A stretch of 64,000 nucleotides of DNA from Acidobacteriota bacterium (lineage in GTDB: Bacteria; Acidobacteriota; Vicinamibacteria; Vicinamibacterales; CAVVIG01), in contig QHWB01000040.1 in NCBI GenBank assembly GCA_003222395.1, forward strand, positions 64,573-128,572, read 5' to 3'. Within the stretch, counting starts at the first letter, position 1. Each line of letters begins with the position of its first letter. Below, piece after piece: positions 1-64,000 of this stretch. Position numbers and translations under genes: made by a program. The notes beneath the pieces are model-generated. The model made no database searches, was not told the DNA's origin, and saw only the letters and a list, made by a program, of their open reading frames with translations.

Positions 1-88
1 TCAGTAAACGATAGCGATCCGCTAGCGACTCTCGACTATCAGCTGTCAACCAGCTGAGAACCGACAGCCGAGAGCTGAGAGCTGGTCA
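1..88. repeat. Degenerate short-period repeat spacer upstream of rpsB
   Basis: Spacer rich in variants of a roughly 7-bp unit (gagagct, cagctga, gctgaga). It resembles the other short-period spacer arrays of this window near 34.7, 41.2, 45.3, 47.2 and 59.1 kb. It ends just before the rpsB ribosome binding site. No gene is visible in it. Confidence 0.5.
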
Positions 89-99
89 AGGAGGAATAG

Positions 100-906
100 T
101 TGGCCGCGATTTCGATGAAGGATCTACTGGAGGCGGGGGTTCACTTCGGCCACCAGACGAAACGCTGGAATCCGAAGATGAAGGAGTACATCTTCGGCGA
201 ACGCAACGGCATCTACATCATCGACCTGGGCAAGACGGTGAAGCTCTTTCGCGATGCCGAGGAGTTCGTCACGACTCTGGCCGCCGAGGGCAGGACGATC
301 CTCTTCGTCGGCACCAAGCGGCAGGCTCAGGACGTGATCGCCGAAGAAGCACAGCGTTGCGGGATGTACTTCGTCAACGAACGCTGGCTGGGCGGGCTGC
401 TCACCAACTTCGCGACCATTCAGCGCAGTCTCGGCCGTCTCCGGGATCTCGAGGCGATGGAGAACGACGGGCGGTTCGACACGCTCTCGAAGAAAGAGAT
501 CGCGCGCAACCAGAAGGAAAAACGGAAGCTGCAGAAGAACCTCGAAGGGATCCGCAGCATGTCGCGGCTGCCCGACGCGGTGTTCGTCGTCGACACGAAG
601 AAGGAAAAGATCGCCGTCGACGAAGCGCGCAAGCTGAAGATTCCGGTCATCGGCATTGTCGACACGAACTGCGATCCAGACGAAGTCGATTTCGTGATTC
701 CCGGCAACGACGACGCGCTGCGCGCCATCCGGTTGCTGGCGTCGCGCATGGCCGAAGCGGTCATCCAGGGTCGCGACATGAAGCAGTCGGTCGACGCCGA
801 AGCGGCGCGCCAGGCGGAGGAAGAAGCGGCGGCATCGGAAACGGATCCGCGCCGCGCCGCGCGCCCTCAGCGCCGGCAGCGCGAAACCGCACCGGCTTCC
901 GCATAA
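100..906 (+). CDS. rpsB: 30S ribosomal protein S2
   Basis: Structural protein of the small ribosomal subunit. The 268 residues carry the S2 hallmarks: an N-terminal [19 protein letters not shown] stretch, the [10 protein letters not shown] segment near residue 100, and [14 protein letters not shown] near 190. Residues after about 225 form a charged Ala/Glu/Arg-rich tail, longer than in the shortest S2 proteins. The start is TTG at 100, chosen because aaggagga lies 3 to 11 bases upstream and the family N-terminus begins here. It is followed by a strong terminator and then tsf, the usual rpsB-tsf-pyrH-frr order. Confidence 0.97.
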
Positions 907-933
907 ACCAAGCGAGGCTTTTCCTTTTATGAT

Positions 934-964
934 GCCGGCCTCGGTTCGGGGCCGGCTTTTTTTT
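934..964 (+). terminator. Rho-independent terminator after rpsB
   Basis: A perfect 7-bp stem (gccggcc at 934-940, ggccggc at 950-956) with a 9-base loop is followed by eight T. It should limit read-through from rpsB into tsf, giving S2 and EF-Ts different levels. Confidence 0.85.
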
Positions 965-970
965 GGTTGT

Positions 971-990
971 CGCGGGCCTGAAGGCCCGCG
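971..990. repeat. REP-like palindrome with CTGAAG centre
   Basis: Perfect 9-bp inverted repeat around GA (cgcgggcct/aggcccgcg). It is one member of a dispersed palindrome family in this window with CTGAAG or CTTCAG in the centre (see 4835-5021, 18563-18666, 35423-35498, 55767-55788). Confidence 0.7.
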
Positions 991-1025
991 CCACGTGGTG
1001 GGGCGGATCCTTTTCCATATGATAG

Positions 1026-1046
1026 GGCGGCCGTTTCGGGGCCGCC
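1026..1046 (+). promoter_or_regulatory. Hairpin in the tsf leader
   Basis: A 7-bp stem ggcggcc (1026-1032) and ggccgcc (1040-1046) lies 17 bases before the tsf start, followed only by attt. It may act in the leader of tsf, but its role is not known. Confidence 0.4.
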
Positions 1047-1063
1047 ATTTCGGAGCAAGCGAT

Positions 1064-1948
1064 ATGGCAACGACAGCGATCACGGCGGACATGGTGAAGA
1101 AGCTCCGCGATCAGACCGGCGCGGGCATGATGGACTGCAAGGCGGCGCTCGCGGAGGCGAACGGCGATTTCGACGAGGCGACCACGATTCTTCGCAAGAA
1201 GGGGCTCGCGAGCGCGGCGAAGAAAGCGGGACGTTCGACGAACGAGGGATTGATTGGCAGCCGTCTGTCCGCGGATCGCTCGACGGGAATCCTCGTCGAG
1301 GTGAACTGCGAGTCGGACTTCGTCGCGCGGACCGACGATTTTCGGGCGCTCATTCAGGACGTCCTCAACGAGATCGAGAAGGCGGGCGACGCGGCAAACG
1401 ACGCCTGGCTTCAGGATCCGGATGGTCCGGTCAGGAAGCGCGTCGCGGCGACGATCGGCAAGCTCGGCGAGAACATGGCGGTGCCGCGATTCGTGCGGTA
1501 CGCCGGCAAGGGCTACGTCGGACAGTACATCCACGCGGTCGGCGGCAAGCTTGGCGTGCAGGTCGAGTTCGGCGGCGTGACGCCGCAGCTTCGTGAGCGC
1601 GCGGAATTCACGAATCTCGTGAAGGAGATCGCGCAGCACATCGCGGCGGCCGATCCGAGTCCGCGCTACCTGTCGCGCGCGGAGGTGCCGGCACAGGCGA
1701 TCGAGAACGAGAAGGCGATCTACCGCGCGCAGATGGAATCGTCGGGCAAACCGGCGAACATCATCGACAAGATCGTCGAGGGCAAGCTCGGAAGCTTCTA
1801 CCAGCAGGTCGTGCTTCCCGAGCAGCCGTCCATCCGCGACCCGAAGCAGACGGTCCAGGACGCGATCGCGGCAGTGAACAAGGCGCTCGGCGCGTCGGTG
1901 TCGGTGACGCGCTTCGCGCGCTTGAAAGTCGGCGAAGCCGCGAGCTGA
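1064..1948 (+). CDS. tsf: Elongation factor Ts
   Basis: Guanine-nucleotide exchange factor for EF-Tu. From ATG 1064 the product is 294 residues. It opens with the UBA-like domain (MVKKLRDQTGAGMMDCKAAL, with the TGAGMMDCK signature) and continues with the dimerisation/core region (LVEVNCESDFVAR, and NMAVPRFVRY near residue 130). The open frame extends back to 929, but that part crosses the terminator and palindrome region, so ATG 1064 with ggag at 1052 is preferred. It lies between rpsB and pyrH as in most bacteria. Confidence 0.96.
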   Translation: MATTAITADMVKKLRDQTGAGMMDCKAALAEANGDFDEATTILRKKGLASAAKKAGRSTNEGLIGSRLSADRSTGILVEVNCESDFVARTDDFRALIQDVLNEIEKAGDAANDAWLQDPDGPVRKRVAATIGKLGENMAVPRFVRYAGKGYVGQYIHAVGGKLGVQVEFGGVTPQLRERAEFTNLVKEIAQHIAAADPSPRYLSRAEVPAQAIENEKAIYRAQMESSGKPANIIDKIVEGKLGSFYQQVVLPEQPSIRDPKQTVQDAIAAVNKALGASVSVTRFARLKVGEAAS

Positions 1949-1964
1949 CCGGTCAGCGGCATGA

Positions 1965-1993
1965 GGGCAAAGGGCCAGTCGGGTCCTTTGCCC
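1965..1993 (+). terminator. Hairpin between tsf and pyrH
   Basis: A 9-bp perfect stem (gggcaaagg, cctttgccc) with an 11-base loop sits between the tsf stop and the pyrH promoter. It has no T tract, so it may be a weak or factor-assisted terminator. Confidence 0.5.
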
Positions 1994-2000
1994 CGCGATC

Positions 2001-2740
<740 letters not shown>

Positions 2741-2778
2741 ATGACGACCGGGCGTTTGACAATCTGTGAGGACACGCA

Positions 2779-3348
2779 ATGGACGTGAATGACCTGAAAG
2801 GGTTGTACGCCGAATCCACCAAGCGGATGGGCGCGACGATCGACCACGTGCGCCACGAGCTCGCCGGCGTCCGGACGGGACGCGCGTCGGTCACGATTCT
2901 CGATCCGGTACACGTCGACGCGTATGGTTCGAAGATGCCGCTCAATCAGCTCGCGAGCCTCTCGGTGCCCGAGCCGACGATGATCGTTGCGCAGCCCTTC
3001 GATCCGTCGCAGCTCGGCGCGATCGAAAAGGCGATCCGCGCGTCCGATCTCGGGCTCAATCCGTCGAACGACGGCAAGGTCGTCCGCGTCCCGATTCCCG
3101 CGCTCACCGAGGAGCGCCGCAAGGAGCTCTCGCGGCACGTTCACAAGCTGACCGAAGAAGGCCGCAACAGCGTCCGCGCCGTCCGGCGCGACGCGAACGA
3201 ACGCCTGAAGAAGCTGCTCAAGGATCACAAGATCTCGGAAGACGACGAGCGCAAGGGCCTCGACGAAGTCCAGAGGCTCACCGACAACAACATCAAGCAG
3301 ATCGACGAGCTCCAGAAGAAGAAAGACCAGGAGTTATTGGGCAAGTAA
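2779..3348 (+). CDS. frr: Ribosome recycling factor
   Basis: Splits post-termination ribosomes together with EF-G. The 189 residues match RRF in length. They show the typical conserved stretches HVRHELAGVRTGRAS (residue 23 onward), VRVPIPALTEERRKEL (about 100) and the VRAVRRDANERLKKL helix (about 133). ATG 2779 follows tgaggac. The downstream threonine synthase gene begins 12 bases after the stop. Confidence 0.96.
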   Translation: MDVNDLKGLYAESTKRMGATIDHVRHELAGVRTGRASVTILDPVHVDAYGSKMPLNQLASLSVPEPTMIVAQPFDPSQLGAIEKAIRASDLGLNPSNDGKVVRVPIPALTEERRKELSRHVHKLTEEGRNSVRAVRRDANERLKKLLKDHKISEDDERKGLDEVQRLTDNNIKQIDELQKKKDQELLGK

Positions 3349-3360
3349 GAAACAAGAAGG

Positions 3361-4533
3361 ATGTCCCTGTTCACCCATCTGGAGTGCTCCATTCCGTGCG
3401 GAGCGCCCGCGCTCGATCCGCACGGCCGGCATTTCCTGTGCCCGTGCGGCGCTCCCCTGCTCGCCCGCTACGATCTCGACAAGGCCACAGCGTGGTCTCG
3501 CGAAACATTGCGCGGCCGCGTGCCGAACATGTGGCGGTATCGCGAGCTGATGCCGCTGTTCGACGGCGAGGAACCGATCACGCTCGGCGAAGGCTTTACA
3601 CCGCTCGTGCATGCACGCGCGCTCGGCGCCACGATCGGTCTCGATCGCCTTTACATCAAAGACGAATCGCTCAACCCCACCAACTCCTTCAAGGCGCGCG
3701 GCCAGGCGGCGGCGATTACCCGCGCGAAATACATTGGCGCGACGACGATCGCGCTTCCGACCGCGGGCAACGCCGGCAACGCGGCAGCGGCCTATTCGGC
3801 GGCAGCCCGGCTCGCGTGCGAAGTGTTCATCCCGAAGGATGCGAAGCGGCCGTTCATCGATGAATGCCGCCTCTATGGCGCGAACGTGACGCTCGTCGAC
3901 GGCCTCATCACCGACGCCGGGCGTCTGGCAGCCGAAAAAGGCGCGCCGCTCGGCTGGTACGACGTGTCGACGCTCAAGGAGCCGTACCGAATCGAAGGCA
4001 AGAAGACGATGGGGTACGAGCTGGCCGAGCAGATGAACTGGACGCTGCCCGACTGGATCGTCTATCCCACGGGCGGCGGCACGGGAATGGTCGGCATGTG
4101 GAAGGCCTTCGACGAAATGGAACGCATCGGGTGGCTGCCCCGGGGCAAGCGTCCGAAGATGGTGTCGGTGCAGGCCGAGCAATGCGCGCCGATCGTCCGC
4201 GCATTTCAGAGGGGCGAGGAAAGGGCGCAGCCGTGGGAAGGCGCGAAGACGATTGCGGACGGGCTCCGCGTGCCGCGCGCGATTGGCGACTTCCTGATTC
4301 TGCGCGCCGTCCGCGAGAGCTGCGGCACGGCGATCGCGGTTTCAGATCGATCGATGATCGACGGCATGCTGGCGATCGGCAAATGTCAGGGAATCAGCGC
4401 CGCGCCTGAAGGCGGCGCCGCTTGGGTCGCTATTCAGCGTCTGACCGCGGAAGGTTCTATCAAACCTCATGAGTCGGTCGTGCTCTTCAATACCGGCGGC
4501 GCATTGAAATACCTCGACGTCATCTCCTCGTAG
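3361..4533 (+). CDS. thrC: Threonine synthase (PLP-dependent)
   Basis: Converts O-phosphohomoserine to threonine. The 390 residues form a fold-type II PLP enzyme. The N-terminal 35 residues hold four cysteines (ECSIPCGAP and FLCPCGAP) like the small ribbon of the archaeal-type threonine synthases. NPTNSFKARG (about residue 110) supplies the PLP lysine, and the glycine-rich phosphate loop is TGGGTGMVGMW (about 240). Residue GTAIAVSD near 325 precedes the C-terminal part. ATG 3361 directly follows an aagaagg motif. A cystathionine- or diaminopropionate-type PLP enzyme is the main alternative, but the Cys-rich start favours ThrC. Confidence 0.85.
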   Translation: MSLFTHLECSIPCGAPALDPHGRHFLCPCGAPLLARYDLDKATAWSRETLRGRVPNMWRYRELMPLFDGEEPITLGEGFTPLVHARALGATIGLDRLYIKDESLNPTNSFKARGQAAAITRAKYIGATTIALPTAGNAGNAAAAYSAAARLACEVFIPKDAKRPFIDECRLYGANVTLVDGLITDAGRLAAEKGAPLGWYDVSTLKEPYRIEGKKTMGYELAEQMNWTLPDWIVYPTGGGTGMVGMWKAFDEMERIGWLPRGKRPKMVSVQAEQCAPIVRAFQRGEERAQPWEGAKTIADGLRVPRAIGDFLILRAVRESCGTAIAVSDRSMIDGMLAIGKCQGISAAPEGGAAWVAIQRLTAEGSIKPHESVVLFNTGGALKYLDVISS

Positions 4534-4576
4534 CGGCTGTCATACGTTTTGCACGTGGACGCGCGGAGGTGCAGGT

Positions 4577-4834
4577 ATGGTCGCCGTGCTCGGCTGGATT
4601 GTCTTCGGTCTCATCGTCGGCGCGATTGCAAAGCTCTTGATGCCGGGCCGTGACCCGGGCGGCTGGATTGTGACCATTCTGTTGGGCATCGCGGGTGCGG
4701 TGGTCGGCGGATGGCTGGGCCGCGCGGCGGGCTGGTACGGAACCAACGAGCCGGCGGGCTTCCTGATGTCGCTGCTCGGCGCGATCATCCTGCTCGCGCT
4801 CTATCGGCTACTGTTCGCTCGAAGAACGGTATGA
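4577..4834 (+). CDS. GlsB/YeaQ/YmgE-family small membrane protein
   Basis: Small integral membrane protein of 85 residues, formerly called transglycosylase-associated protein. Three hydrophobic helices are visible: VLGWIVFGLIVGAIAKLLM, then a GGWIVTILLGIAGAVVGGWLG stretch, then FLMSLLGAIILLALYRLLF. The PGRDPGG loop between helices 1 and 2 is the family hallmark. ATG 4577 follows ggaggtgcagg. The family is induced by stress in enterobacteria; its molecular role is unknown. Confidence 0.85.
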   Translation: MVAVLGWIVFGLIVGAIAKLLMPGRDPGGWIVTILLGIAGAVVGGWLGRAAGWYGTNEPAGFLMSLLGAIILLALYRLLFARRTV

Positions 4835-5021
4835 CGCAGCCCTGAAGGGCTGCGCGACGCGTTGAACGGGTGGTGCGGGCCTTCAGGCCTGCTCTGTGCG
4901 CGTTGAACCGGGTACCGCGGGCCTGCAGGCCTGCTCTGTGCGCGTTGAGCCGGGTACCGCAGGCGCGTTAGACCTGCTCTACGCGCGCTGAAGCGCGTAG
5001 CACGGGCCTTTCGGCCTGCTC
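4835..5021. repeat. REP-like palindrome followed by about four ~42-bp tandem repeats
   Basis: Starts with a perfect palindrome cgcagccctgaagggctgcg (4835-4854). Units of about 42 bases follow, at 4857-4897, 4898-4939, 4940-4981 and 4982-5021. Each unit pairs a gcgcgttgaa-like start with a ggcct-centred palindrome ending in cctgctct. The fourth unit contains GTAG (4997-5000) directly before a gggcc/ggcct hairpin. The last two units are read as the C-terminus of the phosphofructokinase on the minus strand. Confidence 0.8.
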
Positions 5022-6104
5022 GTCGCCGAAGGTGACGCCGAGGGCCTTCGCGGTCAGCAGCAGGTCGAAGTCCTTCGGCACCGTTTTCGTCTTCCCGACG
5101 ACTTCTTCGAGAGGCCGTGCTCGGATGTCTGGCGGATCGAACGCGACCATTGTTCCGAACTGGCCGCATTTAACGAGCTCGACGGCTTTACCGCCGAACC
5201 GCGTCGCCAGCACTCGATCGAAGCTCGTCGGCGCTCCGCCGCGCTGCAGATGGCCGAGCACCACGTACCGTGTTTCCTTTCCGGTTACCGCGCCGAGCGA
5301 GGCGCAAACCTGTGCACCGATGCCGCCCAGCCGCGCCACGTAGGCGCCATGCGCCGCCTCGATCAGCGAAACGGCTCCCCCTTTTGGATACGCCCCTTCC
5401 GCGACAACGACAATGCTGAACTTGGCGCCCCAGCGATCGCGCGCGAGCAAACGTTCCGCAACGATCTCGATGTCGAACGGAATCTCGGGGATGAGAATCG
5501 CATCGGCGCCGCCCGCGACACCGGCATGGAGCGCGATCCATCCCGCGTGGCGCCCCATCACCTCGACGACCATGATGCGATGGTGCGCCTCAGCGGTCGT
5601 GTGCAGGCGATCGATCGCGTCGGTCGCGAATGCCACGGCGGTGTCGAAGCCGAAGCAGGTGGTCGTGCCGACGATATCGTTGTCGATTGTCTTGGGCACG
5701 CCGACCATGGGGATGCCGCGCTCACAGAACTGCTGCGCGATCGCCAGCGTGCCGTCGCCGCCGATGACGATGACCGCGTCGAGCCCCATCTTGTGGAACA
5801 TCTGGACGACGCGATCGGAATAATCGTGCGTGCCCTCGGATGTTTGCACGGGGTACGCGAACGGGTTGCCGCGATTGGTGGTGCCGAGAATCGTCCCGCC
5901 GAATCTCAGGATGCCGGTGACATCGCGCGGCGTGAGCATGCGCGACCGATCGGTTTCAATCAGTCCGTCGAAGCTGTCCTCCAGGCCGATGCAGTCGATC
6001 CCGGAATTCGACGCGGCCTTCACGACCGCGCGGATGACGGCGTTCAACCCGGGCGCGTCGCCGCCGCCGGTGAGCACGCCGATCCGTCTGATCTCAGTCA
6101 GCAT
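4968..6104 (-). CDS. pfkA: 6-phosphofructokinase, mixed ATP/PPi-type active site
   Basis: Phosphorylates fructose 6-phosphate in glycolysis. The 378 residues show the PFK-A family signatures: IGVLTGGGDAPGLNAVIR at the start, GGDGT (115-119), PKTIDND (137-143) and VEVMGRHAGW. Gly118, equivalent to E. coli Gly104, is typical of ATP enzymes. Lys138, equivalent to position 124, is typical of PPi enzymes, so this is a G104/K124 hybrid. The last ~16 residues (AERPVLRASARVEQV) are encoded by the neighbouring REP-like repeats, which also supply the stop. No operon partner on this strand. Confidence 0.92.
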   Translation of the reverse strand: MLTEIRRIGVLTGGGDAPGLNAVIRAVVKAASNSGIDCIGLEDSFDGLIETDRSRMLTPRDVTGILRFGGTILGTTNRGNPFAYPVQTSEGTHDYSDRVVQMFHKMGLDAVIVIGGDGTLAIAQQFCERGIPMVGVPKTIDNDIVGTTTCFGFDTAVAFATDAIDRLHTTAEAHHRIMVVEVMGRHAGWIALHAGVAGGADAILIPEIPFDIEIVAERLLARDRWGAKFSIVVVAEGAYPKGGAVSLIEAAHGAYVARLGGIGAQVCASLGAVTGKETRYVVLGHLQRGGAPTSFDRVLATRFGGKAVELVKCGQFGTMVAFDPPDIRARPLEEVVGKTKTVPKDFDLLLTAKALGVTFGDEQAERPVLRASARVEQV

Positions 6105-6188
6105 TTACTAACGTTTCGGACGTTCCCGCGTAACTGATTAGGGGATAGTGACGCGGTCGCCCGCGCGGGACGTCCACCGCCGCAAACG

Positions 6189-6216
6189 TTCGAGTGTAGG
6201 AGGGGCATGGTAAAAT
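6189..6216 (+). promoter_or_regulatory. Possible promoter of tRNA-Ala
   Basis: A taaaat box (6211-6216) lies 15 bases before the tRNA, with ttcgag (6189-6194) 16 bases further upstream as a poor -35. The spacing suits direct transcription of the tRNA. Confidence 0.4.
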
Positions 6217-6231
6217 GAGGGTTCACTCAAT

Positions 6232-6307
6232 GGGCGGCTAGCTCAGTTGGGAGAGCGCCGCGTTCGCAACGCGGAGGTCGGGAGTTCGAGCCTCCTGCCG
6301 TCCACCA
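6232..6307 (+). tRNA. tRNA-Ala, anticodon CGC
   Basis: The 76-base cloverleaf reads as follows. Acceptor gggcggc pairs with gccgtcc and includes the G3-U70 wobble that marks alanine tRNAs. The D stem is gctc/gagc. The anticodon stem is ccgcg/cgcgg with loop ttcgcaa, giving anticodon CGC (codon GCG). The T stem is gggag/ctcct with loop ttcgagc. The CCA end is encoded at 6305-6307. Confidence 0.95.
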
Positions 6308-6311
6308 ATAC

Positions 6312-6375
6312 TTTATTGCGTTGGGGCCCCACCCCCAACGCCAGACACGCTCGCGCCGTCGCGCTCGCGTGTATT
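6312..6375 (-). repeat. Interspersed repeat with GGGGGTGGGGCCCC core (reverse copy)
   Basis: On the minus strand this reads gcgttgggggtggggcccc then aacgcaataaag. It closely matches the element at 43456-43532 (ggaggtggggccctgggcgcagtgataaag) and the two copies inside purC. A 9-bp stem (gcgttgggg 6318-6326, ccccaacgc 6333-6341) may also act as a hairpin after the tRNA. No T tract follows. The remaining bases to 6517 show no gene. Confidence 0.6.
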
Positions 6376-6517
6376 CAGAACAGAACGTCGCAGAGTCCCG
6401 TCCTGCTTGTGAAGTACGCTCGCGGCATAGATCGCTCGCGGGTATTTCAAGTAGACCATCGCAGCCGTTCTCGACGTCCCGCCAAAACGCGCTCGCGTCG
6501 TCGACAACTGTACGATC

Positions 6518-6736
6518 GTGACGCCTGATCGCTCTGTATCGCCGCCGAGTGACGACCCGCGTCTCGGGCTGTGCGCGACGTGCGTGCATTCGCAGATCGT
6601 GACGTCGTCGAAGGGATCGACGTTCTCTCGCTGCCGTCTGGCTGACACCGATCCGCGCTTCGTGCGCTATCCCGTGCTGCCCGTGCGATCGTGCAGCGGC
6701 TATACTCCGCGCGACGAGGATCTGAATCCACCGTGA
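6518..6736 (+). CDS. Small cysteine-containing conserved protein
   Basis: Protein of 72 residues of unknown function. It has CATCVH near residue 19, a third cysteine in FSRCRLAD, and a C-terminal RYPVLPVRSCSGY block. That makes four cysteines, which could bind one metal. The pattern (CxxC, later Cys, then a YPxLPVxxCxGY-like end) looks like a conserved mini zinc-binding family I recall from other bacteria, but I cannot name it. Its TGA overlaps the GTG of the following methyltransferase gene, so the two are probably translated together. Confidence 0.7.
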   Translation: MTPDRSVSPPSDDPRLGLCATCVHSQIVTSSKGSTFSRCRLADTDPRFVRYPVLPVRSCSGYTPRDEDLNPP

Positions 6737-7422
6737 GCGTCGCCACGCATCTCGGGATCCGCCTGAGTGAATATGACGCGCGCATCCGCACGTTCATTCC
6801 TTTCTATGAGGAGATGCTCGACGTGGCCGCAGACGCTGTGCCGTCGCGAGCGCGGCGCATCGTCGACTTGGGGATCGGAACCGGTGCGCTGGCGGCGCGC
6901 TGCCTGGCGCGCGCGCCTCGAGCCGCGGTCGTCGGCATCGATGCGGATGCAGACATGCTTGCGGCGGCGGCGCGGCGGCTTGGGTCGCGCGCGGCATTCG
7001 TCGTCGACAGCTTTCTGCAAGCGCCGCTGCCCTCCTGCGATGCCGTAGTCGCGTCCTTCGCGCTGCATCACGTCCGCACGCGAAACGCCAAGCGGCGTCT
7101 GTATCGCCGCATCCACTCGGCGCTGCGGCCAGGCGGAGTCCTCGTGGTCGTCGACTGTCAACCATCGCGCGATTCTCAGGTTGCGGCGCGGGAACGCGAT
7201 GCATGGACCGCGCATCTGCGGCGCGCCTATTCAGCGCGACAGGCGCGTGGATTTCTGCGGGCGTGGGCTGCAGAGGACGTATACGTCCCTCTCGAGGCGG
7301 AAATGGATTTGATGGCCGGCAGCGGGCTCGATCCGAAGGTCGTGTGGCGCAGGGACGCGTTCGCTGTCCTCGCTGGCCGACGGTCGCGCGTAGCGCAGGG
7401 CTCTAGGGTTGCCGGCACGTGA
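6733..7422 (+). CDS. Class I SAM-dependent methyltransferase
   Basis: Predicted cytoplasmic methyltransferase of 229 residues with unknown substrate. Motif I is VDLGIGTGALA (about residue 44), motif II ends in VVGIDADADML, and FALHHV (about 112) is the post-motif often seen in small-molecule and ubiquinone/tRNA-type methyltransferases. LRPGGVLVVVD follows. GTG 6733 overlaps the preceding stop as GTGA and removes the upstream MQRLYSARR stretch that would overlap the neighbour. The C-terminal 25 residues are Arg/Ser-rich. Confidence 0.85.
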   Translation: MSVATHLGIRLSEYDARIRTFIPFYEEMLDVAADAVPSRARRIVDLGIGTGALAARCLARAPRAAVVGIDADADMLAAAARRLGSRAAFVVDSFLQAPLPSCDAVVASFALHHVRTRNAKRRLYRRIHSALRPGGVLVVVDCQPSRDSQVAARERDAWTAHLRRAYSARQARGFLRAWAAEDVYVPLEAEMDLMAGSGLDPKVVWRRDAFAVLAGRRSRVAQGSRVAGT

Positions 7423-7423
7423 G

Positions 7424-7621
7424 TCAGTACGCGCGCAGCAGACGGCGCAGCTTACGTTCGGCGGCGTCGTCGGCCGCGCCGCGTGTTTCCGCAGTCGCCT
7501 CGATGCCAATCGACTCCTGATCCTCGCCCCTGACTTCGGTGACGCACGCCTTCCATCCGCCCTGATGGGGCTCCGACAGGATCCAGTACGTCCTGCCCTT
7601 CAACTCGAGTTGTCTGGCCAT
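7424..7621 (-). CDS. Small conserved hypothetical protein
   Basis: Protein of 65 residues with no function I recognise. From ATG 7621 it begins MARQLELKGRTYWILSEPHQ, continues with a GGWKACVTEV strand-like segment and ends in a basic helix (AAERKLRRLLRAY). It looks like a small beta-beta-alpha domain. The start is chosen because ggcggaggaa lies about 8 bases upstream on this strand; the open frame reaches back to 7780 but loses the ribosome binding site. Convergent with the methyltransferase gene, with only one base between them. Confidence 0.65.
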   Translation of the reverse strand: MARQLELKGRTYWILSEPHQGGWKACVTEVRGEDQESIGIEATAETRGAADDAAERKLRRLLRAY

Positions 7622-7855
7622 CTCGGTTTCCTCCGCCTGCGTGAGCGCCGTTACAGATTCGTGTCTGGCGTCACGATGCGTGTGCCGGGCCGGCACATCG
7701 TAGATGCCGGAGCCGCATCGATCCTCAATACAGTTTTCGGTCGAAATCCCAAAGTTTTTACGGTGCTGTTCCGATTTCACCGGAGATCGCGCAGCGCGGC
7801 GGCACTACTCTTGCCATAGGGTGAGCAACCAAACTTCCCGGCACCGCGAGGCGTT
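7622..7855. other. Spacer between divergent small genes
   Basis: This 234-base stretch lies between two outward-facing small genes and should hold both promoters. A gtgccgggccggcac palindrome lies near 7681-7695. I see no convincing -35/-10 pair or RNA gene. Confidence 0.3.
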
Positions 7856-8080
7856 ATGTGGCACTGGTTCAATTGTTACCTGTCTGGTCGTCACGAATAC
7901 GGCGTCTGGTGCGAACCCGGCAGCATCTTCTTGCGCTGCGTCCACTGCGGAAAGCGGTCCTCTGGATGGGCGATCGACGCGCCGACTCACGTGCACGCGA
8001 CCTCCAAGGCAGCACCTGCGGCTGCGGCACCGTCCCCGAATCCGCGCGTGCTGCCGTTCGATCGCGCCGTCGCTCGCTAA
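7856..8080 (+). CDS. Small Cys-pair (CxxC) conserved protein
   Basis: Protein of 74 residues, function unknown. It starts MWHWFNCYLSGRHEYGVWCE and has a second strand FLRCVHCGKRSSGW. The Cys7, Cys19 and CVHC cysteines with the neighbouring His could form a zinc knuckle. The first 40 residues look strongly conserved in type (aromatic and Cys rich), while residues 45 to 74 are Ala/Pro-rich and probably disordered. ATG 7856 follows gaggcg. I recall similar miniproteins from other soil bacteria but no assigned role. Confidence 0.75.
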   Translation: MWHWFNCYLSGRHEYGVWCEPGSIFLRCVHCGKRSSGWAIDAPTHVHATSKAAPAAAAPSPNPRVLPFDRAVAR

Positions 8081-8081
8081 G

Positions 8082-8111
8082 TTGACACTGCGCTCACGGC
8101 CCGATCACAAT
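8082..8111 (+). promoter_or_regulatory. Probable promoter of the rhodanese-like gene
   Basis: TTGACA at 8082-8087 and CACAAT at 8106-8111 are separated by 18 bases. The -10 box ends 7 bases before the GTG start, so the transcript would be leaderless or nearly so, as for pyrH. Confidence 0.5.
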
Positions 8112-8118
8112 ACGGGCC

Positions 8119-8484
8119 GTGGCCGTTCCGCGCATCTCCAAAGAAGATCTGAAACAACGTCTCGACAGCGGAAGCGCTCCGGTCATCGTCGACGCGCGCC
8201 TGAAATATCCCTACGAACACAGCACCGTCAAGCTTCCGGGCGCGCTTCGCTACCTGCCGGACGGGCCGGCGCCGTCGCTGCCTCGCGATCGGGAGATCGT
8301 CGTCTACGACTCCGATCCCAATGAACTGGCGAGCTCTCACGTGGCCGCCGAGCTCATCCGCCAAGGATATCGCGCTGCCGCGCTCAAGGGCGGCATCGTC
8401 GAGTGGCTGACGGCGAATTTGCCGACTGAATCGAAAGAGGCTCCGAAGCAGGCGCCGCCCGAACCTGGCGCCCTGAAAGGCTAG
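8119..8484 (+). CDS. Rhodanese-like domain protein without the catalytic cysteine
   Basis: Single rhodanese-like domain of 121 residues. The fold is visible as VIVDARLKYPYEHSTVKLPGA (split here at residues 22-42), EIVVYDSDPNELASSHVAAEL, and AALKGGIVEWL. In active sulfurtransferases the sixth-strand loop reads YCxxGxxS; here it is YDSDPNELAS, so Asp replaces the persulfide-bearing Cys and activity is unlikely. It may bind an anion or a partner. The C-terminal 20 residues are Pro/Lys/Glu-rich. Its TAG stop is followed in the same frame by the PolX-like gene. Confidence 0.8.
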   Translation: MAVPRISKEDLKQRLDSGSAPVIVDARLKYPYEHSTVKLPGALRYLPDGPAPSLPRDREIVVYDSDPNELASSHVAAELIRQGYRAAALKGGIVEWLTANLPTESKEAPKQAPPEPGALKG

Positions 8485-8562
8485 CCCGTCGCGTCCCTCA
8501 TCGAGACTCTCGAGCAGCTCGCGGCACTCGCCGCCATCCGCGGTGACAACGCGGAGCGGTCG

Positions 8563-10200
8563 TTGTTGGCTCTGGCCGCTGATATGGTGCGAGCGCGAGG
8601 GGTCACCTCCGAGAGCGAGCTCGCGGCGCTCTTCGACTCACCTCCAGCGGCGGCCGACGCCGAGGTGCTCAAACGACTCCGTCAGATGTACGAAGCCGGC
8701 GGCTGGGTGCTCGTGGAGTCGGCCATCGCCGACATGCCTGCCGACCTGCGGTGGCTGTTCGAGTCGGGCGCGGTCACGCTCGAACAACTGGCGGCCGTGC
8801 ACCGCGCGCTCGGCGCCACGTCGGCCGCCGATCTGGCGGCAGCGATCGACGACCAGCGGATGCGTGGAGCTGCGGGCCTCGACGCGACAGTCGAATCGGC
8901 AATCGCCGGAGCGCTGCCGGCGCTCCGCGCGCACATCCCTCGCATTCCGCTCGGGCGCGCGGTCGCGATCGCCGAACCGATCCTGCAGCAGCTGCGCAAG
9001 ACGCCCGGCGTGGAGTGGGCCGAGCCGGCCGGCTCGCTCCGGCGCGGTCAGGACCTGATTGGCGACATCGAGTTCGTCGTGTCGACCGACCGGCCCGGCG
9101 AGGTGATCGACGAGTTCCTGCGCGGCCCTGAGGTGACGAGAACGCTGCATCGCGGCGCACGCCGTTTGTACGTGCTGATCGATCGGGTCCAGGTCGGCAT
9201 TCGTTTTCCCGAGCCGGACAATGCGGGCGCGTCGCTCCTGTACCTGACCGGATCGGCGGCGCATTTCGACGCCTTACGCGCGCACGCGCAATCGATCGGA
9301 TGGCGATTGACGAGCAGCGGACTGCACGCGGCAGCCGATGGCGCGCCGCGGCCCGCGCCGACCGAGACCGACATCTACTCGGCGCTGGGTCTGCCGTGGG
9401 TCCCGCCTGAAATCCGGCAGGGCGACGACGAGGTCGCCGTCGCGGCTCGAGGCGAGCTGCCGGTTTTCGTCGCGCCGGACGACATTCGCGGCGATCTCCA
9501 CATGCATTCGATCTACAGCGACGGCCGCGATTCGGTCGACGCGATGGTGGACGCCTGCCGCGCGCTGGGATACGAATACATGGCGATCACCGATCACTCG
9601 CCGCATTCGGCGGCGACGCGCAGCCTGACGCCCGACGCGGTGAAACGGCAGGCCGATGAAATCGCGGCGCTGCGCGAACGATTCGACGACATCACGATCC
9701 TGCACGGCTGCGAAGTCGACATTCTCATCGACGGCACGCTCGACTTCTCCGATCGCGTGCTCGAACAGTTCGATATCGTGCTGGCGTCGCTGCACGAGCG
9801 TGCCGGCCAGGAGCGCGACAAGCTGCTGAAGCGCTATCTCGCGGCGATGCACCATCCGTTGGTGACGATGATCACGCATCCGACCAACCGGCTCGTTCCG
9901 CACCGGGCCGGCTACGACCTCGACTACGACCGGCTGTTCGAGGCCGCCGTCGAGACGAAAACGATTCTCGAAGTCGACGGCGCACCCGCGCATCTCGACC
10001 TGGACGGTGCTCTCGCCCGGCGCGCCGTCGCCGCCGGCGCCATGGTCAGCGTCGACAGCGACAGCCACCGCACCGACACGCTGGAACGTCAGATGTATCT
10101 CGGCATCGTGACGGCGCGGCGCGGATGGGTCGAGCCGCGCCACGTGGTGAACACCCGATCGATTGCCGACCTCCGCGCGTTGATCGCGGCGAAGCGGTGA
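8563..10200 (+). CDS. PolX-family protein with degraded polymerase site and intact PHP domain
   Basis: Family X polymerase-like protein of 545 residues from TTG 8563. The polymerase palm has GSLRRG and then GDIEF (Asp168, Glu170) where active enzymes have GDxD. The third carboxylate is lost (VGIR, Gly212, instead of xDLR), and TGSAAHF replaces TGSxxHN. The PHP domain is complete: DLHMHSIYSDG, ITDHS, GCEVDI, ASLH, HPTNR and DSDSH. I infer a metal-dependent phosphoesterase or nuclease without nucleotidyl transfer. Residues of an N-terminal helical domain seem to be encoded upstream (8488-8562) without any standard start codon. A canonical PolX lies at 25.6 kb. Confidence 0.85.
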   Translation: MLALAADMVRARGVTSESELAALFDSPPAAADAEVLKRLRQMYEAGGWVLVESAIADMPADLRWLFESGAVTLEQLAAVHRALGATSAADLAAAIDDQRMRGAAGLDATVESAIAGALPALRAHIPRIPLGRAVAIAEPILQQLRKTPGVEWAEPAGSLRRGQDLIGDIEFVVSTDRPGEVIDEFLRGPEVTRTLHRGARRLYVLIDRVQVGIRFPEPDNAGASLLYLTGSAAHFDALRAHAQSIGWRLTSSGLHAAADGAPRPAPTETDIYSALGLPWVPPEIRQGDDEVAVAARGELPVFVAPDDIRGDLHMHSIYSDGRDSVDAMVDACRALGYEYMAITDHSPHSAATRSLTPDAVKRQADEIAALRERFDDITILHGCEVDILIDGTLDFSDRVLEQFDIVLASLHERAGQERDKLLKRYLAAMHHPLVTMITHPTNRLVPHRAGYDLDYDRLFEAAVETKTILEVDGAPAHLDLDGALARRAVAAGAMVSVDSDSHRTDTLERQMYLGIVTARRGWVEPRHVVNTRSIADLRALIAAKR

Positions 10201-12218
10201 ACCTGCGGGCGTTCGCCGTCGCAGCGGCCGTCGCCCTGACGACGTTCCTGCTGTATCGCGTGACGCTGCTGCCTGGTTTCGATCTCGGCGATACGGCGTC
10301 GTTTCAGACGACCGTGGGCGAACGCGTGATCACGCCGCGCGACGGCTACCCGCTGTACTTTGCCATCGGCGGCCTGTTCCTGCGGCTGACGGGCGGCGGC
10401 GACCCGGCACACGCCCTCAATCTCCTGTCGGCGATCGCGGCCGCGATCGCGTGCGGCATCATCGTGCTCGCCGGCGCGGAGCTCTCAGGGTCGCTGCCGG
10501 CTGGCGCGGCTGCCGCGCTTCTCCTCGCCACTTCGTACACCTTCTGGAGCCAGGCGATCATCGCCGAGGTGTACGCCCTGCATCTGATCTTCGTCTCGGC
10601 GACGCTGCTGCTGCTGCTGCGCTGGTCGAACCGGCCGAGCCTCGCTCGTCTGACGCTGTTTTTTGCGGTGTACGCGCTCGGCTTCGGTAATCACCTCTCG
10701 ATGGCGCTGTTGTTGCCCGCGTATGCGCTGTTTCTGCTAATGGCGGCGCCAGGCGGCTGGCGTTCGATGCTGACGCCACGAGTCGTCGCGATCGCGCTCG
10801 CGTGCGCCGCCGCCGGCGCCGTGCAATACGTGTGGAATCTGCGGACGCTGTGGTTCCAAGCAACCCCGCCACACGGGCTGCTCGACGCGCTCCAGGCGTT
10901 CTGGTTCGACGTGACCAAGTCCGACTGGCGCGACACGATGGTGCTGCGCGTGCCGCAGTCGATGCTCGACGATCGCGCCGCCATGTACTGGTTCGATCTC
11001 AGGCAGCAGTTCGGAATCATCGGCGCCCCACTTGCAGTCGCCGGCCTCGCCCACCTTGCGCGAGTCGACATTCGCCGTGCGCTGCTGATGCTGCTGCTCT
11101 ACGTCGTCAACGTGGCCTTCGCGTACACGTACAACGTCGGGGACGTGCATGTCTTCTACTTGCCGTCGCATCTGATCGTCGCGCTGCTCGCCGCTCCGGC
11201 GCTGACGTTCGTTCGCGAGCTCGTGAGGCCGGATCGCCGCGCGGGCGCCGACCGGCGCGTCCGCACGGACGCGTTCGCCGGCCGCGACCGCCGCGTCAGG
11301 CCCGATCGGCGCATCTATCCGGGCCGGCACATCGGACGCGCGCTGCGCGCCACCGTCCCTTCGCTGGTGATTGTCTATGCCATCGCTCGGGCCTACCACG
11401 ACCTGCCGGCGCTCGATCGCTCCGCCGATCGCAGGCCGACCGAGCTGCTCGAACAGCTGACGACGGGACTCGACGATCGGCGCGACGTGTACCTGACCGA
11501 CTTCAATTGGCAGATTGCCAATGGCCTTTCGTACTACGGCAAAGTGATCCGACCCGAGCTCGCGTACGGCCGGCTGCCGGACGTGCTGCTCTACGCGCCG
11601 GCGCTTGTGCGCGACAACCGCACGATCGGACGCGACATCGTGCTGAGCGAGCGCGCCCGCGCGGAAGTGAACGCCGCGTACGGACCTCTATTGCCGACGG
11701 TCGCTGACGCGCGCGTCGACGTGAAGCCGCTGGCGGCGTCGATCGCCGGCATCCCGCGCGGCACGCGGTATGTCCTCTGTGTGCTCCGTCCTTCGCGCGA
11801 TCTCGCGCTCGATTCCGAAGAGCTGAATCGCGCGTGGCAGCAGCTGATCGGCGCCGCTCGGCCGGATCGAAACGGACACGAGGGCGAGACGAGCAAGACA
11901 CCGAAAGAGGACTACGCCGTTCTGGCCGGTCTGGTGGGCGGGCGACCGCAGCTCGTCCTGGAATCGTCGCGGCCGTTTCGCCGCATCGTCACGCTCGACG
12001 GCGTCGACGTCGAGGTGCGGATGGAATCATGGCTCGCCGCCGATACCATCCGGCGCATGGGCTTCGGCCACGTGGTCGCCGCTCACCGCCACACGCTGAT
12101 CGTCGAGCGCGGCATCAGCTTCGTCGCGTTCGACGATCAGGGGCGTGCGATTCTCACGGCATACCGGTCCAACATCTTTGCGCCGCAGCGGCGATATCTC
12201 ATCGAACCTCAGCGATAA
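10197..12218 (+). CDS. DUF2723 family multi-spanning membrane protein (GT-C-like)
   Basis: Integral membrane protein of 673 residues. The N-terminus carries the family signature: a first helix, then GFDLGDTASFQTTVG, DGYPLYFAIGGLFLRL, and ALNLLSAIAAAIACGIIVLA. About ten hydrophobic helices occupy residues 5-380. A soluble C-terminal domain follows, after an Arg/Asp-rich loop near 345-380. Members resemble GT-C glycosyltransferases such as protein O-mannosyltransferases, with the GD motif in the first loop, but the substrate is unknown. GTG 10197 overlaps the preceding stop as GTGA. Confidence 0.8.
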   Translation: MNLRAFAVAAAVALTTFLLYRVTLLPGFDLGDTASFQTTVGERVITPRDGYPLYFAIGGLFLRLTGGGDPAHALNLLSAIAAAIACGIIVLAGAELSGSLPAGAAAALLLATSYTFWSQAIIAEVYALHLIFVSATLLLLLRWSNRPSLARLTLFFAVYALGFGNHLSMALLLPAYALFLLMAAPGGWRSMLTPRVVAIALACAAAGAVQYVWNLRTLWFQATPPHGLLDALQAFWFDVTKSDWRDTMVLRVPQSMLDDRAAMYWFDLRQQFGIIGAPLAVAGLAHLARVDIRRALLMLLLYVVNVAFAYTYNVGDVHVFYLPSHLIVALLAAPALTFVRELVRPDRRAGADRRVRTDAFAGRDRRVRPDRRIYPGRHIGRALRATVPSLVIVYAIARAYHDLPALDRSADRRPTELLEQLTTGLDDRRDVYLTDFNWQIANGLSYYGKVIRPELAYGRLPDVLLYAPALVRDNRTIGRDIVLSERARAEVNAAYGPLLPTVADARVDVKPLAASIAGIPRGTRYVLCVLRPSRDLALDSEELNRAWQQLIGAARPDRNGHEGETSKTPKEDYAVLAGLVGGRPQLVLESSRPFRRIVTLDGVDVEVRMESWLAADTIRRMGFGHVVAAHRHTLIVERGISFVAFDDQGRAILTAYRSNIFAPQRRYLIEPQR

Positions 12219-12261
12219 CGCGACCACGCGTCCGCGAACGCGGCGGACCCGCGTGTTATCG
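12213..12261 (+). terminator. Large hairpin after the DUF2723 gene
   Basis: cgataac (12213-12219) pairs with gttatcg (12255-12261), and an inner gtccgc/gcggac stem extends it. The left arm includes the TAA stop of the upstream gene. No T run follows, so it may be a weak terminator or a leader structure of the next gene. Confidence 0.5.
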
Positions 12262-12268
12262 TTGAGTC

Positions 12269-12916
12269 ATGGCTCGGCTCTTCGCGCTGTTGCTCGTACC
12301 CGTTCTGATCGCGCCCGACAGGACCGCTCCGGAGCTCGCCCGGGCGCTGCAGAAGAAATACGACACCATCAAGGATTTCTCCGCCGACTTCGTCCACGCG
12401 TACGAAGGCGGCGTGCTGCGCAAGCAGATCACGGAGCGCGGGCATCTCCTCGTGAAGAAGCCGGGCAAGATGCGATGGGACTACACCTCTCCCGAGCAAA
12501 AACAGTTCGTGTCCGACGGCGTGAAGATGTATTCCTACATCCCGCAGGACAAACAGGTGATCGTGTCGACCATTCCACCCGAGGACGAAGCGACGACGCC
12601 GACGTTGTTTCTTGCCGGCAAGGGCAATCTGGTTCGCGACTTCACCGCCTCGATTACCGACGCTCCGAAAGGGATGCCGGCCGATACGCGCGCCCTGAAG
12701 CTTGTACCCAAAGTGCGCCAGAAGGATTACGATTGGCTCGTGCTCGTCGTCGACCCGAACACCCTCGACTTCCGCGGGCTGGTCACGGTCGATGCGCAGG
12801 GCGGGATATCGACCTTTTTCTTCGCAAATCTGAAGATGAACGTCGGTGTGGCCGATAAGGAATTCACGTTCAAGGTCCCTCGTGGCGTCGATGTTGTCAT
12901 CGCATCCTCACGCTAG
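12269..12916 (+). CDS. lolA: LolA-like outer-membrane lipoprotein carrier
   Basis: Periplasmic lipoprotein chaperone-like protein of 215 residues. A short hydrophobic signal segment (LFALLLVPVLIA) starts it. The LolA fold follows with the typical KKYDTIKDFSADFVH, a GHLLVKKPGKMRWDY strand pair and VSDGVKMYSYIPQDKQV. The C-terminus ends with KEFTFKVPRGVDVV, as in LolA, whose last strand carries such a motif. ATG 12269 follows a large hairpin. The next gene, encoding a lipoprotein secretin, overlaps its 3' end, so this carrier may serve that outer-membrane lipoprotein. Confidence 0.88.
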   Translation: MARLFALLLVPVLIAPDRTAPELARALQKKYDTIKDFSADFVHAYEGGVLRKQITERGHLLVKKPGKMRWDYTSPEQKQFVSDGVKMYSYIPQDKQVIVSTIPPEDEATTPTLFLAGKGNLVRDFTASITDAPKGMPADTRALKLVPKVRQKDYDWLVLVVDPNTLDFRGLVTVDAQGGISTFFFANLKMNVGVADKEFTFKVPRGVDVVIASSR

Positions 12917-14720
12917 CCCGTCACGTGTGGCGAGGCGATTTCGCCCCGCGGTCCTCGCCGCCTGCCTTCTGGCCGCGGGCTGCGCCGCGTCGAGCGCGGT
13001 GCGTCGGGCCGGTGATGCGGAGCGCCGGCAGGACTACGACGTCGCGGTGGTCGAGTACACCAAAGCGGTCCGGCTCCGGCCGAACGACACGAACGCACGC
13101 CTCGCCCTCGACCGCGCGAAGCTGCGCGCCTCGCAGGCGCATTTCATCCAGGGTCGCCGGTTCGTGTCGCTCGCCAGGCTCGATCAGGCGCTCGCCGAAT
13201 ACGAAGTCGCCTCCGAACTGAACCCGTCGAATGGCGAAATCGACGACGAGCTGCGATCGACGCGCAACAAGCTGCGCACGAGAGTCGCCGTCGCGCGCGA
13301 GGGCAAGACCGAGTTGGAGTCGCTCGTCGAACGCACGCGCGACCTGCCGCCGCCGGGCCTCGACCTCCCTGCCGGCGTGAAGATGCCGGCGTCCTTGATC
13401 TTCCGCGATGCCAACAGCCGCGAAGTTTTCACGGCCATCGCGCGGCTCGCGAACATCAGCCTGATCTTCGACACGGCGTTTCGCGATCAGGCGCTGACCG
13501 TCGACCTCCGCAACGCGTCGCTCGAGGACTCGCTCAACACCGTGGCCGGCGCGACGCGCAGCTTCTTTCGCGTCACGGCACCGCGCACCGTCGCCGTGAT
13601 ACCGGATACGCCGGCCAAGCGCCGTGAATACGAGGAACAGGTCGTGCGGACGTTTTACTTGAGCAACGCCGACCTGAAGGAAACGATGGACCTGGTGCGG
13701 CTGGTCCTCGACGCGCGCCGCATCTCGCCGACCACGGCGACCAATGCGATCACGATCCAGGATTCGCCCGAGCGCATCGCAGCGGCCGCGCGGCTCCTGG
13801 CTGCCATCGACAAGGCGCGGCCCGAAGTGATCATCGACGTCGAGCTGCTCGAAGTGAACCGCACCAAGCTGCTCGAGTACGGACTGCAGATCGCGTCTGC
13901 CGGAACGAACGGGATCAATGGCAGCGCCGCGATTGCCGCCAACAGCGCCGGCGCCGTCACGCTTCACACGCTCCGTAATCTGACGCAGTCCGACGTGCTG
14001 CTAACCGCCGTCCCGTCGTTGTACTACCGGCTGTTGAAGACGGACGCGAATACCCGGACGCTGGCGAACCCGCAGCTGCGGACAACGGATGGCCTGCAAG
14101 CGACCGCGCGATTCGGCGAGCAGGTGCCGGTGCCAGTCACGACGTTCGCGCCCTTCGCTACCGGCGGCGCGCCGCAGCAGCCGATCACGTCGTTCAACTA
14201 TCAGAACATCGGCGTGAACATCACGATCACGCCGCGCACCCACTTCGACGACGACGTGTCGCTGCAAGTGAATGTCTCGGTGACCAACATCTCCGGCACC
14301 GGCTTCGGCGGGCTGCCGACGTTCGGCAACCGCGAGATCAATACAGTCATCCGCCTGCGCGACGGCGAGACGAACATGCTGGCAGGATTGATTCGCGACG
14401 ACGAGCGCAACTCCCTCGAAGGCGTGCCGGGACTGAGTGACGTCCCGCTGGTCGGAAGGTTGTTCGCGCACAACCAGAAAACGACCGATCAGACCGATAT
14501 CATCCTGACGCTCACGCCGCACATCATTCGCGTGCTGGATCTGAACGAGGTCGACCTGCGTCCGTTCCGCCTCGGACGCGACTCGATCGCGCCAATCACC
14601 GAGCTGCCGTTGCCGATCGAGATGCCGCGGCCGATCGCTCCTCCGACGGGACCCACCGGACCGACAGGTCCTATGGGCGTCACGGGCGTCACGGGACCAA
14701 CGGGCTCGATTCGATTCTAG
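12891..14720 (+). CDS. Lipoprotein secretin (GspD/PilQ superfamily) with collagen-like C-terminus
   Basis: Outer-membrane secretin of 609 residues from ATG 12891; GTG 12927 would give a shorter, neater signal peptide. A lipobox (LAAGC) marks a lipoprotein. Two TPR-like units follow (YDVAVVEYTKAVRLRPND and LDQALAEYEVASELNPSN). After a secretin/TonB short N domain (VFTAIARLANISLIFD) and an N1-like domain (VRTFYLSNADLKETMDLVR) comes the secretin core, with the VPGLSDVPLVGRLF signature and an ILTLTPHIIR end. The tail contains six Gly-Pro-Thr-like triplets. Likely the outer pore of a type II secretion or type IV pilus system whose other parts are not in the window. Confidence 0.88.
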   Translation: MLSSHPHASPSRVARRFRPAVLAACLLAAGCAASSAVRRAGDAERRQDYDVAVVEYTKAVRLRPNDTNARLALDRAKLRASQAHFIQGRRFVSLARLDQALAEYEVASELNPSNGEIDDELRSTRNKLRTRVAVAREGKTELESLVERTRDLPPPGLDLPAGVKMPASLIFRDANSREVFTAIARLANISLIFDTAFRDQALTVDLRNASLEDSLNTVAGATRSFFRVTAPRTVAVIPDTPAKRREYEEQVVRTFYLSNADLKETMDLVRLVLDARRISPTTATNAITIQDSPERIAAAARLLAAIDKARPEVIIDVELLEVNRTKLLEYGLQIASAGTNGINGSAAIAANSAGAVTLHTLRNLTQSDVLLTAVPSLYYRLLKTDANTRTLANPQLRTTDGLQATARFGEQVPVPVTTFAPFATGGAPQQPITSFNYQNIGVNITITPRTHFDDDVSLQVNVSVTNISGTGFGGLPTFGNREINTVIRLRDGETNMLAGLIRDDERNSLEGVPGLSDVPLVGRLFAHNQKTTDQTDIILTLTPHIIRVLDLNEVDLRPFRLGRDSIAPITELPLPIEMPRPIAPPTGPTGPTGPMGVTGVTGPTGSIRF

Positions 14721-14722
14721 GG

Positions 14723-15979
14723 TTACGCCACCTTTGCGACTCGGGCGCCGAGACCCTGCAGCCTTTCCACCAGGCGTCCATAGCCTCGTTCGACCGTTTC
14801 GAGCGGGGCGAGGCGGCTCTGGCCGTCGGCTGCCAACCCTGCGGCAATCAACGCCATTCCCGAACGAAGATCGCGGCTGTCGAGCGGACGGCCGCGCAGC
14901 CGGCGCGGACCGCTGACGATGATCCGGTGCGGATCGCACAGGAAGAGATCCGCGCTCATGCTGCTCAACTGCTCCAGCGCGAAGAGTCGCAGCTCGTAGA
15001 GCCAGTCGTGCACCAGCGTCTGTCCCTCGCACTGCGTCGCCAGCACGGTGACAAGGCTCACCATGTCGCTCGGGAATCCCGGCCAGAGACCGGTGGTGAT
15101 CCGTCCTGCGGCATGCGGCCGCGATCGATGCACGCAGAACACATCGCCGTCCATCGCGCATTCGATCTTCATGCGCTTCAGTACCGCGGCAATCACTTCG
15201 ATGTCCTCGGTACGCGCGCCGCGAACCTGGATCTCGCCTCCAGTCACGGCGGCGACGACCGCCCAGCTTCCCGCTTCGATGTAGTCGCCCCACAGCTGAT
15301 GCTCGGCGCCGTGCAGCGGTCCGCCGCCTTCCACGCGAATCGTCGACGTGCCCGCGCCCGTCATTCCGACGCCGAGCTGCTGCAGAAACAGACACAGCTC
15401 GACGACGTGCGGCTCGCAGGCGGCGTGACGGATTTCGGTCACGCCGTTGGCGGCGGCCGCCGCAAGCAGCGCGGTCTCGGTGCCGGTCACCGACGCTTCA
15501 TACAAATAGATCGACGTCGGCTGCAGACCGTGCGGCGTTTCGAGGATGTGGCCCGGTCCCGCGACGTTCCGCGCGCCCATCGCCAGCAGCGCCTCGAGAT
15601 GCGTGCCGATCGTGCGGCGCGCCGGAAAGTCGCCGCCGGGCGGCGCCAGATGCGCGCGCCCTCTGCGCGCCAGCAGTGGACCGAGCAGCAGGACCGACCC
15701 GCGCAGCCGGCCGACGAGCGCGCCGTCGGGCTCGTGCTTGACGACGTCGGGACAGCGCACGCGAAGCGTCGTGCTCCCAATGCCTTCGACATGTCCGCCA
15801 AGATCGAGGATGAGCCGCGCCATCACCTCGACGTCGCTGATGCGCGGCACGTTGGTCAGCACGCATTCTTCGGTGGTGAGGAGGCACGCCGCGAGGATCG
15901 GCAGCGCCGCGTTCTTGTTGCCTTCCACCTCCACCGATCCCGACAGGCGTTGACCGCCTTCAATCACAAGCGTCGACAT
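14723..15979 (-). CDS. murA: UDP-N-acetylglucosamine 1-carboxyvinyltransferase, Asp-type
   Basis: First committed step of peptidoglycan precursor synthesis: adds enolpyruvate to UDP-GlcNAc. The 418 residues contain GNKNAALPILAA with Lys22 and Asn23, PGFPSDM with the catalytic Asp, and DLRSGMALIAAGLAA. At the position of Cys115 the loop reads PPGGDFPARR, so Asp117 replaces the PEP-binding Cys that fosfomycin alkylates; such Asp enzymes in Mycobacterium and Borrelia are naturally resistant. ATG 15979 follows aaggaccagg. Last gene of the nagZ-to-murA operon, 23 bases after murB. Confidence 0.93.
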   Translation of the reverse strand: MSTLVIEGGQRLSGSVEVEGNKNAALPILAACLLTTEECVLTNVPRISDVEVMARLILDLGGHVEGIGSTTLRVRCPDVVKHEPDGALVGRLRGSVLLLGPLLARRGRAHLAPPGGDFPARRTIGTHLEALLAMGARNVAGPGHILETPHGLQPTSIYLYEASVTGTETALLAAAAANGVTEIRHAACEPHVVELCLFLQQLGVGMTGAGTSTIRVEGGGPLHGAEHQLWGDYIEAGSWAVVAAVTGGEIQVRGARTEDIEVIAAVLKRMKIECAMDGDVFCVHRSRPHAAGRITTGLWPGFPSDMVSLVTVLATQCEGQTLVHDWLYELRLFALEQLSSMSADLFLCDPHRIIVSGPRRLRGRPLDSRDLRSGMALIAAGLAADGQSRLAPLETVERGYGRLVERLQGLGARVAKVA

Positions 15980-16002
15980 CCTGGTCCTTGGTTCGTTGTC
16001 TT

Positions 16003-16956
16003 TTAGCGGGAGTCCGGCTGATCGAACTGGCCAAGATACACGATCTCGTCCCGCAGCTCGACATTGAAGCGCTCGCGCACCGCCACGCGGCATCGCTCGA
16101 TGAGCGTCCGGATGTCGCGCGCCGTCGCCGGCCCTTCGTTGACGATGAAGTTGCCGTGCGTCGGCGAGACGCGGGCCCCGCCGATGGCGACGCCTTTCAG
16201 CCCGGCGCGATCCACCAGCGCACCTGCCGACCACGGAATTCCGTCGGGCATCCGGTCGCGGCCCGGTTCGGGATTCCGGAAGACGCAGCCGGCGCTGGGC
16301 GACTCGAGCGGTTGTGTGCGCTTGCGGTACGCCAGCGACTGGCGCGCGGTCGCACGAAGCGCCGCGGGATCGCCCGGCGTCACGCGGAAGACGGCCGACA
16401 GCAGAATCTCGCCGCTGTCCTGCAGGCGGCTGCGGTCGTATCCGAACGCCATCGCGGCCACCGGCACGTCGGCGGTCGCGCCGTCGCGTGACGCGAGACG
16501 AACCTCCGTCACGAACTCGCCGATCAGGCGGCCTCCAAAATGCGCGTTCCCGAATACTGCGCCGCCGACCGTACCCGGCGTTCCGGCCCACGCTTCGAGT
16601 CCGGCGCAGCCATGATTGATCGTCCATCGCACGAGGCCGTTGATCGTCACCGCGGCGTCGGCGCGAACGTGATGCTCGCCGTCGCCGCGCACCTCGCCGC
16701 CGCGGGGACGGATGACCAGTCCGCGAACGCCCGCGTCGGACACGAGCACGTTCGATCCGCCGCCGAGGACGGTCACGCGGACGCCCTCGCGGCGCGCGAG
16801 TCTCAGCGCGGTGACGATCTCGTCGGCACCGCGCGTCTCGATCAGCCACTCCGCCGGACCGCCGACCTTGAAGGTCGTCAGCGGCGCGAGCGGAACGTTC
16901 GCCCGTACCCGATCGGCGCCGAACGCCAGGTCGAGCGACGCGCGGAACGTCGTCAC
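16003..16956 (-). CDS. murB: UDP-N-acetylenolpyruvoylglucosamine reductase
   Basis: FAD enzyme that reduces the MurA product to UDP-MurNAc with NADPH. The 317 residues show NVPLAPLTTFKVGGPAEW at the start, the FAD-binding VLGGGSNVLVSD, the GTPGTVGGAVFGNAH loop, and the C-terminal SAGCVFRNPEPG block with the catalytic Ser region. GTHGN-like SPTHGNFIVNEG supplies the last conserved motif. The start is GTG 16956, overlapping the pxpC stop as GTGA. Together with murA it makes the acceptor used by Mpl encoded upstream. Confidence 0.94.
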   Translation of the reverse strand: MTTFRASLDLAFGADRVRANVPLAPLTTFKVGGPAEWLIETRGADEIVTALRLARREGVRVTVLGGGSNVLVSDAGVRGLVIRPRGGEVRGDGEHHVRADAAVTINGLVRWTINHGCAGLEAWAGTPGTVGGAVFGNAHFGGRLIGEFVTEVRLASRDGATADVPVAAMAFGYDRSRLQDSGEILLSAVFRVTPGDPAALRATARQSLAYRKRTQPLESPSAGCVFRNPEPGRDRMPDGIPWSAGALVDRAGLKGVAIGGARVSPTHGNFIVNEGPATARDIRTLIERCRVAVRERFNVELRDEIVYLGQFDQPDSR

Positions 16957-17891
16957 GACGGAGACGACTCCACTGCCATGAGCGCACGTTCCTGCGCGAT
17001 GAGCGCCGCCAGCGCTTCTCGCGGCGTGCAGACGACGAAGGAAATCGCATCGCCGGGAGACAGCTGGCCGGCCACCGCGATGTCGGCCGTGATGACCGTC
17101 GCGATCTTCGGGTAGCCGCCGGTCGTCTGACGATCCGCCATCAGGAGGATCGGCAGACCCGACGCCGGCACCTGCAGCACACCGAGCGGCGTCGCGTCGG
17201 AAATGATGTCGGCGCCCCGCGCGTGCGTCAGACGCGGTCCATCCAGACGGAATCCCATGCGATCGGACTGCTGGCCGATGACATACGGCGCCGATTGCAG
17301 CACGTCGAGGCTGTCCGCGCTGAAGTAATCGGCCTGCGGTCCCGGCAGCACGCGAATCCGCGCCTGGTGATCGGGCAGCGGCACATGACGCGGCGCCGCA
17401 GGCGGCGTCGATCGCGTATGCGTCGCGTCGCCGAGCACCAGGCGATCGCCGGCTCGGAGCGCGCGTCCGTCCAGGCCGCCCATCGCGCTGATGAGGTGAG
17501 TGGACCGGCTCCCGAGCACCGGCAGCGTCGCGATGCCGCCCGCAATCGCGAGGTAGGCACGCGCGCCGCGGCGCCGCGCGCCGAAGCGCAGCCGCGATTC
17601 GGCCGACGCGACGAAGGGAGCGTCCATCGGCACCGCGCGTCCGTCGAGCGTGAGATCGAATTCGGCTCCGGCCACGGCGATCACGCGCTCGGTCTCGAAC
17701 TCGAGCTCGGGACCGAGCAGCGTGATCTCGAGGCCGGCTGCGCCGCGATCGTTGCCGACGAGCGCGTTCGCGAGCCGACAGGAGAACGGATCCATCGGTC
17801 CGGCGACGGGGACGCCACGCGCCTGAAACCCCCAACGGCCGGAATCCTGCACCGTCGTGAGCATGCCGGGCTTGATCACGCGGACGGCCAT
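16953..17891 (-). CDS. pxpC: 5-oxoprolinase subunit C (KipA/PxpC)
   Basis: Large-subunit partner of the PxpABC 5-oxoprolinase, which opens 5-oxoproline to glutamate with ATP. The 312 residues begin with VIKPGMLTTVQDSGRWGFQ and G-P-MDPFSCRLANALVGN, then SRSTHL, and end with RQTTGGYPKIATVITADIA, all typical of this family. It shares this fold with the urea amidolyase and allophanate-type carboxyltransferase domains, but no biotin carboxylase gene lies near. ATG 17891 overlaps pxpB by 16 bases. No pxpA is in the window. Confidence 0.9.
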   Translation of the reverse strand: MAVRVIKPGMLTTVQDSGRWGFQARGVPVAGPMDPFSCRLANALVGNDRGAAGLEITLLGPELEFETERVIAVAGAEFDLTLDGRAVPMDAPFVASAESRLRFGARRRGARAYLAIAGGIATLPVLGSRSTHLISAMGGLDGRALRAGDRLVLGDATHTRSTPPAAPRHVPLPDHQARIRVLPGPQADYFSADSLDVLQSAPYVIGQQSDRMGFRLDGPRLTHARGADIISDATPLGVLQVPASGLPILLMADRQTTGGYPKIATVITADIAVAGQLSPGDAISFVVCTPREALAALIAQERALMAVESSPS

Positions 17892-18553
17892 CGGTCGTAC
17901 TCCTCGCGCGCGATCCGCACGAACTGTGCGGCGTCGCCGGCTTTCAACAGGAACGGCTCGGCGCGAGCCGGATCGAATGGCTTTACCGGCGTGCGCCCGA
18001 TCAACTGCCATCCGCCGGGCGTCTCGGCCGGATAGATTCCGGTCTGCACGCCGGCGATGCCGACCGAGCCGAGCGGCACGCGCACGCGAGGCGTCGCGTG
18101 CCGCGGCATCGCGATGCGGCGATCGACGATGCCCATGTACGCGAAGCCCGCGACGAAGCCAAGCATGAAGACGCGGTAGGTGGCCGACGTGTGCAGTCGA
18201 ATGACTTCGTCCTCGCTGACGTGCGCGAATGCCGCGACGCTCGCCAGATCCGGACCGAGCTCGCCACCGTAGCACACCGGAATGCTGATCGGAGCGCTCG
18301 TCGTCCGCACGCGCGTTTCGGGCCGCGTGAGCGCGTGCTCGACGCGCGTCATCAGCGCGTCGTAGTCGACGCGCAATGGATCGAAGTAGATCGCAACCGA
18401 CCGATACGTCGGCACCACGTCGCAGACGCCGGCAATCTCCGCGCACTGCACCGCGTCGGCCAGCGCAATCGTCCGCGCGTTGACCTCGACGTCGATGCGC
18501 TCCTCGAATTCCACGAACAGCGCAGAGTCGCCGGCCGGAATGATCCTGGGCAT
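17876..18553 (-). CDS. pxpB: 5-oxoprolinase subunit B (KipI/PxpB)
   Basis: Second subunit of the PxpBC complex; the B. subtilis homologue KipI also inhibits a sporulation kinase. The 225 residues start IIPAGDSALFVEFEE, and contain VCYGGELGPDL, HTSATYRVFMLGFVAGFAYMG (given here as one segment near residue 120) and the PLGSVGIAGVQTGIYPAETP block with GGWQLIGRTP, all characteristic. Lies between mpl and pxpC inside the murein-recycling operon, after a REP-like pair. Confidence 0.91.
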   Translation of the reverse strand: MPRIIPAGDSALFVEFEERIDVEVNARTIALADAVQCAEIAGVCDVVPTYRSVAIYFDPLRVDYDALMTRVEHALTRPETRVRTTSAPISIPVCYGGELGPDLASVAAFAHVSEDEVIRLHTSATYRVFMLGFVAGFAYMGIVDRRIAMPRHATPRVRVPLGSVGIAGVQTGIYPAETPGGWQLIGRTPVKPFDPARAEPFLLKAGDAAQFVRIAREEYDRWPSA

Positions 18554-18562
18554 TGGTTCGCT

Positions 18563-18666
18563 CGGCTGAAAGCCGCGCTACAGGTGCACGTCCGTTCTCG
18601 CGCGACACCCGAATCTGTAGCGCGAGCCTTTCAGGCGAGCGCTCACGGAGCCTTTCAGGCGAGCGC
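18563..18666. repeat. Pair of inverted REP-like elements with GTAG heads facing each other
   Basis: Element 1 is cggct-gaa-agccg followed by cgctac (18563-18581). Element 2 is GTAGCGCG followed by agcctttcaggc (18617-18635), then a second partial copy gagcctttcaggcgagcgc (18648-18666). The GCGCTAC/GTAGCGC heads point toward each other about 35 bases apart, as in REP pairs. The last copy supplies the stop and final codons of mpl. Confidence 0.75.
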
Positions 18667-20073
18667 CTCCCGCGGCCCCTCCAGCGCCGTCAGCAGCTTC
18701 TGATGAATTCCCCCGAACCCGCCGTTCGACATGAGGACGACGAGATCGCCGCGGCGGTGTTCACGAACCACGATCTGGACGATGCCGTCGAACGATTCGG
18801 CTTCGCGGGCGGACTGTCCCCGTGCCTTCAAATCGCGCACGAGCCGTGGCACCGACAACCGTTCCGCTTCGGGCAGCTTCGATCGAAAGACCGGCGCGAT
18901 GAGGACCTCGTTCGCCGAGCCGAACGCCTTTGCGAAATCGTCCTGAAACACGGAGCGGCACGACGAAGCGGACCGCGGCTCGAACACCGCCCAGATGCGC
19001 GCGTCCGGGTTCGCCGCGCGCAATCCGGCAAGCGTCTCCGCCACGGCCGTCGGGTGGTGCGCGAAGTCGTCGTACACCGTGACGGCATCGGCCACGCCGA
19101 CGACCTCTAGCCGCCGCTTGATCCCGCCGAACAGGCGCAGCCCCTCGGCGATCCGCTCAGCACCGATGCCGACCTCAGCCGCGACGGCGATCGCGGCGAG
19201 CGCGTTGCGAACGTTATGGATGCCGACGAGCGGCATGTCGAACGCGCCGAACGGCGAACCGTGATGCCGCACCGTGAAGCGCGTGGCCGTCCCCGAGGTC
19301 TCGATGTCGTACGCGTGCCAATCGACGTCGCTGCCCGTGCCGAACGTCTGGACACGCGACACAGCGCCCGTCAGGAGCTCGCGCGCGCCCGCGCTGTCGG
19401 CGCCGACGAGCAGCAGCCCCTTGCGCGGCACCAACCGCACGAGGCGACGGAACGCGAGCATCACGGCATCGAAATCGGTGTAGATGTCCGCGTGATCGAA
19501 CTCGACGTTGTTCACGACTGCGATGTCGGGAAGGTACTTGAGGAACTTCGCCGTCTTGTCGAAGAAGGCGCTGTCGTATTCGTCCCCTTCGATGACGAAA
19601 TCGCGTCCCTGTCCCATTCGATAGCTCGATCCGCGGTCGCCGAAGTTGCGGGCGATGCCGCCGACGAGAACGGTCGGATCGACGCCGCCGTGCGTCAACA
19701 GCCACCCGGTCAGCGACGTCGTTGTCGTCTTGCCGTGCGTGCCCGCGATCACGATCGACCGCGCGCCCCAAAGAAAATGCTCGCGGATCGCCTCCGGCAG
19801 CGAGCAGTACCGGATCTTTCGATCGAGCACTTCTTCGAGCTCGGGGTTGCCGCGGGAGATCGCGTTGCCGACGACGACGAGATCGAGATCGCCGGTGATG
19901 TGATCGCCACTGTAACCGGTGAGGGTCGGGATGCGTTCCGACGCCAGAAAATCGCTCATCGGCGGATACACGTCCTGATCGGACCCGCGGACGTCGAGTC
20001 CCTTCCGCTTGAGCATCGCGGCAAGCGTCGCCATCGCCGTCCCGCAGATGCCGATGAAGTGGATCCGCCTCAC
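18655..20073 (-). CDS. mpl: UDP-MurNAc:L-Ala-gamma-D-Glu-meso-DAP ligase
   Basis: Recycling ligase that joins the recovered murein tripeptide to UDP-MurNAc. Mpl rather than MurC is indicated by IHFIGICGTAM, GSDQDVYPPMS, VVGNAISRGNPE and the C-terminal MSNGGFGGIHQKLL, all close to E. coli Mpl. The ATP loop is GTHGKTTTT, the conserved FVIEGDEYDSAFFDK and NNVEFDHADIY follow, and YDDFAHHPTA is present. The 472 residues start at GTG 20073 after aaggaccaaat; the frame extends to GTG 20103. The last five residues (REALA) lie in a REP-like element. Confidence 0.92.
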   Translation of the reverse strand: MRRIHFIGICGTAMATLAAMLKRKGLDVRGSDQDVYPPMSDFLASERIPTLTGYSGDHITGDLDLVVVGNAISRGNPELEEVLDRKIRYCSLPEAIREHFLWGARSIVIAGTHGKTTTTSLTGWLLTHGGVDPTVLVGGIARNFGDRGSSYRMGQGRDFVIEGDEYDSAFFDKTAKFLKYLPDIAVVNNVEFDHADIYTDFDAVMLAFRRLVRLVPRKGLLLVGADSAGARELLTGAVSRVQTFGTGSDVDWHAYDIETSGTATRFTVRHHGSPFGAFDMPLVGIHNVRNALAAIAVAAEVGIGAERIAEGLRLFGGIKRRLEVVGVADAVTVYDDFAHHPTAVAETLAGLRAANPDARIWAVFEPRSASSCRSVFQDDFAKAFGSANEVLIAPVFRSKLPEAERLSVPRLVRDLKARGQSAREAESFDGIVQIVVREHRRGDLVVLMSNGGFGGIHQKLLTALEGPREALA

Positions 20074-20089
20074 ATTTGGTCCTTGGTGC

Positions 20090-21013
20090 TCAGACAACCG
20101 CACTTTCCTCGATCACCATCCGCGGGTGCTTGTCGGCGATGACTCGACAGCTGACGCCGAGCGGCAGCGTCATCGCGGGACTGATCGTGTGGCCCGACGG
20201 GAAACCAAGCAGCACGGGACCTGGAAAATCGCGGAACAGCGTCGCCATCACGTCGCGCGCCCTGATGTCGCCCGACGGCTCGTCGCATTCCGGCAGCTCG
20301 CCGATGACGACTGCAGACGCTCGCGCCAGAAGACCTGTCTGGCACAGTTGCGTGATCATCCGGTCGAGCCGGTACGGACGCTCGCGGACTTCGTCGAGGA
20401 AGAGCACGTAGCCCTGAGGAGGATCGAACGCAAACGGGGTGGCGAGCGACGCGAGGAGCTGCGTCAGCGTGCCTCCGAATAACGGACCCGCCGCCTCGCC
20501 GGCTCGCAGCGATTCGACGGCCGATCCGGTCAGCTCGCCAGCCGGCTCGGGACGACACACGGCTTTGGTGAACGATTGAACGTCGTAGCCGGCGGCGCCG
20601 CGACCGAGACGGCCCGCGAGCATCGGCCCGTGAAACGCGATCACGCCGCAGCCGATCGTCAGAAAAGTCAGGAGCGCCGTGAGATCGCTGTACCCGATCA
20701 ACGGTTTCGGCGTCCGCCGGATCTCGTCGCGGTCGAGCAGCGGCAGCACTTGCGCGCTGCCGTAGCCGCCGCGGACGCCGACGATGCCCGCGATCGACCC
20801 GTCGCGCCATGCCGCGCGCAAGGCTGCCGCGCGCGCATCACGCGATCCGGCCACGTACCGATCGCGCGCGAACACCGAGTCGTCGTAGACGGGAATGAAT
20901 CCGAGGCTGCGAATCTCGTCAATCCCCTGGTCGAATTCGTCGCGCCGGAACGGACTCGCGGGCGCCACCACGGCGAGGCGATCCCCTCGAGCGAGGGCGC
21001 GCGGCTTGAGCAT
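20090..21013 (-). CDS. ldcA: LD-carboxypeptidase (peptidase family S66)
   Basis: Serine peptidase that removes the terminal D-Ala from murein tetrapeptides, giving the tripeptide used by Mpl. The 307 residues start LARGDRLAVVAPASPF. They hold GVRGGYGSAQVLPLLD, the nucleophile motif LIGYSDLTALL, FGGTLTQLLASL, VLFLDEVRERPYRLDRM with a likely catalytic Glu, and FPSGHTISPAMTLPLG with the catalytic His. ATG 21013 overlaps the nagZ stop as TGATG. MccF-type peptidases share the fold, but the operon context favours LdcA. Confidence 0.91.
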   Translation of the reverse strand: MLKPRALARGDRLAVVAPASPFRRDEFDQGIDEIRSLGFIPVYDDSVFARDRYVAGSRDARAAALRAAWRDGSIAGIVGVRGGYGSAQVLPLLDRDEIRRTPKPLIGYSDLTALLTFLTIGCGVIAFHGPMLAGRLGRGAAGYDVQSFTKAVCRPEPAGELTGSAVESLRAGEAAGPLFGGTLTQLLASLATPFAFDPPQGYVLFLDEVRERPYRLDRMITQLCQTGLLARASAVVIGELPECDEPSGDIRARDVMATLFRDFPGPVLLGFPSGHTISPAMTLPLGVSCRVIADKHPRMVIEESAVV

Positions 21014-22110
21014 CACAGGTAGCGCGCCATCTCCCGAGCGATCGCCTGATGCTCGTCGCGGCCGATGGCGGCGCGCAGCTGCCGGCCGCCGAGCGGCCGC
21101 GGACCGACCGGCGCAGCGAGAAACCGCTCTTTTGCGCGCTGCTGCCGCTTCAACGCATCCTCGACGCGCGAAAGACGCAACCGCTCGTCCTCGACCGCGT
21201 GAACGATCTCTTCGAGCGCCGCCGCCTGTGTATCGTGATCGCCCGAGCAGACCAGCACGCCGTCGCATCCCGCCTCGATCGCCATCACTGCGGCGCGCGG
21301 CACCGGATATTCGTTCGCCACCGCCTTCATTTCCAAATCGTCGCTCAGGATGACGCCATCGAAGCCGAGCTCGCCGCGCAGGATGTCGCCGACAATCCGC
21401 CGCGACAGCGTCGCCGGGCGAGTGTCGTCGAGCGACGGCACGAACACGTGCGCGGTCATGATCGTCGCGACGCCCGCTTCGATCGCCGCCTTGAAAGGCA
21501 CGAACTCCGTTTCTCGCAGCCGCTCCGGCGGGTGCTCGACGAGCGGCAGCTCGTGGTGCGAGTCGGTGCTCGTATCGCCGTGCCCCGGAAAGTGCTTCCC
21601 GCACGCAGCGATCCCTTCCGCCTGCAGCGTCCGCACGATCGCGCCGCCGAGCCGCGCGACGTCGGCCGCCTGCTCGGCCAGCGCACGATCGCCGATGACC
21701 GGGTTCTTCGGATTGGTATGCACGTCGAGGACCGGTGCGTAGTCGAGCGTCACGCCGACCGCCTTGAGCTCCGAGGCGAGGGCGCGGGCAAAGCGCTCCG
21801 CGAGCCGCTGGTCGCCGCTCCGCCCGAGCGTGATCATCGGCGGCCATTCGGTGAATGGCGCCTTCAGGCGCGCGACGCGTCCGCCTTCCTGATCGATCGA
21901 CACCCACAGCGGGAGGTCGGCGGCGAGTCGCGACGCTTCGTAGGACAGCTCGGCCACCTGATCCGGATCGGCGACGTTTCTGGCGAACAGGATGACGCCG
22001 CCAAGGCTGAATTGCCTGACGAGCGACCGTAACTCAGGCGGAACCTGATGACCGTTGAACCCGACGATCAGGAGCTGGCCGATCCGACGACGAAGAGCGT
22101 TGGGCGACAC
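21013..22110 (-). CDS. nagZ: Beta-N-acetylhexosaminidase (GH3)
   Basis: Cytosolic glycosidase that removes GlcNAc from GlcNAc-anhydroMurNAc peptides. The 365 residues have IGQLLIVGFNG at the start, VSIDQEGGRVARLKAPF, GVTLDYAPVLDVHTNPKNPV, then the NagZ loop KHFPGHGDTSTDSHHELP with the catalytic His, and SDDLEMKAV with the nucleophile Asp. No signal peptide is seen, consistent with a cytosolic enzyme. First gene of the nagZ-ldcA-mpl-pxpBC-murB-murA operon and divergent from the permease gene. Confidence 0.94.
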   Translation of the reverse strand: MSPNALRRRIGQLLIVGFNGHQVPPELRSLVRQFSLGGVILFARNVADPDQVAELSYEASRLAADLPLWVSIDQEGGRVARLKAPFTEWPPMITLGRSGDQRLAERFARALASELKAVGVTLDYAPVLDVHTNPKNPVIGDRALAEQAADVARLGGAIVRTLQAEGIAACGKHFPGHGDTSTDSHHELPLVEHPPERLRETEFVPFKAAIEAGVATIMTAHVFVPSLDDTRPATLSRRIVGDILRGELGFDGVILSDDLEMKAVANEYPVPRAAVMAIEAGCDGVLVCSGDHDTQAAALEEIVHAVEDERLRLSRVEDALKRQQRAKERFLAAPVGPRPLGGRQLRAAIGRDEHQAIAREMARYL

Positions 22111-22159
22111 TCACGTGATTCTACCAACCATTGGCGGCCGCGTCCGTCCAACGCCAGAG

Positions 22160-24530
22160 ATGCGCGCCGCGCTCCGTCCGCTCGCTCGCCGTCCTGGTCT
22201 GTCGGCGACGATCATTCTGACGCTCGCTCTCGCCATCGGCGCGAACAGCGCCATCTTCTCGGCGGTCGACGCCGTGTTGTTGCAGCCGCTGCCGTTCCCG
22301 AGCGCCGATCGTCTTGTCGCGGTGTACGAGCGCAACCGTGCGCTTCGCCAGGCGACACAGCTCGTGGCGCCCGGACGACTCGAAGAATGGAACGCGCGCA
22401 ACCACACCTTCGACGGGCTTGCGGCGATGTATTTCGAAAACATGACCGACACGACCGGCGCGCTGCCGGAACGGGTGGCGGCCATGCGCACGTCGCCAAG
22501 ATTTTTCGCCGTTCTCGGCGCCGCTCCGGCGCTCGGCCGGACGCCGACGCCCGAAGAAGAACGCTTCGGAGGGCCTCCGGTCGCCGTCGTGAGCGACGCG
22601 TTCTGGCGCGACCGGCTGAACGGCGACCCGTCGGCAGCCGGCCGCAAACTGATCCTCGGCGGCGTGATCTACACGATCATCGGCGTCATGCCGGCTGCAT
22701 TTCGATATCCGACCGAGCGCACCGAGGTATGGCTGCCCACGCGGGCGCCTGCGAGTTTTCTGCAAGTACGCACGGCAAGGCTCTACACGGCGTTCGGCAG
22801 GATGAAGCCTGGCGTCACGATCGACGAGGCGCAGGCGGATCTCGACGGCGTTCAGGCGCGTCTCGGCGAGGAGTTTCCGCAAACCGATCGCGGATGGGGA
22901 TCGGCTCTCGTGCCGATGAAGGAAGAGCAGATCGGCGGAGTGCGCCGATCGCTGTGGCTGCTTCTCGGCGCCGTCGCGCTCGTGCTGCTCGCCGCCTGCG
23001 GCAACGTCGCGTGTCTCATGCTGGCCGACGCGGTGCGGCGCGAGCAGGAGATCGCGATCCGGTTCGTGCTCGGCGCGCATCGCCGGACGGTCGTCGGCCA
23101 GCTGCTCGTCGAAGGTGTCGTGCTCGCGGTCATCGGCGCCGCCGCCGGTCTGCTCATCGCGTACGGGGGCATCGCCGCACTCCGCGCCGCGGCGGCGGAA
23201 TTGCCGCGAATTGCCGATGTTCGCCTCGATCTGCGGCTCGTCATCCTGACGTTTGCGGGCGGTGTCGCGACGACGCTGCTGTTCGCGCTCGCGCCGGCGC
23301 TGCAGGCGACACGCCACGACGGCGTTGATGCGCTCGCGCGCGGCGGCCGCGGCTGCGTCGGAGGACGCCAGCGTGTGCAGCGCGTGCTCGTCGCCGGCCA
23401 GATCGCGCTCGCGATCGTGCTGCTCGTTGGCGCCGCGCTGCTCATCCGAAGCTTCGAGCGGATGCAGCACATCTCTCCCGGCTTCGATCCGGAACACGTG
23501 CTCACGTTTCGTATGAGCGCGCAGTGGAGCGAGCGCGCGGACGCGGTCGTCCAGCGGCAGGCACGAACGATCGTGCGGCTGAATGCCTTACCAGGCGTGG
23601 AATCGTCCGCGTTCAGCCAGCTCGTACCCGGCGGCCTCACCATCCCGCCCGGCGAATTCCAGATCGCCGGACGAGATCGATCCGAGAAGACCTTCGCTAT
23701 CGGACGGTCCGTCAGCGCCGGCTATTTCCGGACGCTGCACATTCCCATTCTCGCGGGCGGCACCTGCAGCAGCGATCCGTCGACGCCGCCGTTCTCGAAA
23801 GTGCTCGTCACCCGCGCGTTCGCCGATCGCTTCTTCCCCTCGGAGAGTCCCATCGGTCATGTCATGACGTGGTCCGGCATGCCGCCGGACCTCCGCGGCG
23901 AGATCGTCGGCGTCGTTGGAGACGTGACGGAGAACGGCCTGCTGTCGGGCGCGCCGCCAATCGTCTATTGGTGCACCTACAACCCGTACTGGCCGGATCC
24001 GTACTTCCTCGTGCGCACGGCGTCGTCGCATCCGGCTTCGATGGCCGACATCCGCGCCGCGCTTCGGGAAATCGAGCCGCAGCGCGCGGTCTACGCGGTT
24101 CGGCCGTTGAACGAGCTCGTCGCGGCGTCGATCGCTCAGCGGCGCGTCAACACGATTCTGCTCACGCTCTTCGCATCGACGGCGTTGCTGCTCGCGGCGA
24201 TGGGTCTATACGGCGTGCTCTCTCAGCTCGTCGCGTCACGAACGCGCGAGATCGGCGTGCGAATGGCGCTCGGCGCACGAACCGGACAGATTCTCGCTCG
24301 TCGCTCGTCAGGCGGCCGCAGTGACCGCCCTTGGAATCGCCGCCGGGCTCGCCGGCGGATTCGCCCTCGCGCGGCTCATGGGCACGCTCGTGTTCGGAAT
24401 ATCGACGCGCGATCCCCTCACGTTCGTCGCCGTTCTAATCGTGCTTGCATGCGTTGCCGCCGCCACCGCGTATGTTCCAGCGCGTCGAGCGGCGCGTCTC
24501 GATCCGGTCGACGCCCTCCGCATCGAGTAG
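22160..24530 (+). pseudogene. Frameshifted ADOP/MacB-like FtsX permease
   Basis: MacB-type permease of the acidobacterial orphan kind. The first part has an N-terminal helix (LSATIILTLALAIGANSAIF), the VLLQPLPFPSADRLV motif, a MacB periplasmic domain, and two FtsX blocks. The reading frame breaks near 24290-24303: after GARTGQILA the frame yields Arg-rich noise, while the true end (QAAAVTALGIAAGLAGG, PARRAARLDPVDALRIE) lies in the next frame and stops at 24530. A 2-base loss in a cgctcgtcgctcgtc stretch would explain it. No ABC ATPase gene is adjacent. The original frame would otherwise run to 24679, over the next gene. Confidence 0.8.
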
Positions 24531-24583
24531 ATACGGAACGGCTGTCCCCTTATCTCGATCCATGGACCGCGACGTGCGCGAAC

Positions 24584-24589
24584 TATAAT
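24584..24589 (+). promoter_or_regulatory. TATAAT -10 box before the GHMP kinase gene
   Basis: A perfect TATAAT ends 7 bases before GTG 24597, so the message would start at or next to the initiation codon. No -35 match or Shine-Dalgarno is seen. Same arrangement as pyrH. Confidence 0.55.
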
Positions 24590-24596
24590 TTTGCCG

Positions 24597-25604
24597 GTGC
24601 ACATCGCCTGTTCGGCGCCGACGCGCATCGATCTCGCCGGGGGCACTATCGACATCTGGCCGCTCTACCTTTTCCATGATGGCGCGACGACGCTGAACGC
24701 GGCGATCAGCCTGCGCGCGCACGCCGACATCGCAGCACGCTCGGATGGCCGCGTCGAGCTTCGATCGATCGACACCGATCGCGGCGCCGGCGCCGCTCAC
24801 TGGTCCGAGCTCGATTCCACCGGCGACCTGTCGCTGCTCGCGCTGCTCGCGCGCCATTACCGGCTCGACAACGCGATGCTGACGACGCGGGGCGAATCGC
24901 CGGCCGGCGCGGGCATCGCCGGATCGTCGGCGCTGACGATTGCCGTGTGTGGGGCGCTCGCCAGGTGGACGGGCGCGTCGGAAGATCCTGAACACATCTT
25001 TCAGGTCGCGATGAACGTGGAGTGTCAGACAATCAAGGTGCCGACAGGCGTTCAGGACTACCGACCGGCGCTGTACGGCGGAATCGCCGCCGTCGAGCTG
25101 CGCGTCGACGGCATCAAGCGCGTCGCGCTCGACGTCGACGCGCGCGAGCTCGAACGGCGCATCGTGCTCGCCTACACCGGCGCGCCGCGCAATTCCGGCA
25201 CGAACAACTGGGAGATCACGAAAAAACACATCGACGGCGACCGGCACATCTTCGATTGTTTCGAGCGCATCCGCGACACGTCCATCGCCATGCGGCAGGC
25301 GCTGCAGCGCGGGAAGTGGGACGAGGTCGGGCGTCAGATCGCGACCGAGTGGGACAACCGGAAGCGGCTCGCGCCCGGCGTCACGACGCCGACGATCGAA
25401 GACCTCATCGCGCGCGCCCGCGCGGCCGGCGCGACGGCGGCGAAAGTGTGCGGCGCGGGCGGAGGCGGATGCCTGTTCTGCTACGGGCCGCCGGAATCGC
25501 ACGACGCCATTCGGAACGCCGTCGCGAGCGGCGGCGCTCGTCTTCTCGATTACCGCATCGAGGCCGAAGGCCTGCGGACGCGGGCCGCAGATGCACCCGA
25601 ATAG
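24597..25604 (+). CDS. GHMP-family sugar kinase (heptose-7-phosphate kinase-like)
   Basis: Small-molecule kinase of 335 residues. The N-terminus reads SAPTRIDLAGGTIDIWPLY, the GHMP motif 1; motif 2, the ATP loop, is SPAGAGIAGSSALTIAVCGA; motif 3 is KVCGAGGGGCLFCYG. This layout resembles D-glycero-D-manno-heptose 7-phosphate kinases and galactokinase-like enzymes. GTG 24597 is favoured over TTG 24591 because of the TATAAT spacing. The stop is 3 bases before the polX start, so the two genes probably share a transcript; I cannot tell the sugar. Confidence 0.82.
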   Translation: MHIACSAPTRIDLAGGTIDIWPLYLFHDGATTLNAAISLRAHADIAARSDGRVELRSIDTDRGAGAAHWSELDSTGDLSLLALLARHYRLDNAMLTTRGESPAGAGIAGSSALTIAVCGALARWTGASEDPEHIFQVAMNVECQTIKVPTGVQDYRPALYGGIAAVELRVDGIKRVALDVDARELERRIVLAYTGAPRNSGTNNWEITKKHIDGDRHIFDCFERIRDTSIAMRQALQRGKWDEVGRQIATEWDNRKRLAPGVTTPTIEDLIARARAAGATAAKVCGAGGGGCLFCYGPPESHDAIRNAVASGGARLLDYRIEAEGLRTRAADAPE

Positions 25605-25607
25605 GCG

Positions 25608-27326
25608 ATGGACAACAGGGCAATCGCGCGGATCCTTCGGGAGATTGCCGACCTGCTGGAGATCAAGGACGCGAATCCGTTCAAGATTCGCGCGTACCGC
25701 AACGGCGCCGACATCGCCGCCAATCATCCGCACGAGCTGAATACGCTCGACGAAGCCGGCTTGCGCGAGATCCCGGGAATCGGAAAGGACCTCGCGACGC
25801 GCATCCGCGAGGTCGCCGAATCGGGCGACGCCGCGTTTCATCGCGAGCTCGTCGCCGAATTCCCGCCCACCATCCTCGATTTGCTCCATCTGCAGGGTGT
25901 CGGTCCAAAGACCGTTGCGATGCTCTATCGCGAGCTCGCCGTCCGGACGATTGACGATCTCGAAGCGGCCGCGAAAGACGGCCGCGTGCGATCGCTGCGC
26001 GGGATGGGTCCGAAAAAGGAGGCGTTGATCCTCAAAGCGCTCGAGGAACGGAAGCGATTCGCCGGCCGGCATCTTCTGCCCGATGCGCACGACGCCGCCG
26101 CCGCGCTCGTCGGATATCTGCGGGAGCGCGCGCCCGATGCCGTCGTCGAACCGGTCGGCAGCCTGCGGCGCGGATGCGACACCTGCGGCGATCTCGACCT
26201 GCTCGCGAGCGGCGCACCGCCCGGACTCATGGATCAATTCGTCGAGTACCAGCAAGTTGAGCGAGTGCTCGGCCACGGCGACACGAAGTCGAGCATCCTC
26301 CTCGAAGGCGGCTTCCAGGCCGACCTGCGGCTCGTCGCCGCCGACAGCCGCGGCGCGGCGCTCCAGTATTTCACCGGGTCGAAGGGGCACAACATCGCCC
26401 TGCGTGACCGCGCGATCGGCCGCGGCTTCAAGTTGAACGAATACGGATTGTTCCGAACCACCGACGACGTGCGCGTCGCCGGCGAGCGTGAGGAGGAGAT
26501 ATACGGCGCCCTCGATCTGGATTGGATTCCACCGGAGCTGCGCGAGTTACGCGGCGAGATCGAGGCGGCCGAAGCGCACGCGCTGCCGCGGCTGATCGAG
26601 CGTGCCGACCTGCGCGGCGATCTGCACAGCCACACGACCGCGACCGACGGCAGGGACGATATCCGAGCGATGGCCGATGCGGCGCGCGCAGCCGGCCTCG
26701 AGTATCTCGCGATCACCGATCACAGCCAGTCGCTGGCCATGGCGAACGGCCTCGACGAGCGGCGCGCCGCCGATCACGCGTCGCGGATCCGCGCGGTCGA
26801 CGCGGAACGCCCAGGCATCCGGCTGCTCGCGGGCATCGAATGCGATATCAAGCCGGACGGCACGCTCGATCTGTCGAATGGTTGCCTCGCGGAGCTCGAT
26901 CTCGTTGTCGCGTCGGTGCACTCCGCCTTCAACCAGGATCGGCGGCAGATGACCGACCGCCTGCTGCGCGCCATCGAGCATTCTCACGTCGACATCCTCG
27001 GCCATCCAACCGGACGGCTGATCCTCAGGCGTGAACCGTATCCGGTCGACGTCGACGCCGTCGTCGACGCGGCGGCGCGACACGGCGTGGCGCTCGAGAT
27101 CAACTGTCAGGTCGATCGGCTCGACCTGAACGATGCGCATGCCAAGCTCGCGCGCGATCGCGGCGTCCGGCTCGTCATCTCGACCGACGCGCACTCGCGC
27201 CATGCGTTCGGCCGTCTGAGGTGGGGAATTCTCGTGGCGCGTCGCGCGTGGCTGCGTCCGGCCGATGTGCTCAACACGCTTCCGTTCGACGAGCTGCGCG
27301 CATCGCTGCGAAGGAACCGTCCGTGA
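25608..27326 (+). CDS. polX: DNA polymerase/3'-5' exonuclease PolX
   Basis: Family X repair polymerase of 572 residues acting in base-excision gap filling, with a PHP exonuclease. The N-terminal helix-hairpin-helix domain has IPGIGKDLATRI (about 56) and LQGVGPKTVAMLY (about 95). The palm has GSLRRGCDTCGDLDLL with Asp195 and Asp197, ADLRLV with Asp239, and YFTGSKGHN. The PHP domain is intact: DLHSHTTATDG, ITDHSQS, GIECDI, ASVHS, HPTGR and STDAHS. It starts 3 bases after the kinase stop, and a GTGA overlap links it to the next small gene. Confidence 0.94.
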   Translation: MDNRAIARILREIADLLEIKDANPFKIRAYRNGADIAANHPHELNTLDEAGLREIPGIGKDLATRIREVAESGDAAFHRELVAEFPPTILDLLHLQGVGPKTVAMLYRELAVRTIDDLEAAAKDGRVRSLRGMGPKKEALILKALEERKRFAGRHLLPDAHDAAAALVGYLRERAPDAVVEPVGSLRRGCDTCGDLDLLASGAPPGLMDQFVEYQQVERVLGHGDTKSSILLEGGFQADLRLVAADSRGAALQYFTGSKGHNIALRDRAIGRGFKLNEYGLFRTTDDVRVAGEREEEIYGALDLDWIPPELRELRGEIEAAEAHALPRLIERADLRGDLHSHTTATDGRDDIRAMADAARAAGLEYLAITDHSQSLAMANGLDERRAADHASRIRAVDAERPGIRLLAGIECDIKPDGTLDLSNGCLAELDLVVASVHSAFNQDRRQMTDRLLRAIEHSHVDILGHPTGRLILRREPYPVDVDAVVDAAARHGVALEINCQVDRLDLNDAHAKLARDRGVRLVISTDAHSRHAFGRLRWGILVARRAWLRPADVLNTLPFDELRASLRRNRP

Positions 27327-27541
27327 GACTGCCGATGCTCTCGTCCGACGACAAGCTCGCCGAGATTCGGCGTCTGTACTTCAGCGCGACGCGCCAGACC
27401 ATCGACGCCGACCTGACGAAGGCGCTCGATCTCCTGAAGTCGATGGCCAGCGAGGAAGAGCGCGAGCGGGCGACCGTCTACATGGAAGGCCTCGCCCAGA
27501 TGCGCTCTGACTGGAACCGGAAAAGTAAGAAGAAGCGTTAA
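27323..27541 (+). CDS. Small helical hypothetical protein
   Basis: Protein of 72 residues, not recognised. It is predicted nearly all helical: MLSSDDKLAEIRRLYFSAT, then IDADLTKALDLLKSMASEEE, then a basic end (NRKSKKKR). GTG 27323 overlaps the polX stop as GTGA; ATG 27335 is an alternative. Tight coupling to polX suggests a related role, but the sequence alone does not show it. Its TAA shares the TTAA of the convergent downstream gene's stop. Confidence 0.7.
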   Translation: MRLPMLSSDDKLAEIRRLYFSATRQTIDADLTKALDLLKSMASEEERERATVYMEGLAQMRSDWNRKSKKKR

Positions 27542-28329
27542 CCCTTCCCGCTCAAGTTCGCGACGACGCGCTTGCGCGCGGCGATGCGGAGCGCCTCGGG
27601 AATGTTGCGATCGACCGATAGCTGCGACATGTCGCGGTTGTTGAGGCGCCCCATGAAATTGAGCGACAGCGCGAGCGGCGTCTTCGGATTCTTGATCAGG
27701 CCGAGCACCACGTTGTAGCTCTTCGTCCACGCGCGGTTGCTGGCGATGATGCGGAGCACCTCTTCCGAGAGGCTGGCCATCCGTGAATACGCCTCGATCT
27801 CCGGCCCGGTCAGCTTCGGACTGCTCAGCACCGCCGCCGAGATCATCTTGTTCGGATCTCTGATGAGCATCGCGCGCATCTCGCGCGACCCTTTCACCGC
27901 TGCCTTGAGCCGCTCGGAGAATCCCATCTTCGCGAGCCGCTGCGTCGCCGTCTCGCGGTCCTCGTTCTCGTCGACAGCGAACGCGTCCGCCTCGCCGACG
28001 TCGATCAGCGGATCCTCCGGCGCGGACGCTTCCACGTCGAGCTGCGGGATCTCGTCCGGAAACACTCCACGATCGGCGAAGAATTCGCGCAGTCCGATCG
28101 GCACGTCGGACCGGGCGAGAAACGTCTTGAGCGCCTGCTCGGGAATCCGGTTCAGAGTGTCGTCGGCCGTCTCGCGGATCTCGGCGTCGCGGTCCTCGAG
28201 CAGCAGCACCAGGATGGCGAGCTGCTCGTATGCGCGCGGTGCGAGCGCGCCCTGCGCCGCGAGGAGGCGGACATCGCGCTCGACCTCGCCTCGCTTGAAG
28301 GCATCGAGAAGGGGAGTTGGGTCAATCAC
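27538..28329 (-). CDS. Helical-repeat conserved protein
   Basis: Protein of 263 residues without a known function. The N-terminal half looks like HEAT-type helices (LAILVLLLEDRDAEIRETAD near residue 40). The C-terminal half holds the block KGSREMRAMLIRDPNKMIS, VLSSPKLTGPEIEAYSRMA, and IASNRAWTKSYNVVLGLIKN, which I recall from proteins of Acidobacteria and Deltaproteobacteria, some named FrgA. Last gene of the long ffh-to-27.5 kb operon; overlaps rodZ by 4 bases. Confidence 0.75.
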   Translation of the reverse strand: MIDPTPLLDAFKRGEVERDVRLLAAQGALAPRAYEQLAILVLLLEDRDAEIRETADDTLNRIPEQALKTFLARSDVPIGLREFFADRGVFPDEIPQLDVEASAPEDPLIDVGEADAFAVDENEDRETATQRLAKMGFSERLKAAVKGSREMRAMLIRDPNKMISAAVLSSPKLTGPEIEAYSRMASLSEEVLRIIASNRAWTKSYNVVLGLIKNPKTPLALSLNFMGRLNNRDMSQLSVDRNIPEALRIAARKRVVANLSGKG

Positions 28330-29204
28330 CGTCTTTGGAGGTAATCCCTGTAGTTTGTGAGATTGAGTCGACGCGTGACGATTTCGCCGGTCTTCCCCAG
28401 CGGCTTCGCGTCGGCGCCGTTCAGCGTCAGCGCGATTGCGCCGGCGTCGCCCGCCGTCAGCACCATCTCGCGGCGCACATCAATACTCTGCCGCTCTCCG
28501 GCCTGAAGCAGACGATCGATCTTCTTCTGACCGTCGACGGTGGCCGACACCCAGCACGGGCTCTTGACGCTCAGTCCGACCGTCAGCTTGTCCTCGATCG
28601 GCGCGGCCGGCCGCGGTGGGCTGGCAGATGCGACGGGCGGTGCAGCGGTTGATGGTGGCGCCGGCGCCGCGGACGGCAGCGTTTCTGCGGCCGGAATCGA
28701 AGACGGCGCCGGCAGCGGATCCTCGAAGAATCGAGGCGACGGCTTCGCCGGTTCGGGCGTGTTCGCGGCAGGCGGCGTCTGCGAGGTCTGCATCATACGG
28801 CGGCCGGCGTTGCCGAAATACAACACGACCGCGGCGACAGGCACACTGATCGCGATGAGGCGCAGGAAGGTGCTCGCCATCCGCCGATCGCTTTCGACCG
28901 CCTCGTGATCTTCGACATGCTCCGATGGCGGGTGCCCCGCCGTGACCGCGTCGTGCGGAAACTGCGCGATGAATTCCTGAATCGTCGCCTCGGGATCGAG
29001 GCCGACCTCGATCGCGTACGAGCGGACGAATGCGCGGCTGAAGATGCCGCCCGGCAGGCGGGAAATGTCGTTGCGCTCGAGCGCTTCGAGAACGCTCATC
29101 GAGATCTTGGTGGCCGCGGCGATCTGCCGAAGCGAGATGCCTCGTCGCTCCCGCGCCTCGCGCAGCTTGCGGCCGAAGTCGCCGGGGATCCTGTCAGGGG
29201 CCAT
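28326..29204 (-). CDS. rodZ: RodZ-like cytoskeletal membrane protein
   Basis: Cell-shape protein linking MreB to the membrane. The 292 residues comprise a cytoplasmic XRE-type helix-turn-helix (LREARERRGISLRQIAAATK, then LEALERNDISRLPGGIFSRA), a membrane helix near residues 112-130 (FLRLIAISVPVAAVVLYFG), a Pro/Ala-rich periplasmic linker (about 135-200) and a C-terminal DUF4115 domain (VKSPCWVSATVDGQ, then GDAGAIALTLNG). Length and domain order match RodZ. Separated from thiE by 22 bases. Confidence 0.87.
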   Translation of the reverse strand: MAPDRIPGDFGRKLREARERRGISLRQIAAATKISMSVLEALERNDISRLPGGIFSRAFVRSYAIEVGLDPEATIQEFIAQFPHDAVTAGHPPSEHVEDHEAVESDRRMASTFLRLIAISVPVAAVVLYFGNAGRRMMQTSQTPPAANTPEPAKPSPRFFEDPLPAPSSIPAAETLPSAAPAPPSTAAPPVASASPPRPAAPIEDKLTVGLSVKSPCWVSATVDGQKKIDRLLQAGERQSIDVRREMVLTAGDAGAIALTLNGADAKPLGKTGEIVTRRLNLTNYRDYLQRR

Positions 29205-29226
29205 GTGCAGTGGGCAACGGTTTATG

Positions 29227-29838
29227 TTAGGGAGCCGGTTTCATGCTGTCAAACCGCGAACGAATCGTCCGCACGCGCTCGCGCAGCGATTCGCTCGACG
29301 TGAACAGGCCAATCGCCGCGATCCCTGCCGCGCCGGCGGCGGCGACATGGTCGAGCCGGTCGAGCGTGATGCCGCCGATGGCGAGAACTGGCACCGCAGT
29401 CGCTCGAACGATCGCGCGAAGCCCCTCGATACCGACGAGCGCCGTCGTGTCCGGCTTGGAAGCGGAGGCAAACACGGTTCCGGCGACGAGGTAATCGGCA
29501 TCGCTCGCCGCCTTCGCCTCGCCGGGCGAGTGAATCGACCGGCCGACCAGCAGGGGACGCGGCATCAACCGGCGAGCTTCGGGAATCGAGAACGAGTCGC
29601 TTCTCAGGTGAACGCCGTCGGCGCCGGTCGCGATGGCGACGTCGACGCGATCGTTGACGACGATCCGCGTCGCGCTCCGCTTCGCGACGTCGACAACGGC
29701 GCGCACGAGCGCGCAGAGCGCGGCGCCGTCGAGATCGCGTTCGCGAACCTGAATGAGATCGACGCCCGCCTCGACCGCCGCCCTGGCCTGCGCCACCGGA
29801 TTGGCGCGCCGGCGGTCGGTGACGAGACAGATCGTCAC
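29227..29838 (-). CDS. thiE: Thiamine phosphate synthase (ThiE/TenI family)
   Basis: Joins thiazole and pyrimidine phosphates in thiamine synthesis. The 203 residues form a TIM barrel: CLVTDRR, GVDLIQVRERDLDGAALC, VVNDRVDVAIATGADGVHL with the family's Asn-Asp-Arg, LLVGRSIHS, and the phosphate-binding VPVLAIGGIT near residue 152. TenI aminase-type members have a similar sequence, so the exact reaction is not certain, and no other thi gene is near. ATG 29838 overlaps the preceding gene by 4 bases. Confidence 0.85.
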   Translation of the reverse strand: MTICLVTDRRRANPVAQARAAVEAGVDLIQVRERDLDGAALCALVRAVVDVAKRSATRIVVNDRVDVAIATGADGVHLRSDSFSIPEARRLMPRPLLVGRSIHSPGEAKAASDADYLVAGTVFASASKPDTTALVGIEGLRAIVRATAVPVLAIGGITLDRLDHVAAAGAAGIAAIGLFTSSESLRERVRTIRSRFDSMKPAP

Positions 29839-30143
29839 GGGCGGCCGGGACGCTCCGACAACGACACGTCGGGACGATCGCGCCCTTCGATGAATTCAGG
29901 GCGTCCCGAGCCCGTCGAGGGACGCGACGCGAAGACCAGCGCGAGATCGGCGAAGCCGGCGAAGAGGTTGACGAGTCCGAGGCCGGTGACGGCGCCGCGC
30001 ACGAAATTGTTGGTGACGATCGGCTGGAGCGCCGGCCACGCCGCCGCAAAGTAATTGTGCTCCCAGAAGGCCGACCACGGCAGCACGATGAGCAGGAGGC
30101 CGACTTCGAGGAAGAACGCGACGTATACCAGCCGGCGGATCAG
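29835..30143 (-). CDS. Small membrane protein with unusual start
   Basis: Two-helix membrane protein, about 102 residues, not recognised. Helix 1 is LVYVAFFLEVGLLLIVLPWS, and helix 2 lies in VTGLGLVNLFAGFADLALVF. The first standard start, GTG 30086, would cut helix 1, so I place the start at CTG 30143, 6 bases after gaggg; ATT 30149 is another option. The C-terminal segment STGSGRPEFIEGRD is encoded by a palindromic repeat (29883-29921). Lies between the TPR gene and thiE with 4-base overlap to the latter. Confidence 0.6.
   Translation of the reverse strand: MIRRLVYVAFFLEVGLLLIVLPWSAFWEHNYFAAAWPALQPIVTNNFVRGAVTGLGLVNLFAGFADLALVFASRPSTGSGRPEFIEGRDRPDVSLSERPGRP
29883..29921. repeat. Dispersed-type imperfect palindrome inside a coding region
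   Basis: Left arm cccttcgatgaattcaggg and right arm cccgagcccgtcgaggg around cgt. It resembles the widespread cccttcgacaggctcaggg-type inverted repeats known from many bacterial genomes. Here it is translated in frame in the small membrane protein gene. Confidence 0.6.
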
Positions 30144-30153
30144 AACAATACCC

Positions 30154-32364
30154 TCACGCCTGGACCTTGCTCAACCGGCCGATGCGCGCCTCGATGTCGC
30201 GGTAGGCGCCCGCATCGGCCTGCAGCTCGAGCAGCACCGCGAGCGCGCGCGCCGTCTCACCGACCTGCTCGAGGCCTTCAGCCAGCTCGTACAACAGCTG
30301 GTGGCCGTCGTCGACATTCGGCGCCGGCGCCTGCGCCGCGCGCTCGAGCCATTCGAGCGCCTGCGGCATCTTGTCGCGATCGCGGTACAACCGTGCGATT
30401 AGCCACGAGGTCGAGAAACGCAGCTTCGGCGATCGCGATGCGTTCTCCAGCGCGCTGATGCATCCGTCGATGTCGCCCTTCGCGCGAAGCGCGAGACCGC
30501 GCTTGTATTCTTTCTCGGCGTCCTCCGCGCCGACGCGCTTCGACGCCTGTTCGCGAAGGTTGCCGAATACGCTGTCGAGATCGGCCGGTTCGGCGGCGGC
30601 AGGTTGCGCCTTCGCAGCCGGCGGCGGCGGCGCCGTCGCGCCAGGCTTGATGTCGTCGAGCACGATGCTGAGATCGACCTCGACGTCCTCGGAGGCCGCG
30701 TGAGCTTTCGACGGCGCCGGTGGCGGAGCGTCCTCCATGTCGCCGAGGATGGCGTCGAGATCGATGGCGTTGGCGCTCAGCTCGAACTGCTTCTGCTCGT
30801 CGCGCGCGCGCTTGGATGGAGGCGCCGCGCTCGGCTGCTTCTTCTCTTCGAGCTCGAGGATTTCGAGAATGTCCGCTTCGTTGGAATTCGTCTCTGTTGC
30901 GGCGTCTGTTTCGGCCTCCGGCTGTTCCGCCGACCCGAGCAAGCCGCCGAGCAGCTCGGTGCTCGTGAACGGCGTCTCGCCGCTCAACCGCTCCGCGATG
31001 ATGCCGTCGGGATCGGGCTCGCCGAGGAGCTCCAGCGCGCGCCTGAACCGCTCGACGTTCGCGCGCTCCCACGGCTCGCGGGCCACCAGATCTTCCGAGA
31101 TGAAGCGCGCCTCGCTCGCCGAGCCTGCGGCGATGTAGGCGTCGGCCAACTGCGCCTGCGCGCTGTACATCGTCGCTTCGAGCCCTCCGTCGACGCAGAT
31201 CTCGACCAGTCGCATCAACGCCGGAATGTGATTCGGCAGGCGCGTGACGAACTCCTGCAGCGCGGCGGCCGCAGCGGCCCAGTCGCCCTCGCTCACGGCG
31301 TTTTCGGCGGCCAGCTCCACGACCTGGAAACCGGCTTCGGCGTGTGTCTCCGCGACGCTCCAGCCGAGCATCGCGATCTTCTCGCGGCGGCTCGAATCGT
31401 CCTCGAGCAGGCGCCGCACGATGGCGACCCCCTCCTCGGCCTTGTCGCCGCGCAGCCGAATGTCGGCAACCGTCATCAGCAGCTCCGGATCGTCGCCGGC
31501 GGTTTCGGCCGTCAGGTATTCGGCGGCCGTCTGCATATCGCCGCGCGCGAGGAACTTCCGCGCGAGCTCCGCCTTCAGCTCGGTGTCGTGCGCGTTGTGC
31601 GCCGACGCCTGGCGCAGCGTCTCCAGCGCCTCTTCCGTTTTTCCCTGCGACTCGAGGGCGGCGGCCAGCATGCGGAACTGTTCGACGGTCGTGGCGCACT
31701 CGCGCGCGCGCTCGATGTCGCCCGCGGCGAAATAGACGTCGAGCAGCTTCTCGCGAATCTCGTCGTCGTCGGGATTGAGCTTGGCGCCCTGGCGCAGCGC
31801 CTCGATCGCTTGCGGGTGGCGCCCCTTCTCGGCGAGCTCGCCCGCGATCTCCTTGAAGTCGCCGAGCGCGCCGCCGACGTCGCCCATCTCGATGCGAGCG
31901 CCCGCGGCCGCCAGGCGGCCGTCGTAGTCCTCGGGATCGAGCGACCCGAGGCGCACGCGCGCCATCAGGGCACCCCGCGTGTCGCCGCGGCTCCTGCGGA
32001 GCTCGATGAGCGCGTTGAGATGCGCGCGCGCGTCCGCGTACAGCTTCTGGCTGCCGAGGATGTCCGACAGCTGCAGCAGCGAATGCTCGTGATCGGGTTT
32101 GAGCTTGAGGATCTTCTTGTAGAGCGCGCCGGCCTTGGCGGCCGCGCCTTCGTCGTTGAGATTGTTCGCGATCTCGATGAACTGCTCGATCGCCTTCTCG
32201 GTGTGGCCACCGCGCATGTACAGATCGCCGAGGGTGTTCTTCGCCGCCCAGTCGTGCGGCTGATCCTCGACGATGCGCACGAATTCCGCGATCGCGGCGT
32301 CGACCTTGCCCTGCCGGATCAGCTTCTCAGCGTTGCGCAGTGTTGCAGCGCGATCAAATGCCAC
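30154..32364 (-). CDS. Large TPR-repeat protein
   Basis: Protein of 736 residues, probably cytoplasmic since no signal peptide is seen. The first 450 residues are tetratricopeptide-type helices, for example KVDAAIAEFVRIVEDQPHD, AAAKAGALYKKILKLKPDH and AIEALRQGAKLNPDDDEI. A Glu/Pro/Ala-rich linker (about 470-610) contains two short acidic motifs, IDLDAILGDMED and VDLSIVLDDI. A final TPR region follows (YKRGLALRAKGDIDGCISAL). Such proteins are scaffolds; no partner can be named. Follows rnhB in the same operon with an 8-base gap. Confidence 0.8.
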   Translation of the reverse strand: MAFDRAATLRNAEKLIRQGKVDAAIAEFVRIVEDQPHDWAAKNTLGDLYMRGGHTEKAIEQFIEIANNLNDEGAAAKAGALYKKILKLKPDHEHSLLQLSDILGSQKLYADARAHLNALIELRRSRGDTRGALMARVRLGSLDPEDYDGRLAAAGARIEMGDVGGALGDFKEIAGELAEKGRHPQAIEALRQGAKLNPDDDEIREKLLDVYFAAGDIERARECATTVEQFRMLAAALESQGKTEEALETLRQASAHNAHDTELKAELARKFLARGDMQTAAEYLTAETAGDDPELLMTVADIRLRGDKAEEGVAIVRRLLEDDSSRREKIAMLGWSVAETHAEAGFQVVELAAENAVSEGDWAAAAAALQEFVTRLPNHIPALMRLVEICVDGGLEATMYSAQAQLADAYIAAGSASEARFISEDLVAREPWERANVERFRRALELLGEPDPDGIIAERLSGETPFTSTELLGGLLGSAEQPEAETDAATETNSNEADILEILELEEKKQPSAAPPSKRARDEQKQFELSANAIDLDAILGDMEDAPPPAPSKAHAASEDVEVDLSIVLDDIKPGATAPPPPAAKAQPAAAEPADLDSVFGNLREQASKRVGAEDAEKEYKRGLALRAKGDIDGCISALENASRSPKLRFSTSWLIARLYRDRDKMPQALEWLERAAQAPAPNVDDGHQLLYELAEGLEQVGETARALAVLLELQADAGAYRDIEARIGRLSKVQA

Positions 32365-32372
32365 TGGGAGTT

Positions 32373-32996
32373 CTAGTCAATCGTATCAAACAGCGTCGGA
32401 GGGCGGAACGAGCGGCGGTGCATTTCTGAGTAACCGAAGCGCGCGACCGCGTCGAGATGATCGGCGGTCGCGTACCCTTTGTGACGATCGAAACCGTAGC
32501 GCGGATCGCGGCCGTGCAGTTCCAGCATCTCGCGATCGCGCGTCACCTTCGCGACAATCGACGCCGCCGCGATCGCCGAGCAGCGGCGGTCGCCGTGCAG
32601 CACGCCGCGCTGCGCCATCGGCAGGTCGGGCACGCGGAACGCGTCGACGAGCACGATATCGGGCAGCGGCGCGAGCGCGAGCACGGCCCGCTGCATGGCC
32701 CGGAGCGATGCCTGGTGAATGTTGATGCGATCGATCTCCGAAGGGTCGGCGGCGGCAACGGCCCACGCCACCGAATGCATCAGAATGCGATCGAACAGAC
32801 GCTCGCGCTCGGAGGCGGGTACGAGCTTGGAATCGCACACGCCGGGAATGTGACGATCCGGATCGAGGACGACCGCCGCGGCGACGACGGGGCCCGCGAG
32901 GCAGCCGCGCCCGACCTCGTCGACTCCCGCGACGTGCACGAATCCGACGCGGCGCAGCGCGTTCTCCAGCGTGCGCATCGCGGGGACACGAGTCAT
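32373..32996 (-). CDS. rnhB: Ribonuclease HII
   Basis: Cleaves RNA in RNA-DNA hybrids and removes misinserted ribonucleotides. The 207 residues carry the RNase HII signature VAGVDEVGRGCLAGPVVAAA with the first Asp-Glu pair. VCDSKLVPASER, DIVLVDAF with the third carboxylate, HGDRRCSAIAAASIVAKVTRD, and GFDRHKGYATADH follow. ATG 32996 or ATG 32978 could start it. Follows rplS by 33 bases, the usual trmD-rplS-rnhB order. Confidence 0.94.
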   Translation of the reverse strand: MTRVPAMRTLENALRRVGFVHVAGVDEVGRGCLAGPVVAAAVVLDPDRHIPGVCDSKLVPASERERLFDRILMHSVAWAVAAADPSEIDRINIHQASLRAMQRAVLALAPLPDIVLVDAFRVPDLPMAQRGVLHGDRRCSAIAAASIVAKVTRDREMLELHGRDPRYGFDRHKGYATADHLDAVARFGYSEMHRRSFRPPTLFDTID

Positions 32997-33029
32997 AAGG
33001 TCAGGTGGTCCGGGTAAGTCAGATGGGTT

Positions 33030-33374
33030 CTAGCTTTTCCCCGTGTCCTTCATGCGCGCGGCTTTACCCTTCAGATCGCGCAGGTAGTACAGCTTCGCGC
33101 GCCGGACCTTCGCCGACTTCGTCACCTCGACCTTCTGGATCGTAGGCGAGTGCAGGGGGAAGATGCGCTCGACGCCCTGGCCGAACGACACCTTGCGCAC
33201 GGTGAACGACGCGCGCGTGCCGCCGCGATGGACGCCGATGACCACACCTTCGAAGATCTGGATGCGCTCCTTGTCGCCCTCGCGCACCTTCACGTGGACC
33301 CGCACGGTGTCGCCTGATTTCATCGCCGGCCGATCGGCCAACTGCGACTTTTCGACCAGCTCAATCGCGCCCAT
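33030..33374 (-). CDS. rplS: 50S ribosomal protein L19
   Basis: Protein of the subunit interface of the ribosome. The 114 residues match L19 in length and show [52 protein letters not shown] and [20 protein letters not shown], the diagnostic end. ATG 33374 overlaps the trmD 3' end by 14 bases. Confidence 0.96.
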
Positions 33375-34188
33375 GATTCCTCGCCTGTCCTTTCTGCAAC
33401 TCTGCGGACCTGCCGTCCTGCAATTCTCGCAGAATCTGTTTCTCTTCTTCGTCCAAAACCGCGCCGTCCAACAGGTCCGGCCGCCGCTCGAGCGTCCGTG
33501 CCACCGCCTGCCGCTTCCGCCAGCGACGGATTTCGGCGTGGTTTCCCGAAAGCAAGACGTCGGGAACCTTCAGGACTCGCTCAGCTGACGCCGTCGCGCT
33601 CCCCGCATTTCCGGCGCCGCCGCGGCACGCGATCTCCGGCGGCCGGGTGAACTGCGGAAAATCGAGCAACCCGCGGCTGAACGAGTCTTCAGCGACCGAT
33701 TGTTCGTCTCCCACCACGCCAGGAACGAGGCGCGCGACGGCGTCGACGACGACCAGCGCCGCGAGTTCGCCACCCGACAGCACGTAGTCGCCAATCGAGA
33801 TTTCGTCGGTCACGCGCTGGCGAATCCGATCGTCGAACCCTTCGTACCGCCCGCACAGCAGCACGAGGTGCGGCTGCCCGCTGAGACGCTGCGCGTCGAC
33901 CTGCGTGAACCGCTTTCCCTGCGGCGACGTCAGGATCACCGTCAACGGCCCCACGCGATCCGTTTCAATCGCGTCGAGCGCGCGGAAGAACGGATCCGGC
34001 TTGAGCACCATCCCGGGTCCGCCGCCGTACGGCACGTCGTCGACCACGCGGTGCCGATCGGTCGTGAAATCGCGCAGGTCCCGCACCTTCACGTCGAGCG
34101 TTCCGCGCTCGATCGCGCGTCCCACGATGCCGGCGGCGAGCGGCGCCTGGACCATCGCGGGAAAGATCGTGACGATGTCGACGGTCAC
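33361..34188 (-). CDS. trmD: tRNA (guanine37-N1)-methyltransferase
   Basis: Methylates G37 next to the anticodon to prevent frameshifting. The 275 residues show [28 protein letters not shown], the trefoil-knot SAM site [12 protein letters not shown] and [17 protein letters not shown], then [15 protein letters not shown]. An extra stretch of about 16 small residues ([17 protein letters not shown]) interrupts the segment between the two domains, and the C-terminus has an extra tail ([16 protein letters not shown]). It overlaps rimM by 4 bases. Confidence 0.95.
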
Positions 34189-34709
34189 GAATTCAGATCC
34201 AGCAATCCCTCTGGCGGCTCGACGACGATCCGCTTTCCCGCCGGGTCGATGGTCGTGCAGATCGCGGTCGCCAGCGGAATCAAAATCTCGCCGCGCGCGC
34301 CGGCCACCACGAGCCGGCTGCGATCGACCGTGCCTTCGACGTCGGTGACCGTGCCCACGCGGTCGCCGCCGCGCGTTTCGACGCGGCAGCCGATCAAATC
34401 GTGGCGGTAAAACGTGCCGCCCGGCAGCGCCGCGAGCCGATCGACCGGCACGCGCAGCTCGTATCCCGCCAGCGCCTCAGCATCGTTCATCGTCTCGATT
34501 CCCTCGATCCCGATCACGGGCCGCTCGCGCTGAAAGCGAACCGTGCTGATGCGCAGCGCTTCGACGCGCCTGTTCCGCTCGATGAACAGCTCGGCGCCGG
34601 GCTGAAACCGCTCGTCAGGAAAATCGGTCTCGAGGTTGACGATCACCTGCCCGCGATTGCCGTGCGCGCGAGCGATCCGCCCGACGACGGCCATCTCGTC
34701 CCAGATCAT
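34185..34709 (-). CDS. rimM: Ribosome maturation factor RimM
   Basis: Helps assemble the 30S head near S19. The 174 residues have the N-terminal barrel ([30 protein letters not shown]) and the C-terminal PRC barrel ([33 protein letters not shown]). The order khpA-rimM-trmD is typical. ATG 34709; ATG 34694 is possible. Confidence 0.93.
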
Positions 34710-34710
34710 G

Positions 34711-34822
34711 AGATTGCTGATTGCAGATTGCTGATTGCTGATTGCTGATTGATTTCAGATTGTTGATTGATTTCAGATTGGACTCAATCAATCTGAAATC
34801 TGAAGTCTGAAATCAGCAATCT
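34711..34822. repeat. 7-bp tandem array with inverted right arm between khpA and rimM
   Basis: Left arm: repeats of gattgct with variants gattgca and gattgat, then ttcagattgttgattg. Right arm (34782-34822): caatcaatctgaaatc and gaaatcagcaatct, the reverse complement. The two arms could form a long AT-rich hairpin in the transcript between khpA and rimM. No gene. Confidence 0.75.
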
Positions 34823-34831
34823 CCACAAGTT

Positions 34832-35077
34832 TCAGCGTCCCTCCCGTATCTCCAACGTGACCTGCTTGCCTTCGCGCTCGCCGGCCGTCGACGCGAGCGT
34901 CCGCAGCGCCGCCGCCGTGCGGCCCTGCTTGCCGATGACTTTGCCGATATCGGTTGGCGACACGAACAGCTCGATCAGCGTGACGTGCTTGTGCTGCGAC
35001 TCGGTGACGCGCACGTCGTCGGGACGATCGGTCAGCGCCTTCGCCAGGACCTCGACGACTTCGCGCACGCCGGCCAC
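34832..35077 (-). CDS. khpA: KH-domain RNA-binding protein KhpA
   Basis: Small single KH-domain protein of 81 residues that in other bacteria pairs with KhpB to bind RNA and influence cell division. The KH core is VSPTDIGKVIGKQGRTAAAL, with the GKQG loop in place of GxxG. GTG 35077 lies one base after the rpsP stop. Order rpsP-khpA-rimM-trmD is conserved in many phyla. Confidence 0.93.
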   Translation of the reverse strand: MAGVREVVEVLAKALTDRPDDVRVTESQHKHVTLIELFVSPTDIGKVIGKQGRTAAALRTLASTAGEREGKQVTLEIREGR

Positions 35078-35078
35078 G

Positions 35079-35363
35079 TTACTTCGCCTCGGCCGCCGCC
35101 GGCGCAGCCGCCGCCGGCGCGGGCGCCGGCGTCAGATGCCGCGCGATCAGCGTGCGCACGGAATCGGACGGCTGCGCGCCCTTCTTCAGCCAGTAGTCGA
35201 CGCGCTCTTTGTCGACCTGCACGACGGCCGGCCTGCTGCGCGGGTTGTAGTGCCCGAGGATTTCGACGAACGAGCTGTCGCGCGCCGTACGCGAATCGGT
35301 GACGACGACGCGGAAGAACGGACGCTTCTTGGAACCGGCCCGACGCAAACGGATGACGACCAT
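35079..35363 (-). CDS. rpsP: 30S ribosomal protein S16
   Basis: Small-subunit protein of 94 residues. Conserved segments are VVIRLRRAGSKKRPFFRVVV, DSRTARDSSFVEILGHYNPR and VDYWLKKGAQPSDSVRTLI. The last 18 residues are Ala/Pro-rich. ATG 35363 follows aggagtg at about 8 bases. First of a tight series with khpA. Confidence 0.96.
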   Translation of the reverse strand: MVVIRLRRAGSKKRPFFRVVVTDSRTARDSSFVEILGHYNPRSRPAVVQVDKERVDYWLKKGAQPSDSVRTLIARHLTPAPAPAAAAPAAAEAK

Positions 35364-35422
35364 CTGACACTCCTGAAATGACGCTCGAGGCTCGAAATCC
35401 GCGCGTCTGATTCGCTTCGCTG

Positions 35423-35498
35423 GCAGCCCTAAAGGGCTGCGCTACCGACGCGGCGACACCGTGTGTCAGCTCCTGGTAGCGCAGGCCTCGAGGCCTGC
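35423..35498. repeat. Pair of REP-like palindromes with facing GTAGC heads
   Basis: Element 1: gcagccct-aa-agggctgc followed by gctac (35423-35445). Element 2: gtagc followed by gcaggcctcgaggcctgc (35476-35498). The heads face each other about 30 bases apart. Same arrangement as at 18.6 kb. Lies between ffh and rpsP. Confidence 0.8.
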
Positions 35499-35512
35499 CT
35501 TCGAGCACCGCC

Positions 35513-36877
35513 CTATCGACGGTTGCGAAGCATCTGCATCGCCTGGCGGCGCGCCTTCTTGCTGCCGCCGCCCGAGAGCCCGGCCATCCCGCCGAGCTGT
35601 TTCAACATCTTCTGCATCTGCACGAACTGCTTCAGCAGACGATTCACTTCTTCGACCGACGTCCCGCTGCCCTTCGCAATCCGCTTGCGGCGGCTGCCGC
35701 TGATGATGTGCTGTTTGCGCCGTTCGTCGGGGGTCATCGAGTTGATGATCGCCTCGACGCGAGTGATCTGTTTCTCGTCCGGCTTGTTCTCCGCGAGCGC
35801 CTTGATGCTGCCCATCCCCGGCAGCATCCCGATGATCTGCTCGAACGGCCCCATCTTGCGGATCGTCTTCAACTGGTCGCGGAAGTCTTCGAGCGTGAAC
35901 TCGTTCGCGCGAATCTTCTCTTCAAGCCGCTCGGCGTCCTCCTGATCGATCGCCGCCTCGGCGCGCTCGATGAGCGACAGCACGTCGCCCATACCGAGAA
36001 CGCGCGACACGAACCGATCGGCATGGAACGCCTCGAAATCCTCGAGCCGCTCGCCGACGCCCGCGAACGCGATCGGCACACCGACGACCGATACCACCGA
36101 CAGCGCGGCGCCGCCGCGCGCGTCGCCGTCGAGCTTCGTCAGCGCGACGCCGGTGACGCCGACGCGCGCGTTGAACTCGCCCGCGCTCTTGATCGCATCC
36201 TGGCCCGTCATCGCGTCGGCGACGAACAGCCGATCCGAAGGATCGGTCGCCCGCTGAATCGCCACGAGCTCGTGCATCAACTCGTCGTCGATGTGCAGAC
36301 GCCCCGCCGTGTCGACGATGACGGTGTCGAACCCGAGGTTTGCGGCCTCTGCCACAGCCCCCCTGGCGCGCTCGACCGGATCCATTTGACCGGCGGGATC
36401 ATGGACCCGCAATCCCGCTTTGTGGCCGACGACATTCAACTGCTGAATCGCGGCCGGACGCTTCACGTCGGTCGAGACGAGCAGCGGATGGCGTCCCTGC
36501 TTCGCCAGCCACATCCCGAGCTTGCCCGTCGTCGTCGTCTTGCCGGCGCCCTGCAGCCCCAGCATCAGGATGACGCGCGGCCGCTTGGTGGACGGCTGCA
36601 GTCCGCCTTCGGCGTCGCCGAACAACGCGACCATCTCATCGCGCACGATTTTCACAACCTGCTGCGACGGGGAGAGGCTGCGCAGCACCTCTTCTTCCAT
36701 CGCGCGGTCACGCACGCGGTCGATGAACGCCTTGACGACCTTGAAGTTGACGTCCGCCTCGAGCAGGGCGAGCCGGATCTCGCGAAGCGCCGTCTCGATG
36801 GCCTCGGGCGTCAGCCGGGTTTCACCCCTCAGCGCCTTGAATACGTCCTGAAGTCGATTACTGAGGGTCTCGAGCAT
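35513..36877 (-). CDS. ffh: Signal recognition particle protein Ffh
   Basis: SRP GTPase that delivers nascent membrane proteins to FtsY. The 454 residues have the N domain (LSNRLQDVFKALRGETRLT), the G domain (GLQGAGKTTTTGKLGMWLA, DTAGRLHIDDELM, TKLDGDARGGAALS) and the Met-rich M domain (QIIGMLPGMGSIKAL, QKMLKQLGGMAGLSGGG). The gene for its receptor FtsY is at 40.2 kb. It heads the ffh-rpsP operon. ATG 36877. Confidence 0.96.
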   Translation of the reverse strand: MLETLSNRLQDVFKALRGETRLTPEAIETALREIRLALLEADVNFKVVKAFIDRVRDRAMEEEVLRSLSPSQQVVKIVRDEMVALFGDAEGGLQPSTKRPRVILMLGLQGAGKTTTTGKLGMWLAKQGRHPLLVSTDVKRPAAIQQLNVVGHKAGLRVHDPAGQMDPVERARGAVAEAANLGFDTVIVDTAGRLHIDDELMHELVAIQRATDPSDRLFVADAMTGQDAIKSAGEFNARVGVTGVALTKLDGDARGGAALSVVSVVGVPIAFAGVGERLEDFEAFHADRFVSRVLGMGDVLSLIERAEAAIDQEDAERLEEKIRANEFTLEDFRDQLKTIRKMGPFEQIIGMLPGMGSIKALAENKPDEKQITRVEAIINSMTPDERRKQHIISGSRRKRIAKGSGTSVEEVNRLLKQFVQMQKMLKQLGGMAGLSGGGSKKARRQAMQMLRNRR

Positions 36878-36951
36878 GGCCCGGCTAACTCACTCTACGG
36901 CAAACGCTTATCGTAGCTGACGGGCTGGCGGACTGTCAAACAGCGGGCGGT

Positions 36952-37260
36952 CTACTTCGCGGCCATCTCCGTGCGCAGGGCCTGCAGCTTCGTGCTGGCG
37001 TTACGAATGGCGGCGACGACGGCGGTGGTTCCCGCCGTTTCGTCGTCGACCTCCGCAATCGCCTTTTCGAGCACCGCGAGCGTGGTTTCGACCTGCGAAG
37101 CCGTCACGTTTTCGGATTGCCGGACGAGCGTCTCGACGAGATCGAGACACGCCCGAACCACCTTGGTGGCCGCTTCATTGCGGGTCGAGCTCCGTTCGGC
37201 GGAACGCATGCCGACCATCAGGAAATCGCGGCTTGCGGTCAGTTGACCTTTGACGCTCAT
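36952..37260 (-). CDS. Small helical hypothetical protein
   Basis: Protein of 102 residues, function unknown. Ser/Thr/Ala/Glu-rich and probably all helical, with VRACLDLVETLVRQSEN and VETTLAVLEKAIAEVDDE as likely coiled-coil segments. No metal or catalytic motif is visible. Lies 16 bases downstream of ribBA on the same strand, so may be the last gene of that operon. Confidence 0.6.
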   Translation of the reverse strand: MSVKGQLTASRDFLMVGMRSAERSSTRNEAATKVVRACLDLVETLVRQSENVTASQVETTLAVLEKAIAEVDDETAGTTAVVAAIRNASTKLQALRTEMAAK

Positions 37261-37276
37261 TCGTCTCCGAACTCCG

Positions 37277-38512
37277 TTACACGCTGGACAGCTTGTGTCC
37301 CAGCTTTTCCTTCTTCGTCTTCAGATATCGGCGGGTCGACTCCGACGCCGGAATCTCGAGAGGCAGCCACTCGCTGACCGACAGCCCGTAGCCTTCGACC
37401 CCCACCAGTTTACGCGGATTATTGCTCAGGAGCCGCATCGACCTGATTCCGAGCTCGCGCAGGATTTGAACACCCATGCCGTAATCGCGCTGATCGGCCT
37501 TGAATCCGAGACGCTCATTCGCTTCGACGGTATCGAACCCTTCGTCCTGCAGCTCGTACGCCCGAATCTTGTTGGCGAGGCCGATGCCCCGGCCTTCCTG
37601 ATTGAGATACAGCAGGACGCCTCGACCTTCGGCCGCGATCTTCTGCATGGCGGCGTCGAGCTGCGCGCCGCAGTCGCATCGCGCCGAATGGAAGACGTCG
37701 CCTGTCAAGCACGACGAGTGGACGCGGACGAGGACGTCCTTGCCATCCTTCATCTCGCCGCACACGAGCGCGATGTGCGAGTGCTTCTGCACCAGATCTT
37801 CGAAGGCGTGAACCTGAAAGTCGCCATACTCGGTGGGGAGCTTTGCGGTGGCGACGCGTCTGACGAGCGATTCGGTCCGCATGCGGTACTTGATCAGGTC
37901 GGCGACCGTGATCATCAGCAGGCGGTGCTTCTTTGCGAACTTCGTCAGCTCCGGCACGCGCGCCATCGTGCCGTCTTCGTTCATGATTTCACAGATGACG
38001 CCGGCAGGATACAGGCCGGCGATGCGCGCGAGATCGACGGCCGCTTCGGTCTGGCCCGTGCGCACCAGCACGCCGCCCGTCCGCGATCGCAGCGGGAACA
38101 TGTGTCCGGGCCGGATCAGATCGGACGGCCGCGTCGCCGGATCGATGGCGGCAAGCACCGTCGCCGCGCGATCCGCCGCCGATATGCCGGTCGTGGTCCG
38201 GCCGCGCGCCTCGATCGACACGCAGAACGCCGTGTCGAATCGCGAGCTGTTCTGCGACACCATCAGAGGGATCTCGAGCTCGTCGAGCCGCTCCGGTGTC
38301 ATCGACAGACAGATCAGCCCGCGGCCATAGCGCGCCATGAAATTGATCGCGTCGGGCGTAATCTTCTCCGCCGCGATTGTGAGGTCCCCCTCGTTCTCGC
38401 GATCGGCGTCGTCGACGACGATCACCATGCGGCCGGCGCGGATCGCGTCGGTCGCATCCTCGATGCGCGCGAACGGCTCGGACTTCCTCCGTGCGCCTTT
38501 GGCGATTTCCAT
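37277..38512 (-). CDS. ribBA: Bifunctional DHBP synthase / GTP cyclohydrolase II
   Basis: Makes both precursors of riboflavin. RibB half (residues 1-210): [18 protein letters not shown] with the acidic metal site, [12 protein letters not shown], and [20 protein letters not shown], given as one segment near 150. RibA half: [21 protein letters not shown] with three zinc cysteines, [18 protein letters not shown], and [10 protein letters not shown]. The 411 residues match the fused family. ATG 38512 shares one base with the ribE stop (TGATG). Confidence 0.95.
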
Positions 38513-39141
38513 CAGTGCGCCACCTCTCCCGGGCGGAGGCCGTGAATCGTGAGGCCGGCGAGCTCCGCCGCACGGACCACGTACTTGCCGACCATGTCGC
38601 ATTCCAGATTGACCCGGTCGCGAATCTGCAGGGCGCCGAGATTCGTGTGGCTCATCGTGTAAGGCACCACCTGCACATCGAATCGATCCGTTCCGAGGCC
38701 CGCAACCGTCAGACTGATGCCGTCGACCGCGATCGATCCCTTGTGCACGATATACGGGGCGAGCAGCGACGGAAAGCTCACCGTGAGCCAGTGAAAATCG
38801 GCGTCCGGACGCAACTCTTCGACGTGGCCGATGGCATCGACGTGACCCTGCACGAAGTGACCGCCCAATCGGCTGTCTGCGCGCAGCGGCCGTTCGAGAT
38901 TCAGCCGGCTTCTCGGCTCGAGCGCGCCGAGCGTCGAGACGCGAACGGTTTCGGGCCCGATGTCGGCCTGAAACTCGTTCGAGTCGGCGAGAATGACCGT
39001 CAGGCACACGCCGTTGACCGCCACGCTGTCGCCGCGTGAAAGCTCCGGAGCGATCGGCGCGGCGATCCGCAGGCGGAAACCACCGCTCGTCGGCTTGCGC
39101 TCGATCAGTTCTCCGACCGCTTCAACCAGCCCTGTGAACAT
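38512..39141 (-). CDS. ribE: Riboflavin synthase alpha subunit
   Basis: Dismutates two lumazines into riboflavin. The 209 residues consist of two repeated barrels, each starting with the motif seen at [12 protein letters not shown] (residue 1) and [15 protein letters not shown] (about 95). [11 protein letters not shown] and [11 protein letters not shown] are the matching second motifs. ATG 39141 lies 20 bases inside the ribD 3' end. No ribH is seen in the window. Confidence 0.95.
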
Positions 39142-40228
39142 ACCCTTCGATGACGACGTCCGGACCAAGCGACTCGACGCGCCGTTCGAACAGCGCGGCG
39201 GATGAAAATCCGCGACCCGACAGCAATTCGACGCCGCCGTTTCCAAGCACGTGCGGCGTCACGTACAACCTGACGTAATCGACGAGCCCTTCGTCCCAGG
39301 CCGCCGCGTGCATCGCAGCGCCGCCTTCGAGCAGCAGCGATCCGATCTGCTGCTCTGCCGCGAGACGCTGGAACGTCTCGCGCAGGCCGTCGCCGGAGGC
39401 GTCGATCGTCGCGCCTGCGTCTTCCAATGGCTTCCGCAGTTCGGCACACCGAGACGCTTCGGGAGTACTCACGATCATGACAGGCCCGGCGCTCAGTGTC
39501 GAGAGTACCTTCGCATCGGGCGGCGTGCGCAGACGGCGATCGAAGATGACGCGAACGAGCGGCCGCTCTCGAAAGATGCCGCGCGCGGTCAGCTGCGGGT
39601 CGTCGGCGAGCACCGTTCCGACGCCGACGGCAATGGCATCGACCTGCGCGCGGACGCAGTGTGCATGGCGGTTTGCAGCAGCGGATGTGAGAAAGGTGCG
39701 CCGGCCGGATGTTTCCGCGATCCGGCCGTCAAGGCTGGCCGCCGCTTTCAGGATGACGAATGGACGCCCTTCGCGCATCAAGGTGAAGAAAGGACGGTTG
39801 AGCGACGCCGACGCGTCCGCGCCGAGTCCGACCTCCACATGCACGCCGTGCTCGCGCAGAAAGGCGAACCCGCGTCCGCTGACGATCGGGTTCGGATCTT
39901 CTGTCGCCGCGACGACGCGCCTGATGCCCGCTTCGAGAATGCGATGCACGCACGGAGGCGTACGGCCGTGGTGCGCGCACGGCTCGAGCGTGCAGTACAG
40001 CGTGGCGCCGCGCGCGCGTCCGCCGGCCTCGTCGAGCGCGTTCACCTCGGCGTGCGCTTCGCCGGCGCGATGGTGATAGCCCTGGCCGACGATGACGCCG
40101 TCGGCCGATACGACGATCGCGCCCACGACCGGATTGGGGCTCGTGCGCCCGAGGCCGCGGGCGGCGTGAAACAGCGCGCGCTCCATGTACGCCGCTTCCT
40201 TCGGAGAGCGCCCGGTCTGGATCACCAT
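39122..40228 (-). CDS. ribD: Bifunctional pyrimidine deaminase/reductase RibD
   Basis: Second and third steps of riboflavin synthesis. The deaminase half has the zinc site HAEVNAL and CTLEPCAHHGRTPPC. The reductase half has ILKAAASLDGRIAETSG and LLLEGGAAMHAAAWDEGLVD. The 368 residues agree with the family. ATG 40228 overlaps the ftsY end by 7 bases; ATG 40186 (MERALFHAARGLG) is a good alternative since family N-termini often begin there. Confidence 0.94.
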   Translation of the reverse strand: MVIQTGRSPKEAAYMERALFHAARGLGRTSPNPVVGAIVVSADGVIVGQGYHHRAGEAHAEVNALDEAGGRARGATLYCTLEPCAHHGRTPPCVHRILEAGIRRVVAATEDPNPIVSGRGFAFLREHGVHVEVGLGADASASLNRPFFTLMREGRPFVILKAAASLDGRIAETSGRRTFLTSAAANRHAHCVRAQVDAIAVGVGTVLADDPQLTARGIFRERPLVRVIFDRRLRTPPDAKVLSTLSAGPVMIVSTPEASRCAELRKPLEDAGATIDASGDGLRETFQRLAAEQQIGSLLLEGGAAMHAAAWDEGLVDYVRLYVTPHVLGNGGVELLSGRGFSSAALFERRVESLGPDVVIEGYVHRAG

Positions 40229-41145
40229 TTCTCTTCGAAGAGACCGTCGACGTACTCGTTCGCGTCGAAGGGAACGAGATCGTCGATGCCTTCGCCGACG
40301 CCAACGTAACGGATCGGCAGCTTCAGATCGTTGGCGATCGCGACGGCCACGCCGCCCTTGGCGGTGCCATCGAGCTTGGTCAGCACGATGCCGTTCACGC
40401 CGGCCGCGCCCATGAATTCGCGCGCCTGCGTGACGCCGTTCTGGCCGACGGTCGCGTCGAGCACCAGCAGCACTTCCTGCGGCGCGCCGCTGACCTCGCG
40501 CGCGGCGATGCGGCGGATCTTCTCCAGCTCGTTCATCAGGTTCACGCGCGTGTGCAGACGGCCGGCCGTATCGACGAGGATCGGATCGCGGCCTTTGGCC
40601 TTGCCCGACGAGATGGCGTCGTAGACAACCGCGGCCGGATCCGCGCCTTCCCGCGCGCGCACCATCTCGACGCCGGCCCGCTTCGCCCATATTTCGAGCT
40701 GCTCCACTGCCGCGGCGCGGAACGTGTCGGCGGCGCAGATGAGTGGCGTCTCTCCCGCATTCTTCAGCAGGTTCGCCAGCTTGCCGACGGTCGTCGTCTT
40801 GCCGGTGCCGTTCACGCCGACGATCAACGTGACCTTCGGATGCGCCGCGACGTCGAGCGGCCGATCGACCGTCGCGAAGACGTCGCGGATCTCCTGCTTG
40901 ACCAGGTTGCGAAGGCTCGCGCCGTTGGGCGACTTCTGCTTCACCTTGTTGATGATCCGGTCCGTTGCGGCGACGCCGATATCGGCCGAGATCAGTAGTT
41001 CTTCGAGCGCCTCTACCGTGTCGACGTCAACGGGACGCGATCGGCGCTCCGGCTGGTCGGCGACGCGCACGATCTCGTCGAACCGTTCGACGATCTGCTG
41101 CTTGGTGCGCGAGAGGCTTTCGCGGATGCGACCAAAAACACTCAC
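40222..41145 (-). CDS. ftsY: Signal recognition particle receptor FtsY
   Basis: Membrane-associated GTPase that pairs with Ffh. The 307 residues lack a long acidic A domain. The NG region shows [18 protein letters not shown], the P loop [54 protein letters not shown] and [15 protein letters not shown]. It heads the ribD-ribE-ribBA series, an operon link I do not recall as common. ATG 41145. Confidence 0.95.
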
Positions 41146-41150
41146 GGTGG

Positions 41151-41248
41151 AATCTGGTAATTGGGTAATCGGGTAATTGGGTAATTGCGTTAGCGAAGAC
41201 CTGCGATCGATCGATTACCAGATTACCAGATTACCCAATCATCCAATT
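41151..41248. repeat. 8-bp tandem array with inverted right arm between gpsA and ftsY
   Basis: Left arm (41151-41189): gggtaatt units. Right arm (41213-41248): gattaccagattacc and cagattacccaatc, the reverse complement. The end of the right arm includes the last codons and stop of gpsA. A long hairpin is possible. Confidence 0.75.
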
Positions 41249-42252
41249 GACCCCTGGCTCTCCGCTTCCGCCCGCTGACGGCGCAGCATCAGCGCGTCGA
41301 TTGCCGTGCGCACGTCGGTTCGTCCGGCGAGCACTTCGGCCATTTGGGTCGTGATCGGCAGCTCGACGTCGTAGCGCGCGCCCAGCGCGAGCGCGGCGCC
41401 GGTCGTCCTGACCCCCTCCGCAATCATCTTCATGCTCGCCAGGATCTCGTCGAGCGATCGTCCCCGTGCGAGCTCGAAGCCGACGTGGCGGTTGCGACTC
41501 AGCGTACCGGTGCACGTCAGCACGAGGTCGCCAAGGCCGCTCAGGCCCGACAGCGTTTCACGGTGGCCGCCCGCGGCGCACGCGAGCCGGGTCACTTCGG
41601 CGAGGCCGCGGGTGATGAGCGCGGCCAGCGCATTGTGCCCAAGTCCGAGTCCTTCGACGACGCCCGCGGCGATCGCGATGATGTTCTTCAGCGCTCCACC
41701 AATCTCGACGCCCGCCACATCGTCGCTGCCGTACAGACGAAAGTACGGTCCGCGAAACTCCGCCTGCACGAGCTCGGTCGCCGCACGGTTCGACGACGCG
41801 GCCAGCACGGCGGTCGGCAGCTGCTGCGCGACCTCCGATGCGAAGCTTGGACCGGAGAGAACGACGACGGGATGCGCGCCGACCTCCTGCTCGATGACTT
41901 CGGACATCCGCAGCAGCGTTCCGCCTTCCAGACCCTTCGTCGCGCTGACGAGGACGGCGCCGTTGAACACATGCGGCGCGGCGGCGCGCAGGACGGCGCG
42001 GCACCCATGCGATGGTATGGCGACGACGACGAGATCAGTGCCGTCGAGCGCGGTTTCAAGCGAATGCGTGACGCTCACGCGTGCGGGCAACGTGACGTCG
42101 GGCAGATAGACGGCGTTGGCGCGCCGTGCCTCGGTGTCGTCGACGAGCGATCGATCGCGGCCCCAGAGCCGCACGTCGTGGCCGGTGCGTCCGAGATGGA
42201 CGGCGAGCGCTGTTCCCCAGCTGCCCGCGCCAAGAACCGCAACTGTGCGCAC
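41239..42252 (-). CDS. gpsA: Glycerol-3-phosphate dehydrogenase [NAD(P)+]
   Basis: Makes sn-glycerol 3-phosphate for phospholipids. The 337 residues have the Rossmann motif VAVLGAGSWGTALAVHLG, SATKGLEGGTLLRMSEV, VLSGPSFASEVAQ, ALKNIIAIAAGVVEGLGLG with the catalytic Lys, and GLGDLVLTCTGTLSRNRHVG. GTG 42252 lies 3 bases after the plsY stop codon. It pairs with PlsY, which uses the product. Confidence 0.95.
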   Translation of the reverse strand: MRTVAVLGAGSWGTALAVHLGRTGHDVRLWGRDRSLVDDTEARRANAVYLPDVTLPARVSVTHSLETALDGTDLVVVAIPSHGCRAVLRAAAPHVFNGAVLVSATKGLEGGTLLRMSEVIEQEVGAHPVVVLSGPSFASEVAQQLPTAVLAASSNRAATELVQAEFRGPYFRLYGSDDVAGVEIGGALKNIIAIAAGVVEGLGLGHNALAALITRGLAEVTRLACAAGGHRETLSGLSGLGDLVLTCTGTLSRNRHVGFELARGRSLDEILASMKMIAEGVRTTGAALALGARYDVELPITTQMAEVLAGRTDVRTAIDALMLRRQRAEAESQGSIG

Positions 42253-42255
42253 GGT

Positions 42256-42840
42256 TCACACTCTGGCGCCGATCCGTCGCTCCGTGCGGGTGCGCAGGCG
42301 CGCAAGATTCGAGCGGTGGCGGAATACGATAATCGCCGACGCGGCAAAGGCGACCGCGACGACGGGCGCCGGACTGCCGGTCGCGTACGCAATGGGCGGC
42401 AGCGCAACGGTCGCGACGAGCGAGCCGAACGAGATGTACTTCGTCAACCATACGGCGCCGGCGAAAATCAGCAATGCAGGCGGAACGGCCGCCGGCGTCA
42501 GGATCGAAAAGACGCCGCATGCGGTCGCCACGCCCTTGCCGCCTCGAAATCGAAGCCAGATCGGATAAATGTGTCCGACGATCGCGGCGAGGCCGGCGAG
42601 GGCGGGGCCGGCAGCGTCCGGACTCAATCGCTGCGCCAGCGCGACGCTCGCCGCGCCTTTCGCGATGTCGAGCGCGGCAACGAGAATACCGGCCTTCACG
42701 CCCGACGCGCGCATCACGTTGGCAGCGCCCAGATTGCCGCTGCCAATCGCCCGCAGATCGGTGGTGCCCCACCGCCGCGCGAGCAGCAGCGCGAACGGAA
42801 TCGATCCAATGAAGTACGCGGCGACGATGCCCGCGGTCAT
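42256..42840 (-). CDS. plsY: Glycerol-3-phosphate acyltransferase PlsY
   Basis: Membrane enzyme that acylates glycerol 3-phosphate from acyl phosphate. The 194 residues contain YFIGSIPFALLLAR, the glycine motif IGSGNLGAANVMR, a second motif GHIYPIWLRFRGGKGVATA, and five or so membrane helices. ATG 42840 overlaps thpR by 4 bases, and gpsA follows. Confidence 0.95.
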   Translation of the reverse strand: MTAGIVAAYFIGSIPFALLLARRWGTTDLRAIGSGNLGAANVMRASGVKAGILVAALDIAKGAASVALAQRLSPDAAGPALAGLAAIVGHIYPIWLRFRGGKGVATACGVFSILTPAAVPPALLIFAGAVWLTKYISFGSLVATVALPPIAYATGSPAPVVAVAFAASAIIVFRHRSNLARLRTRTERRIGARV

Positions 42841-43400
42841 GCGGAGAGGGTAGCACGCGCCAGCGGCGTGTAGGTCGATCCCGACGGCGACAGGCGGCTG
42901 CGATAGAGCGTGGCGTGGCCGACGCGGATACGCGCGATTGTTGTTGCCCTGGCGGCGTCGCCGACGCGTGTCCGGTCCGCTGCGCCTGACTCGCGCCAGC
43001 GCGCGAGCGTCAGGTGTGGATGGAACGGGCGATCTTCCACCGCGATGTCCAGCTGTCGCACGCGCCCGGCGAGCTCGCGCTGCACCGCGATCATCTCCTG
43101 CGCGCCGGCGGCGACGCCGATCCAGAGCACGCGAGGCGCGCCGCGCGGCGGAAACGTTCCGATGCCTTCGAACGACGCCTCGAATGGCGGCTGATCGATC
43201 GGTCGTTCGATCGTATCAATCAGGCGTGGCGCGCGATTCTCAGGCACCTCGCCAAGAAAGACGAGCGTCAGATGCATCTGCTCGTCGCGCACCCACTTCA
43301 GTGACGATCGATCGCCGATGGCTTTCTTCAGCCGCGCCTGCTCCACCGCGATCGCCGCGCGCGCCGCCTGGTCCAGATCGATGGCAATGAACAGACGCAT
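42837..43400 (-). CDS. thpR: RNA 2',3'-cyclic phosphodiesterase
   Basis: 2H-family phosphoesterase that opens cyclic phosphates on RNA ends. The 187 residues have the two HxTx motifs: HLTL in QMHLTLVFLGEVPE (about residue 43) and HLTL in PFHPHLTLARWR (about 128). MRLFIAIDLD is the typical start. First gene of a thpR-plsY-gpsA series. Confidence 0.92.
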   Translation of the reverse strand: MRLFIAIDLDQAARAAIAVEQARLKKAIGDRSSLKWVRDEQMHLTLVFLGEVPENRAPRLIDTIERPIDQPPFEASFEGIGTFPPRGAPRVLWIGVAAGAQEMIAVQRELAGRVRQLDIAVEDRPFHPHLTLARWRESGAADRTRVGDAARATTIARIRVGHATLYRSRLSPSGSTYTPLARATLSA

Positions 43401-43409
43401 TTAGACAAA

Positions 43410-43560
43410 TGCCCCGAGCCGCCGCGGCGAGCGTGAGCGAGCCGCGACAGGTGCGCGACAGCCCTGAGCCCGAGCGAGCGCGAAGCGCGAGTGAGAGCGC
43501 CCGGAGGTGGGGCCCTGGGCGCAGTGATAAAGGTGAGGCCCCGCGCACAAATTAAGAAAA
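43410..43560. repeat. Interspersed repeat copies with GGAGGTGGGGCCC core
   Basis: Contains cagccctgagcc (43459-43470) and cggaggtggggccctgggcgc, both found in the purC repeats at 54921-55070 and, inverted, after tRNA-Ala at 6312. Flanking parts (gccccgagccgccgcggcga and gaggccccgcgcacaaatta) look like further degenerate copies. No gene in this 167-base spacer. Confidence 0.65.
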
Positions 43561-43567
43561 GTCGCGT

Positions 43568-44824
43568 TCAGCGGGGGCCTTTCAGGAGCAGCAGGCGCAG
43601 CATGTTCAATGCCGCGGTTGCCGACTGGTACTTGACGAGCTCACGGCCGCCGACGAATTGGAACGTGCGGACCCACACATCGTCTTCGACCGCGACGCCG
43701 ACGCAGACGAGGCCGACCGGTTTTTGCGGCGTCCCGCCACCGGGGCCGGCGATGCCGGTGACGCCGATGCCGACGTCGGTCCGCGATCGCTCCCGAATCC
43801 CCTGCGCGAGCGCCCGGGCAACCGGTTCGCTGACCGCACCGTGCTCCGCGATCATCGCTTCGGGGACGCCGGCGAGCTCCACTTTCGCGCGGTTGCTGTA
43901 GCAGACGACGCCGCGCTCGACATAGTCCGAGCTGCCGGGAATGTCGGTGAGCCGTGAAGCGAGAAGGCCACCGCTGCACGACTCGGCCAGCGCGACGGTC
44001 AGCTTCCGCTCGCGGAGCAGATCGCCGACGACGGCCTCGAGCGGACGTCCTTCGGTGCTGTAAATCACGTCGCCGAGAATCGCTTCGAGCTGGCGAACGG
44101 CCGCGTCGAGCGCCGCTTCCCCGGACTGGCAATCCGGCGCATCGGCCGTCAGGTGCAGCTCGATTTGACCTGAGACGGCGAGAATCGTCGTCGCGATCGG
44201 CACCTGCTCGGTCGTCCACTTCGAGTACACGGGCTGCGCGCGGGCGTCGACGTCCGATTCGGTGCGGCCGGTCAGCTTGAGGACGCGGCGAAACAATCCG
44301 GAACCGCGGCTTCTGACCGCGAGCCGGTCGTGGATGACTGCGTCGAGCATGGGAGTCATCTCGCGCGGTGGACCGGGAAGCAGCACGAGAGACGTCGCAC
44401 CGCGTTCGAGCCAGAGGCCGGGCGCGCTGCCGTTCCGGTTCTCGAGGACAGTCGCGCCGCGCGGCACCATCGCCTGCCGGCGATTGTTCTCCGGCATTGT
44501 CATGCCGCGCCGTGCGAACCGCTCCTGAATACCGGTGACGATGGCTTCGTCGACGTCGAGCGGCACGTCGAGCACGCGCGCGACGGCGTCGCGCGTGATG
44601 TCGTCCTCGGTGGGACCGAGGCCACCCGTAATCACGATCAGATCGGCCCATCCCATCGCGCCTTCGATCACGCGCGCCAGTTCTTCGACGTGATCGGCGG
44701 CGACCGCCTTCAGGCGCACGTCGTACCCGACTGCATTGAGCCGCTCGGTGATGACCAGCGAGTTCGTGTCGACGCGAAACGGCGTCAGCATCTCGCTGCC
44801 GACCGCGACGATGCACGCTTTCAT
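43568..44824 (-). CDS. cinA: CinA: NMN deamidase with MoaB-like domain
   Basis: Pyridine-nucleotide recycling enzyme. The N-terminal half (1-170) is MoaB/MogA-like: VAVGSEMLTPFRVDTNS, LIVITGGLGPTEDDITRDAV, and VLLPGPPREMTPM. The C-terminal PncC half has LTVALAESCSGGLLASRLTD with the catalytic Ser, and VGVTGIAGPGGGTPQKPVG-like GIGVTGIAGPGGG. The 418 residues match the family. ATG 44824 overlaps pgpA by 4 bases. Confidence 0.94.
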   Translation of the reverse strand: MKACIVAVGSEMLTPFRVDTNSLVITERLNAVGYDVRLKAVAADHVEELARVIEGAMGWADLIVITGGLGPTEDDITRDAVARVLDVPLDVDEAIVTGIQERFARRGMTMPENNRRQAMVPRGATVLENRNGSAPGLWLERGATSLVLLPGPPREMTPMLDAVIHDRLAVRSRGSGLFRRVLKLTGRTESDVDARAQPVYSKWTTEQVPIATTILAVSGQIELHLTADAPDCQSGEAALDAAVRQLEAILGDVIYSTEGRPLEAVVGDLLRERKLTVALAESCSGGLLASRLTDIPGSSDYVERGVVCYSNRAKVELAGVPEAMIAEHGAVSEPVARALAQGIRERSRTDVGIGVTGIAGPGGGTPQKPVGLVCVGVAVEDDVWVRTFQFVGGRELVKYQSATAALNMLRLLLLKGPR

Positions 44825-45357
44825 GCCGCCACGGCCAGAATCAGCCGAAGCGCGAGGTTCGCGTAAATCGCGGCCATCCCGTCGTCGGCCATGACGCCGA
44901 TGCCGCCAGGCAGACGTTCCAGACGATGGGCTGGAAACGGTTTGACGATGTCAGCGAGTCGAAACAGCAGGAAGGCACCCGCCGCACCCGCCCGGCCGAC
45001 GGGGTTGAGAAATAACGTGATCAGCATCCCCATGACTTCATCGATGACGACCTGTCGCGGATCGGTCGTCCCGAAATGCTCCTCGGCGATCGATCCACTC
45101 CACGCTCCGATGACAAACAGCACCGCGATCGCAACGCCCTGGACAAGCGCCGACGAGGGCATGATGGCCCACACGAGCAACCCTGCGGCCGACCCAAAGG
45201 TGCCGGGAGCAATGCGGATGTAGCCGATGCCGAGCACCGTCGCGATGACGAGAGCCGGGATTCGGGATTTGGGGTTCGGGATTCGATTGGGCTTCGGGAT
45301 TCGACTGGGATCTGGGATTCGAATCCCGAATCCCGAATCCCGAATCCCGTCAGACAT
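44821..45357 (-). CDS. pgpA: Phosphatidylglycerophosphatase A with repeat-derived N-terminus
   Basis: Dephosphorylates phosphatidylglycerophosphate in the inner membrane. The 178-residue frame has IAPGTFGSAAGLLVWAI, the active-site VIDEVMGMLITL with its Asp-Glu pair, and four hydrophobic helices. The first ~35 residues (RDSGFGIRIPDPS, then RIPKPNRIPNPKSRIP) are encoded by the 7-bp gggattc array and do not resemble PgpA. ATG 45357 is the only nearby standard start that keeps helix 1; GTG at ATVLGIG would begin inside it. Starts 3 bases after the RDD gene. Confidence 0.88.
   Translation of the reverse strand: MSDGIRDSGFGIRIPDPSRIPKPNRIPNPKSRIPALVIATVLGIGYIRIAPGTFGSAAGLLVWAIMPSSALVQGVAIAVLFVIGAWSGSIAEEHFGTTDPRQVVIDEVMGMLITLFLNPVGRAGAAGAFLLFRLADIVKPFPAHRLERLPGGIGVMADDGMAAIYANLALRLILAVAA
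45255..45349. repeat. 7-bp gggattc array with inverted right arm, overlapping pgpA
   Basis: Left arm (45255-45320): gggattc with variants such as ggggttc and gggcttc. Right arm (45321-45349): gaatccc four times. The arms are mutual reverse complements and could fold into a long stem. The array codes for the start of PgpA. Confidence 0.8.
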
Positions 45358-45360
45358 CTG

Positions 45361-46284
45361 TTAACGAACGACGCGCGTGCCGGCGAACCGATCGTGGAGA
45401 CCGCGGCGATCGCGGCTGAGCACGGCGGTGAGAAAGCCGAGCCCGGCGGGAACGGCGAGGATCAACCATACGATCGTGCGCAGCAAGGCCCGGCCGACGT
45501 CGAGCGAGCCATCGTCGTCGCTCGAAACCACGCGGATGCCGGCGGCCATCTTGCCGAGCGTTTGCCCGCCCGCGGTGAACGCGACAAGATAGCCGCCGTT
45601 CTGCACCAGCAGGAAGGCCAGCAGCGGTCCCTTGGGGAGGACGTCGAGGTCGTCGAGCGTGACGCCGCAGATCTGCATCGTGAAGTAAATGACGACGGCG
45701 TCAATCGCCGCAAGGATCAGCAGATCGATCGCAACGGCCACGAACCGTGCGGCGACGGCCGCGTCCTCCGCGTGGCGATGCTGCGATCGGGACCACCCGT
45801 GCCTGCTCGCGCGCGCGTCTGGCGCCGTCGGCGAGCCGATCGCGCCGCCGTCCTGGCCGTCGAGCGTCAGATCGAGCGTTTGCGCGCGCGGCTGCTCGGA
45901 ACGGACGCGCGCGATTTCGGGCGTCGCACGTCGGACGGCCAACGGCGGCCGTGGCGCCGACGGCCTCGTGATGAGCGGCGCGTCATCGTCGCCGGGCGGT
46001 GTGCGGAACAACGGCAGCTCTCCGCTCGGGGGCGCCGCCGCTGGACGCGGCGGTCGCGACAGCACGACTTCGAGATCCGGTTCGGCGTCGCTCATCGGTT
46101 CCGGCTGCGGCGTCAGCGCGGCGTCGACGAGCGCCAGATCGTCGAGCGGGTTCGGCGTGCGAGCGTCGGGACGAATCGGCAGTTCGGGAATGCCGGCTGA
46201 CGAGCTCAGCGAGAAGTCGTATCCACAATTGCGACAGCGTTCAACGCGTTCGAATCCCAGATAGCCGCACGTCGGACACTTCAT
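45361..46284 (-). CDS. Zinc-ribbon RDD-family membrane protein
   Basis: Protein of 307 residues. The N-terminus is a zinc ribbon (MKCPTCGYLGFERVERCRNC). A long Pro/Arg/Ala-rich disordered linker covers about 30-165. The C-terminal RDD domain has AARFVAVAIDLLILAAIDAV with the first Arg and Asp, GGQTLGKMAAGIRVVSSD, and a final helix pair. The function of RDD proteins is poorly known; some carry ions. It overlaps the TPR/TM gene upstream by 4 bases and precedes pgpA. Confidence 0.82.
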   Translation of the reverse strand: MKCPTCGYLGFERVERCRNCGYDFSLSSSAGIPELPIRPDARTPNPLDDLALVDAALTPQPEPMSDAEPDLEVVLSRPPRPAAAPPSGELPLFRTPPGDDDAPLITRPSAPRPPLAVRRATPEIARVRSEQPRAQTLDLTLDGQDGGAIGSPTAPDARASRHGWSRSQHRHAEDAAVAARFVAVAIDLLILAAIDAVVIYFTMQICGVTLDDLDVLPKGPLLAFLLVQNGGYLVAFTAGGQTLGKMAAGIRVVSSDDDGSLDVGRALLRTIVWLILAVPAGLGFLTAVLSRDRRGLHDRFAGTRVVR

Positions 46285-47090
46285 GGGAGCTTCGTCACCG
46301 CCAGCAGCTGCCGCTGGATGTCGGCGCGCAAACTATCGGCGTCGGCTTTCTCAGCATCGGTGGAGCGCACATCGTCGAGCGCCGTCAGCGCTTCGTGCAG
46401 GTGGCCGCGCGCGGCGAGGCCGCGCGCCTTGGTCAGCGCCGTTTCGGCGCGGCGCGGCAGCGGCAGCGTCGTCTCGCGCGCGACCGGTGTCGGCGAGCTG
46501 ACCGCCGGCGGATCCTGCAGCATGAGCAAGGCTCGCCAGTCGGCCTGATCCGTCGCGACGGCGGCGTAGCCGCCAACCGCGAGAATGGCGGCGACCGTGA
46601 GCGCGACGGCCATCGTGCCCCGTATCGATCGCGGTGTCTGATTGGCCGCCGGCACCGCGTGAGGCTCGCGCGCGTGCTCGTCGCGAACCGATGCGGCAAG
46701 CGACGCCGGCGCTTCGAGCCGGTTCAGCCGTTCGAGCACCACAAGAGCTTCGTCCGACGGCGCGCCGCCGTCGATCGCCGCATTCAGCAGACGCCGCGCC
46801 TCGTCGCCCTCGCCGCGCCGAAACGCGTCGACGCCGTGCTGCAGCAATTCCTCCGACTCGCGCTGACGCTCCGCCATCGCGCTGCGCGCACGCTCGATAT
46901 AGGCGCGCGCCCGCGCATGACTCCGATCGAGAAACAGCGCACGGGTCCAGACGTTGATCGCCTGCTGATACTGCGCGGCAAAGTAGTGGTCGAGGCCGAT
47001 GAGGAGCAGTTGCTCGATCTTCGCATCGCGATCGGCTTCCAACGCACCATCGTGCGCGTGGGCTGGATCGCTTCGTGAAGACTCTGTCAT
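46281..47090 (-). CDS. TPR-like protein with one membrane helix
   Basis: Protein of 269 residues, not recognised. The N-terminal domain has TPR-type helices (LLLIGLDHYFAAQYQQAINV, then RALFLDRSHARARAYIERAR). A single hydrophobic segment lies near 160-180 (GTMAVALTVAAILAVGGYAA). The C-terminal part has another helical repeat (ARGHLHEALTALDDVRSTD). It first looks cytoplasmic, then crosses the membrane once. First gene of the run to cinA. The promoter is just upstream. Confidence 0.7.
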   Translation of the reverse strand: MTESSRSDPAHAHDGALEADRDAKIEQLLLIGLDHYFAAQYQQAINVWTRALFLDRSHARARAYIERARSAMAERQRESEELLQHGVDAFRRGEGDEARRLLNAAIDGGAPSDEALVVLERLNRLEAPASLAASVRDEHAREPHAVPAANQTPRSIRGTMAVALTVAAILAVGGYAAVATDQADWRALLMLQDPPAVSSPTPVARETTLPLPRRAETALTKARGLAARGHLHEALTALDDVRSTDAEKADADSLRADIQRQLLAVTKLP

Positions 47091-47102
47091 GAAGGCGGCG
47101 GG

Positions 47103-47108
47103 ATTATA
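47103..47108 (-). promoter_or_regulatory. TATAAT -10 box of the minus-strand operon
   Basis: attata on the plus strand reads TATAAT on the minus strand, ending 12 bases before ATG 47090. It lies at the edge of the short-period repeat between this operon and ftcD. No clear -35. Confidence 0.45.
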
Positions 47109-47114
47109 TCATCG

Positions 47115-47246
47115 AGATTGCTGATTTCAGATTGCTGATTTCAGATTGGATTGTTGATTGGCCGTTCGGATCGAGCCTTCGTGATTTCCGATTCACGGGT
47201 TCCAATCTACAATCAATCAGCAATCAGCAATCAGCAATCAGCAATT
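47115..47246. repeat. Short-period gattgct array with inverted right arm before ftcD
   Basis: Left arm (47115-47160): gattgctgatttca units. Right arm (47201-47246): caatcagcaatcagcaatca, the reverse complement. The array lies between divergent genes and ends 3 bases before the ftcD ATG, so it would form a leader hairpin there. Confidence 0.75.
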
Positions 47247-47249
47247 GCG

Positions 47250-48146
47250 ATGTCCCTGATCGAGTGCATTCCGAACGTCAGCGAAGGCCGACGCGCCGAC
47301 ACGATCGCGTCGATGGCAGAAGCGATCCGCGCGACGCCAGGCGTCCGCCTCCTCGATCACTCTTCCGATCAGTCGCACAACCGGACGGTCTTCACGTTCG
47401 CAGGCGACACGGCCGGGGTCGAGCGTGCCGTGCTGGCGCTCTTCGAGCGGGCGATCGCCGACATCGATCTGCGAACGCACAAGGGCGAGCATCCGCGCCT
47501 CGGCGCCGTCGACGTCGTGCCGTTCGTGCCAATCGAAGGGGTGACGATGGCCGAGTGCGTGGACCTGGCGAGAAAAGTCGGCGCAGCCGTCGCGGACCGC
47601 TTTCGCATTCCGATCTATTTGTACGAAGAAGCGTCGGACAATCCCCTGCGCAAGAACCTCGAGGACATCCGGCGCGGCGAGTTCGAAGGGCTCGCCGCGA
47701 AGATGTCGACCGAAGGTTGGGCGCCGGACTTTGGTCCGTCGGCGCCGCATCCGACTGCCGGTGCGTCCGTAATCGGCGCACGCATGGCGCTCATCGCCTA
47801 CAACATCAACCTCGCGACGGATCGCCTCGATGTCGCCAAGAAGATCGCCGCGGCGATCCGCCAGAGCAGCGGCGGATACCGGTACGTCAAGGCTGCGGGT
47901 TTCCGACTGGAGAACCGCGGCGTCGTTCAGGTCTCGATGAACCTGACCAATTACGAGAAGACGCCGATCTTCCGCGTGTTCGAAACGGTCAAACGCGAGG
48001 CCGCGCGCTACGGCGTGTCGATTCTGGAAAGTGAGATCGTCGGGCTCGTTCCGTCAGCTGCGTTGAACGCGGCCGCCGAATTCTATCTGCAGATCGAAGG
48101 GTTCAAGCCGGGACAGGTCCTCGAGAACAAGCTGCGACGGCCGTAA
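47250..48146 (+). CDS. ftcD: Glutamate formimidoyltransferase (FtcD N-terminal type)
   Basis: Transfers the formimino group from formiminoglutamate to tetrahydrofolate in histidine degradation. The 298 residues are the transferase part only, without the cyclodeaminase half. The start is IECIPNVSEGRR; SHNRTVFTFAG, THKGEHPRLGAVDVVPFVP, GPSAPHPTAGASVIGAR and NLATDRLDVAKKIA are family motifs. ATG 47250 follows the repeat array directly, without a Shine-Dalgarno. No hut genes are near. It converges on ntrX. Confidence 0.92.
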   Translation: MSLIECIPNVSEGRRADTIASMAEAIRATPGVRLLDHSSDQSHNRTVFTFAGDTAGVERAVLALFERAIADIDLRTHKGEHPRLGAVDVVPFVPIEGVTMAECVDLARKVGAAVADRFRIPIYLYEEASDNPLRKNLEDIRRGEFEGLAAKMSTEGWAPDFGPSAPHPTAGASVIGARMALIAYNINLATDRLDVAKKIAAAIRQSSGGYRYVKAAGFRLENRGVVQVSMNLTNYEKTPIFRVFETVKREAARYGVSILESEIVGLVPSAALNAAAEFYLQIEGFKPGQVLENKLRRP

Positions 48147-48152
48147 GGGGTT

Positions 48153-48173
48153 GCTCGACCCTTCGGGCCGAGC
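48153..48173. terminator. Hairpin between convergent ftcD and ntrX
   Basis: gctcgaccc (48153-48161), loop ttc, gggccgagc (48165-48173), one mismatch. It may serve as a two-way terminator, though there is no T tract. It also resembles the GC palindromes of the REP-like family. Confidence 0.45.
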
Positions 48174-48184
48174 GAGCTCGGTCC

Positions 48185-49572
<1,388 letters not shown>

Positions 49573-49576
<4 letters not shown>

Positions 49577-51864
49577 CAGGGCAACTCGATTGTAAAGCGT
49601 GTGCCGCGCGGCGCGTTGTTGCCGACCTCGATGCTGCCGCCGTGCTCGGCGATGATCCGCCGCACGATCGCGAGCCCGAGACCGCTGCCGCGGCGCTTGG
49701 TCGAGTAGTACGGCAGAAACAACTTCTCCCGCTCGGCCGGCGGAATACCCGGTCCATCGTCGGCGACGACGACGCGCACCAGGCTGTTCGATGGATCCAG
49801 CTGCGTCTCCACGACGATGTGCCCGCGGCGTTCCATCGCTTCGATGGCGTTGTCGACGAGGTTGATGATCACGCGCTTGATCTGTTCGGCGTCGAGCCTC
49901 ACCAGCGGAATGCCCGGCGCGAAGCGCTGATCGATCCGGACGTCGCTGAAGATTCCCCTGTAGAGCGAGATCGTGTCGGTGATGAGCTGGGCGAGATCGG
50001 TCGGGATCGTGCGCGGCGACGGCATCCGCGCGAACTGCGAGAACTCGTCCACCAGCCCCTTGAGCGACTCGACCTCGCCGACGATCGTCACCGTGCATTC
50101 GTCGACGAGCGCCTTCGCCGGCGGCGGCGCCGTCGAGAAATGACGCCGCAGCCGTTCGGCGCTCAGCTGGATCGGCGTCAGCGGGTTCTTGATCTCGTGC
50201 GCGAGCCGCCGCGCCACTTCACGCCACGCCGCCACTTTCTGCGCGCGGATGAGCGGCGTCACGTCGTCGAGCACCAGCACTGCGCCTTCCGACGCGCCGC
50301 TCTCGGCGAGGAGCGAGGTCGCGACGACGGCGAGGTGCAGTTCCTGGCCCTCGCGCGGAATCGCAATCTCCTGCGCCGAAGGCTCTCCTTTCGTCCGCCC
50401 TCCGCTCGTCAGCAGCTTCGCGATCGGCTGGAGGTCCGCGCGATCGAAGACAGCCATCGCCGGCTGACCGACGATGCGGCGATCGAGACTGAGCAGGCGG
50501 CCGGCAGCGCTGTTGATCGTGGTGATCATGCCGGCGGCATCCAGCGACACGACGCCGGTCGTAATGCGCTCGAGAATCGTTTCGATGTAGCGGCGGCGTC
50601 CCTCGACCTCCACGTGCTTGCGTTCGAGCTCGATCGTCGATCGCTCCACCTTGCGGCGGCTCGTCGCGAGCTCGCTCGCCATCACGTTGAACGCTTCGAC
50701 CAGCGATCCGAATTCGTCGTTGCTCTGCGGTTCGAGCCGCTGATCGAGACGTCCGGCGCCGATCTCGCGGGCCGCCGCCGCCAGCATCTGGACGGGACGC
50801 GTAATCCGCTTCGTCATGTACAGGCCCATCCAGGTGGACCCGACGAGAATCAACAGCGTGACCATCAGGAAGAACGACAGATAGACGCCGGCGAGCGGAC
50901 GCTTCAGCACGCGCAGCTGGTTGTAGTTCTCGAACGCCTGGGTCATGCGTCGCGAGCGCGCGGCGAGGTCGCCCGTGAGGTAATCGGTCGCCACGACGGC
51001 GCCGGTGGCGCGGCCGTCCTTCGCGCGGATGACCGCGGCCGCATGCAGCAGGTCGCCTGAATTTCCGAGCGTCTCGACCGACCGCGTCTCGCGCGCGCCG
51101 CTCAGGGCCTGCGCCGCAAGGCGATCCGCCGCTGCACGGCTGTACCCCGGCGGCAGCGCCGGCGCCGCGACGTCGACGACGGGCTCGAGCGTCGGCAGCG
51201 ATCCGCGCTGCGCTTGGGGCGGCACGACGCGATAGACCTCGATCATCTGCACGCGCTGCAGCGTGACGTTCGGCGCGAGGAGATCGCGAATCGGCCGCAC
51301 GTCGCGGTTCCCCAGATCGACCGACGACAACGCCCGCGCGATACGGTTCGCGTGATCCGAGACGAGCAGCTGCCGCTCGGCGTAGTAGTCGCCGGCAATC
51401 TTGTTGGCCGACGTCAGGATCTCGTCCATCGGCGCGTTGAACCAGCGATCGACGCTCTGAATCATCAGCTCGCTGCCGACGATCAGCACGAGCACGGCCG
51501 GCACGAACGTCATGCCGAGCAGCAGCAGCACGAGCTTCGCGCGGAACCTCGCGAACGGCAGCGCCTTCCGGCGCTCGACGATCAGCTTGACGATGTTCCG
51601 CGCCAGGACGAAGACGAGCGCGGCGAGCATCGTGAGGTCGGCGGCCGACAGCGCGTAGAGGACGAACTCGCTCAGAAAATCGGGCGAGAAGCGCGACGTC
51701 CCGTTGGCGATCGCGACGAGCGCGATCAGCACGACCAGCAGGATCGCGATGCCGGCGAGAATCAGGCGCGGGTTGTCGCGAAACGGCCGGCGCGGCGGCT
51801 CGGGGGTCGGCGCCGCGGTCGTCGCCGAGCGTCTCGGCGTGATGGATGTGACGGTCGCTGCCAT
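49573..51864 (-). CDS. ntrY: NtrY-type sensor histidine kinase
   Basis: Membrane sensor kinase of 763 residues. Three helices lie at about 32-52, 66-90 and 108-130. A periplasmic region covers about 135-325, then a helix (LSFFLMVTLLILVGSTWMGL) and a HAMP domain (MTKRITRPVQMLAAAAREIG). A PAS domain follows (ILERITTGVVSLDAAGMIT). The kinase has LAHEIKNPLTPIQLSAER with the phospho-His, NLVDNAIEAM, VADDGPGIPP and GSGLGLAIVRRII. Residue layout is that of NtrY. It overlaps ntrX by 4 bases. Confidence 0.93.
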
Positions 51865-52410
51865 TTATTGAATGAAGGTGAAGTTCGCGTGACCGAGAAT
51901 CGCGCCGCCCCACGGCCAGAAGAACCACGCATTGCGCGGCCGCGTGTGCGCGCGCACGCGGACGTAGTACTCGCCGTTGGCTTCGAGAGCGGCCGTGGCG
52001 GAGAGCGGAATGCGCTCGAAGTGCGTCATCCACGCGCGGACGGCTTCCTGATCTTCGGTCGGCCGCGCGTCCTCGACGCGGCCGTCGATGCTGCGCGACA
52101 TCTGGTACCGCCGCGTGAGGTTATCGAAGCGGACGGACGCCGTCATGGTCACCTGCGCGATCGTGCGGTCGAACAACGCTGAGACGCGCCGCAGCTCGAC
52201 TTCATAAGAAAAGGTCGTCGGCAAGCCGCTCTGAATCGCGTCCCTGACGTCAGGACCGAACGCATCGGTCATGTCGAAGGTGACCAGCACCTGGCCGTCG
52301 CGCGCGATTGGCGTCACCGCGATGTCGGGTTCGGCGTGCACTATCGCGACAAGAACAGATGCAACCGCGAAGACACGAAGGAGATGAAGTGTCCGTGGTT
52401 GCACGTTCAT
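51865..52410 (-). CDS. DUF4390 exported protein
   Basis: Exported protein of 181 residues with signal peptide ([17 protein letters not shown], cleavage likely near residue 26). The mature part is beta-rich with [20 protein letters not shown] and [15 protein letters not shown], and ends with [16 protein letters not shown]4390 proteins often lie next to ntrY, as here (stop directly before the ntrY ATG), suggesting a role in the sensor's envelope input. That role is inferred only from context. Confidence 0.82.
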
Positions 52411-52865
52411 TCTTTCGGGTTCAGCAGGTCCTTCAACTCGTTGGCGAACTCGTTGATATCGCGGAAGTGCCGGTAGACCGATGCGAACCGCACGTAGGCC
52501 ACCTTGTCGAGCCGTTTGAGCTCCTCCATGACGAAACCGCCGATGTCGACCGTCGCCATTTCTTTCTCGGGGCGCTCCTGCAGCGTCGCCTCGACGCGAT
52601 CCGCGACCGCTTCGAGCGCCGCCACGCTGACGGGCCGCTTCTCACACGCCTTCAGCAGTCCCGCGATGAGCTTCTGGCGCTCGAACCGCTCGCGCGTCCC
52701 GTCCTTCTTCACCACCATGTACGGAATCTCGTCGATCCGCTCGTAGCTCGTGAAACGCTTGCTGCACTCGAGACACTCGCGCCGCCGGCGGATTACCTCG
52801 CCCTCTTTCGACTCGCGCGAGTCGACGACCTTGTCGCCGAGATGTCCGCAGTACGGGCATTTCAT
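52407..52865 (-). CDS. nrdR: Transcriptional repressor NrdR
   Basis: Represses ribonucleotide reductase genes in response to ATP/dATP. The 152 residues begin with the zinc ribbon [19 protein letters not shown] and [13 protein letters not shown]. The ATP-cone follows, with [20 protein letters not shown] and [19 protein letters not shown]. Length fits the family. It overlaps the DUF4390 gene by 4 bases. No nrd genes or clear NrdR boxes are visible in the window. Confidence 0.96.
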
Positions 52866-52890
52866 TTTCTTGTACGCGGGCGGCGGCCCG

Positions 52891-53922
52891 TCATGCCGTA
52901 TGGCGTTGCTCGTCGGCGAGACGCCGCATGCCGGTCACGTTCAGCCCTTCCTGTGCCGCGAACATCAGACCGAGGAGCAGCGACGGGCCGATCGAGACGA
53001 GATGAAGGACGATCGCCGCGCCGACGGCCGCCGCGTCGGGCGCGCCGAAGAACGCCGTCGCGCTGTAGCGAAACGCCGCGTGGAACCCGCCGATCGCGCC
53101 CGGTGTCGGCACGGCAACCCCCAGCACGAGCAGCGCAATCACGACGAACGATCCGGTGAACGGCACCGTCAAGCGGAACGCGACTGCCACCGCCCAGATC
53201 CCGACGGCAATCGACAACCACAAGGGAAACGACCAGGCGAGCGCCACGAGCAAGCGGCCCGGCCGCCGGATCGCGGCGAGACCCTGCGCGAACTTCTCGG
53301 CGACTCGCGCGATCACGGCCGCGAACGACGGAACGACGCGCGCCAGACGCTCGGTCGCGCGGCCGAGCCGCGCCGGATCGCCCGCGAGGACGAACAGGAT
53401 TGCGAGCGCGCCGAACGCGACGGCCGCCGCCACGCCGCCAATTCCTTTGAGCCAGGTGACGGCGATCGGATTCGTCAACCGGAGATCGCGACCGAACACG
53501 AACACGTACGATGCGAGCAGCACGAGGACCGTGATGACGTCGAGCAGCCGTTCGAGAATGATCGTCGCAAACGCACCGGTCGCGCTCATCCGACCGTGAG
53601 CGCGGTCGGTGCGCGCGAGGAAATACGGGCGAATGACCTCACCCGCGCGGGCCGGCAGCACGCTGTTCGCCGCGAAGCCGACCGCCGTGGCGCGAAACGC
53701 ACGAGCGAACGTCGTGTGGCCTAGCGGCTCGAGGAGATACTGCCAGCGAAACGCGCGAATCGCGAGGTTGACGATCATCGTTGCCAGCGACAACGCCAGC
53801 CATTCGGGGCGCGCGCGCGCGATCTCGGCCGCGACCCGCAGCAGATCGACCTTGTACAAGAACAGGCCGACGAGGCCCGCAGCGAGCGCCAGCACGATGA
53901 TCGTACGAAGATGGGATCGCAT
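52891..53922 (-). CDS. Lysylphosphatidylglycerol synthase-like (UPF0104) membrane protein
   Basis: Integral membrane protein of 343 residues with eight or so helices. The family motif [20 protein letters not shown] lies near residue 82, and [19 protein letters not shown] near 285. It lacks the soluble synthase domain of MprF, so it corresponds to the flippase-like half. Substrate unknown, possibly a lipid. First gene before nrdR. A TATAGT box on the minus strand lies 18 bases upstream. Confidence 0.85.
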
Positions 53923-53965
53923 CAGGATTGCGCGTCCTCTACTATACCGCCCCTACATGTTGTTG

Positions 53966-53994
53966 TTGTCAGCCCGGCGCGCTCCTTGTAAGAT
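53966..53994 (+). promoter_or_regulatory. Promoter of purC
   Basis: TTGTCA (53966-53971) and TAAGAT (53989-53994) are separated by exactly 17 bases and point toward purC, whose start is about 24 bases past the expected start of transcription. A minus-strand TATAGT (53941-53946) nearby would serve the divergent membrane protein gene. Confidence 0.6.
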
Positions 53995-54024
53995 GCGGGG
54001 CTTCGTCCGTCAGAGGATCGTTTC

Positions 54025-55077
54025 TTGTCGCTCGCCTCTCCCGTTCTCCAGACCAGGCTCGCGGATCGCGCACCGGATCGACGGGGAAAAGTCCGCGACA
54101 TTTTCGAGTTCGGCGATCGTCTCCTGATCGTCGCCAGCGATCGCATCTCGGCCTTCGACTACGTGCTTGGCTCGGGCATTCCGGACAAGGGTAAAGTTCT
54201 TACACAGATTTCGGCGTTCTGGTTCGAACGGACGCGCTCGATCGTCGGCAATCATCTGCTCTCGACCGATCCGTCGCAATTTCCCGAAGAAGCGCGCGCG
54301 GCAGCCGATTTGCTCCGCGGCCGATCGATGCTGGTCACGCGAACCGAACCGTTGCCGATCGAGTGCGTCGCTCGCGGCTATCTGTCGGGATCGGGGTGGA
54401 AGGACTATCGCGCCACCGGCGAGATCTGCGGCATCCGGCTGCCGCCGGCGCTGCACGAATCGGATCGATTGCCGCGGCCGATTTTCACACCGGCCACCAA
54501 GGCGCAGAGCGGACACGACATCAACATCACCGAGCGTGAGGCGGCCGATATCATCGGATCGGAACTGCTCGAACGCGTCCGCGATCTCACGCTGCGGTTG
54601 TACGCCGAAGGATCGGCCCACGCGGAATCGCGCGGCATCATCGTCGCCGACACGAAGTTCGAGTTCGGCCGTCTGCCGGACGGCGAGATCCTGCTGATCG
54701 ACGAGGTGCTGACGCCCGATTCATCGCGTTTCTGGCCGATTGATGGCTACGCGCCAGGCGGTCCGCAGCCAAGCTTCGACAAGCAGTTCGTCCGCGATTA
54801 CCTCGAATCGATTCGGTGGAACAAGCAGCCGCCCGTTCCATCGTTGCCATCGGATGTCGTCGCGCGCACGCGCGAAAAATACGTCGAGGCGTTTCGGCGC
54901 CTCACGGAAAGGGACCTGGACAGCCCTGAGCCGTTGCAAGGCGCGGAGCCGCCGAGCAACCGCGCCAGGGGTGGGGCCCCGGCGCGAAAAGAAAACAGCC
55001 CTGAGCCGTTGCGAGGCGCGGAGCCGCCGAGCAACCGCGCCGGGGGTGGGGCCCCGGCGCGAAAAGAAAACAGATGA
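54025..55077 (+). CDS. purC: SAICAR synthase with repeat-derived tail
   Basis: Purine synthesis: joins CAIR and aspartate. The 350 residues begin in the family manner (RGKVRDIFEF, then RLLIVASDRISAFDYVL). IECVARGYLSGSGWKDY, FTPATKAQSGHDINI, and GIIVADTKFEFG with LLIDEVLTPDSSRFWP are present. The core ends near residue 298 (RLTERDLD). The remaining 52 residues are two copies of a 25-residue unit (SPEPLxGAEPPSNRAxGG, then APARKEN), encoded by a tandem 75-bp repeat. TTG 54025 follows agagga. The stop overlaps the next ATG. Confidence 0.93.
   Translation: MSLASPVLQTRLADRAPDRRGKVRDIFEFGDRLLIVASDRISAFDYVLGSGIPDKGKVLTQISAFWFERTRSIVGNHLLSTDPSQFPEEARAAADLLRGRSMLVTRTEPLPIECVARGYLSGSGWKDYRATGEICGIRLPPALHESDRLPRPIFTPATKAQSGHDINITEREAADIIGSELLERVRDLTLRLYAEGSAHAESRGIIVADTKFEFGRLPDGEILLIDEVLTPDSSRFWPIDGYAPGGPQPSFDKQFVRDYLESIRWNKQPPVPSLPSDVVARTREKYVEAFRRLTERDLDSPEPLQGAEPPSNRARGGAPARKENSPEPLRGAEPPSNRAGGGAPARKENR
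54921..55070 (+). repeat. Tandem 75-bp repeat, two copies, in the 3' end of purC
   Basis: Copies at 54921-54995 and 54996-55070 differ at two bases (a/g in gttgcaag and in gccaggggt). Each starts cagccctgagcc and holds ggggtggggccccggcgcg. Being 75 bases, they keep the frame. Related copies occur at 43410-43560 and inverted at 6312-6375. Confidence 0.9.
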
Positions 55078-55289
55078 TCGCCGAGAGGCTGCAGAAGCTC
55101 GTCGAGGAAATGGTGGACGAAGGGGTGCAGTTCGACGACGCGGTGCACGAGTTCGAAAAACGATTCATCTCGCGCGTGCTCGGCCAGTTCGACGGCAGCC
55201 TGACGAAGACGGCCGACGCCCTCGGCATCCACCGCAACACGCTCACGCGGAAGATGGGCGAATACAAAATCAAGCGAAGGGCGGGATAG
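55074..55289 (+). CDS. Fis-type helix-turn-helix mini-protein
   Basis: DNA-binding protein of 71 residues consisting of a helical N-terminus and a Fis-family HTH (LTKTADALGIHRNTLTRKMG, then EYKIKRR). The layout resembles the C-terminal domain of NtrC-like proteins and Fis, but without an activation domain. ATG 55074 overlaps the purC stop as ATGA, so it is produced along with PurC. It precedes groESL. Targets unknown. Confidence 0.82.
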   Translation: MIAERLQKLVEEMVDEGVQFDDAVHEFEKRFISRVLGQFDGSLTKTADALGIHRNTLTRKMGEYKIKRRAG

Positions 55290-55313
55290 GCGGGAAGGGC
55301 CCTCCTTCCCGCC
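55289..55313 (+). terminator. Hairpin after the Fis-type gene
   Basis: A perfect 10-bp stem (ggcgggaagg, ccttcccgcc) with loop gccct begins at the stop codon. It lacks a T run. It likely separates the purC unit from groESL. Confidence 0.65.
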
Positions 55314-55337
55314 CTGGCCAATGGCCGTTGCACGGGA

Positions 55338-55405
55338 TTAGCACTCGCCCGTTGACTCTGCCAACGGCTCCAATATAATTGGCAGTCGCCCTTACCGAGT
55401 GCTAA
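55338..55405 (+). promoter_or_regulatory. groESL promoter inside a split CIRCE-type inverted repeat
   Basis: TTAGCACTC (55338-55346) and GAGTGCTAA (55397-55405) are exact CIRCE half-sites, the HrcA operator sequence. The usual spacer is 9 bases; here it is 50. Between them lies a strong promoter: TTGACT (55352-55357), 16-base spacer, TATAAT (55374-55379). An inner dyad tgccaa/ttggca surrounds the -10 box. Repression by HrcA is inferred; hrcA is not in the window. Confidence 0.85.
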
Positions 55406-55448
55406 CGCCTCTTTGGGCTGCCCTTTTTCTTAGACCTGGAGCATACGC

Positions 55449-55766
55449 ATGAACGTCAGACCGCTGCACGACCGCATCATTGTTCAACGGATCGAGGAAG
55501 GTGAGCAGAAAGTTGGCGGCATCATCATCCCCGATACCGCGAAGGAAAAGCCCCAGCAGGGCAAAGTCATCGCCGCTGGCGCCGGCAAGTCGAAGGACGA
55601 TGGCAAGCGCGTCCCACTCGACGTGAAAGCGGGCGATCTGATCCTGTTCGGAAAGTACTCCGGCCAGGAGATCAAGCTCGATGGCGAGGAGTACCTCATC
55701 ATGCGCGAGGACGAAGTTCTCGGCGTGATCGAGAACGGCGGAGTCCCGAAGAAAGCGAAGAAGTAG
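55449..55766 (+). CDS. groES: Co-chaperonin GroES
   Basis: Heptameric lid of the GroEL chamber. The 105 residues start [16 protein letters not shown]. They have the mobile loop [31 protein letters not shown], and [23 protein letters not shown] 55449 follows ctggag. Controlled by the split CIRCE promoter. Confidence 0.97.
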
Positions 55767-57461
<1,695 letters not shown>

Positions 57462-57478
57462 TCGTTAGTCGTTGGTCG

Positions 57479-57515
57479 GGCCCGGTGGTGAAAAGCTGCC
57501 GGGCCGTTTCTTTTT
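57479..57515. terminator. Terminator after groEL
   Basis: ggcccgg (57479-57485) pairs with ccgggcc (57499-57505), followed by gtttcttttt. The T run reaches the stop codon of the convergent tonB gene. Confidence 0.8.
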
Positions 57516-58431
57516 AGCGCAGGGTAAACGTCAGCTCGATCGTGATGAGGACCGACACCGGTTCGCCCATCCGCGTCCCTGGACGGAAGCGCCACTGCCT
57601 GGCGGCTTTAATCGCCTCCTGATCGAGACCGAACGTCGAATCGAGCGAGCGGATCACTTGCACGTCGCCTACCGAACCATCCGGTCGCACGACGCACTCG
57701 ACGAGCACGGTGCCCTGCACCTTCGCGCGCATCGCATCCGATGTGTAGGCCGGCTTCACTTCACGAAGGAGCTGCGGGAGCGTGACGCCGTTGCCCGGGC
57801 GGTACACTCCGCCTCCGGTACCGCCGCCGCTGCCGGGGCCGAGACCGGAGCCGTTGCCAGGACCGATGCCGGTACCCGCGCCGGTGCCGGCGCCGCCGCC
57901 AGTGCCCGATCCCTGCGACATCGTCGGTGGTCCGGGTGGCGCGTCAATCGCGCCGGGCAGTGAATCGGCTGCCGACGCGGTGACCTTCGCGGGGATGTTC
58001 AACTGCTCGACGGGGTTTGGTTCGTTCTTCGCGATCTGCGGCGTCACGGCGGGCTGTTTGACCACCGGCACCGTCAGCTTGTCTTTGCCCGGCAACTCCG
58101 CCTTGCGCGGTGGCTCCTTCATGCGGTTGCCGCCGCCGCCGCCACCGCCGCCCGGACCGAGCTGATTCAACCAGATGATCCCGCTGTTCGGATGTTCGGG
58201 AAGAACTGCTGCTTCGGTCGTCCGGTTTGCCGTGTAGCGAATCGCCCACAGCAGCACGGCGACCATCACGATGTGATACGCAAACGAGGCAAGCGCCGCC
58301 GGCCCGATCCGCTTCTCCGGTTGCTCGAACAGGAACGGCACCTCGACCGGGTGGTCCCCTTCGAAGTGCAGGCACAGGTGTCCCGCAGATGTGTTGACAG
58401 GCACTTCGACTGTGGCGCTTGGGTCTGACAT
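57514..58431 (-). CDS. tonB: Energy transducer TonB
   Basis: Couples the inner-membrane proton motive force to outer-membrane transport. From ATG 58431 the product has 305 residues; the frame extends to 58626, with ATG 58521 as another choice. A membrane helix lies near residues 48-66 (ASFAYHIVMVAVLLWAIRY). A Gly/Pro-rich periplasmic stretch follows, with an eight-glycine run and a GTGGGAGTGAGTGIG region. The TonB C-terminal domain has LLREVKPAYTSDAMRAKVQG, TVLVECVVRPDGSVGDVQV and AARQWRFRPGTRMGEPV. No exbB/exbD near. Confidence 0.87.
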   Translation of the reverse strand: MSDPSATVEVPVNTSAGHLCLHFEGDHPVEVPFLFEQPEKRIGPAALASFAYHIVMVAVLLWAIRYTANRTTEAAVLPEHPNSGIIWLNQLGPGGGGGGGGNRMKEPPRKAELPGKDKLTVPVVKQPAVTPQIAKNEPNPVEQLNIPAKVTASAADSLPGAIDAPPGPPTMSQGSGTGGGAGTGAGTGIGPGNGSGLGPGSGGGTGGGVYRPGNGVTLPQLLREVKPAYTSDAMRAKVQGTVLVECVVRPDGSVGDVQVIRSLDSTFGLDQEAIKAARQWRFRPGTRMGEPVSVLITIELTFTLR

Positions 58432-58637
58432 CGGAAACGACAGGTCGTTGGTGCTGATATTTTCGCGCACGAGTCTTCCGGGCTGCAACTGCAAAAGGAG
58501 TGCCTCGAGGCCCAGGCGCATTTTGTTACGACGAACGGCAGATGATGTCGGCCGGGGTGTCCTCATTTCGTTTTGCGAAAGGCGGAACCGCGATCGATCT
58601 CGCATCGCATATCGGCGCCTCGACACGCAATCTGCAA

Positions 58638-59096
58638 TCAGACTCGACCGCCCCAGGCGCCGATCGCTGCGTTCCCGGCGCCGTACGAGTGCAGAACCGC
58701 GAGCGCGTCTGCCGCGCGCGGCTCCGTTCGAATCGCCACCAGTACGCCACCGCGTGCCGTCAGCGTTTCGTAAATGCGTCCGTCGTGCGGCTGGAACCCC
58801 ACGCGCCGCATCGTGGCGGCCAGACCCAGTTTTCCGAGATCCCGAGCGCTGCCCTGCAGCGTCTCGACGAGCGTCCCGTGCGCGATGACGGTTCCAACGC
58901 CCGTAATCTCGAAGCGCTCGCCGGCCTGGCCGAAAATTTTTTGAACGAGCGCCGCCAAATCTTGGCTGTCCTTGGCAAGGATCGTCATGGCGTCAGGCGG
59001 AAACCCTGCACGCTTCAGCGCGTCGATGCCTTTTGTCGCCCACGAAACGTCCTGGAACACTCCGACGGTAAAGAGGCTGGTCTCGAGGTCAACCAT
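58638..59096 (-). CDS. General stress protein 17M-like domain protein
   Basis: Protein of 152 residues. It has a GSP17M-like/DUF1269-type fold start: FTVGVFQDVSWATKGIDALK and AGFPPDAMTILAKDSQDLAA. The middle has GVGTVIAHGTLVETLQG, and the end RRVGFQPHDGRIYETLTARG with VLVAIRTEPRAADALAVL repeats an alpha-beta unit. ATG 59096 is chosen because the frame further back is repeat-rich spacer. Function unknown; similar proteins respond to stress. Confidence 0.7.
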   Translation of the reverse strand: MVDLETSLFTVGVFQDVSWATKGIDALKRAGFPPDAMTILAKDSQDLAALVQKIFGQAGERFEITGVGTVIAHGTLVETLQGSARDLGKLGLAATMRRVGFQPHDGRIYETLTARGGVLVAIRTEPRAADALAVLHSYGAGNAAIGAWGGRV

Positions 59097-59110
59097 GGGC
59101 GTGTAATGTA

Positions 59111-59165
59111 ACACGCTGGTTGCTGGAGACTGGTGCTGGTTGGTTGCTGGGGACTGGGTGCTGGA
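59111..59165 (+). repeat. Short-period ctggttg/ctggag array
   Basis: Runs of ctggttgctgg, gactggtgctgg and ggactgggtgctgg units. It resembles the 7-8 bp arrays elsewhere in the window but lacks an inverted arm. It overlaps the possible starts of the next gene. Confidence 0.6.
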
Positions 59166-60414
59166 CGAGTTGAAACTCGATGTCGCAATCGTTGGCGCGG
59201 GGCCGGCCGGTGCGTGGGCGGCGCATGCGCTCGCCCGCCAGGGGGCGCGCGTCACGATCTTCGATCCGTCGCATCCGCGCGAAAAACCGTGCGGCGGCGG
59301 CGTCACTGGACGCGCGCTCGCCATCGTCGCTGACGCGATTCCATCCACAGCGCTCGATCGATCGACGATTCGTTCGGCGCGATTCGGCGACTCGATCGTC
59401 CCGCTCGACACCGACGCGCTCTCAGTCGCCAGCCGCGCGGCCTTCGACGCGGCGCTTCTCGACGCGGCGCGACGCGCCGGTGCATCGGTCGTCGCCGAAC
59501 GGGTGATCGAGATCCACGTCGACGCGTCAGGTATCGCGCTCCGAACCGCACGTGGCGTGCATCACGCGCGCTTCCTGATCGGCGCCGACGGAGCGAACGG
59601 CCTCGTGCGCCGCCGTCTCGCACGCGCCTTTCGCCGCGATCAGCTGTCCATCGCCACCGGCTTCTACGCGACGGGCGTGACGAGCGACGAGATCGTCGTC
59701 GACTTCGTCGCCGATCCGCCCGGCTACGTCTGGTCGTTTCCGCGGCCCGACCATCTCGCCATCGGGATCTGCGCGCAGGCCGACGGCGGGTTCACGTCGG
59801 GCGAGTTGCGCGGCCGCACACTCGAATGGATCTCGCGCACGCAGGTCGCGCGCGGCCACACGCGCCTCGAGCCGTACTCCTGGCCGATTCCATCGCTTTC
59901 AGCCGCCGATTTAGAAGCCGTCGACCTCGCCGGTCCCCGCTGGTGTCTTCTCGGCGACGCGGCCGGTCTGGTCGATCCGATCACGCGCGAAGGCATCTAC
60001 TTCGCGCTGCGCTCTGCCGAATCGATTGCGGCCGCGCTGGGCGCGGCCGATCCCGCGCGCGAATTCACCGCGCGTGTGTTCGACACGGCGATTGCAGAGC
60101 TTGTACGCGCGGCGCGCCTGAAGGATCGCTTCTTTCAACCGGCATTCGTGAGGCTTCTGCTGCGCGCCTTGCGGCAGAGCGCCGGCGTACGCGCAGTGAT
60201 GGCCGATCTCATCGCCGGTCGCCAGGAGTACCGCTCGCTGAAATGGCGCCTGCTCAAGACGCTCGAGGTCGGCCTCGCGATCGATGCGGCCGTGACGTTG
60301 AAACGCGTTCAGCGCGAGAAATACCCGTCGCGCGCCCTGACGCGCACGCCAGGCCGGTTGACGGTGACATCGATCGACCGCCAGCCCTGTTCTCCGCCGC
60401 GCGCCGGTGCGTAG
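59158..60414 (+). CDS. FAD-dependent oxidoreductase (geranylgeranyl reductase family)
   Basis: Flavoprotein of about 418 residues. The FAD Rossmann motif is LDVAIVGAGPAGAWAAHALA, then PREKPCGGGVTGRAL, the PCGGG motif typical of geranylgeranyl reductases. LIGADGANGLVRR and WCLLGDAAGLVDPITREGIY are further flavin motifs. Substrate unknown; this family reduces isoprenoid double bonds or acts as halogenase-like monooxygenase. Start uncertain: TTG 59140, GTG 59158 or TTG 59170. Its 3' end overlaps the convergent VWA gene by 106 bases, and the last ~35 residues look non-native. Confidence 0.82.
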   Translation: MLDELKLDVAIVGAGPAGAWAAHALARQGARVTIFDPSHPREKPCGGGVTGRALAIVADAIPSTALDRSTIRSARFGDSIVPLDTDALSVASRAAFDAALLDAARRAGASVVAERVIEIHVDASGIALRTARGVHHARFLIGADGANGLVRRRLARAFRRDQLSIATGFYATGVTSDEIVVDFVADPPGYVWSFPRPDHLAIGICAQADGGFTSGELRGRTLEWISRTQVARGHTRLEPYSWPIPSLSAADLEAVDLAGPRWCLLGDAAGLVDPITREGIYFALRSAESIAAALGAADPAREFTARVFDTAIAELVRAARLKDRFFQPAFVRLLLRALRQSAGVRAVMADLIAGRQEYRSLKWRLLKTLEVGLAIDAAVTLKRVQREKYPSRALTRTPGRLTVTSIDRQPCSPPRAGA

Positions 60415-61199
60415 CCGAGCAAGTACTGGAAATGCAGTTCGCGCGCAATGGCCGTCATTTCCGCCGGCAGCTCGCGTGGATCCTTGACGAAGAACGATCG
60501 GCCGCCGGTGGCGGCCGCGAGCTCCGCGAAGATCGGCGCGCGCGTCCGACCGATCGCGATCGGGTACGCGAGCACGTCGCTGCGGCGCGCGCGATCGAGG
60601 AGCGCGGCCGGCTGTGTGTCGCTGTACCGATCGACGCCGTCAGACAACAGGACCAGCGCTCGACGTCCCTTTGCCGATTGAATCGCGTCGATCGCCCGGA
60701 CCGTCGCGTCGTAGAGCGGCGTCGTGCCCCACGGCTCGATCCGATCGATCGCGGCGAGCGCGGCCGCGCGATCTGCGGACAACGGCGCCGCCACCTCGGT
60801 CTCGCTCCCCACGGCGATCACCATCACCTGGTCGCCCGCACGCAGCGCTCCAACGAACGTGCGCGCGGCATTCTTGACCGCGCTCAGGCGATCCACCTTC
60901 CCGGAGGCCATGCTGAAGCTGCGATCGACGCCGATGGCGACGGATAACGGGAATTCACCAGCCGCGAACGCGCTCACCATCTGCGGGATGCCATCTTCGG
61001 CGACACGAAAATCAGCCGCGCTGAGATCGCCGATCGGCTCGCCGCGTTCGTCGGTAACCGTCGCATACACTTCGACGAGGTTCACACCGGAACTGAACTG
61101 GCCTCCGACTACGGCGGAGCCAGACGCGAACGATGATAGAATTACAGTTCCAAGGAGTGCCGCTATGGGTTCGTTAGGTCTGCCGGAACTGCTGGTCAT
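60309..61199 (-). CDS. Exported VWA-domain protein (acidobacterial VWFA-related type)
   Basis: Exported protein of about 296 residues from ATG 61199. A likely signal peptide is [20 protein letters not shown]. An N-terminal domain follows ([18 protein letters not shown], then [17 protein letters not shown]). The VWA has the MIDAS motif in altered form: VDRSFSMAS in place of DxSxS with Asp and Ser retained, then [14 protein letters not shown] and [13 protein letters not shown]. The end [14 protein letters not shown] and [11 protein letters not shown] is typical. Both ends overlap neighbours: tatA by 35 bases and the FAD gene by 106. Confidence 0.82.
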
Positions 61200-61320
61200 T
61201 CTGGCCATCGTCTTCATCATCTTCGGAGCAAATCGCCTGCCCGGCCTCGGCCGTGGTATCGGCAGCGCGATCCGGAATTTCAAAGACGAGGTCACCGGCG
61301 GTAAGGACGAGAAGTCATAA
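61165..61320 (+). CDS. tatA: Twin-arginine translocase subunit TatA
   Basis: Small pore-forming subunit of the Tat export system. The 51 residues have the membrane helix [20 protein letters not shown], the hinge [19 protein letters not shown] and a short charged tail (TGGKDEKS). It is at the short end for TatA. ATG 61165 follows aaggagtg. No tatB or tatC is in the window. The start overlaps the divergent VWA gene and the end overlaps selB by 6 bases. Confidence 0.92.
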
Positions 61321-63282
61321 AATCACCCGCGCGTCTCCCATTCGGCGTGTGACGCGCTCGCGGTCCAGGTACTCGAGCAGAGGGATCGCGAACTTACGCG
61401 TGACGCCGAACCGCTCCTTGAACGTAGCGACGTCGATGCGGGCCGCCGGGCCCGCGGCGGTCTTCAGCGCCGCTACTTCCGCTTTCAATTGCTTCAGCGC
61501 CTGGTCATGGAACAACAGCGTATCCACGCGGACCAGAACTTTCTGACGCTGTAACAGCTTCAGTATTCGATCGGCGACCGCGGGCGAGGCGTCCGCGTCA
61601 CGCGCAATTGCCGCGGCGTCCGGGGGCGTGAGTCCCGCGTCGCGATACGCGCGCTCGATTGCCAGGCGCGCGCGATCCTCGTCCGGCGACAGCGCAACAC
61701 GATGCGTGGCGAGCGCGACGCGATCGCGAACGGCGATGGTGCCGGCGCGCTCGAGGTCGGCGAGCGCGCGATCGAAGATCGACGCGGCGCCGCGGCCGAA
61801 CGTCCGCTCCCGCAACTCCTCGCGCGGTATCCCTTCCGACAGCGGCTCGGCGCGGTGATGTTCGGCGAGCGTCGCGACGATGGTTCCGGTCAGCTGCTGC
61901 AGGACCGCGTGCGCCACGAGCACGTCGCCTGCGAGGACCGCCTCGCTCGACTTCAACAGCGCGGCGATGCGTTCATCGATCGCCCGCGGGTCGACGCCGG
62001 CGCGCGTGATGAGCGCGCGCATCGGCAACCCGAGCGCGCCGCGCTCCGCGATCATCGCGCCAGCCGGATCGCGCTCGAGTCGGCGCATGCGATCGAGGGC
62101 GGCCGCGGTCCGAATGGCGGCTCGCGGCGGTGCAGGATCCAGAATCACGCCGCCGGCAATCGTCACGGACGGCGAATACGCGCGCAGGATGTAGCGATCG
62201 CCGCGCGCGAGCAACGCCGCGGCCTCGAGCCGCAGCCGTATGAATCCGCGAGCACCCGGCTCGATGGAGGGGCGGACCTGCGCGTCCGCTCCGTCCCGCA
62301 GAGGCCCGACGATGGCGACGCGGCCGAGAATCTCGGCGGTCCCCTGATGAAACCGCACGCGCGCGCCGTGCTTCAGCGGCTTCGCGTCAGGAAGCACCTC
62401 GACGGTCGCGTCCGCGAGTCGAGTCTCTTCGAAGGCGCCGGGCGTGACCAGATTCTGTCCGCGCGCGACGTCCGCGACATCGACGCCGCTCACGTTCACC
62501 GCGGTGCGGTTCCCGGCGATCGCCTCGGGTTGTTTCCGTCCATGCACCTGCACGCCGCGGACTTTGACCTTGATCGTTGAAGCCCGGCTGGAGCCGGACG
62601 CCGCTGACGGTGCTGACGACGCTGATGGAGACGTGTCTGGCATCACCGCGAGCTCGCTGTCGGTGGTGATTCGGCCCGACACGAGCGTGCCGGTGACGAC
62701 GGTGCCGAAACCTTTCATCGAGAACACGCGATCAATCGGCAGTCGAACGGAAGCATCAATCGGTCTGCCACGCGTTCCGGCGCTCACGCCGACGAGCGCG
62801 TCGCGAAAGACGTCCAGACCATCGCCGGTCTTCGACGAAAGCGGGACCACCGGCGCGCCCTCGAGGAACGAGCCGGTGACGAGCTCGCGAACTTCCATCC
62901 GCGTAAGCTCGAGCGTCTCGGCGTCCGCCAGGTCGGATTTGGTCAGCGCGATGAGACCCGCCGGTACCTGGAGCAGACGACAGATGTCGAAGTGTTCCCG
63001 CGTTTGCGGCATCACCGATTCGTCGGCCGCGACGACGAGGACGACGAGATCGATGCCGCCGACGCCGGCCAGCATGTTCTTCACGAACCGTTCGTGGCCC
63101 GGAACGTCGACGAAGGCGAAGTTGATGTCGCCGATCGTGGCGTGCGCGAACCCGAGATCGATCGTGATGCCGCGCGCCTTCTCTTCCTTCAGACGGTCCG
63201 GATCGGTGCCCGTCAGTGCGCGAACGAGCGCGCTCTTCCCGTGATCGATGTGCCCCGCGGTCCCGACGACGACCGATTTCAC
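61315..63282 (-). CDS. selB: Selenocysteine-specific elongation factor SelB
   Basis: Delivers Sec-tRNA to UGA codons with a SECIS element. The 655 residues begin with the GTPase: [53 protein letters not shown], and TKSDLAD. Domain II has [16 protein letters not shown], with a Ser/Ala-rich insertion ([18 protein letters not shown]) near 225. The C-terminal winged-helix repeats end with [20 protein letters not shown]. So the organism should make selenoproteins; selA, selC and selD are not in the window. It overlaps the RNase R gene by 4 bases. Confidence 0.95.
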
Positions 63283-64000
63283 CGGCGCCCTTTAGTCTTG
63301 GTCCGGTGCCGTTCACGCCGGCCCGGCCGTTGCTTGCGCCGCTTCTCCTGCTTCGGCGTCGCGCGGCTGCGGCGCGGGCCGCGATCGCCTTCGCGCACGC
63401 GCTCGAGAATTTCCACGAGCCCGAGATCCACCTGCCGCTGCTCCATGTTGACGCGGATCACCTGCACCTTCACCTTGTCGCCGAGCCGGTACACTTTCCG
63501 TGTATTCTCGCCCGCGAGCATGTGCGCGCTCTCGATGAAGCGATAGTAGTCGTCGGCCATCGTCGAGACGTGCACGAGCCCCTCGACGAAGTGCTCGATC
63601 AGCTCGATGAACAGCCCGAACGCGGCGACGCCGGTCACGGAGCCTTCGAACTCGTCGCCGACCTTGTCGGCCATGAACTTCACTTTCTTCCACTGCAAAA
63701 GCTCGCGCTCGGCGTCGTCGGCGCGCCGCTCCATCTCGGACGTATGGCGCGCGACTTCCGGCAGTTCCTCGGTCCACTCGTCCTTGACCTCGTCGGTCAG
63801 CAGCCCGTGACGCACCGCCCGCAGGGCGCGGTGGACGACGAGATCGGGATAGCGGCGGATCGGAGACGTGAAGTGCGTGTAGCTCGGCGCCGCGAGGCCG
63901 AAGTGCCCGAGGTTCTCCGGCGCGTAGCGCGCCTTCTGCATCGTCCGCAGCATCAGGAACGCGATCGGCTTTTCTTCCGGTTTGCCGTGAATGCGCTCGA
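63279..64000 (-). CDS. rnr: RNase R-type exoribonuclease, 3' part
   Basis: 3'-5' hydrolytic exoribonuclease of the RNB family; only the C-terminal ~240 residues are inside the window, and the gene runs off the right edge. Visible are YAPENLGHFGLAAPSYTHFT and SPIRRYPDLVVHR, the end of the RNB catalytic domain. An S1 domain follows (GDEFEGSVTGVAAFGLFIEL, then VEGLVHVSTM, and VKVQVIRVNMEQRQVDLGLV). A basic tail (KQEKRRKQRPGRRERHRTK) closes it, typical of RNase R. The stop overlaps the selB start as ATGA. Confidence 0.93.
   Translation of the reverse strand, partial: ERIHGKPEEKPIAFLMLRTMQKARYAPENLGHFGLAAPSYTHFTSPIRRYPDLVVHRALRAVRHGLLTDEVKDEWTEELPEVARHTSEMERRADDAERELLQWKKVKFMADKVGDEFEGSVTGVAAFGLFIELIEHFVEGLVHVSTMADDYYRFIESAHMLAGENTRKVYRLGDKVKVQVIRVNMEQRQVDLGLVEILERVREGDRGPRRSRATPKQEKRRKQRPGRRERHRTKTKGRR

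Follow-up and report, generated by a model that had tools for sequence, protein, structure and literature searches.

In the Vicinamibacterales, seven genes in the order nagZ-ldcA-mpl-pxpB-pxpC-murB-murA very probably constitute one operon, which we consider, with a probability of roughly 0.8, to combine housekeeping UDP-MurNAc synthesis, the recycling of murein peptides and the PxpBC subunits of an ordinary 5-oxoprolinase. In the window, meaning the whole 64,000-nucleotide stretch of DNA analysed, these genes are located on the minus strand and fill the interval 14723-22110 (Table 1). We infer the activities of the enzymes and the benefit of their joint regulation as follows. MurA and then MurB would carry out housekeeping synthesis of UDP-MurNAc, NagZ would strip GlcNAc from anhydro-muropeptides, LdcA would convert tetrapeptide to tripeptide, and Mpl would join the tripeptide to UDP-MurNAc. 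The UDP-MurNAc derived from the row would be split between Mpl and MurC, with the loop being neither closed nor dedicated, and co-transcription would match new UDP-MurNAc to the returning peptide. PxpBC would most likely be a passenger of the operon and, together with PxpA, convert L-5-oxoproline, formed spontaneously or imported, to glutamate. No literature uniting peptidoglycan recycling, Acidobacteriota, Mpl and a gene cluster was found in the collection searched, and such a cluster is not described in the accessible part of PMC9790009. Ordinary enzymes are arranged here in what seems to be an undescribed and lineage-specific operon.

Family assignment using NCBIfam/Pfam models placed six of the seven proteins over curated cut-offs and LdcA via its Pfam domains, in agreement with the enzyme identities given in the preliminary description. 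NagZ contains the motifs KHFPGHG (172), DSH (183) and SDDLEM (256), and hence both the catalytic His loop and the Asp nucleophile motif are present. NagZ is of the cytoplasmic type, with no signal peptide seen upon inspection by eye. In LdcA, the Ser, Glu and His motifs correspond to GYSDL (107), LDEVRE (206) and SGHT (273). It scores under the E. coli-type equivalog NF008424 (121 vs cut-off 378), and its top PDB match is the muramoyltetrapeptide carboxypeptidase 6uuk (105 bits), followed by the S66 microcin immunity protein MccF (93 bits); on its sequence, it is probably a divergent LdcA. Mpl has the three Mur-ligase domains PF01225, PF08245 and PF02875, falls under the cut-off of the murC model TIGR01082 (315.6 vs 335.1) and has 3hn7 as the closest PDB sequence. 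PxpC scores under the PxpC equivalog NF045499 (262 vs cut-off 500).

Table 1. Genes of the row in the window, with preferred start codons and family evidence
Gene	Product	Coordinates	Strand	Preferred start	Family evidence
nagZ	GH3 beta-N-acetylhexosaminidase	21013..22110	-	GTG 22110	NF003740, 264 bits (cut-off 207); PF00933
ldcA	S66 LD-carboxypeptidase	20090..21013	-	ATG 21013	PF02016 + PF17676 (Peptidase_S66 N and C domains)
mpl	UDP-MurNAc:L-Ala-gamma-D-Glu-mDap ligase	18655..20073	-	GTG 20073	TIGR01081, 422.5 bits (cut-off 388.7)
pxpB	5-oxoprolinase subunit	17876..18553	-	ATG 18553	TIGR00370, 213 bits (cut-off 145.6); PF02682
pxpC	5-oxoprolinase subunit	16953..17891	-	ATG 17891	TIGR00724, 307 bits (cut-off 230); PF02626 (CT_A_B)
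murB	Sole MurB of the genome	16003..16956	-	GTG 16956	NF010480, 272 bits (cut-off 259)
murA	Sole MurA encoded; Asp in place of Cys115	14723..15979	-	ATG 15979	TIGR01072, 396 bits (cut-off 392.7)

The overlapping or close spacing on one strand reported earlier was confirmed at all junctions but mpl-pxpB, with overlaps of 1 base between nagZ and ldcA, 16 bases between pxpB and pxpC and 4 bases between pxpC and murB, and gaps of 16 bases between ldcA and mpl and 23 bases between murB and murA. The widest interval, of about 100 bases, separates mpl from pxpB and could house a separate promoter. Inside the row, a scan restricted to sigma-70 types found no promoter-like sites, and terminator-like sites showed no excess over shuffled sequence; for this phylum, these results are uninformative. 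A repeat-like sequence in the mpl-pxpB gap was rejected as a repeat, since it occurs once in the window and, of the loci fetched, only L007 has it, a locus that covers the same place.

Conservation of the row was examined in 38 relatives, for which the region around murB, mpl or pxpC was fetched and the window genes were mapped onto it by tblastn, while a scan of PxpC relatives added named records of Acidobacteria and Vicinamibacteria MAGs. According to the named records the order is Vicinamibacterales, and the loci span up to 14 families. The row is also present in L096, whose record is titled Candidatus Sulfopaludibacter. None of the 48 distinct loci read from the order departs from this gene order, the sole variation being the absence of pxpBC from seven: 30 loci are complete, 7 are complete except for pxpBC and 11 are partial, mostly due to contig ends, while in L088 murB and murA are missing though no contig end is reached. 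Gaps between neighbours have medians of 5 to 43 bases across these loci. Such an order is conserved far beyond chance, and the conservation of neighbours in relatives, by which the preliminary description proposed to judge its reading, holds throughout the order.

Part of this conservation may be plain synteny, as the oppositely transcribed flanking genes lolA, secretin, GHMP kinase and polX are also kept in most loci when searched by tblastn, and hence synteny is no proof of a common function for every member. Taken to its full extent, this retention of unrelated flanks would make the row fortuitous, an ancestral arrangement preserved by general synteny with no joint regulation. This is unlikely, since the junctions overlap or are very short and the row usually closes up when pxpBC is missing, with the mpl-murB gap shrinking to 14-60 bases in five of the seven loci concerned. 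Against it stands also the murB slot, which in G025 is occupied by another MurB type (NF010478, 393 bits) that shares about 31% identity with the MurB of the window; the slots in L095 and L096 look like that of G025, judged by identity alone. Refilling of the slot by a different MurB hints at selection on the position of murB. Furthermore, nagZ-ldcA-mpl is retained without those flanks in G101, the only sampled genome from the same class and another order.

Positions of mpl, murB and pxpC were compared by eye in a phylum sample of 129 genomes, and in no genome outside the order were mpl and murB seen 5 kb or less apart; G043 and G083 each have an Mpl-like match about 7 kb from murB. In five of 20 mpl regions from outside the order, ldcA adjoins mpl, and nagZ, pxpB, pxpC, murB and murA were found in none of the 20 by tblastn with the window proteins, a search that very distant homologues could escape. 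Similarly, none of 63 loci outside the order, other phyla included, has pxpBC co-located with mur genes, with two weak exceptions: L116 has a GH3 match (36%) at a distance of 5.5 kb, and L151 has a Mur-ligase match of 25%. Around mpl and pxpBC, the row was thus recovered neither from the rest of Acidobacteriota nor from other phyla, and is order-specific. G101 contains nagZ, ldcA and mpl clustered in the same order as here, whereas its murB is beside a MurC-like ligase, its murA is alone and a contiguous pxpABC is located elsewhere; in the order, murB, murA and pxpBC are within the row. Judged from this one outgroup genome, the simplest history would be an old ldcA-mpl pair, joined by nagZ in the class and by pxpBC and murB-murA in the order.

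As regards the recycling route, a check for a muropeptide importer suggested in the preliminary description gave a divided answer, since the source genome encodes a confident AmpG (C118:296690, 427 bits with a cut-off of 350), but only 15 of the 40 relatives have AmpG matches that exceed it. Other importers occur in nature, such as YejBEF-YepA in Agrobacterium (PMC9790009). AnmK is absent from all 40 genomes of the order and from G101, while it is present in 51 of the 129 genomes of the phylum sample, and NagZ is kept in the order despite this absence. The known routes for anhydro-MurNAc are the E. coli and MurU pathways (PMC13046382), and with AnmK absent these appear closed, leaving the sugar half without a known route. 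Because of the patchy AmpG and the missing AnmK, a full murein recycling pathway is at most putative. When compared with the tripeptide recycling of E. coli (AmpG, NagZ, AmpD, LdcA and Mpl; PMC9790009), NagZ, LdcA, Mpl and AmpG are found here too, whereas the genes are here in one operon together with the sole murA and murB, and AnmK is absent. It is conceivable, if improbable, that recycling is peptide-first, with anhydro-MurNAc discarded or processed otherwise, co-expression of MurA/MurB with Mpl replacing the MurNAc half and PxpBC returning glutamate. The handler of anhydro-MurNAc would then possibly be the GHMP-family sugar kinase encoded at 24591-25604, which is divergently transcribed beside nagZ.

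The presence of pxpB and pxpC was initially described as occurring without pxpA, with a murein-related role suggested for their products. The first part did not hold, as the genome has one pxpA (PF03746), on contig C83 and separate from pxpBC; all three PxpABC subunits are hence encoded, with non-contiguous pxp genes, contiguity being typical and not essential. On C83, pxpA adjoins genes for a zinc carboxypeptidase of family M14 and a transporter of the MFS type, a neighbourhood that several close relatives share in part. In 20 relatives, the surroundings of pxpA yielded no gene of the murein cluster. Of the 29 relatives that are at least 90% complete, 25 have PxpA together with PxpC and 4 have neither (Fisher p 4.2e-5, uncorrected for relatedness), and the double absences are spread over different genera and families. 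Three mismatches (G013, G022 and G023) occur among the less complete genomes. The order thus resembles E. coli, B. subtilis and C. glutamicum (pxpTABC) in having three co-occurring subunits of the PxpABC 5-oxoprolinase, and differs in their placement, since 53 of 63 loci outside the order have pxpA near pxpBC vs none of 17 order loci. In C. glutamicum, pxpTABC is required for growth on 5-oxoproline and is also proposed to recover glutamate from 5-oxoproline that arises spontaneously (PMC13274462).

A murein-related function of PxpBC, for instance in opening pyroglutamate derived from stem-peptide glutamate, would make these subunits a functional part of the recycling unit, in line with 39 of the 48 order loci, in which pxpBC is flanked by mpl and murB and is apart from pxpA. 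Since unrelated genes such as polX, lolA and the secretin gene share this synteny, adjacency alone says little. Such a function is highly improbable, because PxpA and PxpC co-occur, pxpA has a peptidase and a transporter as neighbours, and pxpBC is dispensable in the cluster, being missing from five relatives that retain nagZ, ldcA, mpl, murB and murA. Moreover, the glutamate of the stem peptide has the D form and is linked via its gamma-carboxyl, while the characterised PxpABC acts on 5-oxo-L-proline (PMC13274462). In two relatives pxpC is located outside the cluster and near pxpA, with pxpB and pxpC directly beside pxpA on contig C24 of G034 and pxpC about 2 kb from pxpA on contig C32 of G033. 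These layouts, together with the co-occurrence of PxpA and PxpC, favour an ordinary 5-oxoprolinase with PxpA acting in trans. A canonical split 5-oxoprolinase would accordingly be the best reading of PxpBC, and a murein role is unsupported.

The housekeeping nature of MurA and MurB follows from their copy number in a source genome that is 99.3% complete. Its EPSP-synthase family has two members, the MurA of the row and a protein on contig C118 that was rejected as a second MurA, being AroA; a search with the window MurA likewise identified one MurA. MurB (PF02873) is present once in this genome and once each in 38 of 39 other relatives, and was not found in G013, which is 82% complete. A separate MurC-type ligase is encoded on contig C25, among other Mur-ligase matches. 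As the genome encodes MurA and MurB once each, murA and murB of the row are housekeeping genes, and the same enzymes must supply both MurC and Mpl. The preliminary description had envisaged a built-in UDP-MurNAc supply, which it made dependent on a second murA/murB, and a recycling unit that is closed; the first falls with the absence of further copies, and the strong form of the second is refuted by MurA and MurB being single-copy. A closed module having its own UDP-MurNAc supply apart from de novo synthesis is hardly credible, even though the required enzymes are encoded side by side and stay together throughout the order, since MurA and MurB serve all wall synthesis via a MurC encoded elsewhere and the missing AnmK leaves the sugar half unclosed.

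The MurA of this row has Asp where the E. coli enzyme has Cys115, the fosfomycin target, with the equivalents of K22, R120, D305, R331 and R397 retained. This Asp is found in all 32 order loci where the position is readable, within a nearly invariant PGGDFPARR-type loop. Outside the order, 7 of 12 MurA proteins read, from six families of the phylum, are also of the Asp type, with a different loop, PGGDxIGRR. Natural Asp-type MurA enzymes are known from M. tuberculosis, C. trachomatis and B. burgdorferi, and the Cys115Asp variant of E. coli MurA is active yet fosfomycin-insensitive (PMC4790336). The MurA described here is like these natural enzymes in the Asp and the other catalytic residues, and is predicted to be fosfomycin-insensitive.

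Taken as an operon, the row means that the first two committed enzymes of wall building and the enzymes of peptide recycling can share one transcription unit across a soil-associated order. How such an operon gets assembled can be addressed by a clean comparison between the layout of G101 and that of the order. Physiologically, the row predicts testable traits, namely insensitivity of MurA to fosfomycin and recycling that would operate without AnmK.

AnmK, the murein-recycling kinase for anhydro-MurNAc, was found in none of the 40 genomes of the order Vicinamibacterales and was also not found in G101, a genome of the same class from another order, while 51 of the 129 genomes of the phylum sample contain it. 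Despite this absence, NagZ is retained in the order. A GHMP-family kinase gene lies next to and divergent from nagZ in most relatives, and its product might conceivably supply the sugar-kinase activity that is missing. The cluster is bracketed by two PolX-type paralogues, one on each side, and both are retained there in many relatives.

Features within and around the cluster and in related loci (window positions, or locus:positions)
Feature	Position	Remarks
PolX-type DNA polymerase paralogue, first	8563-10200	374 of 426, under PolX cut-off
murA	14723-15979	Asp at position of fosfomycin-target Cys115
Short repeat-like stretch, mpl-pxpB gap	18554-18654	GCTCGCCTGAAAGGCTC twice, then CTGTAGCGCGGCTTTCAGCCG
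GHMP-family sugar kinase	24591-25604	adjoins nagZ, divergent; weakly HddA-like (118 of 600 bits)
PolX-type DNA polymerase paralogue, second	25608-27326	
murB slot, G025, other MurB type	L041:9554-10582	NF010478; ~31% identity to window MurB
murB slot, apparently as G025	L095:10932-11957	from identity alone
murB slot, apparently as G025	L096:10950-11984	from identity alone
murB, then directly murA	L067:7363-9554	family outside order; Cys-type MurA
murB, then directly murA	L068:7470-9731	family outside order; Cys-type MurA
murB, then directly murA	L069:7573-9912	family outside order; Cys-type MurA

The murB slot of the relative G025 keeps its position and is filled by a protein of a different lineage. 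Adjacent murB-murA genes with a Cys-type MurA occur in three other Acidobacteriota families, and the pair may have more than one origin. The CTGTAGCGCGGCTTTCAGCCG element of the mpl-pxpB gap has a single copy in the window. The mpl gene of the relative G007 (L025:6213-7608) aligned in three pieces located in different stretches, and is therefore frameshifted or misassembled. In G028 (L045:8395-14498), mpl and murB are kept apart by ~6 kb of other DNA, which includes a match to lolA and two weak ones to the mannosyltransferase-like gene of the window.

The Asp that replaces Cys115 of MurA is present in all order loci read (32/32), and since this Cys is the fosfomycin target, intrinsic fosfomycin resistance of the MurA enzyme of the order is predicted from sequence.
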